Source of the DNA: Commensalibacter oyaizuii
GTDB taxonomy: Bacteria; Pseudomonadota; Alphaproteobacteria; Acetobacterales; Acetobacteraceae
Assembly: GCF_029953265.1 (NCBI RefSeq)
Contig: NZ_JASBAO010000001.1
Coordinates: forward strand, 1,440,001 to 1,504,000
Reading direction: 5' to 3'
DNA length: 64,000 nucleotides
The notes beneath the pieces are model-generated. The model was not told where the DNA came from. It was given only the letters and a program-made list of their open reading frames with translations, and ran no database searches. Every line of letters begins with the position of its first letter. The first letter of the stretch is position 1. This document shows, piece after piece, positions 1-64,000 of this stretch. The translations under genes were made by a program, and so were the position numbers.

Positions 1-1125
1 CTAGCAAATACTCATGCTATTGCAGCGTATGGATTGCAGGTCAAAGAAACAGGGGATCGGTGTGTTTCTTGGTTACCTTTATACCATGACATGGGATTAG
101 TTGGTTTTTTTATTACTCCGATGACATGCCAATTAACCATTGATCTTCTACCCACACGTGACTTTGCACGACGACCTCATGTATGGCTTGATTTAATCAG
201 CCGTAACAAAGCAACCATTTCTTATAGTCCATCATTTGGATATGAACTATGTGGTCGTAGAGCACCCTCCTCCACCCTTGATCTTGATTTATCCTCTTGG
301 CGATCAGCAGGAATAGGAGGCGATATGATTCGTCCCCATATTTTAGAACAATTCGCAGAGCAATACGCTTCATATGGTTTTAATCCAAAAGCGTTTGTTG
401 CCAGTTATGGCATGGCTGAAGCAACATTAGCACTGAGCTTTGCACCTTTAAACACAGGGATCAAAACAGATACTGTTGACTTAAACGTTCTTGAAACTGA
501 CAGAATTGCTAAGCCATGCAACGATCCTAACATAACAACAAGAACCTTTATTCTCTGTGGTCCCATATTACCTAAACACGAAATAGAAGTGAGAGACGAA
601 CAAGGAAAACCTGTATCAGAACGAGTTGTTGGTAGCATTTACGTGCGTGGCCCCAGCCTTATGAAGGAATATTTTAATCAGCCTGAAGAAACAAAACGTG
701 TTTTAAGTGATGATGGTTGGTTAAAGACAGGTGATCTGGGATATATTTTAGACAATGAAATCGTTATTACAGGTCGTGAGAAGGATTTGATTATTATTAA
801 CGGTCGTAATATCTGGCCTCAAGACCTTGAATGGGCTGCAGAACAAAATTTTTCATCTCTAAGAAGTCGAGATGTAGCCGTTTTTTCAGTCGATACTGAT
901 GAACACGAATCCATCGTTGCATTGGTGCAATGCCGGGCCATTGATCCAGAGGAACGCAAAAAACTACAAGAGGAAATGACCCATTTATTTAGGCGTCAAC
1001 ATGGCGTAGATGTCTCTGTAATTTTGGTCCCACCCCATAGTTTGCCACAAACTTCTTCGGGAAAATTAACCCGTGCGAAAGCAAGAAAAATGTTGTTAGA
1101 TGGGGAATTTAATTTAAGCGCTTGA
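1..1125 (+). CDS. Fatty acyl-AMP ligase, C-terminal part (5' end outside window)
   Basis: Adenylate-forming enzyme that would activate a fatty acid as acyl-AMP and pass it to an acyl carrier protein. The reading frame is open from base 1, so the gene starts left of the window; about 374 C-terminal residues are seen. Motifs include SWLPLYHDMGLVG and YGMAEATLA, both typical of the FAAL branch, then a TGDLGY box, GREKDLIIINGRN and a C-terminal SSGKLTR carrying the catalytic lysine region. The FAAL subtype is favoured over acyl-CoA ligase because a dedicated ACP follows 132 bp downstream, then serine palmitoyltransferase. In Caulobacter an acyl-ACP synthetase likewise sits beside the sphingolipid genes. 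The natural substrate is inferred. Confidence 0.88.
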   Translation, partial: LANTHAIAAYGLQVKETGDRCVSWLPLYHDMGLVGFFITPMTCQLTIDLLPTRDFARRPHVWLDLISRNKATISYSPSFGYELCGRRAPSSTLDLDLSSWRSAGIGGDMIRPHILEQFAEQYASYGFNPKAFVASYGMAEATLALSFAPLNTGIKTDTVDLNVLETDRIAKPCNDPNITTRTFILCGPILPKHEIEVRDEQGKPVSERVVGSIYVRGPSLMKEYFNQPEETKRVLSDDGWLKTGDLGYILDNEIVITGREKDLIIINGRNIWPQDLEWAAEQNFSSLRSRDVAVFSVDTDEHESIVALVQCRAIDPEERKKLQEEMTHLFRRQHGVDVSVILVPPHSLPQTSSGKLTRAKARKMLLDGEFNLSA

Positions 1126-1257
1126 ACTTTCTATAAAGCACATGCCTTAAGTAAGACATCAAAGCTACTTAGAATGTAAAACAAACTGGCTATCTTTAAA
1201 GACCAAGCTAATTGATTATAATAAACGCACTATAACTCTTCTTTTGAGGGCATCAAT

Positions 1258-1500
1258 ATGACTGAAACGATTGAAAGTGTTTCTAATATCATTATAGAGA
1301 CACTCTTAGAAAATCCAAAAGTTCCTCGGAATATTTCTGCGGACAGTAAAATTATCGAAGATTTAGAATTCGATTCGCTTGCTGTCATGAATTTTGTCAT
1401 GGAAATCGAAGATAAATTAGATGTTTCTATGCCGTTGGATCGTTTGACAGACGTTCGAACAATTCGTGATCTTGCTGATGCAATTGTTTCTTTAAAATAA
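1258..1500 (+). CDS. Dedicated acyl carrier protein of the sphingolipid locus
   Basis: An 80-residue acyl carrier protein. The phosphopantetheine attachment serine is Ser40 in EFDSLAV. It differs clearly from the housekeeping ACP at 16271-16513, which has GADSLDT and a more acidic helix II, so it is a specialised carrier. It lies between the acyl-AMP ligase and serine palmitoyltransferase, with only 13 bp to the latter's ATG, which suggests that acyl-ACP rather than acyl-CoA feeds sphingoid base synthesis. Start is ATG with a GAGG ribosome site about 8 bases upstream. Confidence 0.9.
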   Translation: MTETIESVSNIIIETLLENPKVPRNISADSKIIEDLEFDSLAVMNFVMEIEDKLDVSMPLDRLTDVRTIRDLADAIVSLK

Positions 1501-1513
1501 AAAGAGCGATTTG

Positions 1514-2713
1514 ATGGATATTTTTACTAAATTTAAAACCTTGGATAGCGCTTATGATAAATTACTATCAGTTTCAAAGCATGATCCTTTCGGTACTACA
1601 ATTGAAAAAACGCTCTCCGCAACGACAGGTATAATTCAAGGCAAAGAAACTCTCCTTTTTGGTACCAACAACTATTTAGGGCTTAGCCAATCTGAAAATG
1701 CACGTAAAGCTGCTGCTGAAACAGCGTTACAATATGGAGTAGGTACAACAGGTTCGCGAATAGCAAATGGCACCTATTCCTTACATCAAAGTTTGGAACG
1801 TGATCTAGCTGATTTTTTTAATCGTCGTTCTTGTATGGTTTTTTCCACAGGATATCAAGCAACCTTAGGGATGGTTTCCACGCTAGCAGGTAAAGATGAT
1901 TATTTGTTTCTAGATGCAGACTGTCACGCCAGCATTTATGATGGTAGTCGGTTAAGCCAAGCCCAAATTATTCGTTTTCGTCACAATGATGCTGATGACC
2001 TGCGTAAACGCTTACGACGTCTAGGGGATATTCCTGGTATTAAACTGATCGTAGTCGAAGGTGTTTATTCAATGTTTGGGGACATTATTCCTCTTAAAGA
2101 ATTTGCACAGGTTAAAAAGGAAGAAAATGCCTATTTAATGATCGACGAAGCACATTCTTTTGGTATTTTTGGTGAAAATGGGCGTGGTATCGCTGAACGT
2201 GATGGAGTCGAACAAGATGTTGATTTCACCGTTGGTACTTTCTCTAAAAGCCTAGGTACGGTTGGGGGATACTGCGTATCTGATTATCCCCAAATGGATA
2301 TGCTGCGCCTATGCACCAGACCATATATGTTTACAGCATCCCTTCCCCCAGAAGTCATCGCAGCAACGAGGGAGAATCTTAAACTTATTAAAGATCACCC
2401 TGAGTTACGTGATAAACTTCGGGCAAATGCTGAACGATTCTACCACGGTTTACAACAAGCGGGTTTTCAAACAGGGCCTGATATCAGTTCTGTTATTTCT
2501 GTTATTTTAGAAGATGTTGCACAGGCTGCACAATTTTGGAACAAAGTCCTTGAATTAGGGGCTTATATTAATCTAAGTTTACCACCTGCAACGCCTGATA
2601 ACAGACCACTACTACGTGCCAGCATTGCCGCAGCCCACACTAGCGAACAGATTGATCAATTGTTAAAAATCTATATTCAAGCTGCAAAAGATGTATGTTT
2701 ACCGTTAAAGTAA
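1514..2713 (+). CDS. spt: Serine palmitoyltransferase (alpha-oxoamine synthase)
   Basis: PLP enzyme condensing L-serine with a long-chain acyl thioester to give 3-ketosphinganine, the first step of sphingolipid synthesis. The family is clear from GTNNYLG near the N-terminus, the PLP-stacking His in DCHAS (about residue 138), DEAHSFG (about 211-217) and the PLP lysine in GTFSKSLG (about 245). The serine after DEAH matches bacterial SPTs; BioF-type enzymes usually carry DDAHG or DEAHA here. Length of 399 residues is normal. A TTG lies directly before the ATG at 1514; ATG is preferred, with AAAGAG upstream. An unlinked bioB is in the window but no other bio gene, which also argues against BioF. 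Confidence 0.88.
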   Translation: MDIFTKFKTLDSAYDKLLSVSKHDPFGTTIEKTLSATTGIIQGKETLLFGTNNYLGLSQSENARKAAAETALQYGVGTTGSRIANGTYSLHQSLERDLADFFNRRSCMVFSTGYQATLGMVSTLAGKDDYLFLDADCHASIYDGSRLSQAQIIRFRHNDADDLRKRLRRLGDIPGIKLIVVEGVYSMFGDIIPLKEFAQVKKEENAYLMIDEAHSFGIFGENGRGIAERDGVEQDVDFTVGTFSKSLGTVGGYCVSDYPQMDMLRLCTRPYMFTASLPPEVIAATRENLKLIKDHPELRDKLRANAERFYHGLQQAGFQTGPDISSVISVILEDVAQAAQFWNKVLELGAYINLSLPPATPDNRPLLRASIAAAHTSEQIDQLLKIYIQAAKDVCLPLK

Positions 2714-2714
2714 C

Positions 2715-3659
2715 TTAACGTTTAAAAACACCCTGGCGATATAACTTTAGTAAAACCCAGGGTGCACTAAACAACGGGTGACGTTCTTGAAATGGAGTCA
2801 ATTGAATATCAATACCTCTATGTCGCTTAATTTTCCAAGCAATATACTGCGCCCCCCCCTGAAATGTAAAAGCTGCTTTGATTAATCGCGCTACATTTAA
2901 AGGCCGACCGATCCTGACACGTAACCACCATTTACGTTGTGCCTGCTTTTTAATTTCAGTATTTACATCTAATTTTAGCAAATATTGATTATCTTCATAA
3001 AAGTTAATTCCCATTTGTTGCCATGCTGATTTTAAAAGTTGAGTAAAATAATCTTCTCGATTCTGTATAATTAACGAGGGTCGATTTTTAGATTCAACTC
3101 TTAACTCCGCTGCATAAGTATGAGAAAATAAATTACACCAATAATCAGTGGCTGTCCCTTCGTTAGGACCAAGGTAGGCTGCCCACCAAGCAGCAGTACC
3201 AACAGCACGTATCAAGCAGCGAAATAATGCTTGTTGGCTATAATCATCACGACTCCATATAATTTTAACAGGTTGGCAAAAACGTGCCCACATTGTCGTA
3301 TCAAACGATTGAATCCCTGTCGCATACCGTAATTGCTGCAAAGAAAGAATTGCCACTTTTGCTCTTAATTTCCCTAACGAATCGGAAAATTCGTGATATT
3401 CTATGTTTGGAGGTAGATATTTATTCGCTAACTTATGGAAAGAAGGGTGCTTGTACCAATCTGATAGGGATTCAAAAACAATATAAAAATCAAATAACCC
3501 TGTTAAATCTTTTTTCCACAAAGTTGATCCATAATACAAAACCCCAACTGGTTTTGTCTTTACAATAATAGATTCGACAAATTGTATGACTTCATCAGGA
3601 ACATCATCTATTTTTAAGGATGTTTCCAACAACTGAGGAACTGATAACGACTTTTCCAT
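2715..3659 (-). CDS. Tam41-like nucleotidyltransferase (possible CDP-lipid synthase)
   Basis: A 314-residue soluble protein. Residues 42-62 hold YYGSTLW followed by GLFDFYIV and a conserved W (DWYKHP). This order matches the nucleotidyltransferase core of mitochondrial Tam41/MMP37, the peripheral CDP-diacylglycerol synthase (YGS-x-(V/L), then DF-x-V, then W). A later stretch, from KVAILSL to RFCQPVKIIW, resembles the Tam41 segment ending in LHKPV. The gene starts 2 bp after the stop of the lipid kinase at 3662-4636, so the two are coupled. A plausible role is CTP-dependent activation of a phosphorylated lipid. Catalytic activity and substrate are inferred. A run of eight G lies in the coding strand near the 3' end (2852-2859). 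It converges on spt with 1 bp between stops. Confidence 0.6.
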   Translation of the reverse strand: MEKSLSVPQLLETSLKIDDVPDEVIQFVESIIVKTKPVGVLYYGSTLWKKDLTGLFDFYIVFESLSDWYKHPSFHKLANKYLPPNIEYHEFSDSLGKLRAKVAILSLQQLRYATGIQSFDTTMWARFCQPVKIIWSRDDYSQQALFRCLIRAVGTAAWWAAYLGPNEGTATDYWCNLFSHTYAAELRVESKNRPSLIIQNREDYFTQLLKSAWQQMGINFYEDNQYLLKLDVNTEIKKQAQRKWWLRVRIGRPLNVARLIKAAFTFQGGAQYIAWKIKRHRGIDIQLTPFQERHPLFSAPWVLLKLYRQGVFKR

Positions 3660-3661
3660 TA

Positions 3662-4636
3662 TTATAAACGTACAAATGAAAATTCAGGGCCAACCGATAA
3701 TACAACAGTTTGTTTTTCCCCTGTATCAAAATGTTCTCCGTCCAAAATTATTTCTTGATTTATGTTTAATACAATTTTTTGAGCAATACCGCTTTGATAA
3801 GCGGGATTCTGTCGCAACCAATTAGGAACCTTCCCCCTTAATAAAGAAAAACAAGCAGCAATCAACCTGGGAGGATACGCCTTAACATTCAAATAATGTA
3901 ATCGTTGATCCCGAGAATTCCCCCCCCAGAAAGGCCACATCCCATTAGACATGCTTTGTAAGGTGGTTGCCAGAAATAAAAAGGTATGTTCTTGCTGCAT
4001 TTTTTGAGAGTCAATTTGGATATTGCAAAATTCTCCCTGAAGCCAATTTCCCCTTGTTTGTGGGAAAAATAATTTTAATAAAGCTGTAATAATTGTAGCA
4101 CCAACAGCCCAATCATGAGGAAAATTCTTCAAAATTGTTGGGCCATGGGCAATATTAATCGCCCTCGTAAAAGCAGCCGCCCCTTGAAACATTCCTAGTA
4201 CAGCTGGTTTAGATGCATCTAACCATTCGATTTTTAAAGCATGGCGATGTTGAACTGAATTAATCAAACGGTTACGCTCCGACAAAATTTTGATACGCTG
4301 CAACGCTGGAAAACCACGCACGCCAAACCCGATGTCCTTAGCAATTAAATTCGTATTTCCTGAAGGCAAAATGACCAAATATGGCATTTTATTAAAATCA
4401 TATGAATGATAAATTGCAGTCATTACACGACTAATTGTACCATCTCCACCATCAACAATAATGCAGTTTACATTTTCTTTGGCAAATTGGGCTACAACGT
4501 CCATGACCTCTTGAATTGAAGTGGGAACACAATAATAATCTCCTAACCACTCTTTAGCAAACTGAGAAAAATCTAAATCCTCTTTTGCATTTAATCGGCT
4601 GGTTGGATTTTTGATCAAGGCAATTTTTTGATTCAC
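3662..4636 (-). CDS. Diacylglycerol-kinase-family lipid kinase (ceramide-kinase candidate)
   Basis: A 324-residue protein of the DAGK/sphingosine-kinase/YegS family. The N-terminal KIALIKNPTSR corresponds to the family NP-x-SG nucleotide site, here with R in place of G. DGGDGTISRV at 62-71 is the signature GGDGT loop, and a C-terminal ILDGEHF matches the conserved DGE. Family members phosphorylate diacylglycerol, sphingoid bases or ceramide. Beside serine palmitoyltransferase, ceramide or the long-chain base is the likely substrate; Caulobacter CpgB, a ceramide kinase, is a known bacterial precedent. It is first in a leftward operon with the Tam41-like gene. Substrate is inferred. Confidence 0.75.
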   Translation of the reverse strand: MNQKIALIKNPTSRLNAKEDLDFSQFAKEWLGDYYCVPTSIQEVMDVVAQFAKENVNCIIVDGGDGTISRVMTAIYHSYDFNKMPYLVILPSGNTNLIAKDIGFGVRGFPALQRIKILSERNRLINSVQHRHALKIEWLDASKPAVLGMFQGAAAFTRAINIAHGPTILKNFPHDWAVGATIITALLKLFFPQTRGNWLQGEFCNIQIDSQKMQQEHTFLFLATTLQSMSNGMWPFWGGNSRDQRLHYLNVKAYPPRLIAACFSLLRGKVPNWLRQNPAYQSGIAQKIVLNINQEIILDGEHFDTGEKQTVVLSVGPEFSFVRL

Positions 4637-4831
4637 TGACGGCTTCTATCGTTTATATTAACTTGTTTAAAATACGTAAGAGTAGTAATAAACATTCCAG
4701 TTTTTTTAAAATATTTTAATCTAACTCGATATTGTCTTTTATGAAATAAATTACAAAAAAATCAACTATAATATAATAATAAACCTATGTTATTGTAACG
4801 GACCATAATTAATTTTTAAGGATAATGGTTT

Positions 4832-5710
4832 TTGAAACGCTTTACGATCGCTCATATCTCTGACATTCATTTGCCACTAGAAAGCATTCAGTTTTCAAAG
4901 TTATCGCTTTGTAATAAACGATTTTTAAGCTTTTTATCATGGAAAAAAAGACGTCTAATTTTACAAAAAAAAATGTTAGATCAAATCATTAACGATATAG
5001 CCAATCATAAACCTGATTTAGTTGTCATTACGGGCGATTTAACCAATCTTGCATTACCTGAAGAATTCCAGCAAGCTGCAGAATGGCTAAATAACTTACC
5101 TTTCTCTAAAATTCGGGTTATTCCTGGAAATCATGACGCCCTTGTTAGTACCAAATGGTACAATAGCTACGCCTATTGGACACCATGGACCAAGGCCTAC
5201 AGCAATCAAGATTATCCAATCGTAACAAAAACAGACATGACCGCTTTAATTGGTATAAATTCAGCTGTACCAACCTTACCCCTTTTTGCCAGTGGACATA
5301 TTGATAAAAACCAATTACAACGTTTACGCAGTATCCTTTATCAAACTAAGAAAGAGGGACTGTTTAGAATTGTTGTACTACATCATCCCCCTGTTTCTGG
5401 GATCGTCACAAAAAGAAAAGCCCTGAGAAACAGAAAGAAACTGCAACAAATTCTATTAGAAGAAGGGGCAGAAATGATTTTATATGGCCACGTTCATAAA
5501 ACAATGACACAAAAATTTCTTAACACAGATATTCCTTTATTAGGCATTGCTTCTGCTTCATCCAACTCCACACGCCCACAACGACAAGCAGCTTGGCGCA
5601 AAATTACGCTAGAGCGAGTAGATAATCAACTAAACGTAAAATCAACTGTAAGAGCCCTGGATAAAAATCAACAATTTTTTGAAAAACATTCCTTCTATCT
5701 AAACCATTAA
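4832..5710 (+). CDS. Calcineurin-like metallophosphoesterase
   Basis: A 292-residue dimetal phosphoesterase. Motifs in order: SDIH (Asp11, His13), TGDLTN, PGNHDAL, HHPP and GHVHK, the full calcineurin-fold set. No signal peptide is visible, so it is probably cytoplasmic. It is the first gene of a rightward run into the LptF/LptG-like permeases (14 bp to the next start), so a role in dephosphorylating a lipid or nucleotide-lipid intermediate is plausible but unproven; LpxH-type pyrophosphatases belong to the same fold. Start is TTG at 4832 with AAGGA about 9 bases upstream. The ATG at 4824 is out of frame. Confidence 0.82.
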   Translation: MKRFTIAHISDIHLPLESIQFSKLSLCNKRFLSFLSWKKRRLILQKKMLDQIINDIANHKPDLVVITGDLTNLALPEEFQQAAEWLNNLPFSKIRVIPGNHDALVSTKWYNSYAYWTPWTKAYSNQDYPIVTKTDMTALIGINSAVPTLPLFASGHIDKNQLQRLRSILYQTKKEGLFRIVVLHHPPVSGIVTKRKALRNRKKLQQILLEEGAEMILYGHVHKTMTQKFLNTDIPLLGIASASSNSTRPQRQAAWRKITLERVDNQLNVKSTVRALDKNQQFFEKHSFYLNH

Positions 5711-5724
5711 AATCTAGTAATCCC

Positions 5725-6960
5725 TTGTCCAAAAATAACGTACCCTCAGCACATAAAAAAACAATATGGTCTTATGTGCAGTTAAAGCTTCTAGATCATT
5801 ATTTCTTAGCGCAAGCTTTTCCAAGTTTTTGCATCTCTTTAGGCATTATTCTTGCTGCGCTGATGCTGGAACGTCTTTTGGTACTACTTGACCTGCTAGC
5901 CGCAGACGGTAGCCCGTTAGGTACATTTCTTGGATTGCTCGCAGATTTAATTCCTCACTACCTGGGCCTGGCAATACCATCGGCTTTATGTGTATCTGTC
6001 TTTTTAAGCATCAGACAAATGAGTCTCAATAACGAAATCGACGCATTATTAAGTTCTGGTGTCTCTTTATTTCGTTGTGCGCGCCCTTACGTTATAGTTG
6101 GCGGCATTATTAGTTTTCTTTGCATTATTTTGTATGGCTATGTTCAACCTTATGCACGCTATGATTTTCGCGCGGCTTTCTTTTACGCTTCTCATGCGGG
6201 GTGGGTACCCAACATACAAAGCCACATGATCATTAAACCAGATGATCACCTGGTTATGATCGTAGATAAAGCAACAAAACATGGAACACATCTTTCAGGG
6301 ATTTTTATTCAACAAAAAACGAAAAATGAAAAAAATCAACCTGTTCAACATTTTATTGTAGCCAAAGAAGGCGAATTTCATACAGCTCAAAATAGGGCCA
6401 AAGTTCAATTGGATCTATATAACGGTCAAAATCTTACCCTTAATCCCGATGATAACAATAATATTACCAATTTTGATAAAGCAACAAAGACCCTGCAACA
6501 ATCCCACAAGCGTTTAAGTTATCGAGACAGAGGGACTGGTGAACGCGAATCAACTATTAAACGTGAACTGACTATTACAGAATTATATCAACAATTACAG
6601 CACCATACGAGTAAAATCTCTATATTAGATATTAAAGCAGAGTTTCATTTCCGATTGGTTAGATCTTTGTCCATTATTTGTATTCCTATTTTAGCAACAG
6701 GATTAGCAATTACGAAAAAACGCAAAAAAAGTAATTTGGGATTCGCCATTGCAGCAGTTGCATTGGTTGGATATGATCATATTCAGCAATTTGGATCAGA
6801 TATGGTCGCCAGCGGTCATTATTCTGCTTTGGTAGCATTATGGCTTCCCCTAGCTGTATTTTTTTGTATATGTTATACGACCCTGTTACTGAAAAATGGT
6901 TTATATGCGTTTTATCCATCTTTTTTATTAAACCGTTCTGTAAAAAAGATACGTAAATGA
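5725..6960 (+). CDS. LptF/LptG (YjgP/YjgQ) family permease, first copy
   Basis: A 411-residue membrane protein of the LPS-exporter permease family. Hydrophobic segments cluster at the N-terminal third and the C-terminal third, flanking a soluble central domain (about 150-300), the usual LptF/G layout with a periplasmic jellyroll. SLNNEIDALLSSG matches the cytoplasmic coupling region of YjgP (E-x-x-AL-x-x-x-G). It overlaps the next permease by 4 bp (ATGA at 6957). Location between a phosphoesterase and a fatty acid hydroxylase inside a sphingolipid locus suggests a paralogue dedicated to exporting that lipid rather than LPS. It could still be the cell's only LptF. The TTG start at 5725 has a weak ribosome site and is uncertain. 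Confidence 0.8.
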   Translation: MSKNNVPSAHKKTIWSYVQLKLLDHYFLAQAFPSFCISLGIILAALMLERLLVLLDLLAADGSPLGTFLGLLADLIPHYLGLAIPSALCVSVFLSIRQMSLNNEIDALLSSGVSLFRCARPYVIVGGIISFLCIILYGYVQPYARYDFRAAFFYASHAGWVPNIQSHMIIKPDDHLVMIVDKATKHGTHLSGIFIQQKTKNEKNQPVQHFIVAKEGEFHTAQNRAKVQLDLYNGQNLTLNPDDNNNITNFDKATKTLQQSHKRLSYRDRGTGERESTIKRELTITELYQQLQHHTSKISILDIKAEFHFRLVRSLSIICIPILATGLAITKKRKKSNLGFAIAAVALVGYDHIQQFGSDMVASGHYSALVALWLPLAVFFCICYTTLLLKNGLYAFYPSFLLNRSVKKIRK

Positions 6961-8057
6961 CGAAATCTTGGTTTAAAAAACATACCTTAATCATTTATTT
7001 GTCTATAAAGCTACTAGGTACTGTTTTGGGTACTGCCATTTTACTTACAGCAATCATGGAAGCGTTGGCGTTACTAGACCAAATGTCCGTTATCTTGGAA
7101 AGACATTTAGGTATAATGGGAGTTGTCCATTATATGGCGTTGCGTTTACCTTTATTATTCAGCTCTATACTACCCCTTAGTATGTTAATTGGTTCTATTA
7201 TTACCTTAACACAATTAACGATTAATAATGAAATCACCATGTTACGTTCAGCTGGTTTATCTGCGGTTGGATTGCTAAAAAAATTATTGCCTGTAACCTT
7301 GTTTATCAGCGTTATTTGTTTTCTATTTTACGATCAAATTACCCCAAAAACAGAATTAAATTTGGCTATATGGTGGAATAAGACAAATCCTACCCCTGAA
7401 AAAGGGAAATCTTTTTACTTCTATCAAAAGTTAGATATTATTAATGTCGACTATATTGCCTATGGAGGCAATAAAATTTCAGGTTTGACAGTTATAAAAC
7501 GCCACGACTTATCCCATTTACGATCGATTTTAACTGCAGATTCAGCAACATATCAAGATCATCAATGGATTCTATCAAATGCAAAAATCTTGGAAATAAA
7601 TCCATCAATCCCACTAAAGTTTAAAAAATTAACTGCCTACCCAGACAATATCTGGCCAATAGAAATTACGCCACGCACTTTGGTTGAACTGTCATCTCCA
7701 ACAATACCTCAATCTATCCAAAGTATGTTTTCACAATTATCTAATGTGCATCCTTTTCGCACACCAACGAACAATTTAAAGACATCTATATGGGAACGGT
7801 TTTTTTTACCTTTTACTTTTGTTATAATGTTGGTCATAGCGGTACCAGTAACATACATCCCCCCTCGTGCTGGGTTTAAAAGCTGGCTGCCTATTTATTG
7901 CTTAGGGTGTGGTCTATTATTTATTATTTTTCAAGAAGTTCTAAGAGCTTTGGGAAAAGCAGGAACTCTACCTGCCCCTGTTGCAATTATACCTTCTTTT
8001 ATAATATTTCTCTTCGCCACCAGTACTATTATTTTAATGATTGAAGAAAAACAATGA
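6957..8057 (+). CDS. LptF/LptG (YjgP/YjgQ) family permease, second copy
   Basis: A 366-residue partner of the preceding permease. It has N-terminal membrane helices, TINNEITMLRSAG (coupling-helix motif of the YjgP/YjgQ family), a soluble middle domain and three C-terminal helices. LptF and LptG work as a heterodimer with the LptB ATPase; no LptB-like gene is in this window, so an ATPase must come from elsewhere. The ATGA overlaps at both ends (6957 and 8054) show translational coupling with the first permease and the hydroxylase. That coupling is the best sequence evidence that export and hydroxylation belong to one pathway. Confidence 0.8.
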   Translation: MTKSWFKKHTLIIYLSIKLLGTVLGTAILLTAIMEALALLDQMSVILERHLGIMGVVHYMALRLPLLFSSILPLSMLIGSIITLTQLTINNEITMLRSAGLSAVGLLKKLLPVTLFISVICFLFYDQITPKTELNLAIWWNKTNPTPEKGKSFYFYQKLDIINVDYIAYGGNKISGLTVIKRHDLSHLRSILTADSATYQDHQWILSNAKILEINPSIPLKFKKLTAYPDNIWPIEITPRTLVELSSPTIPQSIQSMFSQLSNVHPFRTPTNNLKTSIWERFFLPFTFVIMLVIAVPVTYIPPRAGFKSWLPIYCLGCGLLFIIFQEVLRALGKAGTLPAPVAIIPSFIIFLFATSTIILMIEEKQ

Positions 8058-8878
8058 ACAACCAGTCTATTTTTCAAATTATGCGAAATCAAGAGCTTCG
8101 CTCGGGTCGCAGCTATGATCTTGGCAAAATGGATTTAAAACAATTGTGGGTTGCCTATTTAACTCATGGTACTATTTTGCTTTATTTTGGCCTTATTATC
8201 GCCAGTATTATTGGTATATATTATACTTTCACAGGATGGATCCCTGTACTCAGTTCTGTTGTTGTTATGATATTTGGCTTCTCTCTAATATGGTATATCA
8301 TCCACCGCTGGATTATGCATGTTGCTTTTTTATACCAAATTAAATGGACAGCATCGCTTTGGAAACGGATCCATTTTGACCATCATCAAGATCCACATCT
8401 GTTAAATGTGTTATTTGGATCGCCCTTAAACACATTACCAACTATTTTTATTGTTGGTGGTGGACTTGGATATCTCGTCGGTGGTTTTTCTGGTGCATTT
8501 GCGTCAATTGGAACAGCTTTATACATGACCTGTTTTTATGAGTTTTTTCACTGTATTCAACATCTCGGTTACAAACCAAAATCAAAATACGTGCTGCGTA
8601 TCAAACAACTTCATGTAATGCATCATTTTCATTATGAAAAAGGTAACTACGGAATCACAAATTATTTTTGGGATAAATTATTTGGAACTTTTTACGAAGA
8701 TACAAAAAGTCGCCCCCGCAGCCCCACTGTATTTAATATAGGATACGATGTAAAACAAGCAGAGCGGTATCCTTGGGTAATGTTGAAAACTGGGGCCCCT
8801 CCTCGTGATCGTCCTGCAGGTTCTAACTTTCGCGAGCAAAAAAAGGCCACCTCTAACAATGATCAAAAGGCTGCATAG
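8054..8878 (+). CDS. Sterol desaturase/fatty acid hydroxylase superfamily protein
   Basis: A 274-residue integral membrane diiron enzyme. The His clusters are HRWIMH (84-89), HFDHH (107-111), FHCIQH (166-170) and HVMHHFHYEKGNYG (187-200), giving the full histidine-box set of the superfamily. Two hydrophobic pairs surround them. Related enzymes hydroxylate ceramide fatty acids or sphingoid bases (Scs7, Sur2). The start overlaps the upstream permease stop. In this locus the likely role is hydroxylating the acyl chain or long-chain base of the sphingolipid; the position hydroxylated cannot be told from sequence. Confidence 0.87.
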   Translation: MNNQSIFQIMRNQELRSGRSYDLGKMDLKQLWVAYLTHGTILLYFGLIIASIIGIYYTFTGWIPVLSSVVVMIFGFSLIWYIIHRWIMHVAFLYQIKWTASLWKRIHFDHHQDPHLLNVLFGSPLNTLPTIFIVGGGLGYLVGGFSGAFASIGTALYMTCFYEFFHCIQHLGYKPKSKYVLRIKQLHVMHHFHYEKGNYGITNYFWDKLFGTFYEDTKSRPRSPTVFNIGYDVKQAERYPWVMLKTGAPPRDRPAGSNFREQKKATSNNDQKAA

Positions 8879-8887
8879 GGAAATAAT

Positions 8888-9652
8888 ATGGAACGTGAAA
8901 CGATTAACGCTTTAATCTTGGCAGGGTCTAGAAAAGGACAACAAGACCCCTTGGCTATGCATACTCACGTTTCTCACAAAGCGATTATCCCTATTCTAGG
9001 GCGACCAATGATTCATTATGTTGCTCAAACATTATCTAAAATTGTAAATATTGAAAAAATAGCGGTAAGTATTGAAAAACCAGTCGTTGTTCAGGATATC
9101 TTGCCTGAATATATACAATATTTATCCGCAGCTTTAGGCCCCAGTGCCAGTGTTGTTGAAGCTATTCAAACACTAAATACCCCCTTACTTGTTACAACTG
9201 CAGACAACCCTTTACTTCAACCTGAATGGGTAAATTACTTCCTAGCAGAAGCTGAAAAAGCAAATTGTGACATTGCTATTGGTATCGCCCTTAAAGAACA
9301 AATTGAACGCGATGTTCCCAATACCAAGCGAACATATATTAAACTTGCTGATGGTGCTTTTTCGGGATGCAACATATTTTTATTTAGAACCCCACAATCC
9401 ATACAAGTCGCTAAACTATGGCAAACCTTAGAACAACATCGGAAACAACCTGCAAAAATAGGATACTTGCTAGGATACAAGATCATACTGCGATATTTAC
9501 TACGTTGCTTGACCAGACAAGTATTAAAGAAAAGAATTTATAAATTAACCAAAGCAAAGCTACATTTCGTTGTCATGCCGTGGGGGCAGGCGGCTGTGGA
9601 TGTTGACAAACCTGAAGATTTGGCCTTGGTAACATCCCTAATTCATAGTTAA
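8888..9652 (+). CDS. MobA-like nucleotidyltransferase
   Basis: A 254-residue protein beginning NALILAGSRKG, a variant of the nucleotide-binding LAGG-x-x-x-R loop of MobA-like NTP transferases. K (HKAIIPILGRP) and the TTADNPLL segment correspond to the phosphate-contact lysine and the metal-binding aspartate. Such enzymes transfer NMP to a sugar phosphate, alditol phosphate or cofactor. It starts 9 bp after the hydroxylase and ends 5 bp before a glycosyltransferase, so it probably activates a headgroup precursor for the lipid made here. The exact substrate is unknown. Confidence 0.7.
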   Translation: MERETINALILAGSRKGQQDPLAMHTHVSHKAIIPILGRPMIHYVAQTLSKIVNIEKIAVSIEKPVVVQDILPEYIQYLSAALGPSASVVEAIQTLNTPLLVTTADNPLLQPEWVNYFLAEAEKANCDIAIGIALKEQIERDVPNTKRTYIKLADGAFSGCNIFLFRTPQSIQVAKLWQTLEQHRKQPAKIGYLLGYKIILRYLLRCLTRQVLKKRIYKLTKAKLHFVVMPWGQAAVDVDKPEDLALVTSLIHS

Positions 9653-9657
9653 TACCA

Positions 9658-10752
9658 ATGCGTATTGCATACATTATTAACTCACTAGAAGGTGGCGGTG
9701 CAGCGTTCCCTGTGCCTGCCATTTTATCATTGATGCGATCTTATGGTGCGGAAGTTAAAGTTTTTGCACTTCTGCGTAAAGACGGAAAAGCTTTATTACC
9801 TCTCCAACAAGCAAACATTCCTGTTAGCATCAGAGAGGGAGGTTTAAAAGATCATTTACCGGCTTTGACATGGTTGAATCAACAAATACAAAATTATAGA
9901 CCCACTCATTTATGGACTTCCCTTACACGCGCAACATTGTTGGGGCAATTAGTTGGAAAGCATCGTCGACTGCCTGTAACCAGTTGGCAGCATGCAGCAT
10001 ATTTGAAACCATGGAATCTACGTTTGTTAAAAGCAACAAAGAATCTTTCTCAACTATGGATTGGGGACTCTCAACGCATTACCGCATTAACTAAACAACG
10101 ATTGGGTATTCCTGACGAGAAAATCATCACCTGGCCTATTTTTAAAGCACTTCCCTACACAAAATCTGCGAGGCCTTGGCAGGCAGCAGAAACAATTAAA
10201 GTTGCCTCTATGGGGCGCTTACATCCAGTCAAAGGATACGATGTATTAATTCAAGCGGTACGTTGTCTGCAACAAAAACCCTCTATTCCACCTTATAAAA
10301 TCTTCGTATACGGAGAAGGTGCAGAACACAACGACCTGCAAGCACTAATCGAACAATATCGTTTACAAAACTATATCGAGTTGGTCGGCTTCACCAACGA
10401 TGTGAACGAAACTTTATCTAACCATCATCTTTATGTACAACCGTCTCGATCTGAAGGCTTTTGCGTTGCCGCCCATGAAGCTATGCAGGCTGGACTGCCC
10501 GTCATAGCAAGTGCCGTTGGGGAGCTGCCTTTTTCTATTCAAAATAACCAAACAGGGTTAATTGTCCCTCCTAATGACCCCCAAGCTCTGGCAGAGGCTT
10601 TGTATAGCTTACTATCTATTCCAAACCAACTATATACCATGGGGCAAACAGCACGTGATAAAGTCCTAAACGACTTTTCCACTCAGCATTTTGAAACTAT
10701 AGGGCGAAACATTTTTGATCAAATGAACAGTTTTACTAAAACCTATTATTAA
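9658..10752 (+). CDS. GT4-family glycosyltransferase
   Basis: A 364-residue retaining glycosyltransferase of GT-B fold. The N-terminus has NSLEGGGAAF, a glycine-rich loop. The C-terminal domain has MGRLHPVKGYD, VYGEGAEHNDL, LVGFTND and SRSEGFCVAAHEAMQAG, where the EGF-x-x-x-x-EA pattern binds the sugar nucleotide. No membrane helix is seen. It is the last gene of the rightward run from 4832 and overlaps the convergent gene by 4 bp. The acceptor is likely the locus lipid. The sugar donor cannot be assigned. Confidence 0.85.
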   Translation: MRIAYIINSLEGGGAAFPVPAILSLMRSYGAEVKVFALLRKDGKALLPLQQANIPVSIREGGLKDHLPALTWLNQQIQNYRPTHLWTSLTRATLLGQLVGKHRRLPVTSWQHAAYLKPWNLRLLKATKNLSQLWIGDSQRITALTKQRLGIPDEKIITWPIFKALPYTKSARPWQAAETIKVASMGRLHPVKGYDVLIQAVRCLQQKPSIPPYKIFVYGEGAEHNDLQALIEQYRLQNYIELVGFTNDVNETLSNHHLYVQPSRSEGFCVAAHEAMQAGLPVIASAVGELPFSIQNNQTGLIVPPNDPQALAEALYSLLSIPNQLYTMGQTARDKVLNDFSTQHFETIGRNIFDQMNSFTKTYY

Positions 10753-11675
10753 AAAACTGGACTTTTAATACAGCGTTTAACATAATAGTTACTATCCGTA
10801 ATTAAACGATGAAACGGCCTTTTAATTATTTGCTTTGCATCAATCAATGTATAGTCGCCTGCCGCACTTAACGTGTGTATGCCATTTCTATATGAATCAA
10901 AGATAGTATTTGTTTTCAAACTACCAACAACATGAGCTTCAAAAGAATTAGGCGTTAATGTAGTTATCTGCAAAAATGATAAACTTCCCCCATAAGTTCT
11001 AGTACAGTTTTGGGTCGGTAAAATAATACCTTTCTTCGTTACCACGGCGTTTCCACCAGGGCGTGCACTAAAAGGTGTAATTCTGACAGGATTTGACGGA
11101 TGTAAAGACCAACTGCCCATCAAATCATCTGTATAAGCAACAGATAGATTACCCTGACGACTATATCCTGAATCAGCAGATGTATAAAACATCCACCATA
11201 ATCCCTGATAAAAAGTAACTGTAGGATCAATAACAATTTCTGGAAAATTAAATTGTTTGACCTTTTCCCATCGATACGGAAATTCGATCGCTTTGTATAA
11301 TGTCGTTTTTCCAGATTTATAGGCCTCGGGCAGCATATAAATTTCGCCTCGATCCTCTATAATCATGGGATAGGATAAATGCCAAGGTTCTTGTAATACA
11401 GGACGTCGATCCAAAAGTTGTAACAAATGATTAAATACTAAAAGCTCTATGTAACCGTGTCTATTCCGATAATCATAAGCTTCTGCAAAAATATATAGCT
11501 TGTTATTCTTATATAACCCAAATGGATCTGCTAGAAATTTTAACTTTGGCTCTTCATCCAACCAATACACATGTTGTACTTCTTGTTTAGAAATCACCTC
11601 GTGAATCGGTGCTTTAATAATACCTAAACGCCAAATATCTGTCTCGAAAATAGACACAACGACTTTATTCCCCAA
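10749..11675 (-). CDS. GINT1 N-terminal-like beta-propeller protein (GH43-like fold)
   Basis: About 308 residues with repeated short blocks: KFLADPFGLYKNNKLYIFAE, WHLSYPMIIEDRGEIYMLPE, DPTVTFYQGLWWMFYTS and SARPGGNAVV. This pattern resembles the domain found N-terminal in plant glucosamine inositolphosphorylceramide transferase 1 (GINT1), a five-bladed-propeller-like fold that also occurs in bacterial saccharide clusters. Its function in bacteria is not established. Its presence beside a sphingolipid locus is striking, because the plant protein acts on a sphingolipid. TTG at 11675 overlaps the upstream gene by 11 bp; an alternative GTG at 11657 has GGGGA upstream and may be the true start. 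Confidence 0.6.
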   Translation of the reverse strand: MGNKVVVSIFETDIWRLGIIKAPIHEVISKQEVQHVYWLDEEPKLKFLADPFGLYKNNKLYIFAEAYDYRNRHGYIELLVFNHLLQLLDRRPVLQEPWHLSYPMIIEDRGEIYMLPEAYKSGKTTLYKAIEFPYRWEKVKQFNFPEIVIDPTVTFYQGLWWMFYTSADSGYSRQGNLSVAYTDDLMGSWSLHPSNPVRITPFSARPGGNAVVTKKGIILPTQNCTRTYGGSLSFLQITTLTPNSFEAHVVGSLKTNTIFDSYRNGIHTLSAAGDYTLIDAKQIIKRPFHRLITDSNYYVKRCIKSPVF

Positions 11676-11973
11676 TCTCTTGAATCTCAGCCAATGTTAA
11701 TAGTTGCATTGGCTGTTCTAAATATGGTCCAATAATTTGCACAAGTTGTTTGAAATGTGCTGTCTGACTGTGCGTCTCAATAGCTTCACGACTCATCCAA
11801 TGCTCTATAAAAACAACACGGTTTTGATTATTTTCTTCGAAATGAGCAGAATAAAAAAAATTTCCAGCCTCCAACCTGGATTGCTTGACGCATTCCTTTA
11901 CAGCATTTTTAACATGTTCCCATGAATTAGGTTTTAAATCTAAAACTGCTACTAATCTTAACTCTTGTGACAC
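11665..11973 (-). CDS. Antibiotic-biosynthesis-monooxygenase (ABM) fold protein
   Basis: A 102-residue small protein of the dimeric alpha/beta-barrel ABM type: ELRLVAVLDLKPNS opens the first strand and a central FIEHWMSREAIETH matches the (E-x-W)-x-x-x-x-A-x-x-x-H core. Homologues include quinol monooxygenase YgiN and heme-degrading proteins. The open frame extends up to 12084, but GTG at 11973 is chosen because AAAGGA lies 7 bases before it and homology starts there; the upstream 37 codons look like untranslated DNA. It is probably co-transcribed with the GINT1-like gene. A link to the lipid pathway is unproven. Confidence 0.7.
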   Translation of the reverse strand: MSQELRLVAVLDLKPNSWEHVKNAVKECVKQSRLEAGNFFYSAHFEENNQNRVVFIEHWMSREAIETHSQTAHFKQLVQIIGPYLEQPMQLLTLAEIQEIGE

Positions 11974-12222
11974 AATATATCCTTTACAATATCTCACATC
12001 AGATTGAATAAACTTAAAAATATATCTATATTGATATCCTCTGTAAAAAAGAATAAATTCTTTATCAACAACGATAGATGTCATTATTTATTCAAAATTA
12101 ATCTATATATTTTTAAGTAACTTTCTGACATTGTGTTTAACATATCAGAAATTCTGCTTATTAAGAATATATTCATCATCATCGATAATCCGAACTTTTT
12201 TATACTCAAGGTTAAACTAATC

Positions 12223-13017
12223 ATGTCAGATGCCCTTTCCCGCCGATTCGAAGCAGCACAAACCATCGTACAAAAAGCAGCGGATATGGCTCTGGCCATG
12301 CGTCCTGCCCCTGGTGGCCCCCAGGGTTCCTTAAAACATGCACAAGATTGGCTAACCGAAACAGATGGTAAAGTTGAGTCCTTTATTTCTCAAGAAATGA
12401 AAGCTCTTTTTCCAGATGATGGTTTCCAAGGTGAAGAAGAGGGGCAAACACGCACAGGCTCTTTGAAATGGGTTGTCGACCCTATTGATGGTACTGCAAA
12501 TTATGCTCGTGGGCGCAACAGATGGTGTGTATCTTTGGGGTTAATGGATGGTGATACCCCAGTATTAGGTGTTGTTGCAGCCCCTTGTGTACAAGAATTT
12601 TATACTGCGCGCTTAAACCACGGGGCATTTATGAACGGCAAACCCATTCATGCTTCTCCAGTGAAAGATCCCAAGATCTCAATGATTGAACTGGGTTGGA
12701 GCCATGTTAGTAAAAGAGAAGAGTTTTTAAAACACGCAGATGCGATTCTGAAAACAGGAGCTATGATTCGCACAATAGGGTCAGGAACTATGTCATTGGT
12801 CGACGTTGCCAGTGGCAGATCGGATGGTCATTTCGAAATGGCGATTAATCTATGGGATGTTGCTGCGGCACTTGTTTTGTTAAAAGAGGCTGGGGCTTAC
12901 ACTTCTTCATTTTTAAAAGATGGAGGCCTGCACCAGCCAACCCCTGTTTTAACTGCGGCACCAGGGATTGCAGATTTATTATCAAAAACTGTTAATATCC
13001 CTCTAGAAGCACCATAA
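12223..13017 (+). CDS. Inositol monophosphatase family protein (HisN/SuhB type)
   Basis: A 264-residue Mg-dependent sugar phosphatase. Motifs: GEEEG (metal-binding Glu), VVDPIDGTANYARG (DP-I/L-DGT) and NLWDVAAALVLLKEAG (WD-x-A). The ATG at 12223 (MSDALSRRF) is chosen over the longer frame from 12133 because homology begins there and AAGG lies upstream. In alphaproteobacteria this family includes inositol-1-phosphatase and the histidinol-phosphatase HisN; sequence alone does not settle which. Its position near a GINT1-like gene makes an inositol role possible but not shown. Confidence 0.85.
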   Translation: MSDALSRRFEAAQTIVQKAADMALAMRPAPGGPQGSLKHAQDWLTETDGKVESFISQEMKALFPDDGFQGEEEGQTRTGSLKWVVDPIDGTANYARGRNRWCVSLGLMDGDTPVLGVVAAPCVQEFYTARLNHGAFMNGKPIHASPVKDPKISMIELGWSHVSKREEFLKHADAILKTGAMIRTIGSGTMSLVDVASGRSDGHFEMAINLWDVAAALVLLKEAGAYTSSFLKDGGLHQPTPVLTAAPGIADLLSKTVNIPLEAP

Positions 13018-13070
13018 TCACACCTACTTATCAGTTTTATATCTTAGTAATTAAATTATTGTTCAAAAAT

Positions 13071-13907
13071 ATGAATATACGTAAAAATTTTAAATATATC
13101 TCACTTTTAGCGATTCCTCTTTTTTGTCTAAAAGGGATAAATACAGCACAAGCCAAAACCAACGTTGAACAGTCTTTGGTTGACCACGCAACTTTGGCTG
13201 TGCAAGATATTTATTCCAACGTATCAACGGATAGCAAATTATATAAACGTCTTAAAGATGCCAGAGCCGTAATGATCTGCCCTGACGTGACACGAATTTC
13301 GATGGTTTTCGGCGGATCAGGGGGCAGTTGTGTATTATTATCTCGCGATGCCCAAGGCTCATGGTCCAGTCCAGCCTTTTATAAGATGTCTAGTGGTTCA
13401 TTTGGACTACAGCTAGGCGTTGAAAACTCAAAAATCATGCTGTTTATTATGAATGAAAAGAGCTTGCGCTCACTTTTAGATAGCCAATTTACCATGGGGG
13501 CCAGTGCTTCTGCAACTGCTGCTACAGCCAACAGTAACGCGGACAGTGGAATGTCTGATATATATACGATTCAGAAAAATTCTGGATTATTCGCTGGTGT
13601 TTCTCTTAAAGGGTCGAAACTAAAAGTTAACAGTAAATCTAATCATAATTATTATAACGAAACCGTTGGTCCAGAAGATATCGTTATTGCGATGAGGGTG
13701 AATAACTCGAATGCTGATCCATTACGTAGAATGTTAATTAAGCTTACCAATAATGCGTCAACAGCACCCACAAAGACAAAAAAATCACAGACAAAAACGT
13801 CAAATGATAACGATGCAGATACAGGTGCTATTCAATTAGCCCCTAGTGAATATTCTGGTAATATTAAATCAGAGAATTTACCCCCACCCCCTACAAAAAA
13901 ATACTAA
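13071..13907 (+). CDS. SYLF-domain (YSC84-like) exported protein
   Basis: About 278 residues. An N-terminal signal peptide (NIRKNFK, hydrophobic core, cleavage near AQA-KT) is followed by a SYLF lipid-binding domain: KDARAVMICPDV, VFGGSGGSCVLLSR, SWSSPAFYKMSSGSFGLQLG and GLFAGVSLKGSKL. Bacterial homologues are periplasmic or outer-membrane proteins of unclear role; SYLF proteins in eukaryotes bind phosphoinositides. The C-terminus is Thr/Lys/Pro-rich and probably disordered. Start is ATG 13071; a TTG 12 bases earlier is in frame. A strong terminator follows directly. Confidence 0.82.
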   Translation: MNIRKNFKYISLLAIPLFCLKGINTAQAKTNVEQSLVDHATLAVQDIYSNVSTDSKLYKRLKDARAVMICPDVTRISMVFGGSGGSCVLLSRDAQGSWSSPAFYKMSSGSFGLQLGVENSKIMLFIMNEKSLRSLLDSQFTMGASASATAATANSNADSGMSDIYTIQKNSGLFAGVSLKGSKLKVNSKSNHNYYNETVGPEDIVIAMRVNNSNADPLRRMLIKLTNNASTAPTKTKKSQTKTSNDNDADTGAIQLAPSEYSGNIKSENLPPPPTKKY

Positions 13908-13910
13908 AAA

Positions 13911-13948
13911 AATAGCCAAGTTCAAATGAAAACTTGGCTATTTTTTTT
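13911..13948. terminator. Bidirectional rho-independent terminator
   Basis: A perfect 12-bp stem (AATAGCCAAGTT with AACTTGGCTATT) and an 8-base loop are flanked by A-rich sequence on the left and eight T on the right, so it can work on both strands. It ends the SYLF gene and also contains the last codon and stop of mltG. Confidence 0.87.
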
Positions 13949-14900
13949 CCTTTTGTATCATAACATTATGATTATGCTCTTTTAAAGAGGCAGAAAAGCT
14001 GTGGCCACCAGTTCCATTTGCAACAAAATAAAGCATATTTCCATCAACAGGATGCGCAACGGCTTCCAATGAAGCTATTCCTGGTGAGCAAATAGGGGTT
14101 GGAGGCAAAGCATTTGTCCAATAAGTATTATATGGATCAGCGATTAACCAATCTTGGCGTGTTAGCGAACGATCTAAATTCCCTTTACCTTTCGTTAACG
14201 CATAGATAATCGTTGGGTCTGATTGCAATTTCATACCAGATTTCAAGCGATTGATAAAAACACGTGCAACCATTGGACGTTCTCTGGGGATAGCCGTTTC
14301 TTTTTCAACAATAGAGGCCAAAGACAATAAATCATCAGGTGTCTTTATTTCTGGAATCTGCTGGCGTTTCTCCCAAACACTATGCAATGCTTTTTTCATT
14401 GCTTCTTGGGTGCGAAGCAGCAATTTATCACGCGGGTATCCCCATTCATACGCATAAGTTTGGGGCAAAACACTACCCTCTGTGGGAACATCAATATGTC
14501 CTGTCAAGAATGGTGCTTGATTAATCAAAGACGCAATTTGATACGCAGTTAGACCTTCTGGAATTGTCAATCCATGCTGAACAGGTTTTGCATGCCGTAA
14601 GATTGATAAAACTTGTTGTATCGAAGCCTGTCTGGGAAACGCAAATTCAGCAGAATGCAAAGCACCAGACTGACGTGTTAAGGCCACTGCACCTTTAAAA
14701 ACGACCGTGTATATCCAATCATCAGGGATAACATGATCTTGCTGTAAACGGTGTAAAACAACATCTGTATTACCCTTTGGTATAAAGATATTTTTTGCTT
14801 CTGTTAGGGGACCTGGACGCGAATAAATACTTTTTCCAAAAACAAACAATATAAAAAAAGCAATAAATAACGCGCCAATAAATAAAATTAACTTACGCAC
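13938..14900 (-). CDS. mltG: Endolytic murein transglycosylase MltG (YceG)
   Basis: A 320-residue inner-membrane lytic transglycosylase that cleaves nascent glycan strands and is thought to set their length. One N-terminal helix (about 4-22) is followed by a LysM-like segment and the YceG domain. Catalytic Glu is in SIVEKETA (about residue 199), followed by RPMVARVFINRL and LQSDPTIIYAL, all family hallmarks. It lies 40 bp after fabF in the same direction, the common fab-mltG order of Proteobacteria. The stop codon lies inside the downstream terminator stem. Confidence 0.95.
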   Translation of the reverse strand: MRKLILFIGALFIAFFILFVFGKSIYSRPGPLTEAKNIFIPKGNTDVVLHRLQQDHVIPDDWIYTVVFKGAVALTRQSGALHSAEFAFPRQASIQQVLSILRHAKPVQHGLTIPEGLTAYQIASLINQAPFLTGHIDVPTEGSVLPQTYAYEWGYPRDKLLLRTQEAMKKALHSVWEKRQQIPEIKTPDDLLSLASIVEKETAIPRERPMVARVFINRLKSGMKLQSDPTIIYALTKGKGNLDRSLTRQDWLIADPYNTYWTNALPPTPICSPGIASLEAVAHPVDGNMLYFVANGTGGHSFSASLKEHNHNVMIQKEKK

Positions 14901-14940
14901 TATCGCTTACCTTTAGCAGTCATTGTGCTAGAGTAATCAA

Positions 14941-16221
14941 CTAAACCTTTTTGAACAACAACGATGCATTTGTTCCACCGAATCCAAAACTGTTGGATAA
15001 AGCAATATTGACCTGACGCTGTTGTGCCTCATGAGCGACACGATCAATAATCGTTTCTTTAGAAGGATTATCTAAATTTAGCGTAGGTGGAACAACATTA
15101 TCACGGATAGCTAGTAAAGAGAAAATGGCCTCTACCGCACCTGCAGCACCCAACAAATGGCCAATGGATGTTTTTGTTGAAGACATGGCCAATTTCTGAC
15201 CAGCATCACCAAACAAACGTTCGACAGCTTCTAGTTCAAGATCATCGGCCTTGGTTGATGTACCGTGGGCATTTACGTAATTAATATCTTCAACCGAAAT
15301 ACCTGCATTCTTAATTGCTGCACGCATTGCTCTGTATGCGCCATCATGCCCTTCAGCAGGAGCAGTAATATGGTAAGCATCACCAGACATTCCATATCCG
15401 ATAACTTCACCGTAGATTTTAGCACCTCGTGCTTTGGCGTGCTCGTATTCTTCTAAAACCAAAATACCAGCACCCTCCCCCATAACGAATCCGTCTCTGT
15501 CTTTGTCCCAAGTACGAGAAGCTTGGTCTGGAGTATCATTAAATCCTGTTGACAAGGCGCGTGCAGCAGCAAAACCAGCGATCCCAAGTGCACAAACAGC
15601 GGCCTCTGCACCACCAGCAACCATTACATCAGCATCCCCTAATGCAATCAGACGGCTTGCATCCCCGATAGCGTGAACACCAGAAGCACATGCCGTAACA
15701 GCTGCATGATTAGGTCCCTTGAATCCGTATTTTATTGATACATAGCCTGATACAAGGTTAATCAAGGATGATGGTATAAAGAAAGGAGAAACTTTGCGGA
15801 TTTCACCTTCGTAAACTTTAGTCGAAGTTTCATAAATTGTTTGCAGCCCACCGATTCCAGAACCAATCATGACGCCAGTGGCACAACGTTCGTCCTCATT
15901 TTGAGGGACCCATCCCGAATCTTCAACTGCTTGAATTGCAGCAACCAGGCCTAAATGGATGAAACGATCCATTTTCTTTTGATCCTTAACAGGAATCCAT
16001 TCGGCCAAGTCCAATTTACCTTCAGTTTTTGGACCAATAGGTACCTCCCCCGCAACACGTGCGGGAAGGTTGGAGGCATCAAAGCTAGAAATCGCTCTAA
16101 TACCGCTTTTACCTGCGACTAATTGGTTCCAAACATTATCTATACCAATCCCAAGAGGACTTACAATCCCCATACCAGTGACCACTACTCGACGTCGCGA
16201 AGATAATTTATTTTCTGCCAT
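14941..16221 (-). CDS. fabF: 3-oxoacyl-ACP synthase II (FabF)
   Basis: A 426-residue condensing enzyme that elongates acyl-ACP with malonyl-ACP. The catalytic triad is visible: Cys178 in TACASGVHAIG, His319 in NAHGTSTKADD and His355 in TSIGHLLGAAGAVE. The C-terminal NSFGFGGTNASL is typical. It follows acpP by 49 bp in the fabD-fabG-acpP-fabF order. Confidence 0.97.
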   Translation of the reverse strand: MAENKLSSRRRVVVTGMGIVSPLGIGIDNVWNQLVAGKSGIRAISSFDASNLPARVAGEVPIGPKTEGKLDLAEWIPVKDQKKMDRFIHLGLVAAIQAVEDSGWVPQNEDERCATGVMIGSGIGGLQTIYETSTKVYEGEIRKVSPFFIPSSLINLVSGYVSIKYGFKGPNHAAVTACASGVHAIGDASRLIALGDADVMVAGGAEAAVCALGIAGFAAARALSTGFNDTPDQASRTWDKDRDGFVMGEGAGILVLEEYEHAKARGAKIYGEVIGYGMSGDAYHITAPAEGHDGAYRAMRAAIKNAGISVEDINYVNAHGTSTKADDLELEAVERLFGDAGQKLAMSSTKTSIGHLLGAAGAVEAIFSLLAIRDNVVPPTLNLDNPSKETIIDRVAHEAQQRQVNIALSNSFGFGGTNASLLFKKV

Positions 16222-16270
16222 CTGGTTAACCTATACGCCTCTTGAAATTAATATGATTACTTAGGAAAAA

Positions 16271-16513
16271 TTAAGAAGATTGCTTTTGTTTTTCGATATA
16301 GTCGATTGCATCTTTAACAGTTGCAATTTTTTCAGCAGCATCTTCAGGAATTTCGACACTGAATGCTTCCTCAAAAGCCATTACTAATTCAACTGTATCC
16401 AAACTATCTGCGCCGAGATCATCAATAAAAGATGCTTCTGGTGTTACCTTAGCTTCTTCAACACCAAGATGTTCAACTACAATTTTTTTCACTTTATCGG
16501 CGATATCGCTCAT
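16271..16513 (-). CDS. acpP: Housekeeping acyl carrier protein
   Basis: An 80-residue acidic carrier of type II fatty acid synthesis. Ser37 in [13 protein letters not shown] is the 4'-phosphopantetheine site; helix II ([13 protein letters not shown]) is strongly acidic as needed to dock Fab enzymes. A ribosome site GAAGGGATA precedes the ATG. A 254-bp spacer separates it from fabG, unusual in this otherwise compact block and likely holding its own promoter, in keeping with the high expression of ACP. Confidence 0.98.
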
Positions 16514-16586
16514 CTAATTTTATCCCTTCTGCCCATTAAGCATTTTTTCAGTTTGTTTTAAGTATAGATCGTTTATAAAGCATTTT

Positions 16587-16611
16587 TATACTAAGTAAAA
16601 ACCTTTTACAA
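16587..16611 (-). promoter_or_regulatory. Possible acpP promoter
   Basis: On the minus strand TTGTAA is followed after 15 to 17 bases by TATAAA or TAAAAA, about 75 bases upstream of the acpP ATG. The fit to consensus is moderate and the region is AT-rich, so this is only a candidate. Confidence 0.25.
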
Positions 16612-16708
16612 CGTAATCAGCCATGGGGGATATCATAATTCCAACCAATAGCCAAGACAAACTTCATTGTTTAAAGTACAAAATTTTAATTAATTCTATA
16701 GCAAAAAT

Positions 16709-16745
16709 ACCATTACTCTATGATTTTACAATATAATAATGGTAA
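16709..16745 (-). terminator. Weak hairpin downstream of fabG
   Basis: An 8-bp stem (TACCATTA with TAATGGTA) with a 21-base AT-rich loop is followed on the minus strand by a short T run. It could attenuate read-through from fabG into acpP. The long loop makes it a weak call. Confidence 0.25.
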
Positions 16746-16767
16746 AATAGTCATTTCATAAAATCAA

Positions 16768-17514
16768 TTATATCATAGCCATACCACCATTAACGTGCAA
16801 TGTTGACCCCGTTACCCATTGTGCCTCATTAGATGCCAAATAAACTACAGCTGCAGCTATATCCTCTACTTTACCCATTCGAGGGCATGGAATTTTTTCT
16901 AATAATTTTTCTTTTTGAAGATCTGTCAACTGATCAGTCATTGCTGTTTCAATAAAACCAGGTGCAACAACATTGACAGTGATACCACGACTTGCAACCT
17001 CTAATGCCAAAGATTTGCTCATCCCAATCAATCCTGCCTTGGCTGCGGAATAATTTGTCTGTCCTGGATTTCCCGTCACACCAACAATAGAAGCTATGTT
17101 AATAATTCTGCCAAAACGTTTGCGCATCATACCTTTAATTGCAACTTGACTGAGGCGAAAAGGAACAGATAGATCAATATCTAAAACAGTTTGCCAGTCA
17201 GATTCTTTCATACGTAATGCTAATGTATCACGAGTTAAACCTGCATTATTCACCAAAATATCTATAGAACCACCAGCTAATGCCTCAGCTTTAGGAATTA
17301 ATCCTGTTACGGATTCGGGATCCCCCAAATTGGCAACCTGAATCTTTGCTTTTACTTCTCCACCAAGTTGTTCTTGCACTGATTTTAATGCGGCTTCTCT
17401 GGTCCCTGATAAAACAACTGTTGCACCTTGTTTAACCAAAGCATGGGCAATAGCACTACCAATCCCCCCTGATGCACCCGTTACCAAGGCAACTTTACCC
17501 TCTAAACTAAACAT
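16768..17514 (-). CDS. fabG: 3-oxoacyl-ACP reductase (FabG)
   Basis: A 248-residue short-chain dehydrogenase that reduces 3-oxoacyl-ACP with NADPH. It has the VTGASGGIG cofactor loop, NNAG, and the catalytic Ser142, Tyr155 and Lys159 (YSAAK). The C-terminal GGMAMI is typical of FabG. It follows fabD by 15 bp, with AAAGGA before the ATG. Confidence 0.96.
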   Translation of the reverse strand: MFSLEGKVALVTGASGGIGSAIAHALVKQGATVVLSGTREAALKSVQEQLGGEVKAKIQVANLGDPESVTGLIPKAEALAGGSIDILVNNAGLTRDTLALRMKESDWQTVLDIDLSVPFRLSQVAIKGMMRKRFGRIINIASIVGVTGNPGQTNYSAAKAGLIGMSKSLALEVASRGITVNVVAPGFIETAMTDQLTDLQKEKLLEKIPCPRMGKVEDIAAAVVYLASNEAQWVTGSTLHVNGGMAMI

Positions 17515-17529
17515 TTAATATTCCTTTTA

Positions 17530-18483
17530 TTAACGCGAAAAAACATTTACAAATTGATCAATATCCTCAGGTTCCCCAATTGAGTAAACTTGACGATCAC
17601 GGGCGGTACGACGCATTAAATTTGATAATACCTTACCCGCACCAATTTCAAAGAAAATTTCAACGTCTTGATCAATCATTAACTGCATTGTTTCAGCCCA
17701 ACGCACAGGTGCCGTTACCTGCTGAACCAATAATTTTTCAATCTCTTTTGTATCTTGATAAGGTTTGGCTGTCACATTGGCAATCACTGGAAACTTCAAA
17801 GGCTGAATAGAAGTGTTTGACAATGCTTCTTGCATTTTTTGTGCTGCTGGTTGCATTAACGGACTATGAAATGGTGCTGACACTGCCAGTTTAATGGCTC
17901 TACGAATCCCCATTTCAGAGGCTAAAGCAATGGCACGATCAATAGCATCCAAATGCCCAGAAATAACGACTTGACCTGCACCATTATCGTTAGCAACTGC
18001 AACCATAGAATCGACTTTGCTACTTTGATCACAAATAATTTTGGCTTGGGCCATATCTGAACCTAATAACGCAGCCATTCCCCCTGTACCCTTTGGCAAT
18101 GAATTTTGCATGGCGTCACCACGCAACCGTAATAAAGACGCCGTCGTTGCAAAATTAAACACTCCAGCAGTACACAAAGCTGAATATTCACCCAAAGAAT
18201 GTCCAGCAGAACATTTTATGATTTTTGTTAAATCTAAATTAGCCTCTTTTTCTAAAACGCGAATTACTGCTATGGAATGCGCCATCAACGCTGGCTGAGT
18301 ATTTTGTGTTAACGTTAACTCGTCCTCAGGCCCTTCCATCATTAATTTAGAAAGGGGTTGCTTTAATGTCTCATCTAGCTCTTCAAAAACCTCACGAGCA
18401 ACAGGAAAAGCTTCGGCAAGCGCTTTTCCCATACCTACATATTGACTTCCCTGACCGGGGAAGAGAAATGCACAAACAGGCAT
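17530..18483 (-). CDS. fabD: Malonyl-CoA:ACP transacylase (FabD)
   Basis: A 317-residue transacylase that loads malonyl groups on ACP. LFPGQGSQYVGMG at the N-terminus, nucleophile Ser96 in GHSLGEYSAL, and catalytic His in APFHSPLM are all present. It heads the compact fabD-fabG unit; the DUF218 gene lies 74 bp upstream on the same strand. Confidence 0.97.
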   Translation of the reverse strand: MPVCAFLFPGQGSQYVGMGKALAEAFPVAREVFEELDETLKQPLSKLMMEGPEDELTLTQNTQPALMAHSIAVIRVLEKEANLDLTKIIKCSAGHSLGEYSALCTAGVFNFATTASLLRLRGDAMQNSLPKGTGGMAALLGSDMAQAKIICDQSSKVDSMVAVANDNGAGQVVISGHLDAIDRAIALASEMGIRRAIKLAVSAPFHSPLMQPAAQKMQEALSNTSIQPLKFPVIANVTAKPYQDTKEIEKLLVQQVTAPVRWAETMQLMIDQDVEIFFEIGAGKVLSNLMRRTARDRQVYSIGEPEDIDQFVNVFSR

Positions 18484-18557
18484 AAATCATTCCTACTATT
18501 AAAAATAAAACCATTAATAAATCAAAATAAAAAAAATTAATAGGATAAACGAACAGG

Positions 18558-19049
18558 TTAAAAAAATAGGCGAAAACTATCACATATAATTGCAGGAATT
18601 TCACGTAAACGCCAATACCAACATTTAATAAAAGAGCGCGAAGCTTTACCAACACTTCCCACGAGGCAAACGCGCCACCCCGATAAGAACATCAACCATC
18701 CGCATCGCGGTAAATGATAAGGGCTTGAAACCAATGTGACAGAATTTTGCTTTTGAACAAAATTTAATTGCTTTAGTAAGATGCTGCTCAAAATAACAGA
18801 TTCCACCGTATTCTTTGCTTGGTCTTCACAAATAATACGATCTTGATGAATACCAGCTTGCAGTAACAAGGTCTTCATAGCAGCAGCCTCGGTTAAACCT
18901 GCTTTGGGATTGCCACCCGTTACAATATACAAAGGATCCTTATATCGCATTCCATATTGTGTAGCTGCCTGAATTCTAGCAATTAATGCACAATGAGGTG
19001 TTGCATCTTTTTTTAATGCAGCCCCAAAAATTACAATAGGTTGCATCAT
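18558..19049 (-). CDS. DUF218 (YdcF/SanA/ElyC) family protein
   Basis: A 163-residue protein. IVIFGAALKKDATPH, YIVTGGNPKAGLTEAAAMK and the E(D)QAKNTVES segment, then LVSSPYHLPRC, are the conserved blocks of the DUF218 Rossmann-like family. Relatives such as SanA and ElyC affect envelope integrity; their chemistry is unresolved. There is no clear N-terminal membrane helix, unlike SanA. The start overlaps the upstream methyltransferase stop by one base (TAATG), so they are co-translated. Confidence 0.78.
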   Translation of the reverse strand: MMQPIVIFGAALKKDATPHCALIARIQAATQYGMRYKDPLYIVTGGNPKAGLTEAAAMKTLLLQAGIHQDRIICEDQAKNTVESVILSSILLKQLNFVQKQNSVTLVSSPYHLPRCGWLMFLSGWRVCLVGSVGKASRSFIKCWYWRLREIPAIICDSFRLFF

Positions 19050-20299
19050 TAAGAGGATCGAACAAACACCTGATTAATGCTTTGTAAAGAATCAAATGTT
19101 TCCTTCCACATTGGAATAATTTTCTCCTCTGGCACACCACGCTTTTTTACAATATCAATAATTTCACCTAATGATCGTTGACCATCAATTAACCCAAGGA
19201 ATCCCCTTGCTTGTGCAGGCAGAGGTATCATCACGGTTAACATACCAAAAGAAAAGGGTAATAAATTAGAAGGTAAAATTTGTCCGACTAAAACCTCACC
19301 TGGCATTTCTCGCATAAAGGGAATACTATCCATAGCATACGGATCTGCCATGGAAAAATCATCCTCAGCCTTACGCACATAAGCAACATGCGTTGCCATA
19401 TTGCCTGCCAATCCTTCTGCGACAACGGCCTGACATCGATAATCTAATTGATCTATTTTTTCACGAATCTTAGGATCAGCAATTAAATATTTTGGATTAT
19501 AACGCGCGGGTTCTATCAAAGCATTTACTTTAAATCCAACCTGATCCAGCAAATTCCAAAACGCATCAATAGTATAAGCCTGATCTCTTGGGTTTAATAA
19601 CAAATCGTATAATCCAGCATCGCCACCCGTTAAATGATCACCGAAATTTTTATTATAATGCAACCATGCGGTCTTGGGTAAATGGCGCATTACTCGCTTT
19701 GCAACATCCAATCGTTTGGCTGGCACGTCATGAATGGGCGCAAGATAGGACAGGGCATCCTGTAGCATATAAACCCCTGTACGACCGTGGGGGGCATAAA
19801 CCATCAATCCGATTCCTCCCCCTGTTTTTAACGCCCCTTTTAATATGCCCAGTGCATGGGCGGGATCAGGCAAATGATGTAAAACGCCACAACAATCAAT
19901 ATAATCAAACTGTCCCAAGTCCAAGTTAGGTAAATCCAAAATGGACCCTTGAATATAACTTAGATTGGTAAGATTTCTGACCTTAGCACGTTCTTGAACA
20001 ACGGTTAAAACCGCACCAGCACGATCCAGGCAAACGACCTCGCCCGAACGGTTGCGACGCGCCATTTGCTGGGCAATCATGATTGCTGCATCCCCAGTCC
20101 CGCATCCAGCAACCAAAACGCGTAAGGGTTGTTCAGAAGATCGCTTGCCACCGAAAACCCAATAATCAATCTCATTTAAATGACTTGGACTACCAATAAA
20201 TAACCGTTTTTTTTCATCCTGAGGATTACGTTCAGGATAAGGGTATGCCTCGTATTGTTGGGAAAGGCTAATATCTCGTGGATCTTTTTTTTGTGTCAT
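19049..20299 (-). CDS. Class I SAM-dependent methyltransferase with C-terminal extension
   Basis: A 416-residue protein. Residues 60-180 hold a Rossmann methyltransferase: VLVAGCGTGDAA (motif I), VVCLDRAG, YIQGSILDLP and DYIDCCGVLHHLPDP. The last ~200 residues lack recognisable motifs but include a segment like the short winged-helix or PqqD-like tails on some methyltransferases. Its ATG abuts the stop of the OpuAC-like gene (TAAATG). The substrate is unknown. Its place upstream of fabD and next to a diiron protein suggests fatty acid or lipid modification, which is inference only. Confidence 0.8.
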   Translation of the reverse strand: MTQKKDPRDISLSQQYEAYPYPERNPQDEKKRLFIGSPSHLNEIDYWVFGGKRSSEQPLRVLVAGCGTGDAAIMIAQQMARRNRSGEVVCLDRAGAVLTVVQERAKVRNLTNLSYIQGSILDLPNLDLGQFDYIDCCGVLHHLPDPAHALGILKGALKTGGGIGLMVYAPHGRTGVYMLQDALSYLAPIHDVPAKRLDVAKRVMRHLPKTAWLHYNKNFGDHLTGGDAGLYDLLLNPRDQAYTIDAFWNLLDQVGFKVNALIEPARYNPKYLIADPKIREKIDQLDYRCQAVVAEGLAGNMATHVAYVRKAEDDFSMADPYAMDSIPFMREMPGEVLVGQILPSNLLPFSFGMLTVMIPLPAQARGFLGLIDGQRSLGEIIDIVKKRGVPEEKIIPMWKETFDSLQSINQVFVRSS

Positions 20300-21076
20300 T
20301 TATGCTCTTACTACCAATTTACCACGTTGCCACTCTTCCGCGGCCTCGTGTGCATCCATGCCGTTAACACGTACGGCATGTTCCATTAACTTTACAACCT
20401 GATTTCCCAGTGTCATTTCTGCCAGTTCGTCAATCAAATCTGATCCTAATACCGAAACAATTCGATCTCGAATTAAAATAGTCGCTCTTTGTTCACTATT
20501 GACCATGGCCTTGGGATCTTGCAAGGAATAAAGCCTTTGATCATCATCTAGAAAACTAGGGTGATATCCAATGATGATCTTGCCCTCTTGAGACTGCAAA
20601 ATTTGCTGATAACGTTTAAAAGCCGCTTCATCAGCAACGGGAATCAAACTATAGCCAGACTCTAATAATCCGTAAGCAACAAAAATCTCCTGAACTTTTT
20701 CATATAGGGTTGCAGGAACTTCAACATTACGATGAATAGAATCAACGGATTTTAAATGATCAATAGAGCTTATTTCAGATTGAAATTGAACAGGTAAAGC
20801 GAAAAACAAAGTGGGATGATACAATGTACCGATGGATTTCATTAAAGGAAAATCATTTATTAAGCTGTTATGAACATCTGGCAACCATAACGTGGTAAAA
20901 ATATCGATTTCCCCAGCTTTCAGTTCTTGAATCAAAGCTGCCTTTTCACCTGTGATAAACTCAATATCAAAAATATCATGAGCTTCTAAAACCCGCAAAA
21001 CTGCGGCAGCTGTTGCCTCGTGCAGTACTGTATCAAAAAAACCTAATTTCAAACTTTTTATACTTATGCTCTTCAT
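20300..21076 (-). CDS. OpuAC-like (glycine-betaine type) substrate-binding protein lacking a signal peptide
   Basis: A 258-residue protein. SLKLGFFDTVLHEATAAAVL, GEKAALIQELKAGEIDIFTTLWLPD and the later VKLMEHAVRVNGMDAHEAAEEW tail match the ProX/OpuAC periplasmic binding fold. The N-terminus (KSISIKSLKL) is hydrophilic and runs straight into strand 1, with no signal peptide or lipobox. No transporter permease or ATPase gene is adjacent. It may therefore be a cytoplasmic ligand-binding protein, possibly supplying or sensing a quaternary amine for the adjacent methyltransferase. This is inference. Confidence 0.72.
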   Translation of the reverse strand: MKSISIKSLKLGFFDTVLHEATAAAVLRVLEAHDIFDIEFITGEKAALIQELKAGEIDIFTTLWLPDVHNSLINDFPLMKSIGTLYHPTLFFALPVQFQSEISSIDHLKSVDSIHRNVEVPATLYEKVQEIFVAYGLLESGYSLIPVADEAAFKRYQQILQSQEGKIIIGYHPSFLDDDQRLYSLQDPKAMVNSEQRATILIRDRIVSVLGSDLIDELAEMTLGNQVVKLMEHAVRVNGMDAHEAAEEWQRGKLVVRA

Positions 21077-21118
21077 ACTTTACCCGTCATTACTGTTTTT
21101 TAATACATCTGCTATTAA

Positions 21119-21943
21119 TCATAAATTAACTACTTGTTTAGCATAAGATTTCTGCTGTTTTTTTATAAGCGTCATCCCTAATCCTGCCAGACGATCCTGC
21201 CACTTGGTAGAGGGCATCCAACCAATCGTCTTAAATGCCATATTTACCACTCGAACCACGTGATGACGCTGATATAAAGGCATAGCTTTGACCATATATA
21301 ATGCTATACACCGTTTATGATTATAAGGCATCCCTTCTGGCTCGTTTGTAATATGATAAGCGGACGCCAATTCATCATCCTGACTTTCAATAATACGACC
21401 AAGAGCAATTTTAGCACGCTGCCATTTAGAGAGATTATCCTTCTCTAAATATTTTTTCATTCCGTCGTAAAATAATTTAAAATGACGGAATTCATCCCCA
21501 GCAATACGACGGCAAATATCTTTTAATACTGGTTCTTTTACGTAATCAGCCAAAGCACTGTAATATGAAGATGTTCCAACTTCTACCATGGCCCTTGCGA
21601 TAAATTCTCCAGCCTGCGAACCACGAATGGAATTTTGAGCATCCATATCGATTTTATAAAAATTCCTAAATCGTTCAAATGAATCTTTATAATCCCAATT
21701 TGGATCTGCAAGCATTCCCCAACGACCTAATGCCTCGCCATGCTGTACTTCTTCGTTTTCCCAATCCTGAAAAAGTTTCTTCATTTCAGGGTCATCAGCA
21801 AAAATATTATTGAGATATACAGTATAATCAACACTGTTACGCTCGACAACCGATGCAGCTTTGATTAAAGGTAACACTTCCTGATCAATAAGAGAAGGAT
21901 CAAACTGATCCCATTTGATCTGCTCAATATCCCAATGCTTCAT
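21119..21943 (-). CDS. Ferritin-like diiron protein (acyl-ACP-desaturase-like)
   Basis: A 274-residue protein with a complete diiron ligand pattern of the ferritin-like fold: Glu35, EEVQH (Glu65, His68), Glu121 and DEFRH (Glu151, His154), each on a predicted helix. Two E-x-x-H pairs at this spacing are typical of acyl-ACP desaturases, rubrerythrin-like oxidases and AurF-type oxygenases. No rubredoxin domain is present. It is co-directional with a methyltransferase and fab genes, so an oxidation of acyl-ACP or another lipid is plausible. Ribosome site AAGG precedes the ATG. Confidence 0.75.
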   Translation of the reverse strand: MKHWDIEQIKWDQFDPSLIDQEVLPLIKAASVVERNSVDYTVYLNNIFADDPEMKKLFQDWENEEVQHGEALGRWGMLADPNWDYKDSFERFRNFYKIDMDAQNSIRGSQAGEFIARAMVEVGTSSYYSALADYVKEPVLKDICRRIAGDEFRHFKLFYDGMKKYLEKDNLSKWQRAKIALGRIIESQDDELASAYHITNEPEGMPYNHKRCIALYMVKAMPLYQRHHVVRVVNMAFKTIGWMPSTKWQDRLAGLGMTLIKKQQKSYAKQVVNL

Positions 21944-22026
21944 AATTACATACCTTAAAAAAACACTTTTAATTATATTTAATTCAAAAATCAGTGATTA
22001 TGAAGAAGATTATATAAAAAAATAGT

Positions 22027-23028
22027 TTAGAATTGATGTGCTGTTGTAAAACACATATCAACAAGATCAGAGGAAACCTTGCCGCGATCCCATTTCGGAT
22101 TTCTGTCTTTATCAATTACACTGGCTCTGACACCTTCTATAAAATCAGGACGAGCGATTAAATGGCTGATCAAATTCAAATCCTGTTGTAAAACTTCGCC
22201 CAAATCGCGCAGTTTGCGATGCCAAGCCTTGTAAGTAATCCATAAAGAAAAGGGACATGCGGCTTGCATTGCCTGCATATCTGTTTTTGCCCAATTAAAA
22301 TTACATGTCTCTAAATTCGTTATAATTGTCTCTATATCTGGGGAATCATAGACCTGTTTAACTTCTTGTAAAAACTGCGGGTCAAACTGTAAATCACGCT
22401 TATAGGGTTGTAATAATTCCTCTGGATTGGCAGTTTCAAGTTGCGATATTAATGCTTCTATTTCAATAGAAGGAACAATATAATCAGCAAATCCCAGTCG
22501 AATAGCATCTTCTGCTTGAAAGCGTAATCCTGTTAACATCGCCCTTAGTCCAGTATAACCTGGGGCTTTACCAAACAATAAATTACTGCCAGCATCTGGG
22601 GTTAATCCAATCATTACCTCTGGCATCGCTAAAACTGATCGTTCGGTAACGATGCGATACGGGACAAACGCACCAAGACCAATCCCACCCCCCATTGTAA
22701 TGCCATCCATCACGCTGACCACAGACTTGGGGTAATGTGCAACGTAATTTACCAGCTCGTAATTATGTTTAAATATGCCTATGGCTTGTTCGTAATCACC
22801 CTGTTTTAAAAATGTGGTGATTTGTCGAATATCTCCACCTGCACAAAATGCTTTCGGCTGACTACTATTTATAATAATTACTTTAATATGTTCTGCGATC
22901 TTCCAGCATTCTAATTGATCTATAATTTCACGTTGCAACACACCATCAATCGCATTTAATGCCTGTGGGCGGTTTAATGTTAATATACCTAATTGTCCCT
23001 TTTCCTGAGCAATAATCCAACGTTTCAT
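22027..23028 (-). CDS. Enoyl-CoA hydratase/isomerase family, 3-hydroxyisobutyryl-CoA hydrolase-like
   Basis: A 333-residue crotonase-fold protein. FCAGGDIRQ forms the first oxyanion-hole strand, GGGIGLGAF the second, and MPEVMIGLTPDAGSN resembles the MPE-x-x-IG-x-x-PD signature of 3-hydroxyisobutyryl-CoA hydrolases rather than plain enoyl-CoA hydratases. Length above 330 also fits that subgroup. It would act in valine breakdown. No other valine-catabolic genes are adjacent, so the assignment stays at subfamily level. Confidence 0.8.
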   Translation of the reverse strand: MKRWIIAQEKGQLGILTLNRPQALNAIDGVLQREIIDQLECWKIAEHIKVIIINSSQPKAFCAGGDIRQITTFLKQGDYEQAIGIFKHNYELVNYVAHYPKSVVSVMDGITMGGGIGLGAFVPYRIVTERSVLAMPEVMIGLTPDAGSNLLFGKAPGYTGLRAMLTGLRFQAEDAIRLGFADYIVPSIEIEALISQLETANPEELLQPYKRDLQFDPQFLQEVKQVYDSPDIETIITNLETCNFNWAKTDMQAMQAACPFSLWITYKAWHRKLRDLGEVLQQDLNLISHLIARPDFIEGVRASVIDKDRNPKWDRGKVSSDLVDMCFTTAHQF

Positions 23029-23148
23029 TTAACACCTTTTTTATTTCGTCATAGTTTATTATTAACCATACAGGACATGGTTTTCTATATTCCATATAAA
23101 AGATGAATTTTATATTCACTTTATTTTGCATTATTTTTTTTATATAAA

Positions 23149-23177
23149 CTGACAGTAAAATACCTTAAAGATAATAT
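23149..23177 (+). promoter_or_regulatory. bioB: Candidate bioB promoter
   Basis: CTGACA and TAATAT with a 17-base spacer lie 37 bases upstream of the bioB ATG, a good sigma-70-like match. No clear BirA or BioR operator palindrome was found around it. Confidence 0.4.
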
Positions 23178-23213
23178 GCGTTATTTTATTTTCTTAATTT
23201 CAAGGACCTTTGC

Positions 23214-24227
23214 ATGCTTGCCCACAAGATTGACTCTGTTTTACCTCCTTTGGAACAGGCGTTTCCTATTCGTCACGATTGGACAAAAGAAGAAATTGCT
23301 GCCCTATTTGCCCTTCCCATGCCAGAATTAATGTTCAAAGCACAATTAGCGCACAGAACTTATTTTGATCCAACCCAGATTCAAGTGGCAACATTGCTGT
23401 CAATCAAGAGTGGAGGCTGTCCAGAGGACTGTGCCTATTGCCCACAAAGTGCAAAACATGCTGAAAAAATTAAAGCCGATCGCTTAATGGCCGTTGACGA
23501 AGTTTTAAAAAGAGCCAAGGCAGCCAAAGAAGAAGGGGCAACACGCTTTTGTATGGGGGCTGCATGGCGTTCGCCCAAGGATCACGATTTAGAAACCGTT
23601 TGTGCCATGATTGAAGGGGTCAAAAATCTTGGTCTTGAAACCTGTGTAACCTTGGGCATGCTAAATCTGGAACAAACATTAAAATTAAAGCAAGCTGGGC
23701 TTGATTACTATAATCATAACCTTGATACATCTGAAGAACATTACGAGAAAATTATTTCAACACGCACATACCAAGATCGCTTGGACACGCTGGCATTTGT
23801 GCGTGATGCTGGTATTAAAGTATGCTGTGGCGGGATTTTAGGCATGAACGAGCAAGAAATCGACCGTGCCAATATGATTAAAACCCTTGCAAACCTTCCC
23901 AAACACCCAGAAAGTGTTCCCATTAATTTATTAATCCGCGTTAAGGGTACCCCGTTAGAAGATGCACAACCCATTGATCCTATGGATTTTATACGCACAA
24001 TTGCTGTGACACGCATTACCATGCCACAAAGTTATGTTCGCCTTGCTGCTGGCAGAACAGAAATGAGCGCTGAAATGCAAACCTTGTGTTATTTGGCAGG
24101 GGTCAATTCTATTTTCTTAGGGGAAAGATTGTTAACGTGTCCAAATCCTGAAAAAAGCAGCGATTTGACCCTATTTAACAAATTAGGGCTCAAAATTGCT
24201 TCCAAAACTGTTGAAGCCTCTGCTTAA
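23214..24227 (+). CDS. bioB: Biotin synthase
   Basis: A 337-residue radical SAM enzyme that inserts sulfur into dethiobiotin. The 4Fe-4S ligands Cys69, Cys73 and Cys76 are in [22 protein letters not shown] and the RVKGTPLED region complete the family pattern. Start is ATG with AAGGA about 8 bases upstream. No bioA, bioD or bioF is in the window, so it is a lone gene. Confidence 0.96.
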
Positions 24228-24236
24228 TCTTTTTAC

Positions 24237-24262
24237 AACGGGTCTAATATCAAAGACCCGTT
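24237..24262 (+). terminator. Hairpin after bioB
   Basis: A perfect 9-bp stem (AACGGGTCT with AGACCCGTT) with an 8-base loop begins 9 bases after the bioB stop. No T tract follows, so it may be an mRNA-stabilising hairpin or a non-classical terminator. Confidence 0.4.
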
Positions 24263-24542
24263 GCTGCCCTGTACAAATAACGATTATGTCTACTTTATAT
24301 ATTAATAATAATAACCGTTGAAATTATTCAACTTCGGTTCATTGTGTTTTCATTTATAAATGATCTAATAATAAGCAAGAAAGATCCGTTTTTATATTTC
24401 TTGAGACAAATTGATAAATTCACTTTGTTAAGTGTCAACTAATATCACAATATTGAACTGGTCTTCACCTTGATCATGCTTTTATTAAGAAAATAAACGT
24501 TATCATCAAAATAACGCCTATTTTAATTACACAACATTATTT
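24263..24542. other. AT-rich intergenic region between convergent bioB and a periplasmic protein gene
   Basis: With the bioB hairpin this makes the longest gene-free stretch of the window (24228-24542). No open frame, tRNA or repeat is visible. Only a weak 6-bp hairpin near the right end (listed separately) stands out. Confidence 0.6.
24498..24516 (-). terminator. Weak hairpin downstream of the periplasmic protein gene
   Basis: A 6-bp stem CGTTAT/ATAACG with a 7-base loop, followed on the minus strand by T-rich sequence. It is a possible terminator for the leftward gene at 24543-25025. Confidence 0.28.
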
Positions 24543-25025
24543 TTACATGAAATTATTAATACCAATAATTTTAATAAGTTTTTTCTCCTTGCCGTGACGA
24601 GACTGATCTGGGAGAACATTTGCAAACCATATTTCTCCATTTCCAAAAGCCATACCTCGATAAGTTGCTAACATATTTTCAAATTTTTGTTGAGAGACGA
24701 TATATTCAATTTTGGGCGTAATAATCGCATCATAATTTTTGATAAATTGCGCCTTTGTTTTTATCGAAACTTGTTTCCCGTCCAACTGTACAATTAATGG
24801 ATATTTTATCAAATTAGCAATCTTGGTTTTGTCTTTTTGAGCAATATACTCTTTCAAAATCTTAAAAAAAGCACGATATTCGTCGTGACTACCATATAAC
24901 TGATCCAACTTTGCGTTAATTTGCTGGTCACTGACCTGTACATTATCTTCAGCAAATACATTCGTATTATACAAAACAGATCCAATAAACAAAAAAAGAC
25001 CTGTTAAAATATATTTACACTTCAT
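24543..25025 (-). CDS. Uncharacterised exported protein
   Basis: A 160-residue protein with a clear signal peptide (KCKYILTG, hydrophobic core, cleavage near VFA-ED). The mature part is alpha/beta with a YPLIVQLDGK and TKAQFIKNYD segment and a later GMAFGNGEIWFA strand, a pattern like NTF2-like cone folds. I do not recognise a named family. It lies 18 bp after copA on the same strand, so it may be co-transcribed with the copper pump. The mature protein has no Cys, no Met-rich motif and few His, so copper binding is not evident. Confidence 0.75.
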   Translation of the reverse strand: MKCKYILTGLFLFIGSVLYNTNVFAEDNVQVSDQQINAKLDQLYGSHDEYRAFFKILKEYIAQKDKTKIANLIKYPLIVQLDGKQVSIKTKAQFIKNYDAIITPKIEYIVSQQKFENMLATYRGMAFGNGEIWFANVLPDQSRHGKEKKLIKIIGINNFM

Positions 25026-25043
25026 TTTTGTTCCCTCTTAATC

Positions 25044-27275
25044 CTAGATATTGGCTTTCCAACGTAAAAGACGTAAAGCATTCATGACAACACAAACGCT
25101 ACTTAATGCCATTGCTCCACCTGCGATTGCTGGGCTTAATAATCCACAAACAGCTAATGGAATGCCAATCACATTATAGATAAACGCCCAAAATAAACCT
25201 TCTTTGATCCGTTGATGCGTCTTTTGTGCGATATCAATTGTTGCAACCACCAATCCCGGATGATTGCGCATTAAAACAACCCCAGCGACTTCGGCAGCGA
25301 CATCTGTTCCTTCACCGATCGCAATTCCTAAATCGGCTGCGGCTAATGCAGGGGCATCATTAATACCATCCCCTACCATTGCAACCTTACAAGTTTTATC
25401 CTTTTCTTTGCTAATTTCAACTATAATACGTTGTTTATCTTCAGGACTTAAATTAGCATGAACTTCTTTGATACCTAAAATATCAGCAACTTTTTGTGCC
25501 GCTTGGGCATTATCACCTGTTAAAATAACAGGGGAAATATGCTTTGCTTTTAATTGAATAATAGCCTCTTTAGCACCCTCGCGAATGTGATCTTCAAAAG
25601 CAATAACCCCCAGTAATTCATAATATTGTGCATTGTTATACCGCACCAACCATGATAGGGTTGCGTCCAAAGCATCAGAAGATAACGCCTCGATATCTAA
25701 TCCTAAAGCTGCCACCATCGCCGCATTTCCAAAGAAAAATTGTTGACCATCAATTTTCCCTGTAATTCCACGGCCTTGGTCTTTAATGACACGAAAGGCT
25801 TCTGGATCATTTAAAGATATTTGTTCTTGCTTGGCTTGTATAAGTAACGCCTTAGATAAAGGATGTTCGCTGGCTAGCGATAAACTTGCCGTCCAATACA
25901 AAACTTGTTTTTTATCAATACCAGCCTTGGGGACAATAGATATAACCGACAATCGACCTTGTGACAGCGTACCTGTTTTATCAAATCCGACAGCTTGGAT
26001 ATGTGTCGCACGTTCCAAGGATTCCGCATCACGAATTAGAATACCTGCCCTTGCAGCAGCCCCACAGCCCGTTGCCAACGCAGTCGGCGTGGCAAGACCC
26101 AATGCACATGGACATGCAATCACAAGTACCGCAGCCCCATGCAATAATCCTTCAACCAATAATCCATATTCCAACCACCACCATAAAAATGTACCGAATG
26201 CAACTATAATCACAATTGGTACAAATACCGCGCTTATTCGATCCACTAACTTTTGAATAGGAGCTTTAGAAGCTTGGGCACTTTCAACCAGTCTTACAAT
26301 CGCAGCTAAGCGAGTCTCTTGCCCTGTTTTTTCAACTTGAATTAACAAACGACCATTTTCATTTAATGAACCACCTGTAACCCGATCGCCAATTTTTTTC
26401 TCGATCGGAATGGCTTCACCAGTTAACATCGATTCATCGACAGCACTTTCCCCTTGGGTAATTACCCCGTCACATGGAACACGTTCACCAGGACGAACCA
26501 CCACAATATCCCCAACTTTTATCTGCTCATTAGGGATTACCACCTCTGTTCCATCAACCCATTTGCATACTGTATTAGGTCTTAGTGCTTGTAATGCACG
26601 AATAGAGGATGCAGCTTTGTGGCGCGCACGTTTTTCCAACCAATGCCCAAACAAAATAAACGTGATAATTAACGCAGAACTCTCATAGTACAAATGTGGT
26701 TCAGAGGTCGACCCATCGGAAAGTAAAAAGTTAACAAGTAAAACCGTACTTAATATCCACGCAGCACTGGAGCCCAGTGCCACCAATAAATCCATATTAC
26801 CTGTGCCTGCTTTAATGGCACGAAACCCCGCCACGTAAAAATGACGACCCAGCCAAAATTGCACAGGTGTTGCCAACAAAAATTGCAACCATCCTGGCAG
26901 CATCCATTGATGGTGAATGCTGCCCGTAATCATTGAAATTACTAATGGCGCAGATAACAAAGCAGCAATGACCCATGCCCACATATCTTTTTGTGCAGTA
27001 TCTTCTGCATTAACTTGGTCTTGTTGCTTGGGATTAATCCATGATGCGTTATATCCCCCTTTTCCCACCATATCTTCGATAACTGCAATTTTTTTTTGCA
27101 TATCAATTTCTGACACAAAGGTCACTCTGGCAGTTTCCAAAGTTAAATTCACACTGACATCTTCGACCCCATCAACTCGTTTAATGATTTTTTCTACACG
27201 CCTTACACAAGAGGCACATGTCATATTGCCAATGGTAAAATCAGCAGTTGTTAAAGCGGAAGATTCATTAGACAT
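25044..27275 (-). CDS. copA: Copper-translocating P1B-type ATPase
   Basis: A 743-residue pump that exports Cu(I). One heavy-metal-binding domain at the N-terminus has GNMTCASC (Cys20, Cys23). The transmembrane CPCALGLATP marks the copper subgroup. DKTGTLSQG holds the phosphorylated Asp, SLASEHPLSKA the HP motif, and GDGINDAPALAAADLG the hinge. The C-terminal helices end in LRLLRWKANI. It is divergent from a copZ-like chaperone gene with 84 bp between start codons, a common pairing. No CueR or CsoR regulator gene is in the window. Confidence 0.96.
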   Translation of the reverse strand: MSNESSALTTADFTIGNMTCASCVRRVEKIIKRVDGVEDVSVNLTLETARVTFVSEIDMQKKIAVIEDMVGKGGYNASWINPKQQDQVNAEDTAQKDMWAWVIAALLSAPLVISMITGSIHHQWMLPGWLQFLLATPVQFWLGRHFYVAGFRAIKAGTGNMDLLVALGSSAAWILSTVLLVNFLLSDGSTSEPHLYYESSALIITFILFGHWLEKRARHKAASSIRALQALRPNTVCKWVDGTEVVIPNEQIKVGDIVVVRPGERVPCDGVITQGESAVDESMLTGEAIPIEKKIGDRVTGGSLNENGRLLIQVEKTGQETRLAAIVRLVESAQASKAPIQKLVDRISAVFVPIVIIVAFGTFLWWWLEYGLLVEGLLHGAAVLVIACPCALGLATPTALATGCGAAARAGILIRDAESLERATHIQAVGFDKTGTLSQGRLSVISIVPKAGIDKKQVLYWTASLSLASEHPLSKALLIQAKQEQISLNDPEAFRVIKDQGRGITGKIDGQQFFFGNAAMVAALGLDIEALSSDALDATLSWLVRYNNAQYYELLGVIAFEDHIREGAKEAIIQLKAKHISPVILTGDNAQAAQKVADILGIKEVHANLSPEDKQRIIVEISKEKDKTCKVAMVGDGINDAPALAAADLGIAIGEGTDVAAEVAGVVLMRNHPGLVVATIDIAQKTHQRIKEGLFWAFIYNVIGIPLAVCGLLSPAIAGGAMALSSVCVVMNALRLLRWKANI

Positions 27276-27359
27276 CTTTACTTCATCCTGTTTTTATAGC
27301 CTAATATAAAAATAAGTATTGTTATCGTATATTGTGATTAGCTAACGGAGTTGCAAACT

Positions 27360-27551
27360 ATGCAAACCTATCAAATTAAAGGTATGACATGTCAACATTG
27401 CGCCAATGCAGTAAAAGAGGCCATTGAAGCCTTGCCCAATGTCGAAGAAACTATTGTTGATTTAAAAACTGGAACCGTCAAGGTTAAAGGCAATCCTGAT
27501 CCAGCCGCATTTAAAGCAGCAATCGAGGAAGAAGGCTATGAAGTTATCTAA
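27360..27551 (+). CDS. copZ: CopZ-like copper chaperone
   Basis: A 63-residue single heavy-metal-associated domain with GMTCQHCANAV, the M-x-C-x-x-C site that binds Cu(I). It would hand copper to CopA, whose own N-terminal domain is similar. ATG 27360 is chosen over TTG 27351 because the ACGGAG ribosome site sits about 11 bases before the ATG but touches the TTG. Confidence 0.9.
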   Translation: MQTYQIKGMTCQHCANAVKEAIEALPNVEETIVDLKTGTVKVKGNPDPAAFKAAIEEEGYEVI

Positions 27552-27557
27552 ATAACA

Positions 27558-27600
27558 ACTATGCCTCTATAAACTAGAGGCATAGTATCAGATTTTTTTT
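27558..27600 (+). terminator. Rho-independent terminator after copZ
   Basis: A perfect 12-bp stem (ACTATGCCTCTA with TAGAGGCATAGT) and a 5-base loop, then a T tract from 27593 after a short spacer. It lies between convergent copZ and trpF; the T tract overlaps the trpF 3' end. Confidence 0.78.
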
Positions 27601-28211
27601 CGAATATTTTCCACAAAGCTGCGAATTAATACAGGATCCTTCTCGCCCATGCAACGTTCAACCCCTGAGGATACATCAACAGCCAAAGCTTGAGCTTCGA
27701 CAATCGCTGTTGTTACATTTTCTGGTGTTAATCCACCTGCCAATAACCAAGGTCGCGGTGCCTGCCAATTTTTTGTTAACTGCCAATCAAAAACTCGTCC
27801 ATTTCCTCCTGGCCTGCTATCACTCTGATTGGCAGGGGCTTCAATCACCATTCCTGTAACAGGGCAACTCGTGGGTAAATCTGCACGTGATTTTACCCCC
27901 TTTGCCACCCAAACAGGAATACCAAAAATAGTTTGGATTACTGAGGCATTTTCCATAGAGGTATAAAGTTGCAACACATCCAAATGAACGTAATCTAAAA
28001 TACGACGAATATCATCGACAGTGGGTTTTACAAATAACCCAACCCGTTGTAATCCATCCGCTTTATAATCTGGTAACAAAGCAGCCTGACTGGGTTCTAT
28101 ATATCTTGGGGATGGGGGATAAAAAACAATACCAACCCAATTCACTTGTAATTCGGCCAATAAATCATAGGTGGCTGAATCTTTTACACCACATATCTTA
28201 ATAGCCGTCAC
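27588..28211 (-). CDS. trpF: Phosphoribosylanthranilate isomerase
   Basis: A 207-residue TIM-barrel enzyme of tryptophan synthesis. IKICGVKD holds the catalytic Cys and ALAVDVSSGVE the catalytic Asp and phosphate site. GTG at 28211 is preferred over the TTG at 28241: it has AGGGA about 12 bases upstream, starts the protein at the first barrel strand and removes an overlap with pyrF. trpB and trpA, which often follow in alphaproteobacteria, are not here; copZ and copA are. Confidence 0.93.
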   Translation of the reverse strand: MTAIKICGVKDSATYDLLAELQVNWVGIVFYPPSPRYIEPSQAALLPDYKADGLQRVGLFVKPTVDDIRRILDYVHLDVLQLYTSMENASVIQTIFGIPVWVAKGVKSRADLPTSCPVTGMVIEAPANQSDSRPGGNGRVFDWQLTKNWQAPRPWLLAGGLTPENVTTAIVEAQALAVDVSSGVERCMGEKDPVLIRSFVENIRKKI

Positions 28212-28218
28212 GTTTTTA

Positions 28219-28920
28219 TTATCCCTGTAATTGTTGCACAATCATTTGTGCGATATGTTCTGGATGTGAAGCTTTCGTAATCGGACGGCCAACGACAACC
28301 CAACTAGCACCAGCTTTGCGTGCTTGTAGGGGGGTCATGACGCGTTGTTGATCATCAGCCACTGCGTCAGGCAGGCGAATACCAGGAACCACCAATGGCA
28401 CCTGATCTCCTAAATGACGCCGTAAATACTCAACTTCTAAAGGCGAACAAACCAACCCGTCAACGCCTGCTTCTATTGCCATCTTTCCCAGTAATAACAC
28501 TTGTTCTAAGGGGGTTTTACTAATACCAATACTGTTTAAATTATCCTGATCCATACTGGTTAAAACCGTCACCCCCAATAAAATTGGCTTTTGACTGTCT
28601 TGAAAATGCATATCAATGGATTGGCGTGCGGCTTTGATCATATCTTTACCACCCATCGTATGAATAGTTAGCATCGCGGGTTTCACGGGAGCAAGACTGG
28701 CAATCGCAGAGGCAACAGTATTTGGAATATCATGTAATTTTAAGTCCAAAAATATCTGTCGTCCCATTGCTAAACGACAGACAGCATCAAATCCACAAGC
28801 ATAGGTAAATTCCATACCAATCTTAATCATCTGCCCCGTAGCATCAGCAATCCTTGCCCATTCCTCTGCTTGTTTAGGATCTTTTGTATCCAGCGCCAGA
28901 ATCAGTCCAGTTTTAATCAT
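28219..28920 (-). CDS. pyrF: Orotidine 5'-phosphate decarboxylase
   Basis: A 233-residue decarboxylase forming UMP. FLDLKLHDIPNTV contains the catalytic D-x-K-x-x-D set, and VVPGIRLP and VVGRPITKA the phosphate-binding parts. ATG 28920 begins at the expected position; a GTG at 28935 is an in-frame alternative. It lies between lapA and trpF, an order often seen in alphaproteobacteria. Confidence 0.95.
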   Translation of the reverse strand: MIKTGLILALDTKDPKQAEEWARIADATGQMIKIGMEFTYACGFDAVCRLAMGRQIFLDLKLHDIPNTVASAIASLAPVKPAMLTIHTMGGKDMIKAARQSIDMHFQDSQKPILLGVTVLTSMDQDNLNSIGISKTPLEQVLLLGKMAIEAGVDGLVCSPLEVEYLRRHLGDQVPLVVPGIRLPDAVADDQQRVMTPLQARKAGASWVVVGRPITKASHPEHIAQMIVQQLQG

Positions 28921-28940
28921 AATCTTAAATACCACTTGCT

Positions 28941-29303
28941 TTAATGAGAATCTTCGTTACTCGATTCAATGGTCGTTGCAGTGGATGTTGGCGTAATACC
29001 TACGGGCTGTGTTACTTGGGGCTGAGTCATTGCAATGTATTTTGACTGCAACTCTGATAATTGTTTTTCTAGATCACGCATTTTTTGTTCAGCTTTACGA
29101 GCACGGCGCCACTGACCAACCAACGAAATAAATACAGTTAATGCACCAATTGCAAAAGACGCAATCCCTAATAATAACGCAAAAATACCAACTGATGTTT
29201 TCCAGCTAATCATAAAAAAGCTCATAGGCACAGGCTCTAAATTAAGCAACAAAAATATGACCAAAACCGCCAAAAACACCGTAATAATGACAAAACGCAA
29301 CAC
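28941..29303 (-). CDS. LapA-domain (DUF1049) membrane protein
   Basis: A 120-residue inner-membrane protein with two transmembrane helices (about 4-22 and 38-62) and a cytoplasmic coiled-coil tail (RRARKAEQKMRDLEKQL). This is the layout of LapA/YciS, the partner of the LPS-assembly regulator LapB in enteric bacteria. Start is GTG 29303 with GGGAG upstream. It precedes pyrF by 20 bp. Confidence 0.82.
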   Translation of the reverse strand: MLRFVIITVFLAVLVIFLLLNLEPVPMSFFMISWKTSVGIFALLLGIASFAIGALTVFISLVGQWRRARKAEQKMRDLEKQLSELQSKYIAMTQPQVTQPVGITPTSTATTIESSNEDSH

Positions 29304-29502
29304 TTAAATTATCTCCCTAATCATGAATGGGTATCGCCAAGCTATATATTATATATTACAATTTAATAAACTAAGTCACTGATTTTCCACAGGAGAAAAA
29401 TAGAAAATATATTCATCTCAAATATTTTAAAATACTTATAAAATAATATTTTTAAAATTTACACGCAAAGCGGTATTATAACAACCAAGAGGATATTAAT
29501 CA

Positions 29503-29535
29503 ATGCGCTTTTACCTAGCCACTAATATACCATAA
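29503..29535 (+). other. Possible 10-codon upstream ORF with strong ribosome site
   Basis: AAGAGGAT sits about 9 bases before an ATG that opens a frame of ten codons (MRFYLATNIP) and a stop, 19 bases before the next gene. It could be a leader peptide or chance. No attenuator hairpin follows. Confidence 0.25.
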
Positions 29536-29554
29536 CGTACGCTATTGATATTCA

Positions 29555-29839
29555 ATGACGAAAATTATTCCATTTCAAAAAAATAAAAACAAACTGTGGG
29601 CCACAGCCTTTTTAATCAAAGGCAAGCGATGTGTCGCCAATATTTATACCTCTAAATGCAAAGCAATAGAAGATTGTTTGTGGCGTCAAAAAGAGGTAAA
29701 TGCTTATAAACATTTATTAATCAGCAATAACCAACCCGTGCCACATTACTACATTATAACCTTGCATCGATCCGAATTACCAAAAAATTGGAAGCCCCTC
29801 CCAGCCCTTGGATTTTTACTAACAACAAAATACTCTTAA
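29555..29839 (+). CDS. Small basic hypothetical protein
   Basis: A 94-residue lysine-rich protein (pI clearly basic) with no membrane segment, no signal peptide and three Cys. I do not recognise a family. The residue pattern (KLWATAFLIKGKRCVANIY, then a helix with Cys and Trp, then HYYIITLHRSELP) looks like a folded alpha/beta domain rather than a random frame. It has a weak ribosome site. It ends 89 bp before secB's ATG on the same strand. Confidence 0.5.
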   Translation: MTKIIPFQKNKNKLWATAFLIKGKRCVANIYTSKCKAIEDCLWRQKEVNAYKHLLISNNQPVPHYYIITLHRSELPKNWKPLPALGFLLTTKYS

Positions 29840-29928
29840 AACTAAGGCTTTAATTTTGTTTCAAGGTTCGATATTCCTATAATCTTCATACTATTCCTAG
29901 ATAATAATTTACATAAGTGATCTTTAAA

Positions 29929-30411
29929 ATGAATACAAAAACACAAACCCCTATCAAAACAGAGTTAAAAGATCTTACAATCAATACGCAATATGTTAAA
30001 GAAATTAGCCTTAAGATTCCTCACGCTCCAACGATTTTTAGACACATGCCCCCTTCTCCCCAATTAACGGTAATCGTTGATGTCAACGCACAGCAACTGG
30101 TAGAGAATCAACCTAATTTTGATGTAACCGTTATCCTAACTTGTAAAAGCACAGCACAAATCGAAGAAGACAAACAACAAATTTCTATATTTGATATTCA
30201 CTTAGAATATGCAGGAATTGTTACATTCCCACATTTGGACACCTCAAATTTAGAGGAGCTATTAATGGTTCATACACCAGACATTTTATTTCCAGAAATA
30301 CGCAATATTATCCGTAGTTTAAGTTACGACGCAAATCTACCCCCTGTCATTTTACAACGTATTAATTTCGCCCAATTATGGCAAGAAAAGAAGCAATCTA
30401 GTAAAGAATAG
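29929..30411 (+). CDS. secB: Protein-export chaperone SecB
   Basis: A 160-residue divergent SecB. QYVKEISLKIPHAP matches the N-terminal client-binding strand, DIHLEYAGIVTF the (E-x-x-Y-x-G-x-F) strand, and HTPDILFPEIRNII plus LPPVILQRINFAQLW the conserved C-terminal region (LFP-x-x-R, then PP-x-x-L-x-x-I-F). SecB is a tetrameric cytosolic chaperone that delivers preproteins to SecA. ATG 29929 is preferred; GTG 29917 is in frame. Confidence 0.88.
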   Translation: MNTKTQTPIKTELKDLTINTQYVKEISLKIPHAPTIFRHMPPSPQLTVIVDVNAQQLVENQPNFDVTVILTCKSTAQIEEDKQQISIFDIHLEYAGIVTFPHLDTSNLEELLMVHTPDILFPEIRNIIRSLSYDANLPPVILQRINFAQLWQEKKQSSKE

Positions 30412-30463
30412 TCATGCTTCTAATTATAATATCTTCACACGAACTCTGTAAGGATCGAAATTA

Positions 30464-31048
30464 ATGACAACAAAGAAGATTATTGGTCAACCTGACCCTG
30501 GTGGAATTACGCCCGTTTCATCCCGTGTCGCTTATAAAAATCGCTGGTTAACGATACGTGAAGATATTATTCGTTATCCTAACGGTCTTGACGGTATGTT
30601 CGGTGTTGTTGAACGGAATGAATTTGCTGTTATTTTACCCTTAGGTGAAGAAAACAATACCAAAACCGTTACTTTAATTCGTCAATATCGTTACCCTGTT
30701 GGGCAAACATTATGGGAACTGCCTATGGGGATGTGGGAGTTAAAACCAGATGCATCGCCTGAAACAGTCGCCGCAGGAGAATTAGAAGAAGAAACTGGAT
30801 TGCGTGCAGAAAACATGATACATGCAGGCAGTTTTTATCAAGGTGCTGGATTTTCTACACAAAAGGGCCACGTTTTTTTGGCAACTGGACTTACCCAACA
30901 TTCAACAAAAAGGGAAGCTACTGAGCAAAATATGACTTGCCATACCGTACCATTACCTCAATTTGAGCAAATGATTGAAAAAGGTGAAATTACCTGCATG
31001 GTTACGATCGCTGCGTTTTGCTTATTACGCAGCAAAAAATTAATTTGA
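30464..31048 (+). CDS. Nudix hydrolase, ADP-ribose-pyrophosphatase type
   Basis: A 194-residue hydrolase. The Nudix box spans about residues 88-110 (start GMWELK, end EELEEETGL, with the essential REUxEExGU shape). FYQGAGFSTQKGHVFLA and the upstream TLIRQYRYPVGQTLWELP fit the ADP-ribose/GDP-mannose pyrophosphatase branch (NudF/NudK). Ribosome site AAGGAT precedes ATG. It stands 52 bp after secB and 69 bp before the symporter. Confidence 0.87.
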   Translation: MTTKKIIGQPDPGGITPVSSRVAYKNRWLTIREDIIRYPNGLDGMFGVVERNEFAVILPLGEENNTKTVTLIRQYRYPVGQTLWELPMGMWELKPDASPETVAAGELEEETGLRAENMIHAGSFYQGAGFSTQKGHVFLATGLTQHSTKREATEQNMTCHTVPLPQFEQMIEKGEITCMVTIAAFCLLRSKKLI

Positions 31049-31117
31049 CATATAATGAAGCAGCTTTTTAAACAGATAAACTTGTGTGTTTAAGACTTTA
31101 GAATAAGGAACAAAAGT

Positions 31118-32437
31118 ATGGCAGAAACACAGACACCACAAGATAACCCCAAAACACAAAATAGTCTTTTAAAACACACACTGGTTATTGGTATTGCCAT
31201 GATATCAGGGCTTATCTTAGGTCTACTCTGTAATGCCTATGGTGCACAAATTCAAATCACCAAACACTCAAACCTTATTCAATTTATTACTCAGGCCTCT
31301 GATTTGGTTGTCCATCTTTTTTTAAGATTGATAAAAATGATTGTTGCCCCACTTGTATTGGCAACCCTAGTCGCAGGTATTAGTAATGTAGAAGATACAG
31401 GAACCATCAAGCGAATAGGACTGAAAGTTATCCTATGGTTCGTTGCTGCATCCTTTGTATCCTTAGCCGTTGGTATGATTTTTGCCAATATTATTAAGCC
31501 TGGGGTTAACTTTACGAAAAACCTTCCTCCTACTAACATGGCTGCACATTCCGACTATCATTTTGATGTTGCTAAATTTATTTTACACATCGTTCCTGAT
31601 AGCGTTATGGATGCGATGGTACGTAATGATATGTTGCAATTAGTTGTCTTTGCTATTTTCTTTGGCATGGCTTTAGCTAATATCCCTGGTAAATCCGCAC
31701 AACTCTTTAAAGATGGAATGGATACATTAGGCAAAATCATGTTAAAAATTACTGACATGGTTATGAAAATTGTCCCTCTTGTTGTATTTTCATCTTTACT
31801 ATCCATTGCGACCCAAAACGGTATTTCCATCATCGAAAAATACGGTCTTTATTTAATAGAATTTTACAGTGTCGTTCTGATTATGTGGGCTATTTTAATT
31901 GGCACCTCCTATTTAATGATTGGAAAAAAAACATTTAGATTACTCCCTTTTATTTCAGAGCCAGTCCTAGTTGGCTTTGCGACTGCCAGCAGTGAATCTG
32001 CGTTTCCTCGTCTACTTGAACAATTAACCAAATTTGGTGTATCTCCTAAAATATCAGGATTTGTTGTTCCTTTAGGGTACAGCTTTAATTTATGCGGTAC
32101 AATGGTTTTTTTATCATTTGCTGCTATTTTTATTGCTCAAGCTTATAATATAAACATGCCACTAGATAAACAGATCATGATGTTACTAGTAATGATGATT
32201 AGCAGCAAAGGAATCGCTGGTGTCCCACGTGCATCCATGGTTATGTTAGCCGCCGTTATGCCAAGCTTTGACATTCCAGAAGCAGGACTTGCCCTTATTA
32301 TAGGGATTGATCAATTCTTAGATATGGCAAGAACTGCAACAAGTGTGCTTGGAAATGGTTTAGTTGCTGCAATCGCTAATGAATGGGATTTAAAAGATCA
32401 AGCACGAAAACAATCCCAAGAAACCCTTTCATCCTAA
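31118..32437 (+). CDS. Dicarboxylate/amino acid:cation symporter (DAACS family)
   Basis: A 439-residue membrane transporter with about eight helices and two re-entrant loops. ATASSESAFPRLLEQL is the serine-rich first hairpin and the C-terminal GIDQFLDMARTATSVLGNG contains the D-x-x-R/T residues that bind the carboxylate substrate. Family members move glutamate, aspartate or C4-dicarboxylates with Na+ or H+ (GltP, DctA). The exact substrate cannot be decided by eye. A good AAGGA ribosome site is present. Confidence 0.9.
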   Translation: MAETQTPQDNPKTQNSLLKHTLVIGIAMISGLILGLLCNAYGAQIQITKHSNLIQFITQASDLVVHLFLRLIKMIVAPLVLATLVAGISNVEDTGTIKRIGLKVILWFVAASFVSLAVGMIFANIIKPGVNFTKNLPPTNMAAHSDYHFDVAKFILHIVPDSVMDAMVRNDMLQLVVFAIFFGMALANIPGKSAQLFKDGMDTLGKIMLKITDMVMKIVPLVVFSSLLSIATQNGISIIEKYGLYLIEFYSVVLIMWAILIGTSYLMIGKKTFRLLPFISEPVLVGFATASSESAFPRLLEQLTKFGVSPKISGFVVPLGYSFNLCGTMVFLSFAAIFIAQAYNINMPLDKQIMMLLVMMISSKGIAGVPRASMVMLAAVMPSFDIPEAGLALIIGIDQFLDMARTATSVLGNGLVAAIANEWDLKDQARKQSQETLSS

Positions 32438-32465
32438 CTCATTAATTTATTTTATTTGGTGCCCT

Positions 32466-33350
32466 ATGAATACCCCCATACAAACCCAACTGATCGATGG
32501 TAAAGCCTTTGCATATCAGATGACAGAGCAAGTCAAAAAGAATGTTGCCCAATTACAAAAAGACACAGGCATCACCCCAGGTCTTGCTGTTATTTTGGTG
32601 GGAAATGATCCAGCTAGCGAGGTTTATGTACGCAACAAAACAAAACAAACTCATAAAGTGGGTATGCGTTCATTTATGCATATGTTACCAGAAACCACGA
32701 CCCAACAAGAATTATTCAATCTGGTTCAACGGTTGAATCAAGATCCCGATGTTCACGGTATTTTGGTACAATTACCCCTGCCAAAACATCTTGATCCAGA
32801 CCCTATTATTCAATCAATTTTACCTAGTAAAGATGTTGATGGTTTAACAGCCTATAATGCAGGAAAATTAACCTTAGGTCATATGGATGGATTTATCCCC
32901 TGTACACCATTAGGATGTTTAATGTTATTACAACAAGAACTTCCTAAATTACGTGGTTTAAATGCATTAATTATTGGTGCTTCTAACCTAATGGGAAAAC
33001 CAATGGCTCAATTACTTCTGAATGCAGGATGTACTGTAACGATTGCTCATATTGATACACGTAATACAGAAGAATTAGCACAACAGGCTGATATTTTAAT
33101 TGTAGCAACAGGATGTAAAGAGTTAGTTAAAGGATCCTGGATTAAAAATGGTGCCACTGTTATAGATGTTGGAATCAATCGCGTCATTACTTCAGACAAA
33201 AAAGTAAAATTAATAGGCGATGTCGCTTTTGATGAAGCCGTTGGAAAAGCAGGAAAAATCACACCAGTACCAGGGGGGGTTGGCCCTGTAACAATTGCTT
33301 GTCTTTTATATAATACTATTCAGGCCGCACAAAAGCATGTAAAAGAATAA
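32466..33350 (+). CDS. folD: Methylenetetrahydrofolate dehydrogenase/cyclohydrolase
   Basis: A 294-residue bifunctional enzyme linking 5,10-methylene- and 10-formyl-THF. VYVRNKTKQTHKVGM carries the catalytic Lys, QLPLPKHLD and the DVDGLTAYNAG segment follow, and PVPGGVGPVTIA is the C-terminal signature. It begins 28 bp after the symporter. An MTHFR-like gene 1.3 kb away completes a small one-carbon neighbourhood. Confidence 0.96.
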   Translation: MNTPIQTQLIDGKAFAYQMTEQVKKNVAQLQKDTGITPGLAVILVGNDPASEVYVRNKTKQTHKVGMRSFMHMLPETTTQQELFNLVQRLNQDPDVHGILVQLPLPKHLDPDPIIQSILPSKDVDGLTAYNAGKLTLGHMDGFIPCTPLGCLMLLQQELPKLRGLNALIIGASNLMGKPMAQLLLNAGCTVTIAHIDTRNTEELAQQADILIVATGCKELVKGSWIKNGATVIDVGINRVITSDKKVKLIGDVAFDEAVGKAGKITPVPGGVGPVTIACLLYNTIQAAQKHVKE

Positions 33351-33501
33351 AATGAAAGAATTTGATTATTTTTTAAATATTTCATCTAAAAAACGATGCA
33401 ATCACTTGTAAAATAATGTTCTTTTACTACCTATCAAATAACTCAACTAATATAAATAAAAAATTACTACCTATACAAAAACATCATGGATAAGAACTAA
33501 A

Positions 33502-34020
33502 ATGTCTGAAATTGAAACTTTGTCCCTATTATTTGATTCCGCTTGGTATTTGGAAACATATCAAGATGTTGCTTCTGCAAATTGCGATCCTTTAGAACAC
33601 TACCTTGCTTTTGGTTACAAAGAAGGACGCAACCCTAATCGTTTCTTTAATACCCATTTCTACATGACTGCTTATCCCGATATTGCACTTTGTCATCTTA
33701 ATCCATTTATTCATTACATCCTTTACGGTGCATCGGAAGGAAGGCTACCCCGCTCTCCAAGTCAACCTCCCTTGCCTTTTATTCCAAGAGAGAAAACTTC
33801 TGTACAATCTACTGATGAGGTTTTACAAACCCCCATCGCACAAGAAGTATTAATTGATGAACTTCCAACAGAAATGATTATAGACGATGCACAACCTGCA
33901 AAAGTAGAGGCAACAAAACAGGCAAAGAGTGTTAAAGCAAAAAAAGCTATTAGAAAGCCTGCGCCTCATACAAAAGCATCTATTTTAGCTCAAAAAAGAA
34001 AAAAGACTGCTAAAATTTAA
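33502..34020 (+). CDS. Protein with two WYL/YPDV tandem repeats and a basic tail
   Basis: A 172-residue protein. Two ~37-residue repeats each read FD/N-x-x-x-Y-L/M-x-x-Y-x-D-(I/V)A ... (L/F)xHY(L/I) ... G-x-x-EGR: the first has YLETYQDVA and HYLAFGYKEGRNP, the second YMTAYPDIA and HYILYGASEGRLP. The same repeat occurs N-terminal to glycosyltransferases and in cell-surface proteins of acetic acid bacteria and rhizobia. Here no enzyme domain follows; instead an acidic linker leads to a Lys/Ala-rich tail (about 132-172) resembling a nucleic-acid- or polyanion-binding tail. Function is unknown. Confidence 0.72.
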   Translation: MSEIETLSLLFDSAWYLETYQDVASANCDPLEHYLAFGYKEGRNPNRFFNTHFYMTAYPDIALCHLNPFIHYILYGASEGRLPRSPSQPPLPFIPREKTSVQSTDEVLQTPIAQEVLIDELPTEMIIDDAQPAKVEATKQAKSVKAKKAIRKPAPHTKASILAQKRKKTAKI

Positions 34021-34053
34021 TTCTCACTTTTTAACAAAGCATCTCATTATATA

Positions 34054-34551
34054 TTAACGAATATTCTTTTTATGATGATGCTTTTTAATCCTCTGTTTCG
34101 CTTTTAACAAGCGCCGTTGATAGGGTGACATATGCTTACCAACCAAAACAGAGGGTTGATTTAATGTATCAGACGCCTGAATAATTTTTAATTGATATTG
34201 TATATTTAATCGTGGTGTATGGGAATGATAATTCCCAACTGCTTGCATGATATTTCCGTTAGTTTCCTGCAAATATAACTTTATAATGGCCCCCGCAACC
34301 GCTATGTTGTAACAAGTATCGTCTTTTAAACGCTTGTAAATCACATCGCCTGATTCGTGGGTTGTATGCATCAACGGACCAATCCATCGGGTATTAATCT
34401 GCATAACACCTAAATCTTGGGTTCCATTTTTATTCATGGAAATTAATCCAGGCCTTCCCCCTTCAACCCGTTGAATTGCTGGTAACACATCGGGAGGCAA
34501 ATGATGAAAAGAAGAAACCATCATCATACATCCTAAATAAGCAGCAACCAT
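34054..34551 (-). CDS. Small lytic transglycosylase-like protein (VirB1/SLT-like)
   Basis: A 165-residue protein with an N-terminal hydrophobic segment (possible signal or lipobox-like region, AYLGC) and an SLT-like domain: IQRVEGGRPG carries the candidate catalytic Glu, DLGVMQINTRW is the GVMQI-N motif, and GNIMQAVGNYHSH the (A-x-x-x-YN/H) segment. VirB1-type proteins open peptidoglycan for secretion systems, but no conjugation genes are adjacent. The basic C-terminus (RRLLKAKQRIKKHHHKK) is unusual. ATG 34551 has GGATAGG close upstream. Confidence 0.75.
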   Translation of the reverse strand: MVAAYLGCMMMVSSFHHLPPDVLPAIQRVEGGRPGLISMNKNGTQDLGVMQINTRWIGPLMHTTHESGDVIYKRLKDDTCYNIAVAGAIIKLYLQETNGNIMQAVGNYHSHTPRLNIQYQLKIIQASDTLNQPSVLVGKHMSPYQRRLLKAKQRIKKHHHKKNIR

Positions 34552-34603
34552 TCCTATCCACCGTAACCATAAACATAATACAAACTTATATACTCAAAGA
34601 TCT

Positions 34604-34619
34604 TACAACTTTAGTTGTA
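34604..34619. promoter_or_regulatory. Operator-like palindrome
   Basis: TACAACT-TT-AGTTGTA is a perfect 7-bp inverted repeat with a 2-base centre, placed 4 bases upstream of the -35 box for the MTHFR-like gene and between two divergent genes. It has the size of a dimeric regulator's binding site. No regulator is identified. Confidence 0.35.
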
Positions 34620-34623
34620 TCAC

Positions 34624-34651
34624 TTGCAGTCATTTAACAAATCTTTATACT
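34624..34651 (+). promoter_or_regulatory. Promoter of the MTHFR-like gene
   Basis: TTGCAG, a 16-base spacer and TATACT form a good sigma-70-type promoter ending 26 bases before the ATG; an AAAGG ribosome site lies between. Confidence 0.5.
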
Positions 34652-34677
34652 ACATCAAAACAATAAAGGTTACATAA

Positions 34678-35418
34678 ATGACACGTATTTCAATAGAACT
34701 TATCCCAAGGGATACAGACAGCCTTTTAACAGACATACAAACTGTTAACCAATTTTTTCCTGTTGCTGATACCATCAATGTGCCTGATTTAACGCGTTTT
34801 CCTTTGCGTAGTTGGGATGCATTTAAAGTATGCTATCCATCATACCCAAAAACCATTCCCCATATTAGAGCCATTGATGTTGATCCAGATCATCCATTAC
34901 CTGGTCACGACATTCCAGAATTACAAGAAGTCCTGATTATCCAAGGGGATCCGCCCTCTGATTTTCATTATCGAACCTATAATAATACAACAGAAAGCAT
35001 TCTTAAGCGTTATCAAAAAGAATTACCTCATCTAACTTTATATGCGGCTTTTGATCCATATCGACGCTCCCCTAAAGAAGAATTGGAACAGATTCAATGT
35101 AAAAAAGAAGCTGGTGCAAAAGGTTTTTTCACACAGCCTATTTTTGATGAAAAGATGTTAGAATTATGTATGGATTGGCTATATGGTCATAATATTTTCT
35201 GGGGATTATCGCCCGTTATTGGTCCAAAATCTAAGTCTTATTGGGAAATAACAAATCGTGTAATTTTCCCCCACAATTTTGAACCAACTTTGCAAGCCAA
35301 TATTACCTTTGCTAAACGTGCACTGTCACTGATTAAACAAGTTGGTAATCACAGCTATTTAATGCCGCTGCGTGTCAAACTGGAAAAATATCTTCCCCCT
35401 TTATTAGAAGTATTTTAG
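34678..35418 (+). CDS. Short methylenetetrahydrofolate reductase-like protein
   Basis: A 246-residue TIM-barrel protein. ISIELIPRD places a Glu (residue 7) where MetF has its catalytic FEFFPP Glu, and VLIIQGDPP, LYAAFDPYRRS, KKEAGAKGFFTQPIFDE and WGLSPVIG follow the MTHFR order (G-x-x-FF-x-TQ-x-FD is diagnostic). It is about 40-50 residues shorter than E. coli MetF. It would reduce methylene-THF for methionine synthesis or be a related FAD enzyme. Its stop overlaps the convergent peptidase stop by 4 bp. Confidence 0.82.
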   Translation: MTRISIELIPRDTDSLLTDIQTVNQFFPVADTINVPDLTRFPLRSWDAFKVCYPSYPKTIPHIRAIDVDPDHPLPGHDIPELQEVLIIQGDPPSDFHYRTYNNTTESILKRYQKELPHLTLYAAFDPYRRSPKEELEQIQCKKEAGAKGFFTQPIFDEKMLELCMDWLYGHNIFWGLSPVIGPKSKSYWEITNRVIFPHNFEPTLQANITFAKRALSLIKQVGNHSYLMPLRVKLEKYLPPLLEVF

Positions 35419-36800
35419 GTATTTACATCACGTAAAGCATATAAAATACGCACCCAAGACCGTATTCCCTTATGAAAAGATCGCAAATTATATTTTTCAT
35501 TAGGGGAATGAATACAATCATCAACATTGGCAAACCCGACTAAAAAGGACTCTATACCAAATTCGCGTTGCAAATCGCCAACCACAGGAATGGCCCCTCC
35601 ACTACCAACAATCGCTGTTTCATATTGCCATTCATCTTTTAAAGCATTACTTACTTTTTCCAATACAGGACCCTCTAAGGAAACCATACTTGCCCTTGAA
35701 GCACCATGAGGCTCAAATTCAACCGAACAATCTTTTGGAATGAAATCCTTTACAAATTGACGAAAATTTTTCCTTATTTTTAAGGGATCCTGATTACCAA
35801 CAAGTCTAAATGAGATTTTTGCCGATGCCTTAGCAGGGATAACGGTTTTAAATCCTGGCCCCTCATATCCACCGCTAATTCCGTTAATTTCACAAGAAGG
35901 CCTGCACCACGTCTGCTCAATGGCCTTAAACGCTTTTTCACCAGCGGCTTCTTTTAATCCAATTGGTGACAATAATGCATCATTAGTTTTTCCGATATCT
36001 TGCCATTTTAATCGAATTGCTTCAGGAATATCGGGGACTCCTTCATAAAAATCAGGGATGGTTACACGCCCTTGGCCATCACGTAATGAAGCAATTAATT
36101 CAGACAGGATTTGAATAGGATTTCTTGCAGCATTTCCATATAAACCAGAGTGCAAATCTCTGTTTGCTGCGTGAATAGTAACTTCTTCACCAACCAATCC
36201 CCGCAACATAGCTGTAATTGCAGGAACATCAGGTGTCGCCATGTCCGTATCACAAATAAAGGCCATATCAGGACGCAAAGATTCCTTTTGGCTTGCCAAA
36301 AAATCAGGTAAATGCTCCCCACCACTTTCTTCTTCACCTTCAAGAATAACCGTAATCTTGACTGGAAATTGGCCTGTTGTCTTATAAATCGCGCGACACG
36401 CTTCTAAAAAAGTTAGAATTTGCCCTTTATCATCCGAAGAACCACGACCAAAAATAACATCTTCACCTTGCTCATTCTGTTTTATATAAGGTTCAAAGGG
36501 CGGCTTAGTCCACAAATCCAGTGGGTCCACGGGTTGCACATCATAATGGCCATAAAACAAAATATGTGGTCCTGAACATTCTGACAGTGTTTGTGCCATT
36601 ACAATCGGATGGCCTGGTGTTTCACAAATTTTTGCTGAAAAATTAAAGGATTCTAAATAGTCCTTTAGCCAAATCGCTGCCTTTCTACAGTCCTGAGCAT
36701 GTGCAGGATTTGCTGATATACTAGGGATTCGTAATAATTCAAACAATCGATCCAAAGCATCTGATAGCTCGTGGTCAATATATTTTAGTACAGCTTCCAT
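35415..36800 (-). CDS. M20-family peptidase/dipeptidase
   Basis: A 461-residue zinc hydrolase. ILFYGHYDVQPVD holds the first metal-binding His and Asp, GRGSSDDKGQ the bridging Asp, EGEEESGG the catalytic and metal Glu, and SPNEKYNLRSF the last His region. Long length and the inserted dimerisation domain fit the carnosinase/CNDP-like dipeptidase branch. No signal peptide, so cytoplasmic. A good AAAGGA ribosome site precedes ATG. Confidence 0.9.
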   Translation of the reverse strand: MEAVLKYIDHELSDALDRLFELLRIPSISANPAHAQDCRKAAIWLKDYLESFNFSAKICETPGHPIVMAQTLSECSGPHILFYGHYDVQPVDPLDLWTKPPFEPYIKQNEQGEDVIFGRGSSDDKGQILTFLEACRAIYKTTGQFPVKITVILEGEEESGGEHLPDFLASQKESLRPDMAFICDTDMATPDVPAITAMLRGLVGEEVTIHAANRDLHSGLYGNAARNPIQILSELIASLRDGQGRVTIPDFYEGVPDIPEAIRLKWQDIGKTNDALLSPIGLKEAAGEKAFKAIEQTWCRPSCEINGISGGYEGPGFKTVIPAKASAKISFRLVGNQDPLKIRKNFRQFVKDFIPKDCSVEFEPHGASRASMVSLEGPVLEKVSNALKDEWQYETAIVGSGGAIPVVGDLQREFGIESFLVGFANVDDCIHSPNEKYNLRSFHKGIRSWVRILYALRDVNT

Positions 36801-36929
36801 ATCTTTATCCTTTCTCTATTTACACAATAATTTTATATTCACAGCGTTACATATTAGACTATAGTTCAAATATTCTTCTTACTATCATTTTAATATAACT
36901 TTATTCCTCATTAACATCGTACCATTGCA

Positions 36930-38144
36930 ATGCTACTCCATTCCCTAAAACCAAGCCCAATAACGACAAAAATCCTAGCCGTGGTTATTTTTAACCTCGT
37001 TTGTTATATTAATGTTGGAATGCATTTTACTGCTATCCCACTCTATGTACACAAAGAACTGGGATTTAATTCGCTCATTGCAGGAAGTGCAGTTTCAATT
37101 GCCTATCTCGCAACCTTTCTTAGTCGACCCCAAGCAGGACATTGGTTAGACACCAAAGGTGCCAAAAGTTCGGTAATTATTGGCTTAATTATTAGTGCGT
37201 TGGGTGGGATATTTGCGCTCATGACCACTTTTTTCAGCAATGCCCCTCTATGGGCACTGATCATGATTATTCCTGCCCGTTTATGTATTGGTGCTTCTGA
37301 AAGTTGGGCATCAACCGGAACCAATCTGTGGAATATTGGCAGGGCAGGCATTGAAAACGCAACCCATGTTATTTCATGGAATGGTGTAACCTCTTATGGA
37401 GGAATGGCCATTGGGGCCCCTTTGGGTGCGTATTTATTGAAACTGCCTGGATTTTGGGGGGGATTAAACAGTATTGCCATTTTAACAACTGTAATGGCAG
37501 CATTATCGGCGATTTTAGCATCTACCTATCCAGCAATTATTCCCCAGCCCAGTAAAACACGTCTGCCTTTTACAACAGTATTTGCACGTGTTTTCCCCCC
37601 TGGTGCGGGATTGGGACTAGCAACGATTGGTTTTGGCAGCATACAGACATTTATCACATTATATTTTGCCTATAATCATTGGTTAGGTTCTGCTTACGCC
37701 CTTAGTATTTTTGGATTTTGCTTTGTAATGGTCAGGTTTATTTTTAAAAATGCGATTGCGAAATTTGGGGGATATATTGTTTCTATTACCTCATTGCTTG
37801 TGGAAACAGTTGGTCTGTGCTTAATTACATTCAGTCACTCTGTCATTGGAACTTACATTGGTGCAGGACTGACTGGATGTGGTTTCTCTCTTATTTTTCC
37901 AGCACTGGGAATTATTGCTATTTCCAAAGTTGGTGCAGAAAATAGAGGTTCAGCCTTAGCATGTTTTTCATTATTTCTTGATATTGCTCTCTTTATCGCT
38001 GGACCGCTGTTGGGTGCTATTAATGACTTTTGGGGATATTACTGGCTGTTCTTATCCTCTGCGGCTTTTACCTTAATTGGGGCAATATTAACTTATATTT
38101 TGCATTATCAATCCAAATGTCGTAATGCTGCTATATCAAATTAA
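36930..38144 (+). CDS. Major facilitator superfamily transporter
   Basis: A 404-residue protein with about twelve hydrophobic helices. An early RPQAGHWLDTKGAKSSV loop between helices 2 and 3 is the G-x-x-x-D-x-x-G-x-x-x-x MFS motif A. The overall pattern resembles the YhhS/YfcJ branch of drug and sugar efflux proteins. Substrate is unknown. It precedes the LOG gene by 28 bp and may share its transcript. Confidence 0.88.
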   Translation: MLLHSLKPSPITTKILAVVIFNLVCYINVGMHFTAIPLYVHKELGFNSLIAGSAVSIAYLATFLSRPQAGHWLDTKGAKSSVIIGLIISALGGIFALMTTFFSNAPLWALIMIIPARLCIGASESWASTGTNLWNIGRAGIENATHVISWNGVTSYGGMAIGAPLGAYLLKLPGFWGGLNSIAILTTVMAALSAILASTYPAIIPQPSKTRLPFTTVFARVFPPGAGLGLATIGFGSIQTFITLYFAYNHWLGSAYALSIFGFCFVMVRFIFKNAIAKFGGYIVSITSLLVETVGLCLITFSHSVIGTYIGAGLTGCGFSLIFPALGIIAISKVGAENRGSALACFSLFLDIALFIAGPLLGAINDFWGYYWLFLSSAAFTLIGAILTYILHYQSKCRNAAISN

Positions 38145-38172
38145 GGTAAAATTATCAAAAAGTTAAAACTAA

Positions 38173-38733
38173 ATGTCTAAATATACACGATCTGTAACTG
38201 TTTTTTGTGGTTCTCATACTGGCAATAAACCAGAATATTCTGAAGCCGCCAAAGCACTAGGAATAGGATTGGTTGAAAATAATCTGCGCTTGGTCTTTGG
38301 TGGGGGTAATGTTGGTCTTATGGGAATTATATCCAATACCATGTTGGATATGAACGGTGCAGTTAAAGGAATTATTCCTAAATTTTTACAAAAAAAAGAA
38401 GGACAGCATTCGCGTGTGCAAGACTTGATCGTTACCCAAGATATGCATACACGCAAAGACATTCTTTATAAAGAGGCAGATGCCTTTTTATGTCTGCCTG
38501 GTGGAATTGGTACTTTCGATGAATTTTTTGAAACCCTAACATGGAAACAGCTTCATCTACATGATAAACCAATTATCGTTGTGAACATAGCAAATTGGGC
38601 TGAACCCCTTTTAAAGCAAATTCATGCTATTGTTGAACAAGGATTTGCCGACCCATCAATCCTGAACCTCTTCGAAGTTACTGTTGATATCCCAGAAACC
38701 TTAAAACGACTAAACCAAGCTTTTAGTAAATAA
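38173..38733 (+). CDS. LOG-family protein (TIGR00730), nucleoside 5'-monophosphate phosphoribohydrolase type
   Basis: A 186-residue Rossmann-like protein. VFCGSHTGN, GGGNVGLMGIISNTML and LPGGIGTFDEFFETLTWKQL (PGG-x-GT-x-x-E) are the LOG signature. Plant LOG enzymes release cytokinin bases; bacterial members hydrolyse purine NMPs and are often mislabelled lysine decarboxylase. A terminator follows. Confidence 0.92.
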   Translation: MSKYTRSVTVFCGSHTGNKPEYSEAAKALGIGLVENNLRLVFGGGNVGLMGIISNTMLDMNGAVKGIIPKFLQKKEGQHSRVQDLIVTQDMHTRKDILYKEADAFLCLPGGIGTFDEFFETLTWKQLHLHDKPIIVVNIANWAEPLLKQIHAIVEQGFADPSILNLFEVTVDIPETLKRLNQAFSK

Positions 38734-38745
38734 TTTATCAAAATT

Positions 38746-38783
38746 AAAAAGCCTTGCTTATTACAAAAAACAAGGCTTTTTAC
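38746..38783. terminator. Bidirectional rho-independent terminator
   Basis: An 11-bp stem (AAAAAGCCTTG with CAAGGCTTTTT) and a 14-base loop between the convergent LOG gene and hpnG; A and T runs are built into the stem ends so it suits both strands. Confidence 0.8.
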
Positions 38784-38797
38784 GCTAACCTATGGGA

Positions 38798-39460
38798 TCA
38801 GCCAAACCTAAACGCACTCATTTTATGAACAAAAGAATTTAATTGCCAATATGCGATTGCTGCGTCTGCGCCCAGTTTTATCAAATCAAAAACTTGGTCA
38901 GGATTACCAAGTAAGCTGCCAATAATTTTAGAAATGTTCAAGTGACCATCATTTGACAGGGCCAATGACGCAACAGGGGGCAAATCTCGGTTGGCAGAAT
39001 CACACACAACCCTTAATACTGCAAATGGGATCTGATGTTCTTCACAATATTGTGCGACAATACCGCTCTCCATATCCACCGCAACACAACCAGTTTGCTG
39101 GAACAAGATTTCTTTTTCAGCACAAGAGGTAATAATTGTATCACTATGTAACAAGGCACCAATCTTAACCTGAGATTTTTCTGCCCCTAATTGTGATCTT
39201 AATGTCAAATCAGGTACATAATCCTTGTTATTTACATAAATGGTATGAGGCAATAAAATAGTCCCAGGTTTTATCAGTGGATCCAAGCCCGCAGCAAAAC
39301 CAAATGAAACAATCTTGTCAACTCCAGTATCCAATAATCGTTGCAGTGCAATTTCTGCACCCCGCATTGTTGCGCCACTTGCCTCAATTGCTGTTGGGTA
39401 TAAATTACGCGCTAATCGCGCTTCAGATTGCATACCAACAAGAACACCAATACGCTGCAT
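38798..39460 (-). CDS. hpnG: Hopanoid-associated nucleosidase HpnG
   Basis: A 220-residue member of the purine nucleoside phosphorylase/MTA nucleosidase fold. HpnG removes adenine from adenosylhopane to give ribosylhopane. GAEIALQRLLDTG, SFGFAAGLDPLIKPG and the catalytic-site VDMESGIVAQY are present. It overlaps the shc stop by one base (TAATG), confirming membership of the hopanoid operon. The partner that makes adenosylhopane, the radical SAM enzyme HpnH, is not in the window. Confidence 0.9.
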   Translation of the reverse strand: MQRIGVLVGMQSEARLARNLYPTAIEASGATMRGAEIALQRLLDTGVDKIVSFGFAAGLDPLIKPGTILLPHTIYVNNKDYVPDLTLRSQLGAEKSQVKIGALLHSDTIITSCAEKEILFQQTGCVAVDMESGIVAQYCEEHQIPFAVLRVVCDSANRDLPPVASLALSNDGHLNISKIIGSLLGNPDQVFDLIKLGADAAIAYWQLNSFVHKMSAFRFG

Positions 39461-41424
39461 TAAAATCCGACCTCTACTTTACCTGAATTGCTGGCTTGCA
39501 AATTGCGAAACCGCGATAATGCAAATAATGGAAAAAATTGACGATATCCGTGATAACGAAGATAAAACACCCTAGGGAAACCAACAGCATTATAAGGGTC
39601 TTCATTCCACTGGCCATTTTCCTCTTGATTATCCATCAGCCAACGAATCCCTCTTTGCACGGCAGGATGTTTTTGCTGACCAACTGCCATTAGCCCAAGT
39701 AACGCCCACGCTGTTTGTGTAGGCAAACTTTGATGATATTGACCAGGTGCTCCCCCTTCATAAGATTCCTCGCCTTCTCCCCATCCGCCGTCACTACGTT
39801 GAATATATAATAGCCAATCCACCGCTTTTTGAATCATAGGATCATTCTTTGGAACATTGGCTATATTTAATGCACATAAGACTGACCAAGTACCATAAAT
39901 GTAGTTTGTGCCCCAACGACCAAACCATGCTCCTGAAGCTTCTTGTTCTTTACGAAGATATTGCAAGCCTTTATCGATAACGGCTTTATCCTCTGCATGT
40001 CCTAATTGTGCCAAAAATGCGATACATCGTGCGGTTACATCAGCGGTGGGTGGATCCAGCAAAGCCCCATGATCAGAGAATGGAATATGATTTAACAACA
40101 TTTTATCGTTATCAATGTCAAAAGCGCCCCATCCACCGTTTGAACTTTGCATACCAATAATCCATTGACGTGCACGTTCGATCGATTCTTGAAATTCAGG
40201 ATTTCCTTCACGGTGTAATAGCATACCAACCACTGCCGTATCATCGACATCTGGATAATAATCATTCCGATATTGAAAAGCCCATCCGCCTGGGGCAACG
40301 TTTGGACAATTTATTGCCCAATCCCCCTTAACGTCTAGGATTTGACGTTCTTTCAACCATTGGGCTGCTTTGGATAAACGCTCTAACGTCTCTGCTCGAT
40401 TGGTTGCATTGATGCCCGAGGCTGACTCTATCATTGCATGCCCGGTCAACGCAGTATCCCATATAGGAGATACACAAGGTTGACAATATGCTTCTTCTTG
40501 CGTTTCAATTAATAGTTTACGTACAGACTGCCATGCAATCGCTGCCCTTGGATCATCATCAGGAATACCTAGTGCACGATATGCCATCACAGTATTAGCC
40601 ATTGCAGGGTAGATGGCACCCAATCCATCCTCTCCATTCAATCGTTTTTCAACAAATTTCATTGATTTATCGATGGCATATTTGCGTAAACGTTTTGGAA
40701 TAAATTGTTCGGCAGGGCGGACAACCCTATCAAGATATTTAAATAAATACCCCCAATAAGAACGAAAAGGCCCTTTAATCCAATCTTTGATTTGATCAGG
40801 TGGGGTTACGAATAACTCTTGAATATGAATACCACGAGGATTGATCGCCACAGGTTTTAACGCGGCGAGAACAACCAAAGGTGCAATAACCGTCCTTGAC
40901 CAATAGGACATATTCCAAACAGAAAATAATGCCCATTTTGGCATTAACATTAACTCTATTGGCATTGCAGGGGTTGCGTGCCATGGCACCTCACCAAACA
41001 AAGCCATTTGTATTCGTGTAAAGACATTCGCTGTTTCAGCGCCACCATGTGCTAGTATAGCTTTTCTAGCGCGTTGCATATGCGGGGCATCGACACTGTC
41101 CCCAATGGCTTTCAGGGCAAAATATGCTTTGACTGATGCTGAAATATCAAGTTTACCACCATAGTACAATGGCCAACCACCATGATCACCTTGAATACGA
41201 CGCAAGTAAACACCGATCTTTTCTTCCAATTCTGGATGAATACGATCTAAAAAATGTTCTAACAATACATATTCTGCGGGTATCGTTGCATCCGCCTCTA
41301 ATTCAAAAACCCAATGTCCATCATCGTTTTGTAAATTAGATAACATGTTCTGGGCTTGAGAAATTGCATGATTCAATGCTTCATCTTTTACATCGCCACC
41401 CAAGGGATCAACACGGTCCAACAT
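39460..41424 (-). CDS. shc: Squalene-hopene cyclase
   Basis: A 654-residue monotopic membrane enzyme that cyclises squalene to hopene/hopanol. The protonating motif DVDD is at 392-395 (YYPDVDDTAVVG). Several QW repeats are visible, such as QSSNGGWGAFD, QEASGAWFGRWG and QRSDGGWGEG. Ribosome site AAAGGAAA precedes ATG. It lies 82 bp after hpnE and is translationally joined to hpnG. Confidence 0.97.
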   Translation of the reverse strand: MLDRVDPLGGDVKDEALNHAISQAQNMLSNLQNDDGHWVFELEADATIPAEYVLLEHFLDRIHPELEEKIGVYLRRIQGDHGGWPLYYGGKLDISASVKAYFALKAIGDSVDAPHMQRARKAILAHGGAETANVFTRIQMALFGEVPWHATPAMPIELMLMPKWALFSVWNMSYWSRTVIAPLVVLAALKPVAINPRGIHIQELFVTPPDQIKDWIKGPFRSYWGYLFKYLDRVVRPAEQFIPKRLRKYAIDKSMKFVEKRLNGEDGLGAIYPAMANTVMAYRALGIPDDDPRAAIAWQSVRKLLIETQEEAYCQPCVSPIWDTALTGHAMIESASGINATNRAETLERLSKAAQWLKERQILDVKGDWAINCPNVAPGGWAFQYRNDYYPDVDDTAVVGMLLHREGNPEFQESIERARQWIIGMQSSNGGWGAFDIDNDKMLLNHIPFSDHGALLDPPTADVTARCIAFLAQLGHAEDKAVIDKGLQYLRKEQEASGAWFGRWGTNYIYGTWSVLCALNIANVPKNDPMIQKAVDWLLYIQRSDGGWGEGEESYEGGAPGQYHQSLPTQTAWALLGLMAVGQQKHPAVQRGIRWLMDNQEENGQWNEDPYNAVGFPRVFYLRYHGYRQFFPLFALSRFRNLQASNSGKVEVGF

Positions 41425-41506
41425 GATCGAATATTTCCTTTTATTTATAAATTACAAAGCATTTTTGTATTATATCTTTAAAATTGTTAGTAATTGATTA
41501 CTTTAC

Positions 41507-42805
41507 CTATTTAAATTGTGTAACAGCCTTTGCGGCACTAAAGCCCGAGCGAATAGCCCCTTCAATAGTGGCAGGTAATCCTGTTGCCACCCAATCACCT
41601 GCCAAGAACAAATTATGATAAGGCGTATAACAAGAAGGACGACGGCTACCTTGTTCAATAGTTGCAACAAAACTAGCACGTTTTTCCCATAATAAACGAT
41701 ATACTGGGATTTCCTCAGATAAAGGCTGTTCAGTCATTGGATTAAGAACCTCCCTCACCTCTTGCCAAATCAAAGAAGCTAAATTCTCAGAGTTACATCC
41801 CATAAAACGATTAGCAGCACTAACTGTAATGGAAATTACACCCTTTTTGATAAAAATCCATTCACTAACCCCTCCAATGACACCAGCAAATTTGGCCTTT
41901 TCTAAACTGCCTTTGATACGTAAATTGGGGTCAACCGCATAATGTAAATTCAAAATACTTTCAAATTGATTTGGAATTTTTACCTGAGGACAAATAGGCA
42001 ATAAGATTTGTTCAGCTACATGAGCATTCAACGCTAAAATAACTCTATCCTGTGGCCCTATCTCTATTTTCTCGTGATTAATTACAAAATAATCGACCTG
42101 TCCATTTTCTATATGTATTTCTGACAATCGCGCCTTGTTATGGACTTTACCGCCTTGAACTGTAATTAATGAAAGCGCTGGATTAACAAAACTTTCTGAT
42201 AATCCCTCTTTAGGAAAATAGGGAATACACGCTTTTCCCCCCTGCATTAATGATTGTCTTACAACAGATCCTAACAACAAAGCACTACCTGCCTCACAAG
42301 AAGTATTCAAAGCAGAAACCGCAAAAGGTTTTAGCAAGCGACGTGCAAGCTGACCATTGACTAAACAATCTGCCACTGTTTGACTGGCATCTGCTTTTAA
42401 TAAATTCCATAAAGCAAATAGCTCTGGAAATCTAAACCCTGGAACCCGATGCTTGGAAAAAAATAGCCACCATGGGAATTTACCCATGGATAATAATAAG
42501 TCCCATCGTTTCTTTTCTTCTAAATCGACGAAAGGAAATAAAGGATAGCCAGACCCTGTTAAACTATCTATGGAATCAATCAATCGCAAATATTCAAATA
42601 CAGCTTGATTGCCAGATAAAATCAAATGATTTCCATTATCAATTAAGCGATCTAAACTTGCATCGTAAAAGGAGCGTGCTCTTCCACCACAAGCGGGGCT
42701 GCTTTCATACACAATAACTTGTGAATCTGCTTGACGGGATAAGGAAACAGCAGCTGACAAGCCTGCCAATCCTCCACCGATAATATGAATATGTTTTTTT
42801 ACCAT
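41507..42805 (-). CDS. hpnE: Hydroxysqualene dehydroxylase HpnE
   Basis: A 432-residue FAD-dependent amine-oxidase-family protein. The N-terminal IHIIGGGLAGLSAAVSLSR is the dinucleotide-binding loop, and FLAGDWVATGLPATIEGAIRSG the C-terminal FAD-contact motif. HpnE reduces hydroxysqualene to squalene, the last step of the HpnCDE route. It starts 12 bp after hpnD. Confidence 0.93.
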   Translation of the reverse strand: MVKKHIHIIGGGLAGLSAAVSLSRQADSQVIVYESSPACGGRARSFYDASLDRLIDNGNHLILSGNQAVFEYLRLIDSIDSLTGSGYPLFPFVDLEEKKRWDLLLSMGKFPWWLFFSKHRVPGFRFPELFALWNLLKADASQTVADCLVNGQLARRLLKPFAVSALNTSCEAGSALLLGSVVRQSLMQGGKACIPYFPKEGLSESFVNPALSLITVQGGKVHNKARLSEIHIENGQVDYFVINHEKIEIGPQDRVILALNAHVAEQILLPICPQVKIPNQFESILNLHYAVDPNLRIKGSLEKAKFAGVIGGVSEWIFIKKGVISITVSAANRFMGCNSENLASLIWQEVREVLNPMTEQPLSEEIPVYRLLWEKRASFVATIEQGSRRPSCYTPYHNLFLAGDWVATGLPATIEGAIRSGFSAAKAVTQFK

Positions 42806-42817
42806 TCCTAAAATCGT

Positions 42818-43714
42818 CTATATTTTCAACTTCGTCACACTCATTACCAATCCAGCAAGTGCAACCATAATTTTTTCTGGCAAAGACAAAGATGCCCGTC
42901 TAAAAGGGGGTTTCCACCCCCAACGTCTTTGCTTTGCTAATAAAAATGCATAAGTAACTGACATAATTTTGGCTGGAAGTAATGCCTTTTGATCACATAA
43001 TGCAATAAATTCTTTGGCCAGACGGAAATGATCTGAGGCCCTAAATGCCAAGATATTACAAACCTCTTGGATATAGGGACTGCTAATACACGCATCAGGT
43101 GTTAAAGGCAAATGAAAACGTTGTAATAATTCTTTTGGTAAATATAAGCGTCCCCGTTCTGCATCTTCTTCAAGGTCGCGTAAAATATTGGTAATTTGTA
43201 AAGCACGCCCAAGATGATAAGCAACTTTTTGTGCAGATTCAGAGCTATCACCAAAAATACGAACAGCCAAACGCCCAACAGCAGAGGCAACACGGTCACA
43301 GTAAAGATCAAACGTTTCTTCATCAGGGGCGATAATTGGATGATCAACATCCATTTCCATGCCGTCGATAATCGCTATAAAATCAGATTGCTTCAGATCG
43401 AACCGGCCGATACTGGCCAACAAAACATTTTCAACGCTGCTTTGTGCCTTGCCAGCATATAAATCCGCAATCTTCTCCCGCCATTCCCCAAGCAGGCGAT
43501 GTTTGGTTTGTATATCCCCTTCTTCGTCAGCAATATCATCTACAATGCGACAAAAACTGTATAAAGCGTACATCCCATAACGTCGTTCTGGGGACAATAC
43601 CTGCATCCCCGCAGCGAAAGATGTTTTCGACTTACGAACAATTTGTTCCACGCAGGTCAAATCAAGTTCGCTACATCCCATTATCTGTGCAACTTCAGCT
43701 AACGGCTTTGGCAT
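42818..43714 (-). CDS. hpnD: Presqualene diphosphate synthase HpnD
   Basis: A 298-residue squalene/phytoene-synthase-fold enzyme joining two farnesyl diphosphates to presqualene diphosphate. The aspartate-rich Mg sites are RIVDDIADEE and RDLEEDAERGRLYLP. LSPERRYGMYALYSFCR is the conserved N-terminal block. It lies between hpnC and hpnE. Confidence 0.94.
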   Translation of the reverse strand: MPKPLAEVAQIMGCSELDLTCVEQIVRKSKTSFAAGMQVLSPERRYGMYALYSFCRIVDDIADEEGDIQTKHRLLGEWREKIADLYAGKAQSSVENVLLASIGRFDLKQSDFIAIIDGMEMDVDHPIIAPDEETFDLYCDRVASAVGRLAVRIFGDSSESAQKVAYHLGRALQITNILRDLEEDAERGRLYLPKELLQRFHLPLTPDACISSPYIQEVCNILAFRASDHFRLAKEFIALCDQKALLPAKIMSVTYAFLLAKQRRWGWKPPFRRASLSLPEKIMVALAGLVMSVTKLKI

Positions 43715-43858
43715 AGTGTTTGATCAGACCTTTCTTTATTATAAAAATATACAATGTTTTAAGCAAAAAATTTCAACACGCAAATAATCATCTTATGTTA
43801 CTATATAACTTTACTGACATTGTGTATCAATAAAACAAAAAAACGACATCAATTATTT

Positions 43859-44743
43859 TTACATGAAATGACGAAACGCTTTCAAAGCAGAAGCAATAAC
43901 ATCAAATTTTGTTAATTTTACCTTAGTTGCCAAAGGATCACCCATTCGTAACCTTTTGGTTAAAGAATACGCTAAATAAACGATAACCGCAGCTTCTAGA
44001 CGTAACCTTCGATTAACCGTAAGACGGGGTAGATACATTGCCTCTCTGTTTAATGCATCGACATGATCCAAAAGCCGATCGAAGACATTTCTTAGGCCGT
44101 GACTTGTCTGTTCAGCCAATAGATCATTGACCTGTACTCCTTGTGCATGCATCATATCCAAAGGGATATAACATCGATCTAACTTTATTAAATCTGTTTT
44201 ACAATCTTGCAGATGATTTAAAATCTGCAAAGAAGTGCATAACGCATCAGACGCGGGGCGTGTATCAGGTTTTTCTTGATGTAAGTCAAGCAAAAAATGC
44301 CCAACGGGATTGGCAGAGTAACGACAATAATACATCAATTCATCCAACGTATTATATCGCTTTTTTTTGGCATCTTGACGAAAGGCAATTAATAAATCCG
44401 TTGCAGTATCAAAAGATATGCCCGTTTCTAAAAAACTATTTCGTAAGTAGCGCGCACTCAAAACATCTGGACGATCTGGTGCGGGAACATTTTCACATAA
44501 TACTGCCTCCATACCGTCCAGACGCTTGATTTTTTCTTCAGCACTCAACGTCTCAGAATCAGCAATATCATCAACAACACGGGCAAAATCATAATAGGCT
44601 TGAACGTGAGGGCGTAACCTTCGACTAATTAACAATGAGCCAACTGGAAAATTTTCGTCCTTAGCAGCTTTGCCAGATGATACGTCTTGCTCTCCCCAAA
44701 TTGACATATCGTATATATGTGACTTTACTACTCTAGAGATCAT
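43859..44743 (-). CDS. hpnC: Hydroxysqualene synthase HpnC
   Basis: A 294-residue paralogue of HpnD that converts presqualene diphosphate to hydroxysqualene. Asp motifs are RVVDDIADSE and LQDCKTDLIKLDRCYIP. NFPVGSLLISRRLRPHV at the N-terminus is characteristic of HpnC. ATG 44743 has AAAGGA at ideal spacing and overlaps the hpnB stop by 11 bp. A 144-bp AT-rich spacer separates it from hpnD. Confidence 0.93.
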   Translation of the reverse strand: MISRVVKSHIYDMSIWGEQDVSSGKAAKDENFPVGSLLISRRLRPHVQAYYDFARVVDDIADSETLSAEEKIKRLDGMEAVLCENVPAPDRPDVLSARYLRNSFLETGISFDTATDLLIAFRQDAKKKRYNTLDELMYYCRYSANPVGHFLLDLHQEKPDTRPASDALCTSLQILNHLQDCKTDLIKLDRCYIPLDMMHAQGVQVNDLLAEQTSHGLRNVFDRLLDHVDALNREAMYLPRLTVNRRLRLEAAVIVYLAYSLTKRLRMGDPLATKVKLTKFDVIASALKAFRHFM

Positions 44744-46013
44744 GTCTGTCGTCCTTTGCTTTAACGGGCTCTACACTGCTATTTATCTTTTCAGAGGCCC
44801 CCAAGTCTTCAAAATCAATCTGCAGTTCTTTATTCTCTACCCCAATTGCAGGCGTTACGTAAGCCCTTCCCTTCCACATCATTCCTTTTCCACGGTAATA
44901 ATTCAATGCAGATCCAATCGTCGCCGTTAAATAAAACAAAGCTATCGCTGGTAATGCAAAGATCCACAAAAAGGAAATACCAAAACGCGATAAGGTTGGA
45001 ATAAAAGAAAGGATAGAAATAAAATATGTCGCCATCGCTATTTTTCTTGCGATCCCATTAATGGTAAAAATATGTATAAAAGGAAAAAACCACATCATAG
45101 ACATTAGACATATTGTCAATAATAACCAAAAAAGAGAATATCTTAATTGTACATAAGCCGTACGTGTAATCATATCCCATACATCAGTAATACGCTCGTA
45201 AGTGCGTAGTGATCTCGCTAATCTACTATGCCCCAAATAAATCTTACCACCACTTTTCTTTACCAAACTAGCTAGAGTAACATCATCAATTAATGCTGTT
45301 TTTAGGGCCGAAATGCCCCCTATTTTTGCCAAAGCATATTGCCGAATTAGTACGGTTCCCCCTGCCCCAGCTGCAATGGATGTTGAGGATTTATTGACCT
45401 TTGAAAAAGGATACAACATACAAAAAAAATAAACAAAAGCAGGAATAAACGCTCTTTCAAAAAAAGACTGACACCGCAACTGCACCATTTCAGAAACCTG
45501 ATCTAATTGATCTGTCTCGGCCTTATCAACAAGCGTTGCTAAGTGAGAGGGTTCATGTACAATATCTGCATCAGTAAAAAAGAAATAGGCATTTTCTGGC
45601 TTATATTGACGTTCAATATAGTCAATCCCATGAGATAAAGCCCATAGCTTACCACTCCATCCACTAGGACGAGGGGGAGTGCAAATAACAGTTAATTTTC
45701 CTTGCTGATCTTCTGATAAATCTTGACGACAACGATGAACGATATCCCCTGTCCCATCTTGACTATCATCATCAACCACTAATATCTGATACTTCCCCAA
45801 ATAGTCTTGTTGCAAAAGTGACAAAGTTACCTGTTCAATCGTTTTGGCTTCGTCCCTGGCTGGAACAATGATATAAACATCAGGCCATCTTTTACATTTA
45901 AACTGCTCCGTCGGGGAAATAGGTTGTAATATAGGCCCTCTACTCCAAAAGCGCCCATGAAAGAAAAATAGCCAAATCCATATAATAAAAGACAATCCAG
46001 TTAATATAATCAT
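44733..46013 (-). CDS. hpnB: Hopene-associated glycosyltransferase HpnB
   Basis: A 426-residue GT2-family membrane glycosyltransferase. One N-terminal helix, then VYIIVPARDEAKTIEQ, VVDDDSQDGTGDI and YFFFTDADIVHEP (the D-x-D-like metal site), then LIDDVTLASLVKKSGGKIYLG, and three or four C-terminal helices. HpnB is proposed to glycosylate hopanoids but its product is not firmly known. It overlaps hpnC. Confidence 0.9.
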   Translation of the reverse strand: MIILTGLSFIIWIWLFFFHGRFWSRGPILQPISPTEQFKCKRWPDVYIIVPARDEAKTIEQVTLSLLQQDYLGKYQILVVDDDSQDGTGDIVHRCRQDLSEDQQGKLTVICTPPRPSGWSGKLWALSHGIDYIERQYKPENAYFFFTDADIVHEPSHLATLVDKAETDQLDQVSEMVQLRCQSFFERAFIPAFVYFFCMLYPFSKVNKSSTSIAAGAGGTVLIRQYALAKIGGISALKTALIDDVTLASLVKKSGGKIYLGHSRLARSLRTYERITDVWDMITRTAYVQLRYSLFWLLLTICLMSMMWFFPFIHIFTINGIARKIAMATYFISILSFIPTLSRFGISFLWIFALPAIALFYLTATIGSALNYYRGKGMMWKGRAYVTPAIGVENKELQIDFEDLGASEKINSSVEPVKAKDDRHDL

Positions 46014-46076
46014 AATATTTCGTTAATCATTCACTTTGAAATTAATGTATCGAACGCGAACATTGATGAATATAAA

Positions 46077-47066
46077 TTAACGTACATTACCTTGTCGTTG
46101 AAACCACGTAACGGCATCTTGAATAGCATCAAATGCGGAACGATGTGTGTATCCCAACTCTCTTTGTGCTTTTGCAGAAGAAAAAAACATCTTTTTATAG
46201 GACATTTTTAACATCTCGCGGGTAACTCTGGGTTGAGTATCAAATTGCCGCGCCATCCATTCGGAAACAACTGCCACAGGCCAGACAATTTTCTGATTTA
46301 ATCTAATAAAAGGAGGGCGAACACCAGCAATTTTAGACGTCATTGCAAAAAAATCACGCAAGAACATATTTTCACCCCCTAAAATATATTTTTCCCCAAT
46401 CTTCCCTTTTTCTAAAGCCAATAAGTGTCCTTCAGCTACGTCATCAACATGAACTATATTTAAACCCGTATCTACATAAGCAGGCATCTTACCTTGTACA
46501 CAATCCAAAATCATCTGTCCTGTTGGGGTAGGCTTAATATCTCTGGGACCGATTGGTGTTGACGGATTAACAATGACAGCAGGCAACTGCTGATCTTTAA
46601 TTAATTGCAAAACAACCTGTTCAGCCTGATATTTGGATTGTTTATAAACCCCAACAATATGATGCACAGGGGTCGTTTCATCTGCAACAGATCCATCACC
46701 TACTAGACCCAATGCCGCTACAGAAGAACAATATACAATTTTCTCGACCCCAGCGGCTTGCGCTGCGATCATTAATTGACGTGTCCCCTCTACGTTAATA
46801 CGCATCATTTGTTCGGGATCTGGCACCCATAGTCGATAATCAGCAGCAACATGAAACAGATATTGGCATCCACGTAATGCATCAACAAAGGTTTCTGGTT
46901 TTGATAAATCCCCTTCAACCAACTCAGCATCTAATCCAACTAAATTTGTTTTATTACTATTTTTACGAACAAGTAATTTTAAACGATGTCCACGTTCAAC
47001 CAACTTACGTGCAACTGCTGATCCAACAAAACCTGTAACTCCCGTTACAAAAGTTGAGGCAACCAT
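46077..47066 (-). CDS. hpnA: Hopanoid-associated sugar epimerase HpnA
   Basis: A 329-residue extended short-chain dehydrogenase. FVTGVTGFVGSAVARKL is the NAD(P) site, and YCSSVAALG with VYKQSKYQAEQV supplies the Ser and Y-x-x-x-K catalytic set. HpnA acts with HpnB in hopanoid operons; its substrate is unresolved. A run of seven G sits at the ribosome-site position 2 bases before the ATG. It is the first gene of the leftward operon and divergent from hpnL (127 bp between them). Confidence 0.9.
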   Translation of the reverse strand: MVASTFVTGVTGFVGSAVARKLVERGHRLKLLVRKNSNKTNLVGLDAELVEGDLSKPETFVDALRGCQYLFHVAADYRLWVPDPEQMMRINVEGTRQLMIAAQAAGVEKIVYCSSVAALGLVGDGSVADETTPVHHIVGVYKQSKYQAEQVVLQLIKDQQLPAVIVNPSTPIGPRDIKPTPTGQMILDCVQGKMPAYVDTGLNIVHVDDVAEGHLLALEKGKIGEKYILGGENMFLRDFFAMTSKIAGVRPPFIRLNQKIVWPVAVVSEWMARQFDTQPRVTREMLKMSYKKMFFSSAKAQRELGYTHRSAFDAIQDAVTWFQRQGNVR

Positions 47067-47193
47067 AACCCCCCCGTGATTAAATATAAAAATTTCCCAT
47101 ATAACGCTGAATCTGTTATTGAAAAGTGCGTTAGCCAGATATTGTAATTGATTCTACATCTAATTACTATGAAATCCATTCTGCAATCCTGCA

Positions 47194-48288
47194 TTGCCAC
47201 TAAATATAATACGGTCTATTTTGAAAAAAATTTCGATTATTTTATTTTTTTTAGGTCTCAGCCTAATTATCGGAGGAGCCGCTTGGATAGGAGCAGATAG
47301 TATATTTAAGTCTGTTTTCTCTATTGGCATTGGCAGATTACTTATTTTAACCCTGTGGCAGATCTTTGTTATTGTTATACTCAGTTGGGCTTGGCATGCC
47401 ATATGCCCTGATTTAGGTGTCATTCGTTTATTTTGGGCACGCACCCTAAGAGAAGCCGCAGCGACATGCCTACCTTTTTCGCAAATTGGTGGAATTTTAC
47501 TGGGAGTAAGGGCCGTCTGTTTTAAAGGATATCAATACATTAAAAATCCGAAAGATTTATCAACTGCCCAAGGGATTAGCTCAAATATCGTTGATATCAC
47601 TACCGAAACATTAGGGCAGATTATATTTATTATTATTGGGTTGGCGGTTCTTCTAACGGGTGGATATCATACAAATTTACAGGATATCGACATCTTTGGC
47701 GCATCGATCAACCTAAAATGGGTTATTGTTTCAGGTGTAACAATCCTTATACTAAGCATGATCCCTTTTATTTGGACACAACGTCAAGGTAGTGCATTTT
47801 TCAAGAAAATTATTCATTTTCTAAGTAAAAATATTGCTCAACACTGGAGCAGCCAAATGGTTTCCAATGCTGACTCTTTACAAAATGCATTAGATAAAAT
47901 TTGGTCCAGCCCTAACCGCGTCCTTTTAAGCTGCTTTATTCATTTTATTGGATGGATAGGAGGTGCAATTGGCACGTGGATATGTTATAGTTTCTTAGGT
48001 GCACAAATTAATTTTTTCGAAGCTTTATCCATTGAGGCATTGGTTTGTGTCGTTTTATCTGTTGGTTTTTTAGTGCCCGCCAGTGTTGGCATACAAGAAG
48101 GTGCATATGTTATTCTTGGAGCAATTTTCGGTATCGATCCCCACTTATCGTTTGGATTATCGATATTACGTCGTGCACGAGATATCTTAATTGGTATTCC
48201 TGCTCTTTTGTTATGGCAATTTGCTGAAATCAGATTTTTACGCAAACACCCAGAAGCAAAAAAATCCATGAATATCCCATCAAACTAA
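47194..48288 (+). CDS. hpnL: Hopanoid-associated membrane protein HpnL
   Basis: A 364-residue polytopic membrane protein of the lysylphosphatidylglycerol-synthase transmembrane/UPF0104 family. About eight helices are visible; the central EAAATCLPFSQIGGILLGVRA and C-terminal FLVPASVGIQEGAYVILGAIFG are family hallmarks. HpnL is linked to hopanoid loci and may have a transport or flippase-like role. The start is uncertain: TTG 47194 and TTG 47221 are both in frame with weak ribosome sites. Confidence 0.85.
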   Translation: MPLNIIRSILKKISIILFFLGLSLIIGGAAWIGADSIFKSVFSIGIGRLLILTLWQIFVIVILSWAWHAICPDLGVIRLFWARTLREAAATCLPFSQIGGILLGVRAVCFKGYQYIKNPKDLSTAQGISSNIVDITTETLGQIIFIIIGLAVLLTGGYHTNLQDIDIFGASINLKWVIVSGVTILILSMIPFIWTQRQGSAFFKKIIHFLSKNIAQHWSSQMVSNADSLQNALDKIWSSPNRVLLSCFIHFIGWIGGAIGTWICYSFLGAQINFFEALSIEALVCVVLSVGFLVPASVGIQEGAYVILGAIFGIDPHLSFGLSILRRARDILIGIPALLLWQFAEIRFLRKHPEAKKSMNIPSN

Positions 48289-48330
48289 GGTTTGATATCC
48301 TTAAAATTTATATAATCAACGATATACTTT

Positions 48331-49221
48331 ATGAACACTCCTATATTTAATCGCGTGGTCGTTATTGGGCCAGGACTTATCGGATCTTCTATTTTGCGGC
48401 GTATTCAAAAAGATCGCTCCATCGCATTATATACTGTTGCAGCAGATACAAACCCTCAGGTCTGTGAACGTGTAAGGGAGCTAGCCATTGCAGATGAGGT
48501 CTATCAAGATCCTGTACAAAGTGTCAAAGACGCAGATTGCGTTGTCCTTGCCATTCCCGTGGGTGCCATGGGAGAAGTTGCTAAAAATATTATTCCCCAT
48601 ATGAAAAAAGGGGCCATTTTAACAGATACTGGCTCGACCAAAGAATCTGTTATTAAAGCTATTGAACCCTATGTCACTTCAGACATTGTTTTTGTTCCCG
48701 CCCATCCCATGGCTGGAACTGAATTCTCTGGTCCTGATGCTGGATTTGAAAGCTTGTTCGAAAATCGTTGGTGCTTAATTACCCCAACACCCCATACAAC
48801 CCAAGCAGGTATCGATAAAATTACAAAATTCTGGCAAGCCATGGGAACTAATATCCGTATTTTGGATATCAAACATCACGACAAGGTTTGTGCAATTGTC
48901 AGTCATCTGCCTCATCTAATTGCCTTTACCATATGTAATACCGCAGACAGCTTGGAAGACGAAGCCCGATCAGAAGTTTTGGACTATGCTGCTTCTGGTT
49001 TTCGTGATTTCACACGAGTTGCCTCCTCTGATCCAACTATGTGGCGCGATGTATTTTTAAATAATCGTGAAGCTATTTTAGAAATGTTGGCCCGCTTTAC
49101 CGAAGATGCACAAGCAATGGCAAAGGCTATTCGTTGGAAAGACGAAGATTATATCACTCAAACCATTCAAAAAGGACGACGTATCCGTAAATCATTAATT
49201 GATAACAAACAATTGCAGTAA
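48331..49221 (+). CDS. Prephenate/arogenate dehydrogenase (TyrA family)
   Basis: A 296-residue NAD(P)-dependent dehydrogenase of tyrosine synthesis. VVVIGPGLIGSSILRRI is the nucleotide site. VFVPAHPMAGTEFSGP contains the catalytic His, and HHDKVCAIVSHLPHLIAFT the substrate-binding helix. Whether prephenate or arogenate is preferred cannot be read from sequence. It stands 42 bp after hpnL. No chorismate mutase or hisC-type aminotransferase gene is adjacent. Confidence 0.9.
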   Translation: MNTPIFNRVVVIGPGLIGSSILRRIQKDRSIALYTVAADTNPQVCERVRELAIADEVYQDPVQSVKDADCVVLAIPVGAMGEVAKNIIPHMKKGAILTDTGSTKESVIKAIEPYVTSDIVFVPAHPMAGTEFSGPDAGFESLFENRWCLITPTPHTTQAGIDKITKFWQAMGTNIRILDIKHHDKVCAIVSHLPHLIAFTICNTADSLEDEARSEVLDYAASGFRDFTRVASSDPTMWRDVFLNNREAILEMLARFTEDAQAMAKAIRWKDEDYITQTIQKGRRIRKSLIDNKQLQ

Positions 49222-49306
49222 CTTACTACAAATAACGCTGGTTCTCTTGTGTCATATTTTTTACTGTTGATTATTCCTTAATTATACGAATCGTCATTTT
49301 ATTATA

Positions 49307-50929
49307 ATGAAAACCTTTCTTTCCCATTCCCAGGCCCTCAGTGTAAAGCAACTGATTAATAGTTTTGAATGGGAAAAAAGCCCTTTGGGTGATCAGCAGT
49401 CATGGCCCAAAAATCTAAAGACCTTGTTATCTTTAATATTAAATACACCCGTGCCAATGGTCATTTATTGGGGTAAAACAAATATTACTTTATACAATGA
49501 CGCCTATGCCCCATTAATAGGCTCGAAGCATCCAGCATTATTGGGACGACCGTTAATTGAAATATGGCCTGAACGAAAAAATCACTTTAATAAAATTGTT
49601 AGCGCCGTTTACCAAAAAGAGACAATTAAATATACCTCTGACTACAAAGCGCCAGGACAAGAAACACCACAAACCCTACAAAAAATTGACATCACTTTCA
49701 GTCCAATTTTGGACGATAATCATCAAGTCCAAGGTATTTTTAGTATCGTCACAGAAACACCAGCACAAACTTTACAAGGGGTCGAAAGTATCGAACAGCT
49801 AATTGGGGGATTAGCCCACGATTTTAACACATTACTGGGGGGTATTATCGGAAATCTAGAATTAATGAAGATGCGGATCGAACAAAACAAACTAGATATT
49901 CTTCCCCGCTATATAGATGCCGCACAACAATCAGCAACACAAGCCACTTCTATCACCCATCAGCTTCTCGCTTTTTCGAGACGACAAACGTTGGTTCCTC
50001 ATATTACGGATCCAAATCATATTATCCAGGCATTAAGCGATCAATTTCATCAATTAGCCCAAGAAATTTTAAAGCAACCGATTAACCTACAAATCAAAAC
50101 CGACCCAAATATTTGGTTTGTTTTTTGTGATCCTGAACAGTTAAAAAATGCGTTAATCCAGATTTTTACAAATGCATGCGAGGCAATTCATCCCTCTGTT
50201 GGACAAATCAGCATCAACAGTCAGAATGTAACTATCGCCCAAAGCCATCCGTTACGTAAATTTCTTAAACCTGACGATTATATTATTATAAATATAAAAG
50301 ATAATGGTGAAGGCATGACCCCAGAGGTCATCAACCATGCTATTGATCCCTTTTTTACAACAAAGCCCTTAGGCAAGCGTGCAGGATTGGGTCTATCCAT
50401 GGCTTATGGATTTGCTAAACAATCTGAAGGGCATTTAATGATTACGTCCCAACATCAGCAAGGAACAACGATCAGCCTATTCTTACCCCGTTACCATCGT
50501 CCTGTTATTATTGAAAAATTTTTCAACGACCCAGACAAAGCTAATTCTCCCAGTACGCTTGTTATCTCAGATGACAATCATTTATGTATGATGCTAAGTG
50601 AAAACCTAGAAGATTTAGGATACTTGATGAGTATCGCACAAACAAAAAAAGAAGTTTTTACATTATTAAAAGGAAATATTAACTTTAGTTTTGTAATCAT
50701 TGATACGCGGTTATTAATACAACCGGAATCAACCCTGATTGCCGAAATTACGAAAGATTATCCTGATTTACCTATCCTATTTATTACTGGATATGAAGAT
50801 AATCCCCCCGTGCATATCAAAAAATTAGTCAATGATACTAACTTTGTAATTCGTAAACCTTTAACCCATGCCTTGCTTGCAAATCAAATTGGGGCGATAG
50901 AAACACTGCGTAACTATCGCCTCGTTTAA
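49307..50929 (+). CDS. Hybrid histidine kinase with PAS and receiver domains
   Basis: A 540-residue cytoplasmic kinase. An N-terminal PAS domain (about 20-150) opens with FEWEKSPLGDQQSWP, typical of a widespread alphaproteobacterial PAS-kinase type. The phosphoacceptor is His171 in GGLAHDFNTLLGG. The ATPase domain has the N box (TNACEAI), DNGEGM and AGLGLSMAYG. A C-terminal receiver has acidic residues 422-423, phosphoacceptor Asp466 and Lys517. No membrane helix and no response-regulator gene nearby, so it is an orphan. Signal unknown. Confidence 0.9.
   Translation: MKTFLSHSQALSVKQLINSFEWEKSPLGDQQSWPKNLKTLLSLILNTPVPMVIYWGKTNITLYNDAYAPLIGSKHPALLGRPLIEIWPERKNHFNKIVSAVYQKETIKYTSDYKAPGQETPQTLQKIDITFSPILDDNHQVQGIFSIVTETPAQTLQGVESIEQLIGGLAHDFNTLLGGIIGNLELMKMRIEQNKLDILPRYIDAAQQSATQATSITHQLLAFSRRQTLVPHITDPNHIIQALSDQFHQLAQEILKQPINLQIKTDPNIWFVFCDPEQLKNALIQIFTNACEAIHPSVGQISINSQNVTIAQSHPLRKFLKPDDYIIINIKDNGEGMTPEVINHAIDPFFTTKPLGKRAGLGLSMAYGFAKQSEGHLMITSQHQQGTTISLFLPRYHRPVIIEKFFNDPDKANSPSTLVISDDNHLCMMLSENLEDLGYLMSIAQTKKEVFTLLKGNINFSFVIIDTRLLIQPESTLIAEITKDYPDLPILFITGYEDNPPVHIKKLVNDTNFVIRKPLTHALLANQIGAIETLRNYRLV
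50893..50921 (+). terminator. GC-rich hairpin at the 3' end of the histidine kinase gene
   Basis: An 8-bp stem GGCGATAG/CTATCGCC with a 13-base loop lies in the last codons and is followed by TCGTTT. It could end the kinase transcript; the T tract is short. Confidence 0.33.
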
Positions 50930-50933
50930 TAGA

Positions 50934-50962
50934 TGTTAAAGAAAAGAAACCTCTCTTTAACA
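50934..50962. terminator. Hairpin between convergent kinase and pyk genes
   Basis: A 9-bp stem TGTTAAAGA/TCTTTAACA with an 11-base loop sits between two convergent genes, the place of a bidirectional terminator; only short T/A runs flank it. Confidence 0.4.
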
Positions 50963-50976
50963 ATAACTATTGAAAA

Positions 50977-52422
50977 TTACTCTACATCAACAACACGAAT
51001 TAAGTTAGTGCTTCCTGCTTGACCAAAAGGCATTCCTGCAATGACTACCATATGTTGACCTACCTTAACCACTTTGTATTCCTGGGTAATTCTTAGCGCT
51101 TCAGAAATCATTTGTTCAACAGTGCAAGCAGGGTCATCAACTTTGACAGAATGATAAGGATGAACCCCCCATACTAGTGCCATCTTTCTGGCAGATTCTG
51201 GTGTTGGCGTTACGCCAAAAATCATTGAATTTGGACGTTCCCTTGACATTCTTTGTGCAGTTTTACCACGTCGTGTAAAAGCAACAACAGCAGGTGTATC
51301 CAAAGTTTGGCAGATTTTCTGTGCAGCAGCAACAATCGCGTCTGCAACATTATTATGGGGTTGCTCGCGGGTTGCTTCCATTAATTTGCGCCATTCTTCA
51401 TCTTTTTCAACACGCGCAATAATACGATTCATAATTGAAACGGCTTCTTTTGGATATTGTCCAGCTGCACTTTCAGCAGATAACATAACCGCATCAGCAC
51501 CTTCGAATACCGCAGTTGCAATGTCAGAAGCTTCTGCACGGGTTGGTGTTGGAGAGGTAATCATACTTTCCAACATTTGTGTCGCAACAATAACGGGTTT
51601 ACCCAAACTGCGGGCTTTACGAATAATTTTAATCTGAGCCAATGGCACTTCTTCTGGGGGCATTTCAACACCCAAATCACCACGGGCGACCATCACACCA
51701 TCTGTCAATTCTAAAATAGAATCGAGATTTTGCATGGCCTGGGGTTTTTCCATTTTTGTTACAATCCAAGCACGACCATTGGAAATATCTTTTGCTTCTT
51801 GCACGTCTTCTGGACGTTGAACAAAGGAAAGACCAATAAAGTCAACCCCAAGATCCAAAGCAAATCTTAAATCTTTATGATCTTTCTCAGTCAATGCTGG
51901 AATTGGTAATACCATATCGGGAACATTTACCCCTTTATGATTAGACAAAGGGCCACCTACAACAACTTCTGTCTCTAAGTAATCTTTACCAACTTTACGA
52001 ACAATCAAACACAACTTACCATCGTCAAGCAGCAAGCGACACCCTGGTTCAGCACTATTAATAATTTCTGGATGAGGCAGGCATACGCGTTCTTGGGTTC
52101 CTAGAGTCTTATCTAAATCTAAACGAAATGTCGCTCCTGTTTTCAAAACAACCTTACCATCTGCGAAATCGCCAACGCGTAATTTTGGACCTTGAATATC
52201 GGCCAGAACGCCAATAACCTTGCCTGTTTCTTTTTCTAGTTCACGAATGATATTGTAACGGGCAGCTTGTTCTTCATGAGAACCGTGAGAGAAATTTAAA
52301 CGAAAAACATCAACACCGGCATAAAATAATGTCCGAATCATCTCTTTTGTTGAGGATGCTGGCCCCAAAGTAGAAACAATTTTTGTACGGCGACCTCTTA
52401 ACAAACTAGATTTATCTGTCAT
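50977..52422 (-). CDS. pyk: Pyruvate kinase
   Basis: A 481-residue glycolytic enzyme converting phosphoenolpyruvate and ADP to pyruvate and ATP. RRTKIVSTLGPAS, FRLNFSHGSHEEQ, IVTKMEKPQAMQNL (catalytic Lys) and MVARGDLGVEMPPEEVP (metal site) are present, with a C-terminal allosteric domain. ATG 52422 is preferred because AAGGAA lies 10 bases before it; the longer TTG frame to 52446 is not needed. Confidence 0.96.
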   Translation of the reverse strand: MTDKSSLLRGRRTKIVSTLGPASSTKEMIRTLFYAGVDVFRLNFSHGSHEEQAARYNIIRELEKETGKVIGVLADIQGPKLRVGDFADGKVVLKTGATFRLDLDKTLGTQERVCLPHPEIINSAEPGCRLLLDDGKLCLIVRKVGKDYLETEVVVGGPLSNHKGVNVPDMVLPIPALTEKDHKDLRFALDLGVDFIGLSFVQRPEDVQEAKDISNGRAWIVTKMEKPQAMQNLDSILELTDGVMVARGDLGVEMPPEEVPLAQIKIIRKARSLGKPVIVATQMLESMITSPTPTRAEASDIATAVFEGADAVMLSAESAAGQYPKEAVSIMNRIIARVEKDEEWRKLMEATREQPHNNVADAIVAAAQKICQTLDTPAVVAFTRRGKTAQRMSRERPNSMIFGVTPTPESARKMALVWGVHPYHSVKVDDPACTVEQMISEALRITQEYKVVKVGQHMVVIAGMPFGQAGSTNLIRVVDVE

Positions 52423-52509
52423 GTCTTTAATTTCCTTATTTTCCAATTAATCTAAATAATTCATATCACTTAATAAAAATCACTATATGTAAACTCGATT
52501 CGAAATACT

Positions 52510-53448
52510 TTAATGAGCTTCTATATTTTCCTGAGGAAGGATTCCCCAAAGACGATTACGTGGTATCCAGCCAGTATATGACTTAATTGTTACTTTACAC
52601 CACTCAGAGCCACTTGGACACTCTTTTATAGTTCCTACAACCCCAGGTTTTAAAACTGCCACTGGATTAGCACTTTCTTGGGGAGCATCCCGAACAATAA
52701 CCGTTGCAGGCCCTGACTCGATGGACTGGGTGTTCGCCATATACCCTACGATACGGCTATCCATATGCTCATTTTTTTTCTTGTCTTTGTCTTTATTTTG
52801 TTTATTAGATGCTTCATCAGCAGTAGATAAAGGTGCCCCTGTAATAATAAAAGAGCGTCCCCCCGACAAAATAGCCAACTGAATCCAGCCTTTTTGACCA
52901 TCTACGTCCTCGACCAACCGCCAAACATCAAATTCACGAAGGATTTTTACTGGCATGTGACGACGATAATAGGTCCAGATCACTGGATATCGTGTTCCCG
53001 GACCACTGCGCATATTCACCTCGTCTGCACGTAAAGACGCAAAACGAGGAATTGGCATTCCTGTCACGCTTCCTTTTTCAGCCTCGGCAGGGACCGCCGC
53101 TGCAGAAACAACAGGACTGCCCCCCTGAGGTGAAGGAGTTGTTGCGGTTGCAGCACCTACCGCCCCAGCTCCAACTACCGCGCCAGCCACAGGGGCAACG
53201 CCAGCCCCCCCAACAGCCTGAGTTTGAGCTGGAGCAGATGGTGGGAGAAGATTAGTTGTGGAAATATGGTGTTTAGCCTTCTTTCCTTTTTGGTGTTGAT
53301 GATGTTGTTTTTCTTTGTGCGTTTGTGCCTGAACTTGTTCTGATGAAACAAAATTTACAGTCGCCAAAAGCAAACCAAATACAAAACATGAACGTATTCT
53401 ACGTTTCTTTAGATCATGACGCGCCAATCCAGAAAAACAATATTCCAT
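52510..53448 (-). CDS. Exported SH3-domain protein with low-complexity linker
   Basis: A 312-residue protein. After a basic start (LKKRRIRS) comes a hydrophobic signal segment ending near VQAQT, then a His/Lys-rich stretch (about 45-62), then a long Ala/Val/Gly-rich linker (about 75-125). Two bacterial SH3-like parts follow: ADEVNMRSGPGTRYPVIWTY with GWIQLAIL, and a second with VRDAPQES and GWIPRNRLWG. Such domains bind peptidoglycan or other envelope parts. The linker composition contrasts with neighbours and may be variable in length between strains. Confidence 0.8.
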   Translation of the reverse strand: MEYCFSGLARHDLKKRRIRSCFVFGLLLATVNFVSSEQVQAQTHKEKQHHQHQKGKKAKHHISTTNLLPPSAPAQTQAVGGAGVAPVAGAVVGAGAVGAATATTPSPQGGSPVVSAAAVPAEAEKGSVTGMPIPRFASLRADEVNMRSGPGTRYPVIWTYYRRHMPVKILREFDVWRLVEDVDGQKGWIQLAILSGGRSFIITGAPLSTADEASNKQNKDKDKKKNEHMDSRIVGYMANTQSIESGPATVIVRDAPQESANPVAVLKPGVVGTIKECPSGSEWCKVTIKSYTGWIPRNRLWGILPQENIEAH

Positions 53449-53703
53449 ATTATCCTATCTCTCGAGAGTGTGACTTTTAACTTAAGTCACTTATAAAATT
53501 TGATTGTCTTATTATTCATAATATAAAAATGCGTTTATGTTAATATTTTACAGCAAGATTATTCCTGAAATTAACAATCCTTTAAAATCACTTTCTTAGA
53601 TGATAATTTGACTATACTAAATATGATAGGTTCTATATTTATTTGTAACTAAAGATTCGTAAAATAGAGATGTAGCGCAATCATATCGAAAGAATGGGAT
53701 AAA
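53449..53703. other. Divergent intergenic region before the DUF2939-like gene
   Basis: 255 AT-rich bases between the SH3 protein and the DUF2939-like gene. No RNA gene, repeat or clear promoter could be supported. Confidence 0.4.
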
Positions 53704-54273
53704 ATGACTTTTCTCTCTTTTAAAAAATGGCGTTTTATCATTATCTTCAGTATATTGTGTGCGGGTTATATGATTTATCCATATGTGACTTTATGGTCTA
53801 TTTCTAAATCATTGCAAACCCATAACACCCAAGCATTGTTAACTTATTTAGATTGGCGCTCTGTTAAAGAAAACTTGCAAAAAGATATTACAACGATTGC
53901 CCAAACTCCCCCACCTTCACAAGATGAACTTCCTGAATTTGGCGACTCTTTCGCCAATACAGCCATTTCGAACGTCGTGGAAGAATCAATCACGCCTAAA
54001 CAGCTAGAAAAGATGGTTCATTATTTCATCAAACCCTCCCTTGCTGGTCAAGGATCTTTCGATTTGCAGTCTGCTATGCAAGCATTTGCATCAACCCACA
54101 TACATTTTTCATCGCCAACAACCCTTCAGGCTTCGATCACGCTACCTCAAGAGAATGCTAGCTCTCCTGTTGAAATCACGATGAAATTTGAAAAATGGCA
54201 ATGGAAAATCACTTCTTTTCACGTTTCCAAGCCATTAATGCTTCAATATCTTCAACAAGCAAACTTACAGTAA
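53704..54273 (+). CDS. DUF2939-like membrane-anchored protein
   Basis: A 189-residue protein with one N-terminal helix (about 10-28) and a periplasmic domain. YVTLWSISKSLQTHNTQALLTYLDWRSVKENL matches the DUF2939 opening (WSL-x-x-ALK-x-x-D-x-x-x-L-x-x-x-VD). Function unknown. Its 3' end overlaps the convergent DUF3126 gene by 9 bp. Confidence 0.75.
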   Translation: MTFLSFKKWRFIIIFSILCAGYMIYPYVTLWSISKSLQTHNTQALLTYLDWRSVKENLQKDITTIAQTPPPSQDELPEFGDSFANTAISNVVEESITPKQLEKMVHYFIKPSLAGQGSFDLQSAMQAFASTHIHFSSPTTLQASITLPQENASSPVEITMKFEKWQWKITSFHVSKPLMLQYLQQANLQ

Positions 54274-54492
54274 ATCTTCTTGTAAAATTGTCAGGGAAAT
54301 AGCATAAGAAACTTCCCCATCTTCCTCATCGCGATACACCGTACCAATAGATTCCCAATTTTTTCCATCTTGAACACATAATTCTACTGGCTGCCCTTCT
54401 CGTTTAGGTAGCACGATTTTTAGACGATCTGTACCTAACTTTTGATGTAAATATGCCTGCAGTTTTTCTATTTCTTTTGCATGAATTGTCAT
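54265..54492 (-). CDS. DUF3126 family protein
   Basis: A 75-residue small protein. EIEKLQAYLHQKLG, a central basic strand and the C-terminal VYRDEEDGEVSYAISLTIL are the hallmark of DUF3126, a short cytoplasmic family confined mostly to alphaproteobacteria; its role is unknown. ATG 54492 is chosen over ATG 54501 because the GAGG ribosome site is only 3 bases from the latter. Confidence 0.85.
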   Translation of the reverse strand: MTIHAKEIEKLQAYLHQKLGTDRLKIVLPKREGQPVELCVQDGKNWESIGTVYRDEEDGEVSYAISLTILQEDLL

Positions 54493-54646
54493 GGGTATCA
54501 TTCACCTCATTATCTTAAATTAAAATTTAATATGCTTTAAAACAATATTTTGTTCATTTTATAACATTATTCTGCCACGTTTTTAAAGGAACAATCCCAA
54601 TAAAATATCATGTTGTATTTTTCGAACAAATATTGGTGGAAAAATT

Positions 54647-55204
54647 ATGATTCGTTTCATTCGTTACAGCGTTATCATTTTCCCTATTCTTTGCCTAACA
54701 GTCGTATTAAACTATACGCATGCAAACAAATTTTCTGTAGCTACATATGCTGCGCCTCATAGCAACGGTTCTACCTTACAGTCCATTACCCCGCAAAAAA
54801 TGAATGAACGCCTTGCGATTGAGGGGCCTTATCAAACAATTAAGAAAATTGAACAAAACCATCAATGGCAATATATTTTTCAACAGATTAACCTTGGTAA
54901 TCAACAATGGATCGAAATTACCTCACAACTGATTCCATATGTGGATAACTCTCTAAAAGCCAAATTTAATCACGCCTTAATCCAAGCACTGGCAAAAAAT
55001 CCCCAAGCTGTATTGAAAGTTTTGACCCTAAACAATATATCTGCTGACAACACAAATCAAATTTGTAAAGCACAACATTTTACCCAAAGTAAACGTCAAA
55101 GCTTAATTAACGCCTTGCAGGCCATTCACTCTATTTCACTTATTTATCAACAACAGAATTGCCTACAACAATTGCAAAATATGCATTCTGCAAAATTATC
55201 TTAA
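54647..55204 (+). CDS. Uncharacterised exported protein
   Basis: A 185-residue protein with an N-terminal signal or anchor helix (FIRYSVIIFPILCLTVVLN). The mature part is Gln/Asn-rich and mostly helical, with two Cys (NQICKAQH and QQNCLQQ) that could form a disulfide. I do not recognise a family. It is convergent with the L,D-transpeptidase gene (5 bp between stops). Confidence 0.6.
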   Translation: MIRFIRYSVIIFPILCLTVVLNYTHANKFSVATYAAPHSNGSTLQSITPQKMNERLAIEGPYQTIKKIEQNHQWQYIFQQINLGNQQWIEITSQLIPYVDNSLKAKFNHALIQALAKNPQAVLKVLTLNNISADNTNQICKAQHFTQSKRQSLINALQAIHSISLIYQQQNCLQQLQNMHSAKLS

Positions 55205-55209
55205 AAAAA

Positions 55210-56211
55210 TTAAGTTTGCTGTGAATCCTTTGTAAGAGATGAATCAACAATAACCAGCGCATCGCCTGCAATCGGACTAAATTGATGATCTTTTGATAGA
55301 ATTGCCCTAAAACGCTTATCTTTCTGTGCTGCTTGATTATACAAAGCATCCATCAACCCATAACGATCAATAAATCTATTCATTGCCGTGGAAATACGTA
55401 CGCACCCTTCAGAGGCTGGATGTCCTAAACGTTGTTCCAAATAGTCTGGATCTGTGGCGTGCATCTCTAAACGAATTTGACCAATCTCACGATTAGGTAA
55501 CCATCCTTTTTGGGCCCACTGCCATCCAAAATCCCAAACACGCATCCCTTTGATACCATTACCGCGTATACCATTTTTATTTTTAGTACCCAAAGCACGA
55601 TATCCTATACGCTCTGTTGTATTAATAAATACCCCAGTTGGGGTAATATAATACAATTTACGCCCCGTATTCCCAGTGGAAACACGACCACCACCCAATG
55701 CAATCCACTCCCCTTGCCCTTTAGGAAAGGCCAGTACGAAACATAATGCTTGTACTTTTGGATTACGATCAATCACAGTTAGAATTTGAGCGCGTTGAAG
55801 AGGAGGACCCGAACGTTCCATCTCATTTTTAGCCAAACGAATCCATTCTTGATTTTGCTTAGGCGTATAAATAATGGCATTAGGAACTGCCTTTTTTAAC
55901 GATACCACCAATTTTTTTGCTTCTTGATAGGCTTCTTCTCGATCAAGCGATGGCAATGGAGGCAAATTATGCAATCCATCGCCTTTTTGAAACAAAGACG
56001 TATTTACGTAATCATTGAAATTAATATGGGTTTGGTTAATGTCCGTGCGATCTGATGGAACCAGACTGCGGGGTAAATCAACATCAGATTGCGCAATAGA
56101 TGAAATATCATCTTGGACATTGAAAGAAGCAGGAACAGCATTAACATATGCAGGTGCTAATATCACCACAGTGCTTAAGACACGAATAGTAAACAAAGCA
56201 CACTTCATTGC
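55210..56211 (-). CDS. L,D-transpeptidase (YkuD domain)
   Basis: A 333-residue exported enzyme. The signal peptide (KCALFTIRVLSTVVIL) fits the ATG at 56211, which has GGAG 10 bases upstream, better than the GTG or TTG-like extension to 56235. The catalytic Cys is in GHPASEGCVRIS, with His in EMHATDP. These enzymes make 3-3 peptidoglycan crosslinks or attach proteins to peptidoglycan; outer-membrane-protein attachment also occurs in alphaproteobacteria. The N-terminal ~120 residues carry no recognised domain. Confidence 0.87.
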   Translation of the reverse strand, partial: AMKCALFTIRVLSTVVILAPAYVNAVPASFNVQDDISSIAQSDVDLPRSLVPSDRTDINQTHINFNDYVNTSLFQKGDGLHNLPPLPSLDREEAYQEAKKLVVSLKKAVPNAIIYTPKQNQEWIRLAKNEMERSGPPLQRAQILTVIDRNPKVQALCFVLAFPKGQGEWIALGGGRVSTGNTGRKLYYITPTGVFINTTERIGYRALGTKNKNGIRGNGIKGMRVWDFGWQWAQKGWLPNREIGQIRLEMHATDPDYLEQRLGHPASEGCVRISTAMNRFIDRYGLMDALYNQAAQKDKRFRAILSKDHQFSPIAGDALVIVDSSLTKDSQQT

Positions 56212-56286
56212 TTCTTCTCCAAATATTTTATCCACAGAACATGTACGCGAACGAAATATAAACTAAAAAGAATTATATTTAAACTA

Positions 56287-57987
56287 CTACATGTGGATTG
56301 TTTTTTTCTGTGTCGCTAAAGCCGCTTCCTTCATAGATTCAGACAAAGTCGGATGCGCATGACAGGTCAAGGCAATATCCTCGGCCGAAGCACCAAAGGC
56401 CATAGCCAAGGCCGCCTCAGCAATCATTTCACTACAATGTGGCCCCATTAAATGCACGCCCAATACTTTATTGGTTCGCTTATCTGCTAATATTTTTACG
56501 AAGCCTTCAGTTTTTCCCATCGCCCTAGCACGGCCATTGGCACTGAAAGGGAACTTGCCAACACTATATTCAATCCCATCTGCTTTTAACGTTTCTTCAG
56601 TTTTGCCCACCATGGCAATTTCTGGTTCAGTATACACAACCCCAGGTATTAAGTCGTAATCTACATGTGGTTTTTGACCTGCCAAAATTTCAGCAACTGC
56701 TACCCCTTCTTCTTCAGCTTTATGAGCCAGCATAGGACCTGCAATAACATCCCCAATCGCGTAGATACCAGAAACATTGGTCTGGAACTGAGCATTGGTT
56801 TGAACCCGCCCACGATCATCTAAAGCAACGCCAACGGCCTCTAATCCTAGACCTTGGGTTACAGGTCTACGCCCTACCGAGACCAAGACTACATCGGCTT
56901 CTAAAGTTTCAGTTTTATCGCCTGCAACGTTAGAAATCGTGATTTGAACAGATCCATCCTGCTTTCTAACTTGCTCGACTTTGTGAGCCAGCTTTAGAAC
57001 CATTCCTTGCTTTTGTAAGATTTTGGCAAAATTTGTCGAAACTTCTTTATCAAACCCTGGCAATAAACGGTCAAAATATTCAACAATCGTCACCCGTGCG
57101 CCCAAGCGATGCCAAACGCTACCCAATTCAACACCAATGACCCCTCCACCGATTACAACCATATGTTTTGGAACGGTTTCAAGCTGCAAAGCCCCTGTCG
57201 AAGTAATGATTTGTTTTTCATCAACTTCTATTCCTGGCAACGATGTGCTTTGACTTCCTGTAGCGATAACAATAGAACGTGCCGTGACCTCTTGACCATC
57301 GACTAAGATTTTTCCTGGTGCCTTGATAACGGCACTGCCTTTTAACCAGGTGATTTTATTCTTTTTAAATAGAAATTCGATCCCACTCACATTTGAATCA
57401 ATAACTGACTGTTTGTGGCTGTGCATCTTAGCTAGATCTAATTGTACATCGTTAACCATAACCCCCAAACCAGCAAAATATTTATGCGCGGCTTCATATT
57501 GTTCAGAGGCATACAACAAAGCCTTTGAAGGAATACAACCTACATTCAAACACGTGCCTCCAAGCGTGGTTCTTTTTTCAACGCATGCGACCTTTAATCC
57601 AAGTTGGGCGGCACGAATAGCTGCCACATAACCACCAGGGCCCGCACCAATCACCACTAGGTCATAGTCAGTACCCGCATTTGGCTGTGTTATTGACGCA
57701 GAAACAGTATCAGCCACCGCAGGGGTAACAGTAGTTGAAGGTGCTTCCCCTTCATCTGCAAGCACAACAAGCAACGCGCCAACGGATACCTCATCCCCAG
57801 CAGCCACTTGATGCTGCCCTACAATACCAGAGGTCGGGGCCGGCACTTCTACATTTACTTTATCTGTTTCCAGCTCAACCAACGCTTCATCAGCGTTAAC
57901 TCTCTCTCCAGGTTGTTTCAGCCATTTCGATACAACAGCAGAAGTAATACTTTCCCCAAGGACAGGTACAATAATTTCGACGGCCAT
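56287..57987 (-). CDS. lpdA: Dihydrolipoyl dehydrogenase with N-terminal lipoyl domain
   Basis: A 566-residue E3 subunit. Residues 1-80 form a lipoyl domain (ELETDKVNVEV, lipoylated Lys43), then a Thr/Ala linker, then the FAD enzyme: VVIGAGPGGYVAAI, GGTCLNVGCIPSK (redox Cys146 and Cys151), VVIGGGVIGVELG (NAD) and CHAHPTLSE (catalytic His). It oxidises dihydrolipoamide for 2-oxoglutarate dehydrogenase. Its lipoyl domain closely resembles that of OdhB upstream (identical WLKQPG and ELETDKV). Third gene of the odh operon. Confidence 0.95.
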   Translation of the reverse strand: MAVEIIVPVLGESITSAVVSKWLKQPGERVNADEALVELETDKVNVEVPAPTSGIVGQHQVAAGDEVSVGALLVVLADEGEAPSTTVTPAVADTVSASITQPNAGTDYDLVVIGAGPGGYVAAIRAAQLGLKVACVEKRTTLGGTCLNVGCIPSKALLYASEQYEAAHKYFAGLGVMVNDVQLDLAKMHSHKQSVIDSNVSGIEFLFKKNKITWLKGSAVIKAPGKILVDGQEVTARSIVIATGSQSTSLPGIEVDEKQIITSTGALQLETVPKHMVVIGGGVIGVELGSVWHRLGARVTIVEYFDRLLPGFDKEVSTNFAKILQKQGMVLKLAHKVEQVRKQDGSVQITISNVAGDKTETLEADVVLVSVGRRPVTQGLGLEAVGVALDDRGRVQTNAQFQTNVSGIYAIGDVIAGPMLAHKAEEEGVAVAEILAGQKPHVDYDLIPGVVYTEPEIAMVGKTEETLKADGIEYSVGKFPFSANGRARAMGKTEGFVKILADKRTNKVLGVHLMGPHCSEMIAEAALAMAFGASAEDIALTCHAHPTLSESMKEAALATQKKTIHM

Positions 57988-58035
57988 GACGCTTACCTTT
58001 CTTCAATCAATAAACAGCATCTAAGGATTTTTGGA

Positions 58036-59244
58036 TTAAACGTCTAATAATAAACGCTCTGGATGTTCAATTCGGTCCTTAATATGTACTAAGAAGCTCA
58101 CCGCTTCTTTGCCATCAACAATTCGATGGTCATAAGACAGTGCCAAATACATCATAGGGCGAATAACAACCTGACCGTTTTCCGCAATAGGGCGTTCTTT
58201 GATGGCATGCATACCTAAAATCCCAGACTGAGGCATGTTTAAAATGGGTGTCGACATCAATGATCCATAAATTCCACCATTGGTAATAGAGAACGTTCCC
58301 CCCGATAGATCATTTAATTTTAATGTATTATTACGCGCACGTTGTGCAAATTCAATAATACTGCCTTCTATTTCGGCAAAGCTCATTTGATCAGCATCAC
58401 GCAATACTGGCACAACCAATCCATTAGGACCACCAACAGCAATTCCCATATTCACAAAATTACGATAAATAACGTCTTCACCGTCTATTTGTGCATTAAT
58501 CGCTGGGTATTCTTTTAATGCTGAAACCGTTGCTTTTACAAAAAAAGACATAAACCCAAGGCGGGCCCCTTCGTATTTTTTGTTAAATATATCTTTATAT
58601 TCTTTACGTAACTGCATAACTGCCGACATATCGACCTCGTTAAATGTGGTCAACATCGCAGCAGTTTCCTGCGCCTCTTTTAAACGACGTGCAATTGTAC
58701 GCCGTAAACGTGTCATCTTTACTCGCTCTTCACGTGGATCGTCCTGACGCGATGGCTTACCGGTATCAGCAACCGTTGCCTTGGCTTGCCCGCCACCAGA
58801 TACGAAATTCACCACATCATCACGGGTGATACGACCGTCACGACCTGATCCTGTACCAATTTGAGCAGCGGACAAATTCTGTTCTTCCATCATTTTACGT
58901 GCAGCAGGCATGGGTTGATGATTGACCGATGACACATCGGAAGCAGAAGACGGAACATTTTTAGGGGCCTGTTGCGATTTTGATGCGACTGGGGGTCCTG
59001 AACCATTTCCCTCTTCAATTGTCGTTAGCGCAGCACCAACAGCAACCTCGTCCCCTTCATTAACTAGATGATTACCAACAATACCTGCCTGCGGGGCTGC
59101 AACCTCTACGCTGACCTTATCTGTTTCCAACTCGACGATCGCTTCATCAATCCCAACAGAGTCTCCTGGCTGTTTTAACCATCGTGCAATGGTTGCAACT
59201 GAAATACTTTCACCAAGCTGTGGGACTTTGATTTCCACTGACAT
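58036..59244 (-). CDS. odhB: Dihydrolipoamide succinyltransferase (E2 of 2-oxoglutarate dehydrogenase)
   Basis: A 402-residue E2 component. The lipoyl domain spans 1-80 (Lys43 in [11 protein letters not shown]), the peripheral-subunit-binding domain about 108-150 ([25 protein letters not shown]), and the acyltransferase domain from about 172 with catalytic [13 protein letters not shown]. It transfers succinyl to CoA. Ribosome site TAAGGAA precedes ATG; it lies 54 bp after odhA. Confidence 0.95.
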
Positions 59245-59298
59245 TTTAAATTCCTTACCGCATCTTTAACTAAATATATGTATTGTATCTTAAACGTA

Positions 59299-62175
59299 TT
59301 AAACGTCTTGAAACTCTAAGGCTTGATTAATTAACAACTCTTGCTCTGCCTTGTAAACAGACGAAACACCCGAAGCAGGACTTGCCATTGGCGCACGGCC
59401 AACATATTGCACCCGTTGGGCAGGATGACGAATATTGCGTAGAACTTTTTCAATTTTACGATCAACAAAATTCCACCCCCCCATATTTTCAGGCTCTTCC
59501 TGACACCAAATAATTTCAGCATTTGGATAATTGGCAAGAATGGCACCCAGTTCTTGCTCAGGAAACGGATATAATTGTTCTAAACGAACCAAGGCTACTT
59601 TTTCCGATTGTAACTCGCAACGCAACTCTAGGCGACGCAGTAATAAATCATAATAAATTTTGCCTGAACAAATCACGACGCGCTTTATTTGCTTTTTGTT
59701 ATTAATAACGCTGTCACACTCGTCAATTACAGGTAGGAACCGTGTATTGCCAGTAAAGTCAGATAAACGAGATTGCGCCAATTTATGTCTTAATAGTGAT
59801 TTAGGTGACATAACCACCAAAGGTTGACGATAATTTCGCTTCAATTGACGACGCAACGCATGAAAATAATTGGCGGGAGTCGTAAAATTACAAACTTGCA
59901 TATTATCTTCAGCACACAGTTGTAAAAACCGTTCCAAACGCGCAGAGGAATGTTCAGCTCCTTGCCCCTCTTGAGCGTGAGGTAGTAACATCACCAACCC
60001 TGACATTTGCAACCACTTGCTTTCACCTGCACTGATAAATTGGTCGATAATAATTTGTGCACCATTCGCAAAATCACCAAATTGTGCTTCCCATAGCACC
60101 AATGCATTTGAATTGGTATGAGAATATCCATACTCGAATCCCAATACAGCAAATTCTGATAACAGTGAATTATAGACCTCTAGTTGAGCTTGATGTTCTT
60201 GAATATGATTTAAAGGATAATAAGGTTTCTGCGTTTTTTGATCGAACAAGACCGCGTTTCTGTGGCTAAAAGTACCCCGTTGACAATCCTGACCCGACAA
60301 ACGAACGGGATGCCCTTCAATTAATAACCCTCCAAAGGCCAAAGCTTCACCTGTTGCCCAATCAATGCCTTCACCTGTTTCAAACATCGAAGCCTTGGTT
60401 TCTAATTGGCGGGTTAATTTAGAATGACAATCGAACCCTTGCTCGTAAGAAGCAAGTGCCTGACCAATTTGTTTCAACTGATCCATAGAAAGCGACGTAT
60501 CAAAATCTTGGCGATCCTGGCCACGCCATTTCATTGTATTCCATTCTTGGGTCAGCCAATTGGTATCATTAGGGCGATAATCTTTGGAAGCATTATAGCT
60601 GCTTTGTAAATATTCTTGGAATGCATCCCAATTATTTTTACTTTCCTCTGCCGTTATCACATGTTCAGCAGCAAGTTTATCTGCATATAATTGATAAATA
60701 TTTTTATGATCGCGAATGGCTTGATACATTAAGGGTTGTGTAAAACTGGGCTCGTCCGTTTCGTTGTGACCATTGCGGCGGTACCCGACTAAATCTATAA
60801 CGATATCAGTTGCAAATTTCTCACGAAAATCAACAGCCAACTGCATAACGGCGACCACTGCTTCTGGATCATCACCATTCACATGAACAATAGGTGCACG
60901 CGCAACCTTGGCAACATCAGTGCCATAATAACCAGAAAATGCATAATCAGGGGTAGTCGTAAACCCAATTTGGTTGTTAATCACAAGATGAATAGAACCA
61001 CCTGTTCGATAAGCGGGTAATTGTGACATCGCCAAAATCTCATAAACTACCCCTTGTCCAGCAAAAGCAGCATCTCCATGCACAATTACGGCTAGGTGCT
61101 TTTGATCATCACGATCACATTCTGCCCGCACCTGCCCTTCAACCACAGCGCCTACTGCTTCTAGATGTGAGGGGTTAAACGCTAACGATAGGTCAATTGA
61201 TTTTCCATCAACCTCTACCCTATTTCGATATCCAAGATGATATTTTACATCGGAAGCACCAGGAATATTATCAGGTTTAAAAGATCCACCAGAAAATTCG
61301 TTAAATAGCGCAACAAAGGGTTTGCCGATAATATTGGTTAATACATTTAACCGCCCACGATGCGCCATTCCAACGACAACTGAACGCACATTGTACTTTA
61401 CGGCCTGCCTGATCAATGCATGTAATGCTGGAATAGTGGCCTCTGCCCCATCCAATCCAAACCGCTTTACCCCAACATAACGCTTTTGACAGAAACTCTC
61501 TAATCCAACTGCTTCAGTCAGTTGTTGCAAAATTCTTTTTTTATCTTCATTAGTCAACGGAGAGGCTTTTAATGTTTCTATTTTTTGCATCAACCATTGA
61601 CGTTGTTCTGTTTCTTGCAAATACATGTATTCCCAAGCAATAGAACGGCAATAAATTTGTTGTAAGGTCTTAATAACTTCACGCAATGTATGCGTATCCC
61701 CAGATAAAAAATTCTGGGTGGCTTTACCAAAAAAGATCTGACGATCCAGATCTTTTTCATCAAAACCATATGTTTTTGGATCCAATTCACTATGAGAATG
61801 GCGGGGTTGCAATCCTAATGGATCAATTTTAGCCTGTGTATGCCCCAAAGAACGATAGGCCTGTACAAGCTGCATGGCTCTTAAACTGTCATAAGCTGCA
61901 TTGTAAAGCTGATCTTTTGAAACTGCCTCGTTTTTTGAAGCACTTGATTTTTTTTCCTCTAAATCAGTCCTTATATCCGTTGGCAGGCGTGGTGCCCACG
62001 ATGCCCCACGTGCATCTTTTAACACCACCGCCTGACTATCGTTCATCGCAGCAAAAATCTCTGAAAATGAAGGATCGACACTATTGGGATCCTCTACCCA
62101 TTGGGCATATAAATCTGCAAGATATGCGATATTAGATCCACTAAATGCACTGGCAATTTGATCAGCAATCGCCAT
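59299..62175 (-). CDS. odhA: 2-oxoglutarate dehydrogenase E1 component
   Basis: A 958-residue thiamine-diphosphate enzyme decarboxylating 2-oxoglutarate. NIAYLADLYAQWVEDP is the conserved E1o N-terminus, GMAHRGRLNVL and HGDAAFAGQGVVYE belong to the ThDP/Mg region, and QEEPENMGGW is the C-terminal segment. ATG 62175 is chosen since AGGGGA lies 7 bases upstream; the TTG at 62190 would include that ribosome site. First gene of odhA-odhB-lpdA. A working complex implies an intact oxidative step of the TCA cycle here. Confidence 0.95.
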   Translation of the reverse strand: MAIADQIASAFSGSNIAYLADLYAQWVEDPNSVDPSFSEIFAAMNDSQAVVLKDARGASWAPRLPTDIRTDLEEKKSSASKNEAVSKDQLYNAAYDSLRAMQLVQAYRSLGHTQAKIDPLGLQPRHSHSELDPKTYGFDEKDLDRQIFFGKATQNFLSGDTHTLREVIKTLQQIYCRSIAWEYMYLQETEQRQWLMQKIETLKASPLTNEDKKRILQQLTEAVGLESFCQKRYVGVKRFGLDGAEATIPALHALIRQAVKYNVRSVVVGMAHRGRLNVLTNIIGKPFVALFNEFSGGSFKPDNIPGASDVKYHLGYRNRVEVDGKSIDLSLAFNPSHLEAVGAVVEGQVRAECDRDDQKHLAVIVHGDAAFAGQGVVYEILAMSQLPAYRTGGSIHLVINNQIGFTTTPDYAFSGYYGTDVAKVARAPIVHVNGDDPEAVVAVMQLAVDFREKFATDIVIDLVGYRRNGHNETDEPSFTQPLMYQAIRDHKNIYQLYADKLAAEHVITAEESKNNWDAFQEYLQSSYNASKDYRPNDTNWLTQEWNTMKWRGQDRQDFDTSLSMDQLKQIGQALASYEQGFDCHSKLTRQLETKASMFETGEGIDWATGEALAFGGLLIEGHPVRLSGQDCQRGTFSHRNAVLFDQKTQKPYYPLNHIQEHQAQLEVYNSLLSEFAVLGFEYGYSHTNSNALVLWEAQFGDFANGAQIIIDQFISAGESKWLQMSGLVMLLPHAQEGQGAEHSSARLERFLQLCAEDNMQVCNFTTPANYFHALRRQLKRNYRQPLVVMSPKSLLRHKLAQSRLSDFTGNTRFLPVIDECDSVINNKKQIKRVVICSGKIYYDLLLRRLELRCELQSEKVALVRLEQLYPFPEQELGAILANYPNAEIIWCQEEPENMGGWNFVDRKIEKVLRNIRHPAQRVQYVGRAPMASPASGVSSVYKAEQELLINQALEFQDV

Positions 62176-62315
62176 AACTTTTCCCCTCAAATAATTTAAG
62201 AACTTCAGTATCTGTCACAGTTCAGAATACTTACTTATATACCAATACCCCTAAAAACAAACTTCACAATTTTTTTAACAAAAACTGCTTCACTTCCATC
62301 GCAAAGACAGTATCG

Positions 62316-63425
62316 TTAAGAGTTCCCCCAACTTTGACTTTGCATTTCATTTAGGCGAGAAATCGTACGTTCGAAAAAGGCCCTACGATCCTCTTTTCGG
62401 TAAATATGTTCGCAATCTGCCGCTGCAGAAACGTATAACTTAGTATGTTGTTCATATAATACATCAATCAACATCGTAAAACGTTCAATAGCGTTCACAT
62501 TTTCAGGATTAAACATGGGAATATTGTCAATAATAAGGACTTTGAAACGTTGTGCCAGTGCCAAATAGTCCCCAACACCCAAAACAACATCACAAAGTTG
62601 TTCAAACGAAAATCGTGCAACATCGCCTGCTGCTTTTGTAACAACAAACGAACGTCCCATTACTGTCAATGTTTCTTCTTTGATAGGTTTGCCATGGGAT
62701 TCACGCAAAAAAATATGGTCCAACTTTGCTGTATTTTCATCATTGCAAGGAATCAACCATCGTTGTTCGTCCCCCGCCCTGCCCAAACGATAATCCTGTG
62801 CTGCATTTAGCTCAACTTCGACCAGATTTTGTTGTAGAACCTTAATAAAAGGTTTAAAGGCGTCCGCCCCAGGTCGATTTTGAAAAAGTTGCGAAAGTTT
62901 CACATTTGATGTCGCAACAACGACAACCCCCAAAGTAAATAAGTTTTCGAACAAACGGCCTAATAAAACCGCATCAGCAATATCGTTAACTTGAAATTCA
63001 TCAAAACATAATAGCCACGCTTTTTGAGCCAATTCTTTGGCTAAATCTGGAATAGGATCACCCCCTTTAGGAGATTGTTGTTTTAACACATGAAATTTCT
63101 TATATGTTTCCTGCATAAATACATGAAAATGGGTGCGTAATTTATGCTGTACCGACGTTTGTTCGTAAAACAAATCCATCAACATGGATTTTCCCCGTCC
63201 TACTGAACCAACAAGATAAATGCCTTTGGGGCTGGGGACAGGTTTTTGCCATAAACTTTTTAGAGATCCAAATAAGCCAGAATTACTGGTATGCACAGCA
63301 GGTTGATATATATTAAGCTCTTTACATAATTGATCAAATAATAATACAACCCGTTCTTGTGCCTCGTCATGTTTTAACACTCCGTCACGTACTCTTTGTT
63401 GGTAAACAGCACTTGGCCAGTTCAT
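62316..63425 (-). CDS. zapE: Cell division ATPase ZapE (AFG1 family)
   Basis: A 369-residue AAA-type ATPase. Walker A is LVGSVGRGKS (73-80), Walker B LLCFDEFQVNDIADA, and the QKPVPSPKGIYL lead-in is typical of the family. ZapE associates with the Z ring in E. coli; the mitochondrial homologue AFG1 acts in protein quality control. A good AGGAAG ribosome site precedes ATG. Divergent from asd. Confidence 0.92.
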   Translation of the reverse strand: MNWPSAVYQQRVRDGVLKHDEAQERVVLLFDQLCKELNIYQPAVHTSNSGLFGSLKSLWQKPVPSPKGIYLVGSVGRGKSMLMDLFYEQTSVQHKLRTHFHVFMQETYKKFHVLKQQSPKGGDPIPDLAKELAQKAWLLCFDEFQVNDIADAVLLGRLFENLFTLGVVVVATSNVKLSQLFQNRPGADAFKPFIKVLQQNLVEVELNAAQDYRLGRAGDEQRWLIPCNDENTAKLDHIFLRESHGKPIKEETLTVMGRSFVVTKAAGDVARFSFEQLCDVVLGVGDYLALAQRFKVLIIDNIPMFNPENVNAIERFTMLIDVLYEQHTKLYVSAAADCEHIYRKEDRRAFFERTISRLNEMQSQSWGNS

Positions 63426-63656
63426 GAAATAACTCTTCCTATTTGTTCAAAATAAACCATTCCCCTCCTTTTAAAAGGATCACAAAAAATTCCTAGTGTT
63501 TTTGACGGATATTTTACGCATCTCTTGTAATTGTGATCAATTTTACAGAATTTCGTCATCCCACATTTACATACGCGAAGAAAACAGTAGAATATTTACC
63601 TAGATATTAACTATTTTACTTTATTTAAATAAAGATTACTTCAAGGATTAAGAACT
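63426..63656. other. Divergent zapE/asd intergenic region
   Basis: 231 bp without an open frame, presumably holding both promoters. A moderate TTGTAA box followed at 17 bases by GAATTT was seen on the plus strand, too poor to call as a promoter. Confidence 0.4.
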
Positions 63657-64000
63657 ATGGGTTATCGCGTAGCCGTTATGGGTGCCACTGGGGCCGTCGG
63701 CAGAGAAATTTTGAAAATTCTTGCTGAGCGGGATTTTCCAATTGATGATATTGCAGCTTTGGCCTCTCCCCGCTCTGCGGGGAAAGAAATTTCTTTTGGT
63801 GATAAAAAAGTTCTTAAGATTCAAAACCTTGAAACGTTCGATTTCAACGGATGGGATATCGTTTTATCTTCTGCTGGTGCTGCTGTCTCTGCAACTTATG
63901 CGCCCAAAGCAGCAGAAGCAGGCTGTTTTGTGGTTGATAATACCTCTTACTTCCGCATGGAGCCTGACGTACCGTTGGTTGTACCAGAGGTAAACCCTAC
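63657..64000 (+). CDS. asd: Aspartate-semialdehyde dehydrogenase (3' end outside window)
   Basis: The first 114 codons of an ASADH that reduces aspartyl phosphate for lysine, threonine, methionine and diaminopimelate synthesis. YRVAVMGATGAVGREIL is the NADP loop; LASPRSAGKEISFG and FVVDNTSYFRMEPDVPLVVPEVNP are conserved (the PEVN segment). The ATG has AAGGA about 9 bases upstream. The frame is open at the right edge. No sequence defect is visible. Confidence 0.95.
   Translation, partial: MGYRVAVMGATGAVGREILKILAERDFPIDDIAALASPRSAGKEISFGDKKVLKIQNLETFDFNGWDIVLSSAGAAVSATYAPKAAEAGCFVVDNTSYFRMEPDVPLVVPEVNP

Follow-up and report, generated by a model that had tools for sequence, protein, structure and literature searches.

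A predicted cpgB-cpgC gene pair beside serine palmitoyltransferase in Commensalibacter oyaizuii, and a possible route through CDP-ceramide

Which reaction is catalyzed by a lipid kinase and a second, Tam41-like protein that are encoded next to serine palmitoyltransferase in the alphaproteobacterium Commensalibacter oyaizuii? The two genes lie on the minus strand of the window, by which we mean the whole stretch of 64,000 nucleotides that was analyzed (contig NZ_JASBAO010000001.1, positions 1,440,001 to 1,504,000). One extends from 2715 to 3659 (314 aa, ATG start) and the other from 3662 to 4636 (324 aa, GTG start). These coordinates, the gap of 2 bp between the two reading frames, and the adjoining serine palmitoyltransferase gene had been given in a first-pass annotation and were confirmed. 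That annotation proposed that the kinase phosphorylates ceramide and that its partner activates the product with CTP, giving CDP-ceramide as an intermediate for head-group transfer. The question matters because the conversion of ceramide-1-phosphate to ceramide phosphoglycerate (CPG) is the open step of a pathway that helps Caulobacter to live without LPS and that bears on the polymyxin sensitivity of this bacterium.

Both minus-strand genes point towards the serine palmitoyltransferase gene (spt) at 1511-2713 on the plus strand, the product of which scores 609 bits against a cut-off of 500 for NF047599. Also on the plus strand, and preceding spt, are an acyl carrier protein that is AcpR-type by its position beside spt (1258-1500; PF00550, 2.3e-11) and the 3' portion of a fatty acyl-AMP ligase gene whose position makes it AasR-type (1-1125; NF006624, 609 bits against a cut-off of 600). 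The start of the ligase gene is upstream of the window. On the other side of the pair, the plus strand encodes a calcineurin-like phosphoesterase in the position of CC_1158 (4832-5710; PF00149, 1.1e-18), LptF-type and LptG-type permeases in the LptF2 and LptG2 positions (5725-6960 and 6957-8057; PF03739, 8.5e-60 and 5.6e-58, respectively), and a fatty acid hydroxylase superfamily protein (8054-8878; PF04116, 7.5e-21). These are followed at 8888-9652, on the same strand, by a MobA/CofC-like nucleotidyltransferase in the position of CC_1153, which is referred to here as NTP3 and was characterized by profile searches, co-occurrence, and a structure model.

The sphingolipid locus of Caulobacter, as described in PMC11324152, runs from CC_1165 (aasR) through 1164 (cerR), 1163 (acp), 1162 (spt), 1161, 1160 (ceramide kinase), 1159, 1158 (phosphoesterase), 1157, 1156/1155 (LptF2/LptG2), and 1154 (cerS) to 1153 (a CofC-like nucleotidyltransferase) and 1152; the gene numbers of acp and spt are also given in PMC9386255. 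The kinase has been named CpgB and CC_1161 has been named CpgC (PMC12275187). The window keeps the Caulobacter order for aasR, acp, spt, 1161, 1160, 1158, 1156, 1155, and 1153, and its series spt-cpgC-cpgB-phosphoesterase-lptF-lptG-NTP3 parallels CC_1162-1161-1160-1158-1156-1155-1153. It differs in being without cerR, 1159, and 1157, and in having other genes in the positions of 1154 and 1152. By gene order and co-occurrence, the window pair looks like the cpgB-cpgC pair of a CPG locus. The original genetic study of the Caulobacter genes is reportedly that of Zik et al. 2022.

The gene at 3662-4636 encodes a predicted CpgB-like ceramide kinase, as judged by its DAGK_cat domain, its GGDGT motif, and its position. 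Its assignment to the DAGK family in the first-pass annotation holds, with a match to PF00781 (DAGK_cat) at E 1.1e-10 and 41.6 bits (cut-off 23.6) and with the GGDGT loop present. A GGDG[T/S] loop is found in 98 of the 104 clustered kinase relatives, which come from loci that include the best 80 of at least 565 cpgC relatives. The Caulobacter counterpart (CpgB; CC_1160, CCNA_01218) is a ceramide kinase by biochemical demonstration (PMC10331486). The window kinase shares with it the DAGK family, the GGDG loop, a place adjoining cpgC, and the proximity of spt, but it comes from another lineage and is likened to it by position and family, not by direct alignment. Position and co-occurrence support the view that the window kinase is of the CpgB type.

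Of 289 alphaproteobacterial genomes, 34 have a cpgC match (E <= 1e-3), and the identical set of 34 has a cpgB match (E <= 1e-10). Serine palmitoyltransferase was found in 40 (E <= 1e-90), including all 34 genomes with cpgB and cpgC, and window-type cpgB occurs only alongside it in this sample. The 289 genomes are related by descent and Fisher values therefore overstate the evidence for co-occurrence, which is without exception among them. In two genomes (G181 and G244) cpgB and cpgC are on separate contigs, with cpgC deep in a long contig, so the genes are unlinked yet both retained; in three others (G085, G260, and G285) they are likewise on separate contigs, and short contigs may account for the split. 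Gene order was compared across 121 cpgC neighborhoods, comprising 40 from the 48 other cpgC-positive genomes, the best 80 of at least 565 relatives, and the window, with at least three neighborhoods counted twice (L091 with L080, L146 with L077, and L147 with L085). In this set, including the best 80 of at least 565 relatives, cpgB is present at 102 of the 121 cpgC loci, always on the same strand (102/102) and within 300 bases in 101. The pair is oriented opposite to spt in the window and in 91 of the 94 loci that have spt, again counting the best 80 of at least 565 relatives. That cpgC occurs together with cpgB and serine palmitoyltransferase is consistent with a predicted CpgC that acts on ceramide-1-phosphate.

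The gene at 2715-3659 was assigned to a CpgC-like (CC_1161-type), putatively Tam41-fold nucleotidyltransferase on the basis of a structure model, profiles, and the Caulobacter gene order. Searched alone, the 314-aa protein matches no model of Pfam or of NCBIfam at E <= 1, and none of Pfam even at E <= 10, so its link to Tam41 rests on relatives, profile comparison, and structure. The match to the Tam41 family (PF09139) that the first-pass annotation led us to look for was thus missing for the single sequence, but it was obtained for relatives, and the structure agrees with it. Two alignments were used, one (A1) of 45 sequences, namely the window protein and relatives from 44 of the 48 other cpgC-positive genomes, and one (A3) of 51 sequences that includes 47 from the loci of the best 80 of at least 565 relatives together with L028, L049, and L171. 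The two sets overlap, the window protein, L028, and L049 being common to both. PF09139 is matched by two of the 45 family members (E <= 10) and by eight of the 51 (E <= 0.01), three of which (L028, L049, and L171) had been included as known matches. L028 scores 28.8 bits, above the curated cut-off of 24, and L049 scores 23.1 bits, just under it. A genome-wide search with PF09139 gave no match in the window's own genome, and a search of 398 genomes of the phylum gave one (E 2.2e-4, below the cut-off); this sole match (L171) is a cpgC relative beside a DAGK-type kinase, as read from the open reading frames. None of the 14 control genomes, Caulobacter among them, was matched in either search, and since the profile is silent in all controls, a PF09139 miss by itself shows nothing.

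Searches of PDB sequences with alignments A1 and A3 and with the relative L028 returned no Tam41 chain at E <= 10. Direct comparison (hhalign) of the family profile with two Tam41 chains gave an E-value of 6.7e-5 over 165 columns for one (probability 64%) and of 1.1e-4 for the other (probability 57%), and an unrelated nucleotidyltransferase family used as a decoy gave an E-value of 0.78. The Tam41-type motifs noted in the first-pass annotation go beyond chance, with Y43, G44, and D57 invariant in 45/45 and 51/51 aligned sequences. YGS, D57, K101, R126, P130, Y182, R187, and E189 are aligned to identical residues in both Tam41 chains, and all of these are invariant or nearly so within the family. 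Within the aligned part, the family-invariant residues P84, W124, and Q129 disagree with Tam41, and the invariant E185 is Asp in Tam41. Where a DxD pair would usually have its second acid, the family has Tyr (Y59 in 44 of the 45 sequences, Tyr in 49 of the 51), and both Tam41 chains have Ile. Of the three acidic residues typical of the nucleotidyltransferase fold, Tam41 has been reported to retain only one (PMC11646218); in the present family, D57 is retained in every member of both alignments. Residues 234-314 contain 18 Lys/Arg versus 3 Asp/Glu, and in the 45 sequences the net charge of this region ranges from 9 to 19; the strongly basic C-terminal region may be involved in membrane binding.

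An AlphaFold2 model of the 314-aa protein built from the 45-sequence alignment has a pLDDT of 95.2 and a pTM of 0.91. In a Foldseek search of the PDB with this model, ranks 1 to 5 are all Tam41 chains (6ig4, 7ecd, and 6ig2; E 1.6e-9 to 1.1e-7), with TM scores normalized by target of 0.55-0.63. Four of these chains are of the mitochondrial enzyme, from fission yeast (PMC7018664), and one is from a Firmicutes bacterium with CTP-Mg. The aminoglycoside nucleotidyltransferases, which are the next family in this search, follow far behind Tam41 (E 3.3e-5, TM <= 0.38), and this identity was rejected. The modeled protein shares with Tam41/TAMM41 a nucleotidyltransferase domain with a helical domain after it, a basic C-terminal region, and, in the same order, the YGS, Asp, Lys, RF-x-x-P, and Y-x-x-[DE]-x-R motifs. 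It is unlike Tam41 (PF09139; 6ig4, 6ig2, 7ecd) in its low identity (12-15% in the structural match), its shorter loops, its place below Pfam detection, and its expected lipid substrate, which would be ceramide-1-phosphate rather than phosphatidic acid. The model and the profile comparison support the interpretation that it is a distant relative of Tam41, and its nearest solved structures are those of CDP-diacylglycerol (CDP-DAG) synthases.

The 314-aa protein is a likely ortholog of CC_1161, as judged by position and family behavior rather than by a sequence alignment with CC_1161. Like Caulobacter CpgC (CC_1161, CCNA_01219), it is encoded between spt and cpgB, and both are predicted to be CDP-DAG-synthase-like (CC_1161 by InterPro, PMC11324152). 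The settings differ in that cpgA is absent from the whole window genome (search at E <= 1e-10). Loss of CC_1161 makes CPG and CPG2 undetectable and raises ceramide moderately, and mutants of the Caulobacter cpgB-cpgC pair accumulate ceramide (PMC11324152). The same 2024 paper states that the InterPro domain of CC_1161 suggests a CDP-DAG synthase and that the protein might make an NDP-activated ceramide (PMC11324152), so that the lack of any proposed route of this kind, as implied in the first-pass annotation, is not supported. A 2025 paper and a 2026 preprint still call the mechanism of CpgC unidentified (PMC12275187, PMC13228409). No paper using CDP-ceramide or related terms was found in the open-licence literature searched. 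As a suggestion, the CDP-ceramide idea has thus been published before, and no test of it was found in that literature.

The locus is best explained as containing the cpgB-cpgC pair of a bacterial phosphosphingolipid pathway, the likeliest mechanism of which would be the formation of CDP-ceramide; we consider this explanation fairly probable. The kinase would use ATP to phosphorylate ceramide to ceramide-1-phosphate, as Caulobacter CpgB does. The 314-aa protein would then move CMP from CTP onto ceramide-1-phosphate, yielding CDP-ceramide and pyrophosphate in the way that Tam41 acts on phosphatidic acid, a step suggested by the fold, the conserved residues, and the published genetics. Some transferase would exchange CMP for a head group, producing ceramide phosphoglycerate or a related lipid, and the neighboring LptF/LptG-type permeases may help this lipid to reach the outer membrane.

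Alternatively, CpgC might join the head group to ceramide-1-phosphate more directly, without free CDP-ceramide, for example by using an NDP-glycerate supplied by NTP3 or by activating glycerate itself. The schemes in PMC12275187 and PMC13228409 draw CpgC at the step from ceramide-1-phosphate to CPG with no named intermediate, and the window genome is without a visible separate transferase. Further, the linkage of NTP3 is nearly as strict as that of the pair, with matches in 32 of the 34 genomes that have cpgBC and in none other of the 289 (E <= 1e-8), and its profile weakly touches 3-phospho-D-glycerate guanylyltransferase (7p97, E 0.0015). However, Caulobacter mutants of CC_1153 and CC_1152 (PMC11324152) and a CpgD deletion (PMC12275187) still make CPG, so NDP-glycerate from these proteins is unnecessary for CPG in Caulobacter, and the fold of the 314-aa protein is nearest to enzymes that put a nucleotide onto a lipid phosphate. 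Direct joining is rather unlikely. CpgD (CCNA_01210) is a phosphoglycerate cytidylyltransferase (PMC12275187) that shares the head-group pathway with CpgC and uses CTP, but it is described as kin of other cytidylyltransferases, not of Tam41, and acts on phosphoglycerate; a CpgD motif scan of the 121 neighborhoods (including the best 80 of at least 565 relatives, and the first 20 kb of the window) gave one candidate, in L100.

The pair could also work on other lipids. The kinase might feed phosphatidic acid, made from diacylglycerol, to a 314-aa protein that is a second CDP-DAG synthase, which would suit the nearest solved structures and the in vitro phosphorylation of diacylglycerol by CpgB with an activity comparable to that on ceramide (PMC10331486). 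A plain CDP-DAG synthase is nevertheless improbable, because a CdsA-type protein is encoded elsewhere in the window's own genome (PF01148, E 1.0e-50) and cpgC is never without serine palmitoyltransferase in the 289-genome sample (34/34). Deletion of cpgB in Caulobacter also leaves the phosphatidic acid level unchanged (PMC10331486), and deletion of CC_1161 removes phosphosphingolipids (PMC11324152). Action of the pair on the sphingoid base, giving CDP-sphinganine before N-acylation, would agree with the genes adjoining serine palmitoyltransferase and with a known bacterial dihydrosphingosine kinase (cited in PMC10331486), but Caulobacter CpgB phosphorylates ceramide (PMC10331486) and it is ceramide that accumulates in the Caulobacter pair mutants (PMC11324152), which makes this route highly improbable.

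If CDP-ceramide is the product, a further enzyme would have to use it. The window genome has only two PF01066 proteins. One is a PgsA (TIGR00560, 152.6 bits versus a cut-off of 109.1); the other, of the PssA type (TIGR00473, 105.4 bits, slightly short of the cut-off of 107), is encoded next to phosphatidylserine decarboxylase. No dedicated CDP-ceramide transferase is visible among them. This leaves a housekeeping enzyme, a transferase of another family, or a product other than CDP-ceramide. Of the 34 genomes with cpgBC, 19 have a CpgA-type CDP-alcohol transferase (PF01066, L080 type), which is found in none of the remainder of the 289-genome sample. The window's genus is represented in the sample by three genomes, and all three lack this transferase. 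These counts were taken from a genome-wide search because the neighborhood cluster labeled CpgA (57 members, 38 loci) is mixed, with two or three paralogues at some loci. Seven of the 15 cpgBC genomes without CpgA (G000, G040, G216, G314, G217, G225, and G322) have exactly two PF01066 genes and eight have three to five. Within the window's family, 13 of the 16 cpgC genomes examined (of 19 seen) have exactly two PF01066 proteins. The cpgBC genomes without CpgA agree with CC_1159 being dispensable for CPG in Caulobacter (PMC11324152).

A broader proposal, which we regard as doubtful, is that many of the Alphaproteobacteria that make sphingolipids have, alongside the CDP-diacylglycerol pathway, a second pathway with a liponucleotide, leading from ceramide through ceramide-1-phosphate to CDP-ceramide, and that where only PgsA and a PssA-type protein are present, one of these housekeeping phosphatidyltransferases also accepts CDP-ceramide as a donor. 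For making ceramide phosphoglycerate, PssA would be the one to consider first, since carbon 2 is the sole point of difference between glycerate and serine, its usual acceptor. Genomes with the small gene set (cpgB, cpgC, NTP3, no cpgA, and two CDP-alcohol transferases) are the place to seek the missing transferase. If CpgC makes CDP-ceramide, its product would be a liponucleotide named in no open-licence paper searched, and CpgC itself would be a bacterial equivalent of Tam41 that acts on a new substrate. What is new here is that the suggestion of one paper becomes a structure-based prediction with named residues.

The companion nucleotidyltransferase NTP3 has as its Caulobacter counterpart by position CC_1153, which has been placed genetically at the step from CPG to CPG2, yet whose mutant also accumulates much ceramide and grows slowly (PMC11324152). 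NTP3 is also present in genomes without CpgA. The two cpgBC genomes without an NTP3 match are assemblies of 660 and 230 contigs. The NTP3 model (pLDDT 95.8) is closest, among the matches listed, to a Thermus protein of unknown function. All others among the 50 matches listed are sugar- or polyol-phosphate nucleotidyltransferases, namely enzymes of the CMP-sialate, KdsB, IspD, TarI, and GlmU types with some related proteins, and many of these use CTP.

The gene at 8888-9652 encodes NTP3, a MobA/CofC-like nucleotidyltransferase, and lies in the position of CC_1153 of the Caulobacter locus. Across 289 alphaproteobacterial genomes, NTP3 was identified in 32 of the 34 that contain both cpgB and cpgC, and in none of the remaining genomes. 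The carriers in this sample include cpgBC genomes without CpgA, the CDP-alcohol transferase type (PF01066), although Caulobacter genetics assigned CC_1153 to the conversion of ceramide phosphoglycerate to CPG2 (PMC11324152). Relative to the Caulobacter gene order, a fatty acid hydroxylase family gene (8054-8878), which shares 4 bases with lptG, occupies the place of CC_1154; its product may hydroxylate the lipid.

Three genomes of the same sample (G095, G223, and G321) each contain three CpgA-like transferases, the two additional copies being located about 15 kb or less from cpgC, and could possibly produce longer or different phosphoglycerate head groups. Serine palmitoyltransferase (E <= 1e-90) is present in six of the 289 genomes (G071, G124, G137, G203, G304, and G338) where neither cpgB (E <= 1e-10) nor cpgC (E <= 1e-3) was found at these cut-offs, making them candidates for sphingolipids without CpgB/CpgC-dependent phosphate head groups.

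Genes for a GINT1_N protein (PF24793, E 1.8e-33) and an ABM monooxygenase, together spanning 10749-12084, adjoin the locus and are followed by an inositol monophosphatase family gene (12133-13017). The name of PF24793 derives from the plant glucosamine inositolphosphorylceramide transferase. Among 121 cpgC loci (40 from the 48 other cpgC-positive genomes, the best 80 of at least 565 relatives, and the window, with at least three records counted twice), the GINT1_N gene is present in 11 and the monooxygenase gene in four, window included, all within the window's family. In the window's own neighbourhood (L022), some 5 kb of upstream sequence, which contains the 5' part of the acyl-AMP ligase gene, is masked as N. 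The best 80 relatives also include cpgC relatives on three metagenome-assembled contigs named Nitrospirales (L119, L148, and L163), each near a member of a mixed CpgA-type cluster.
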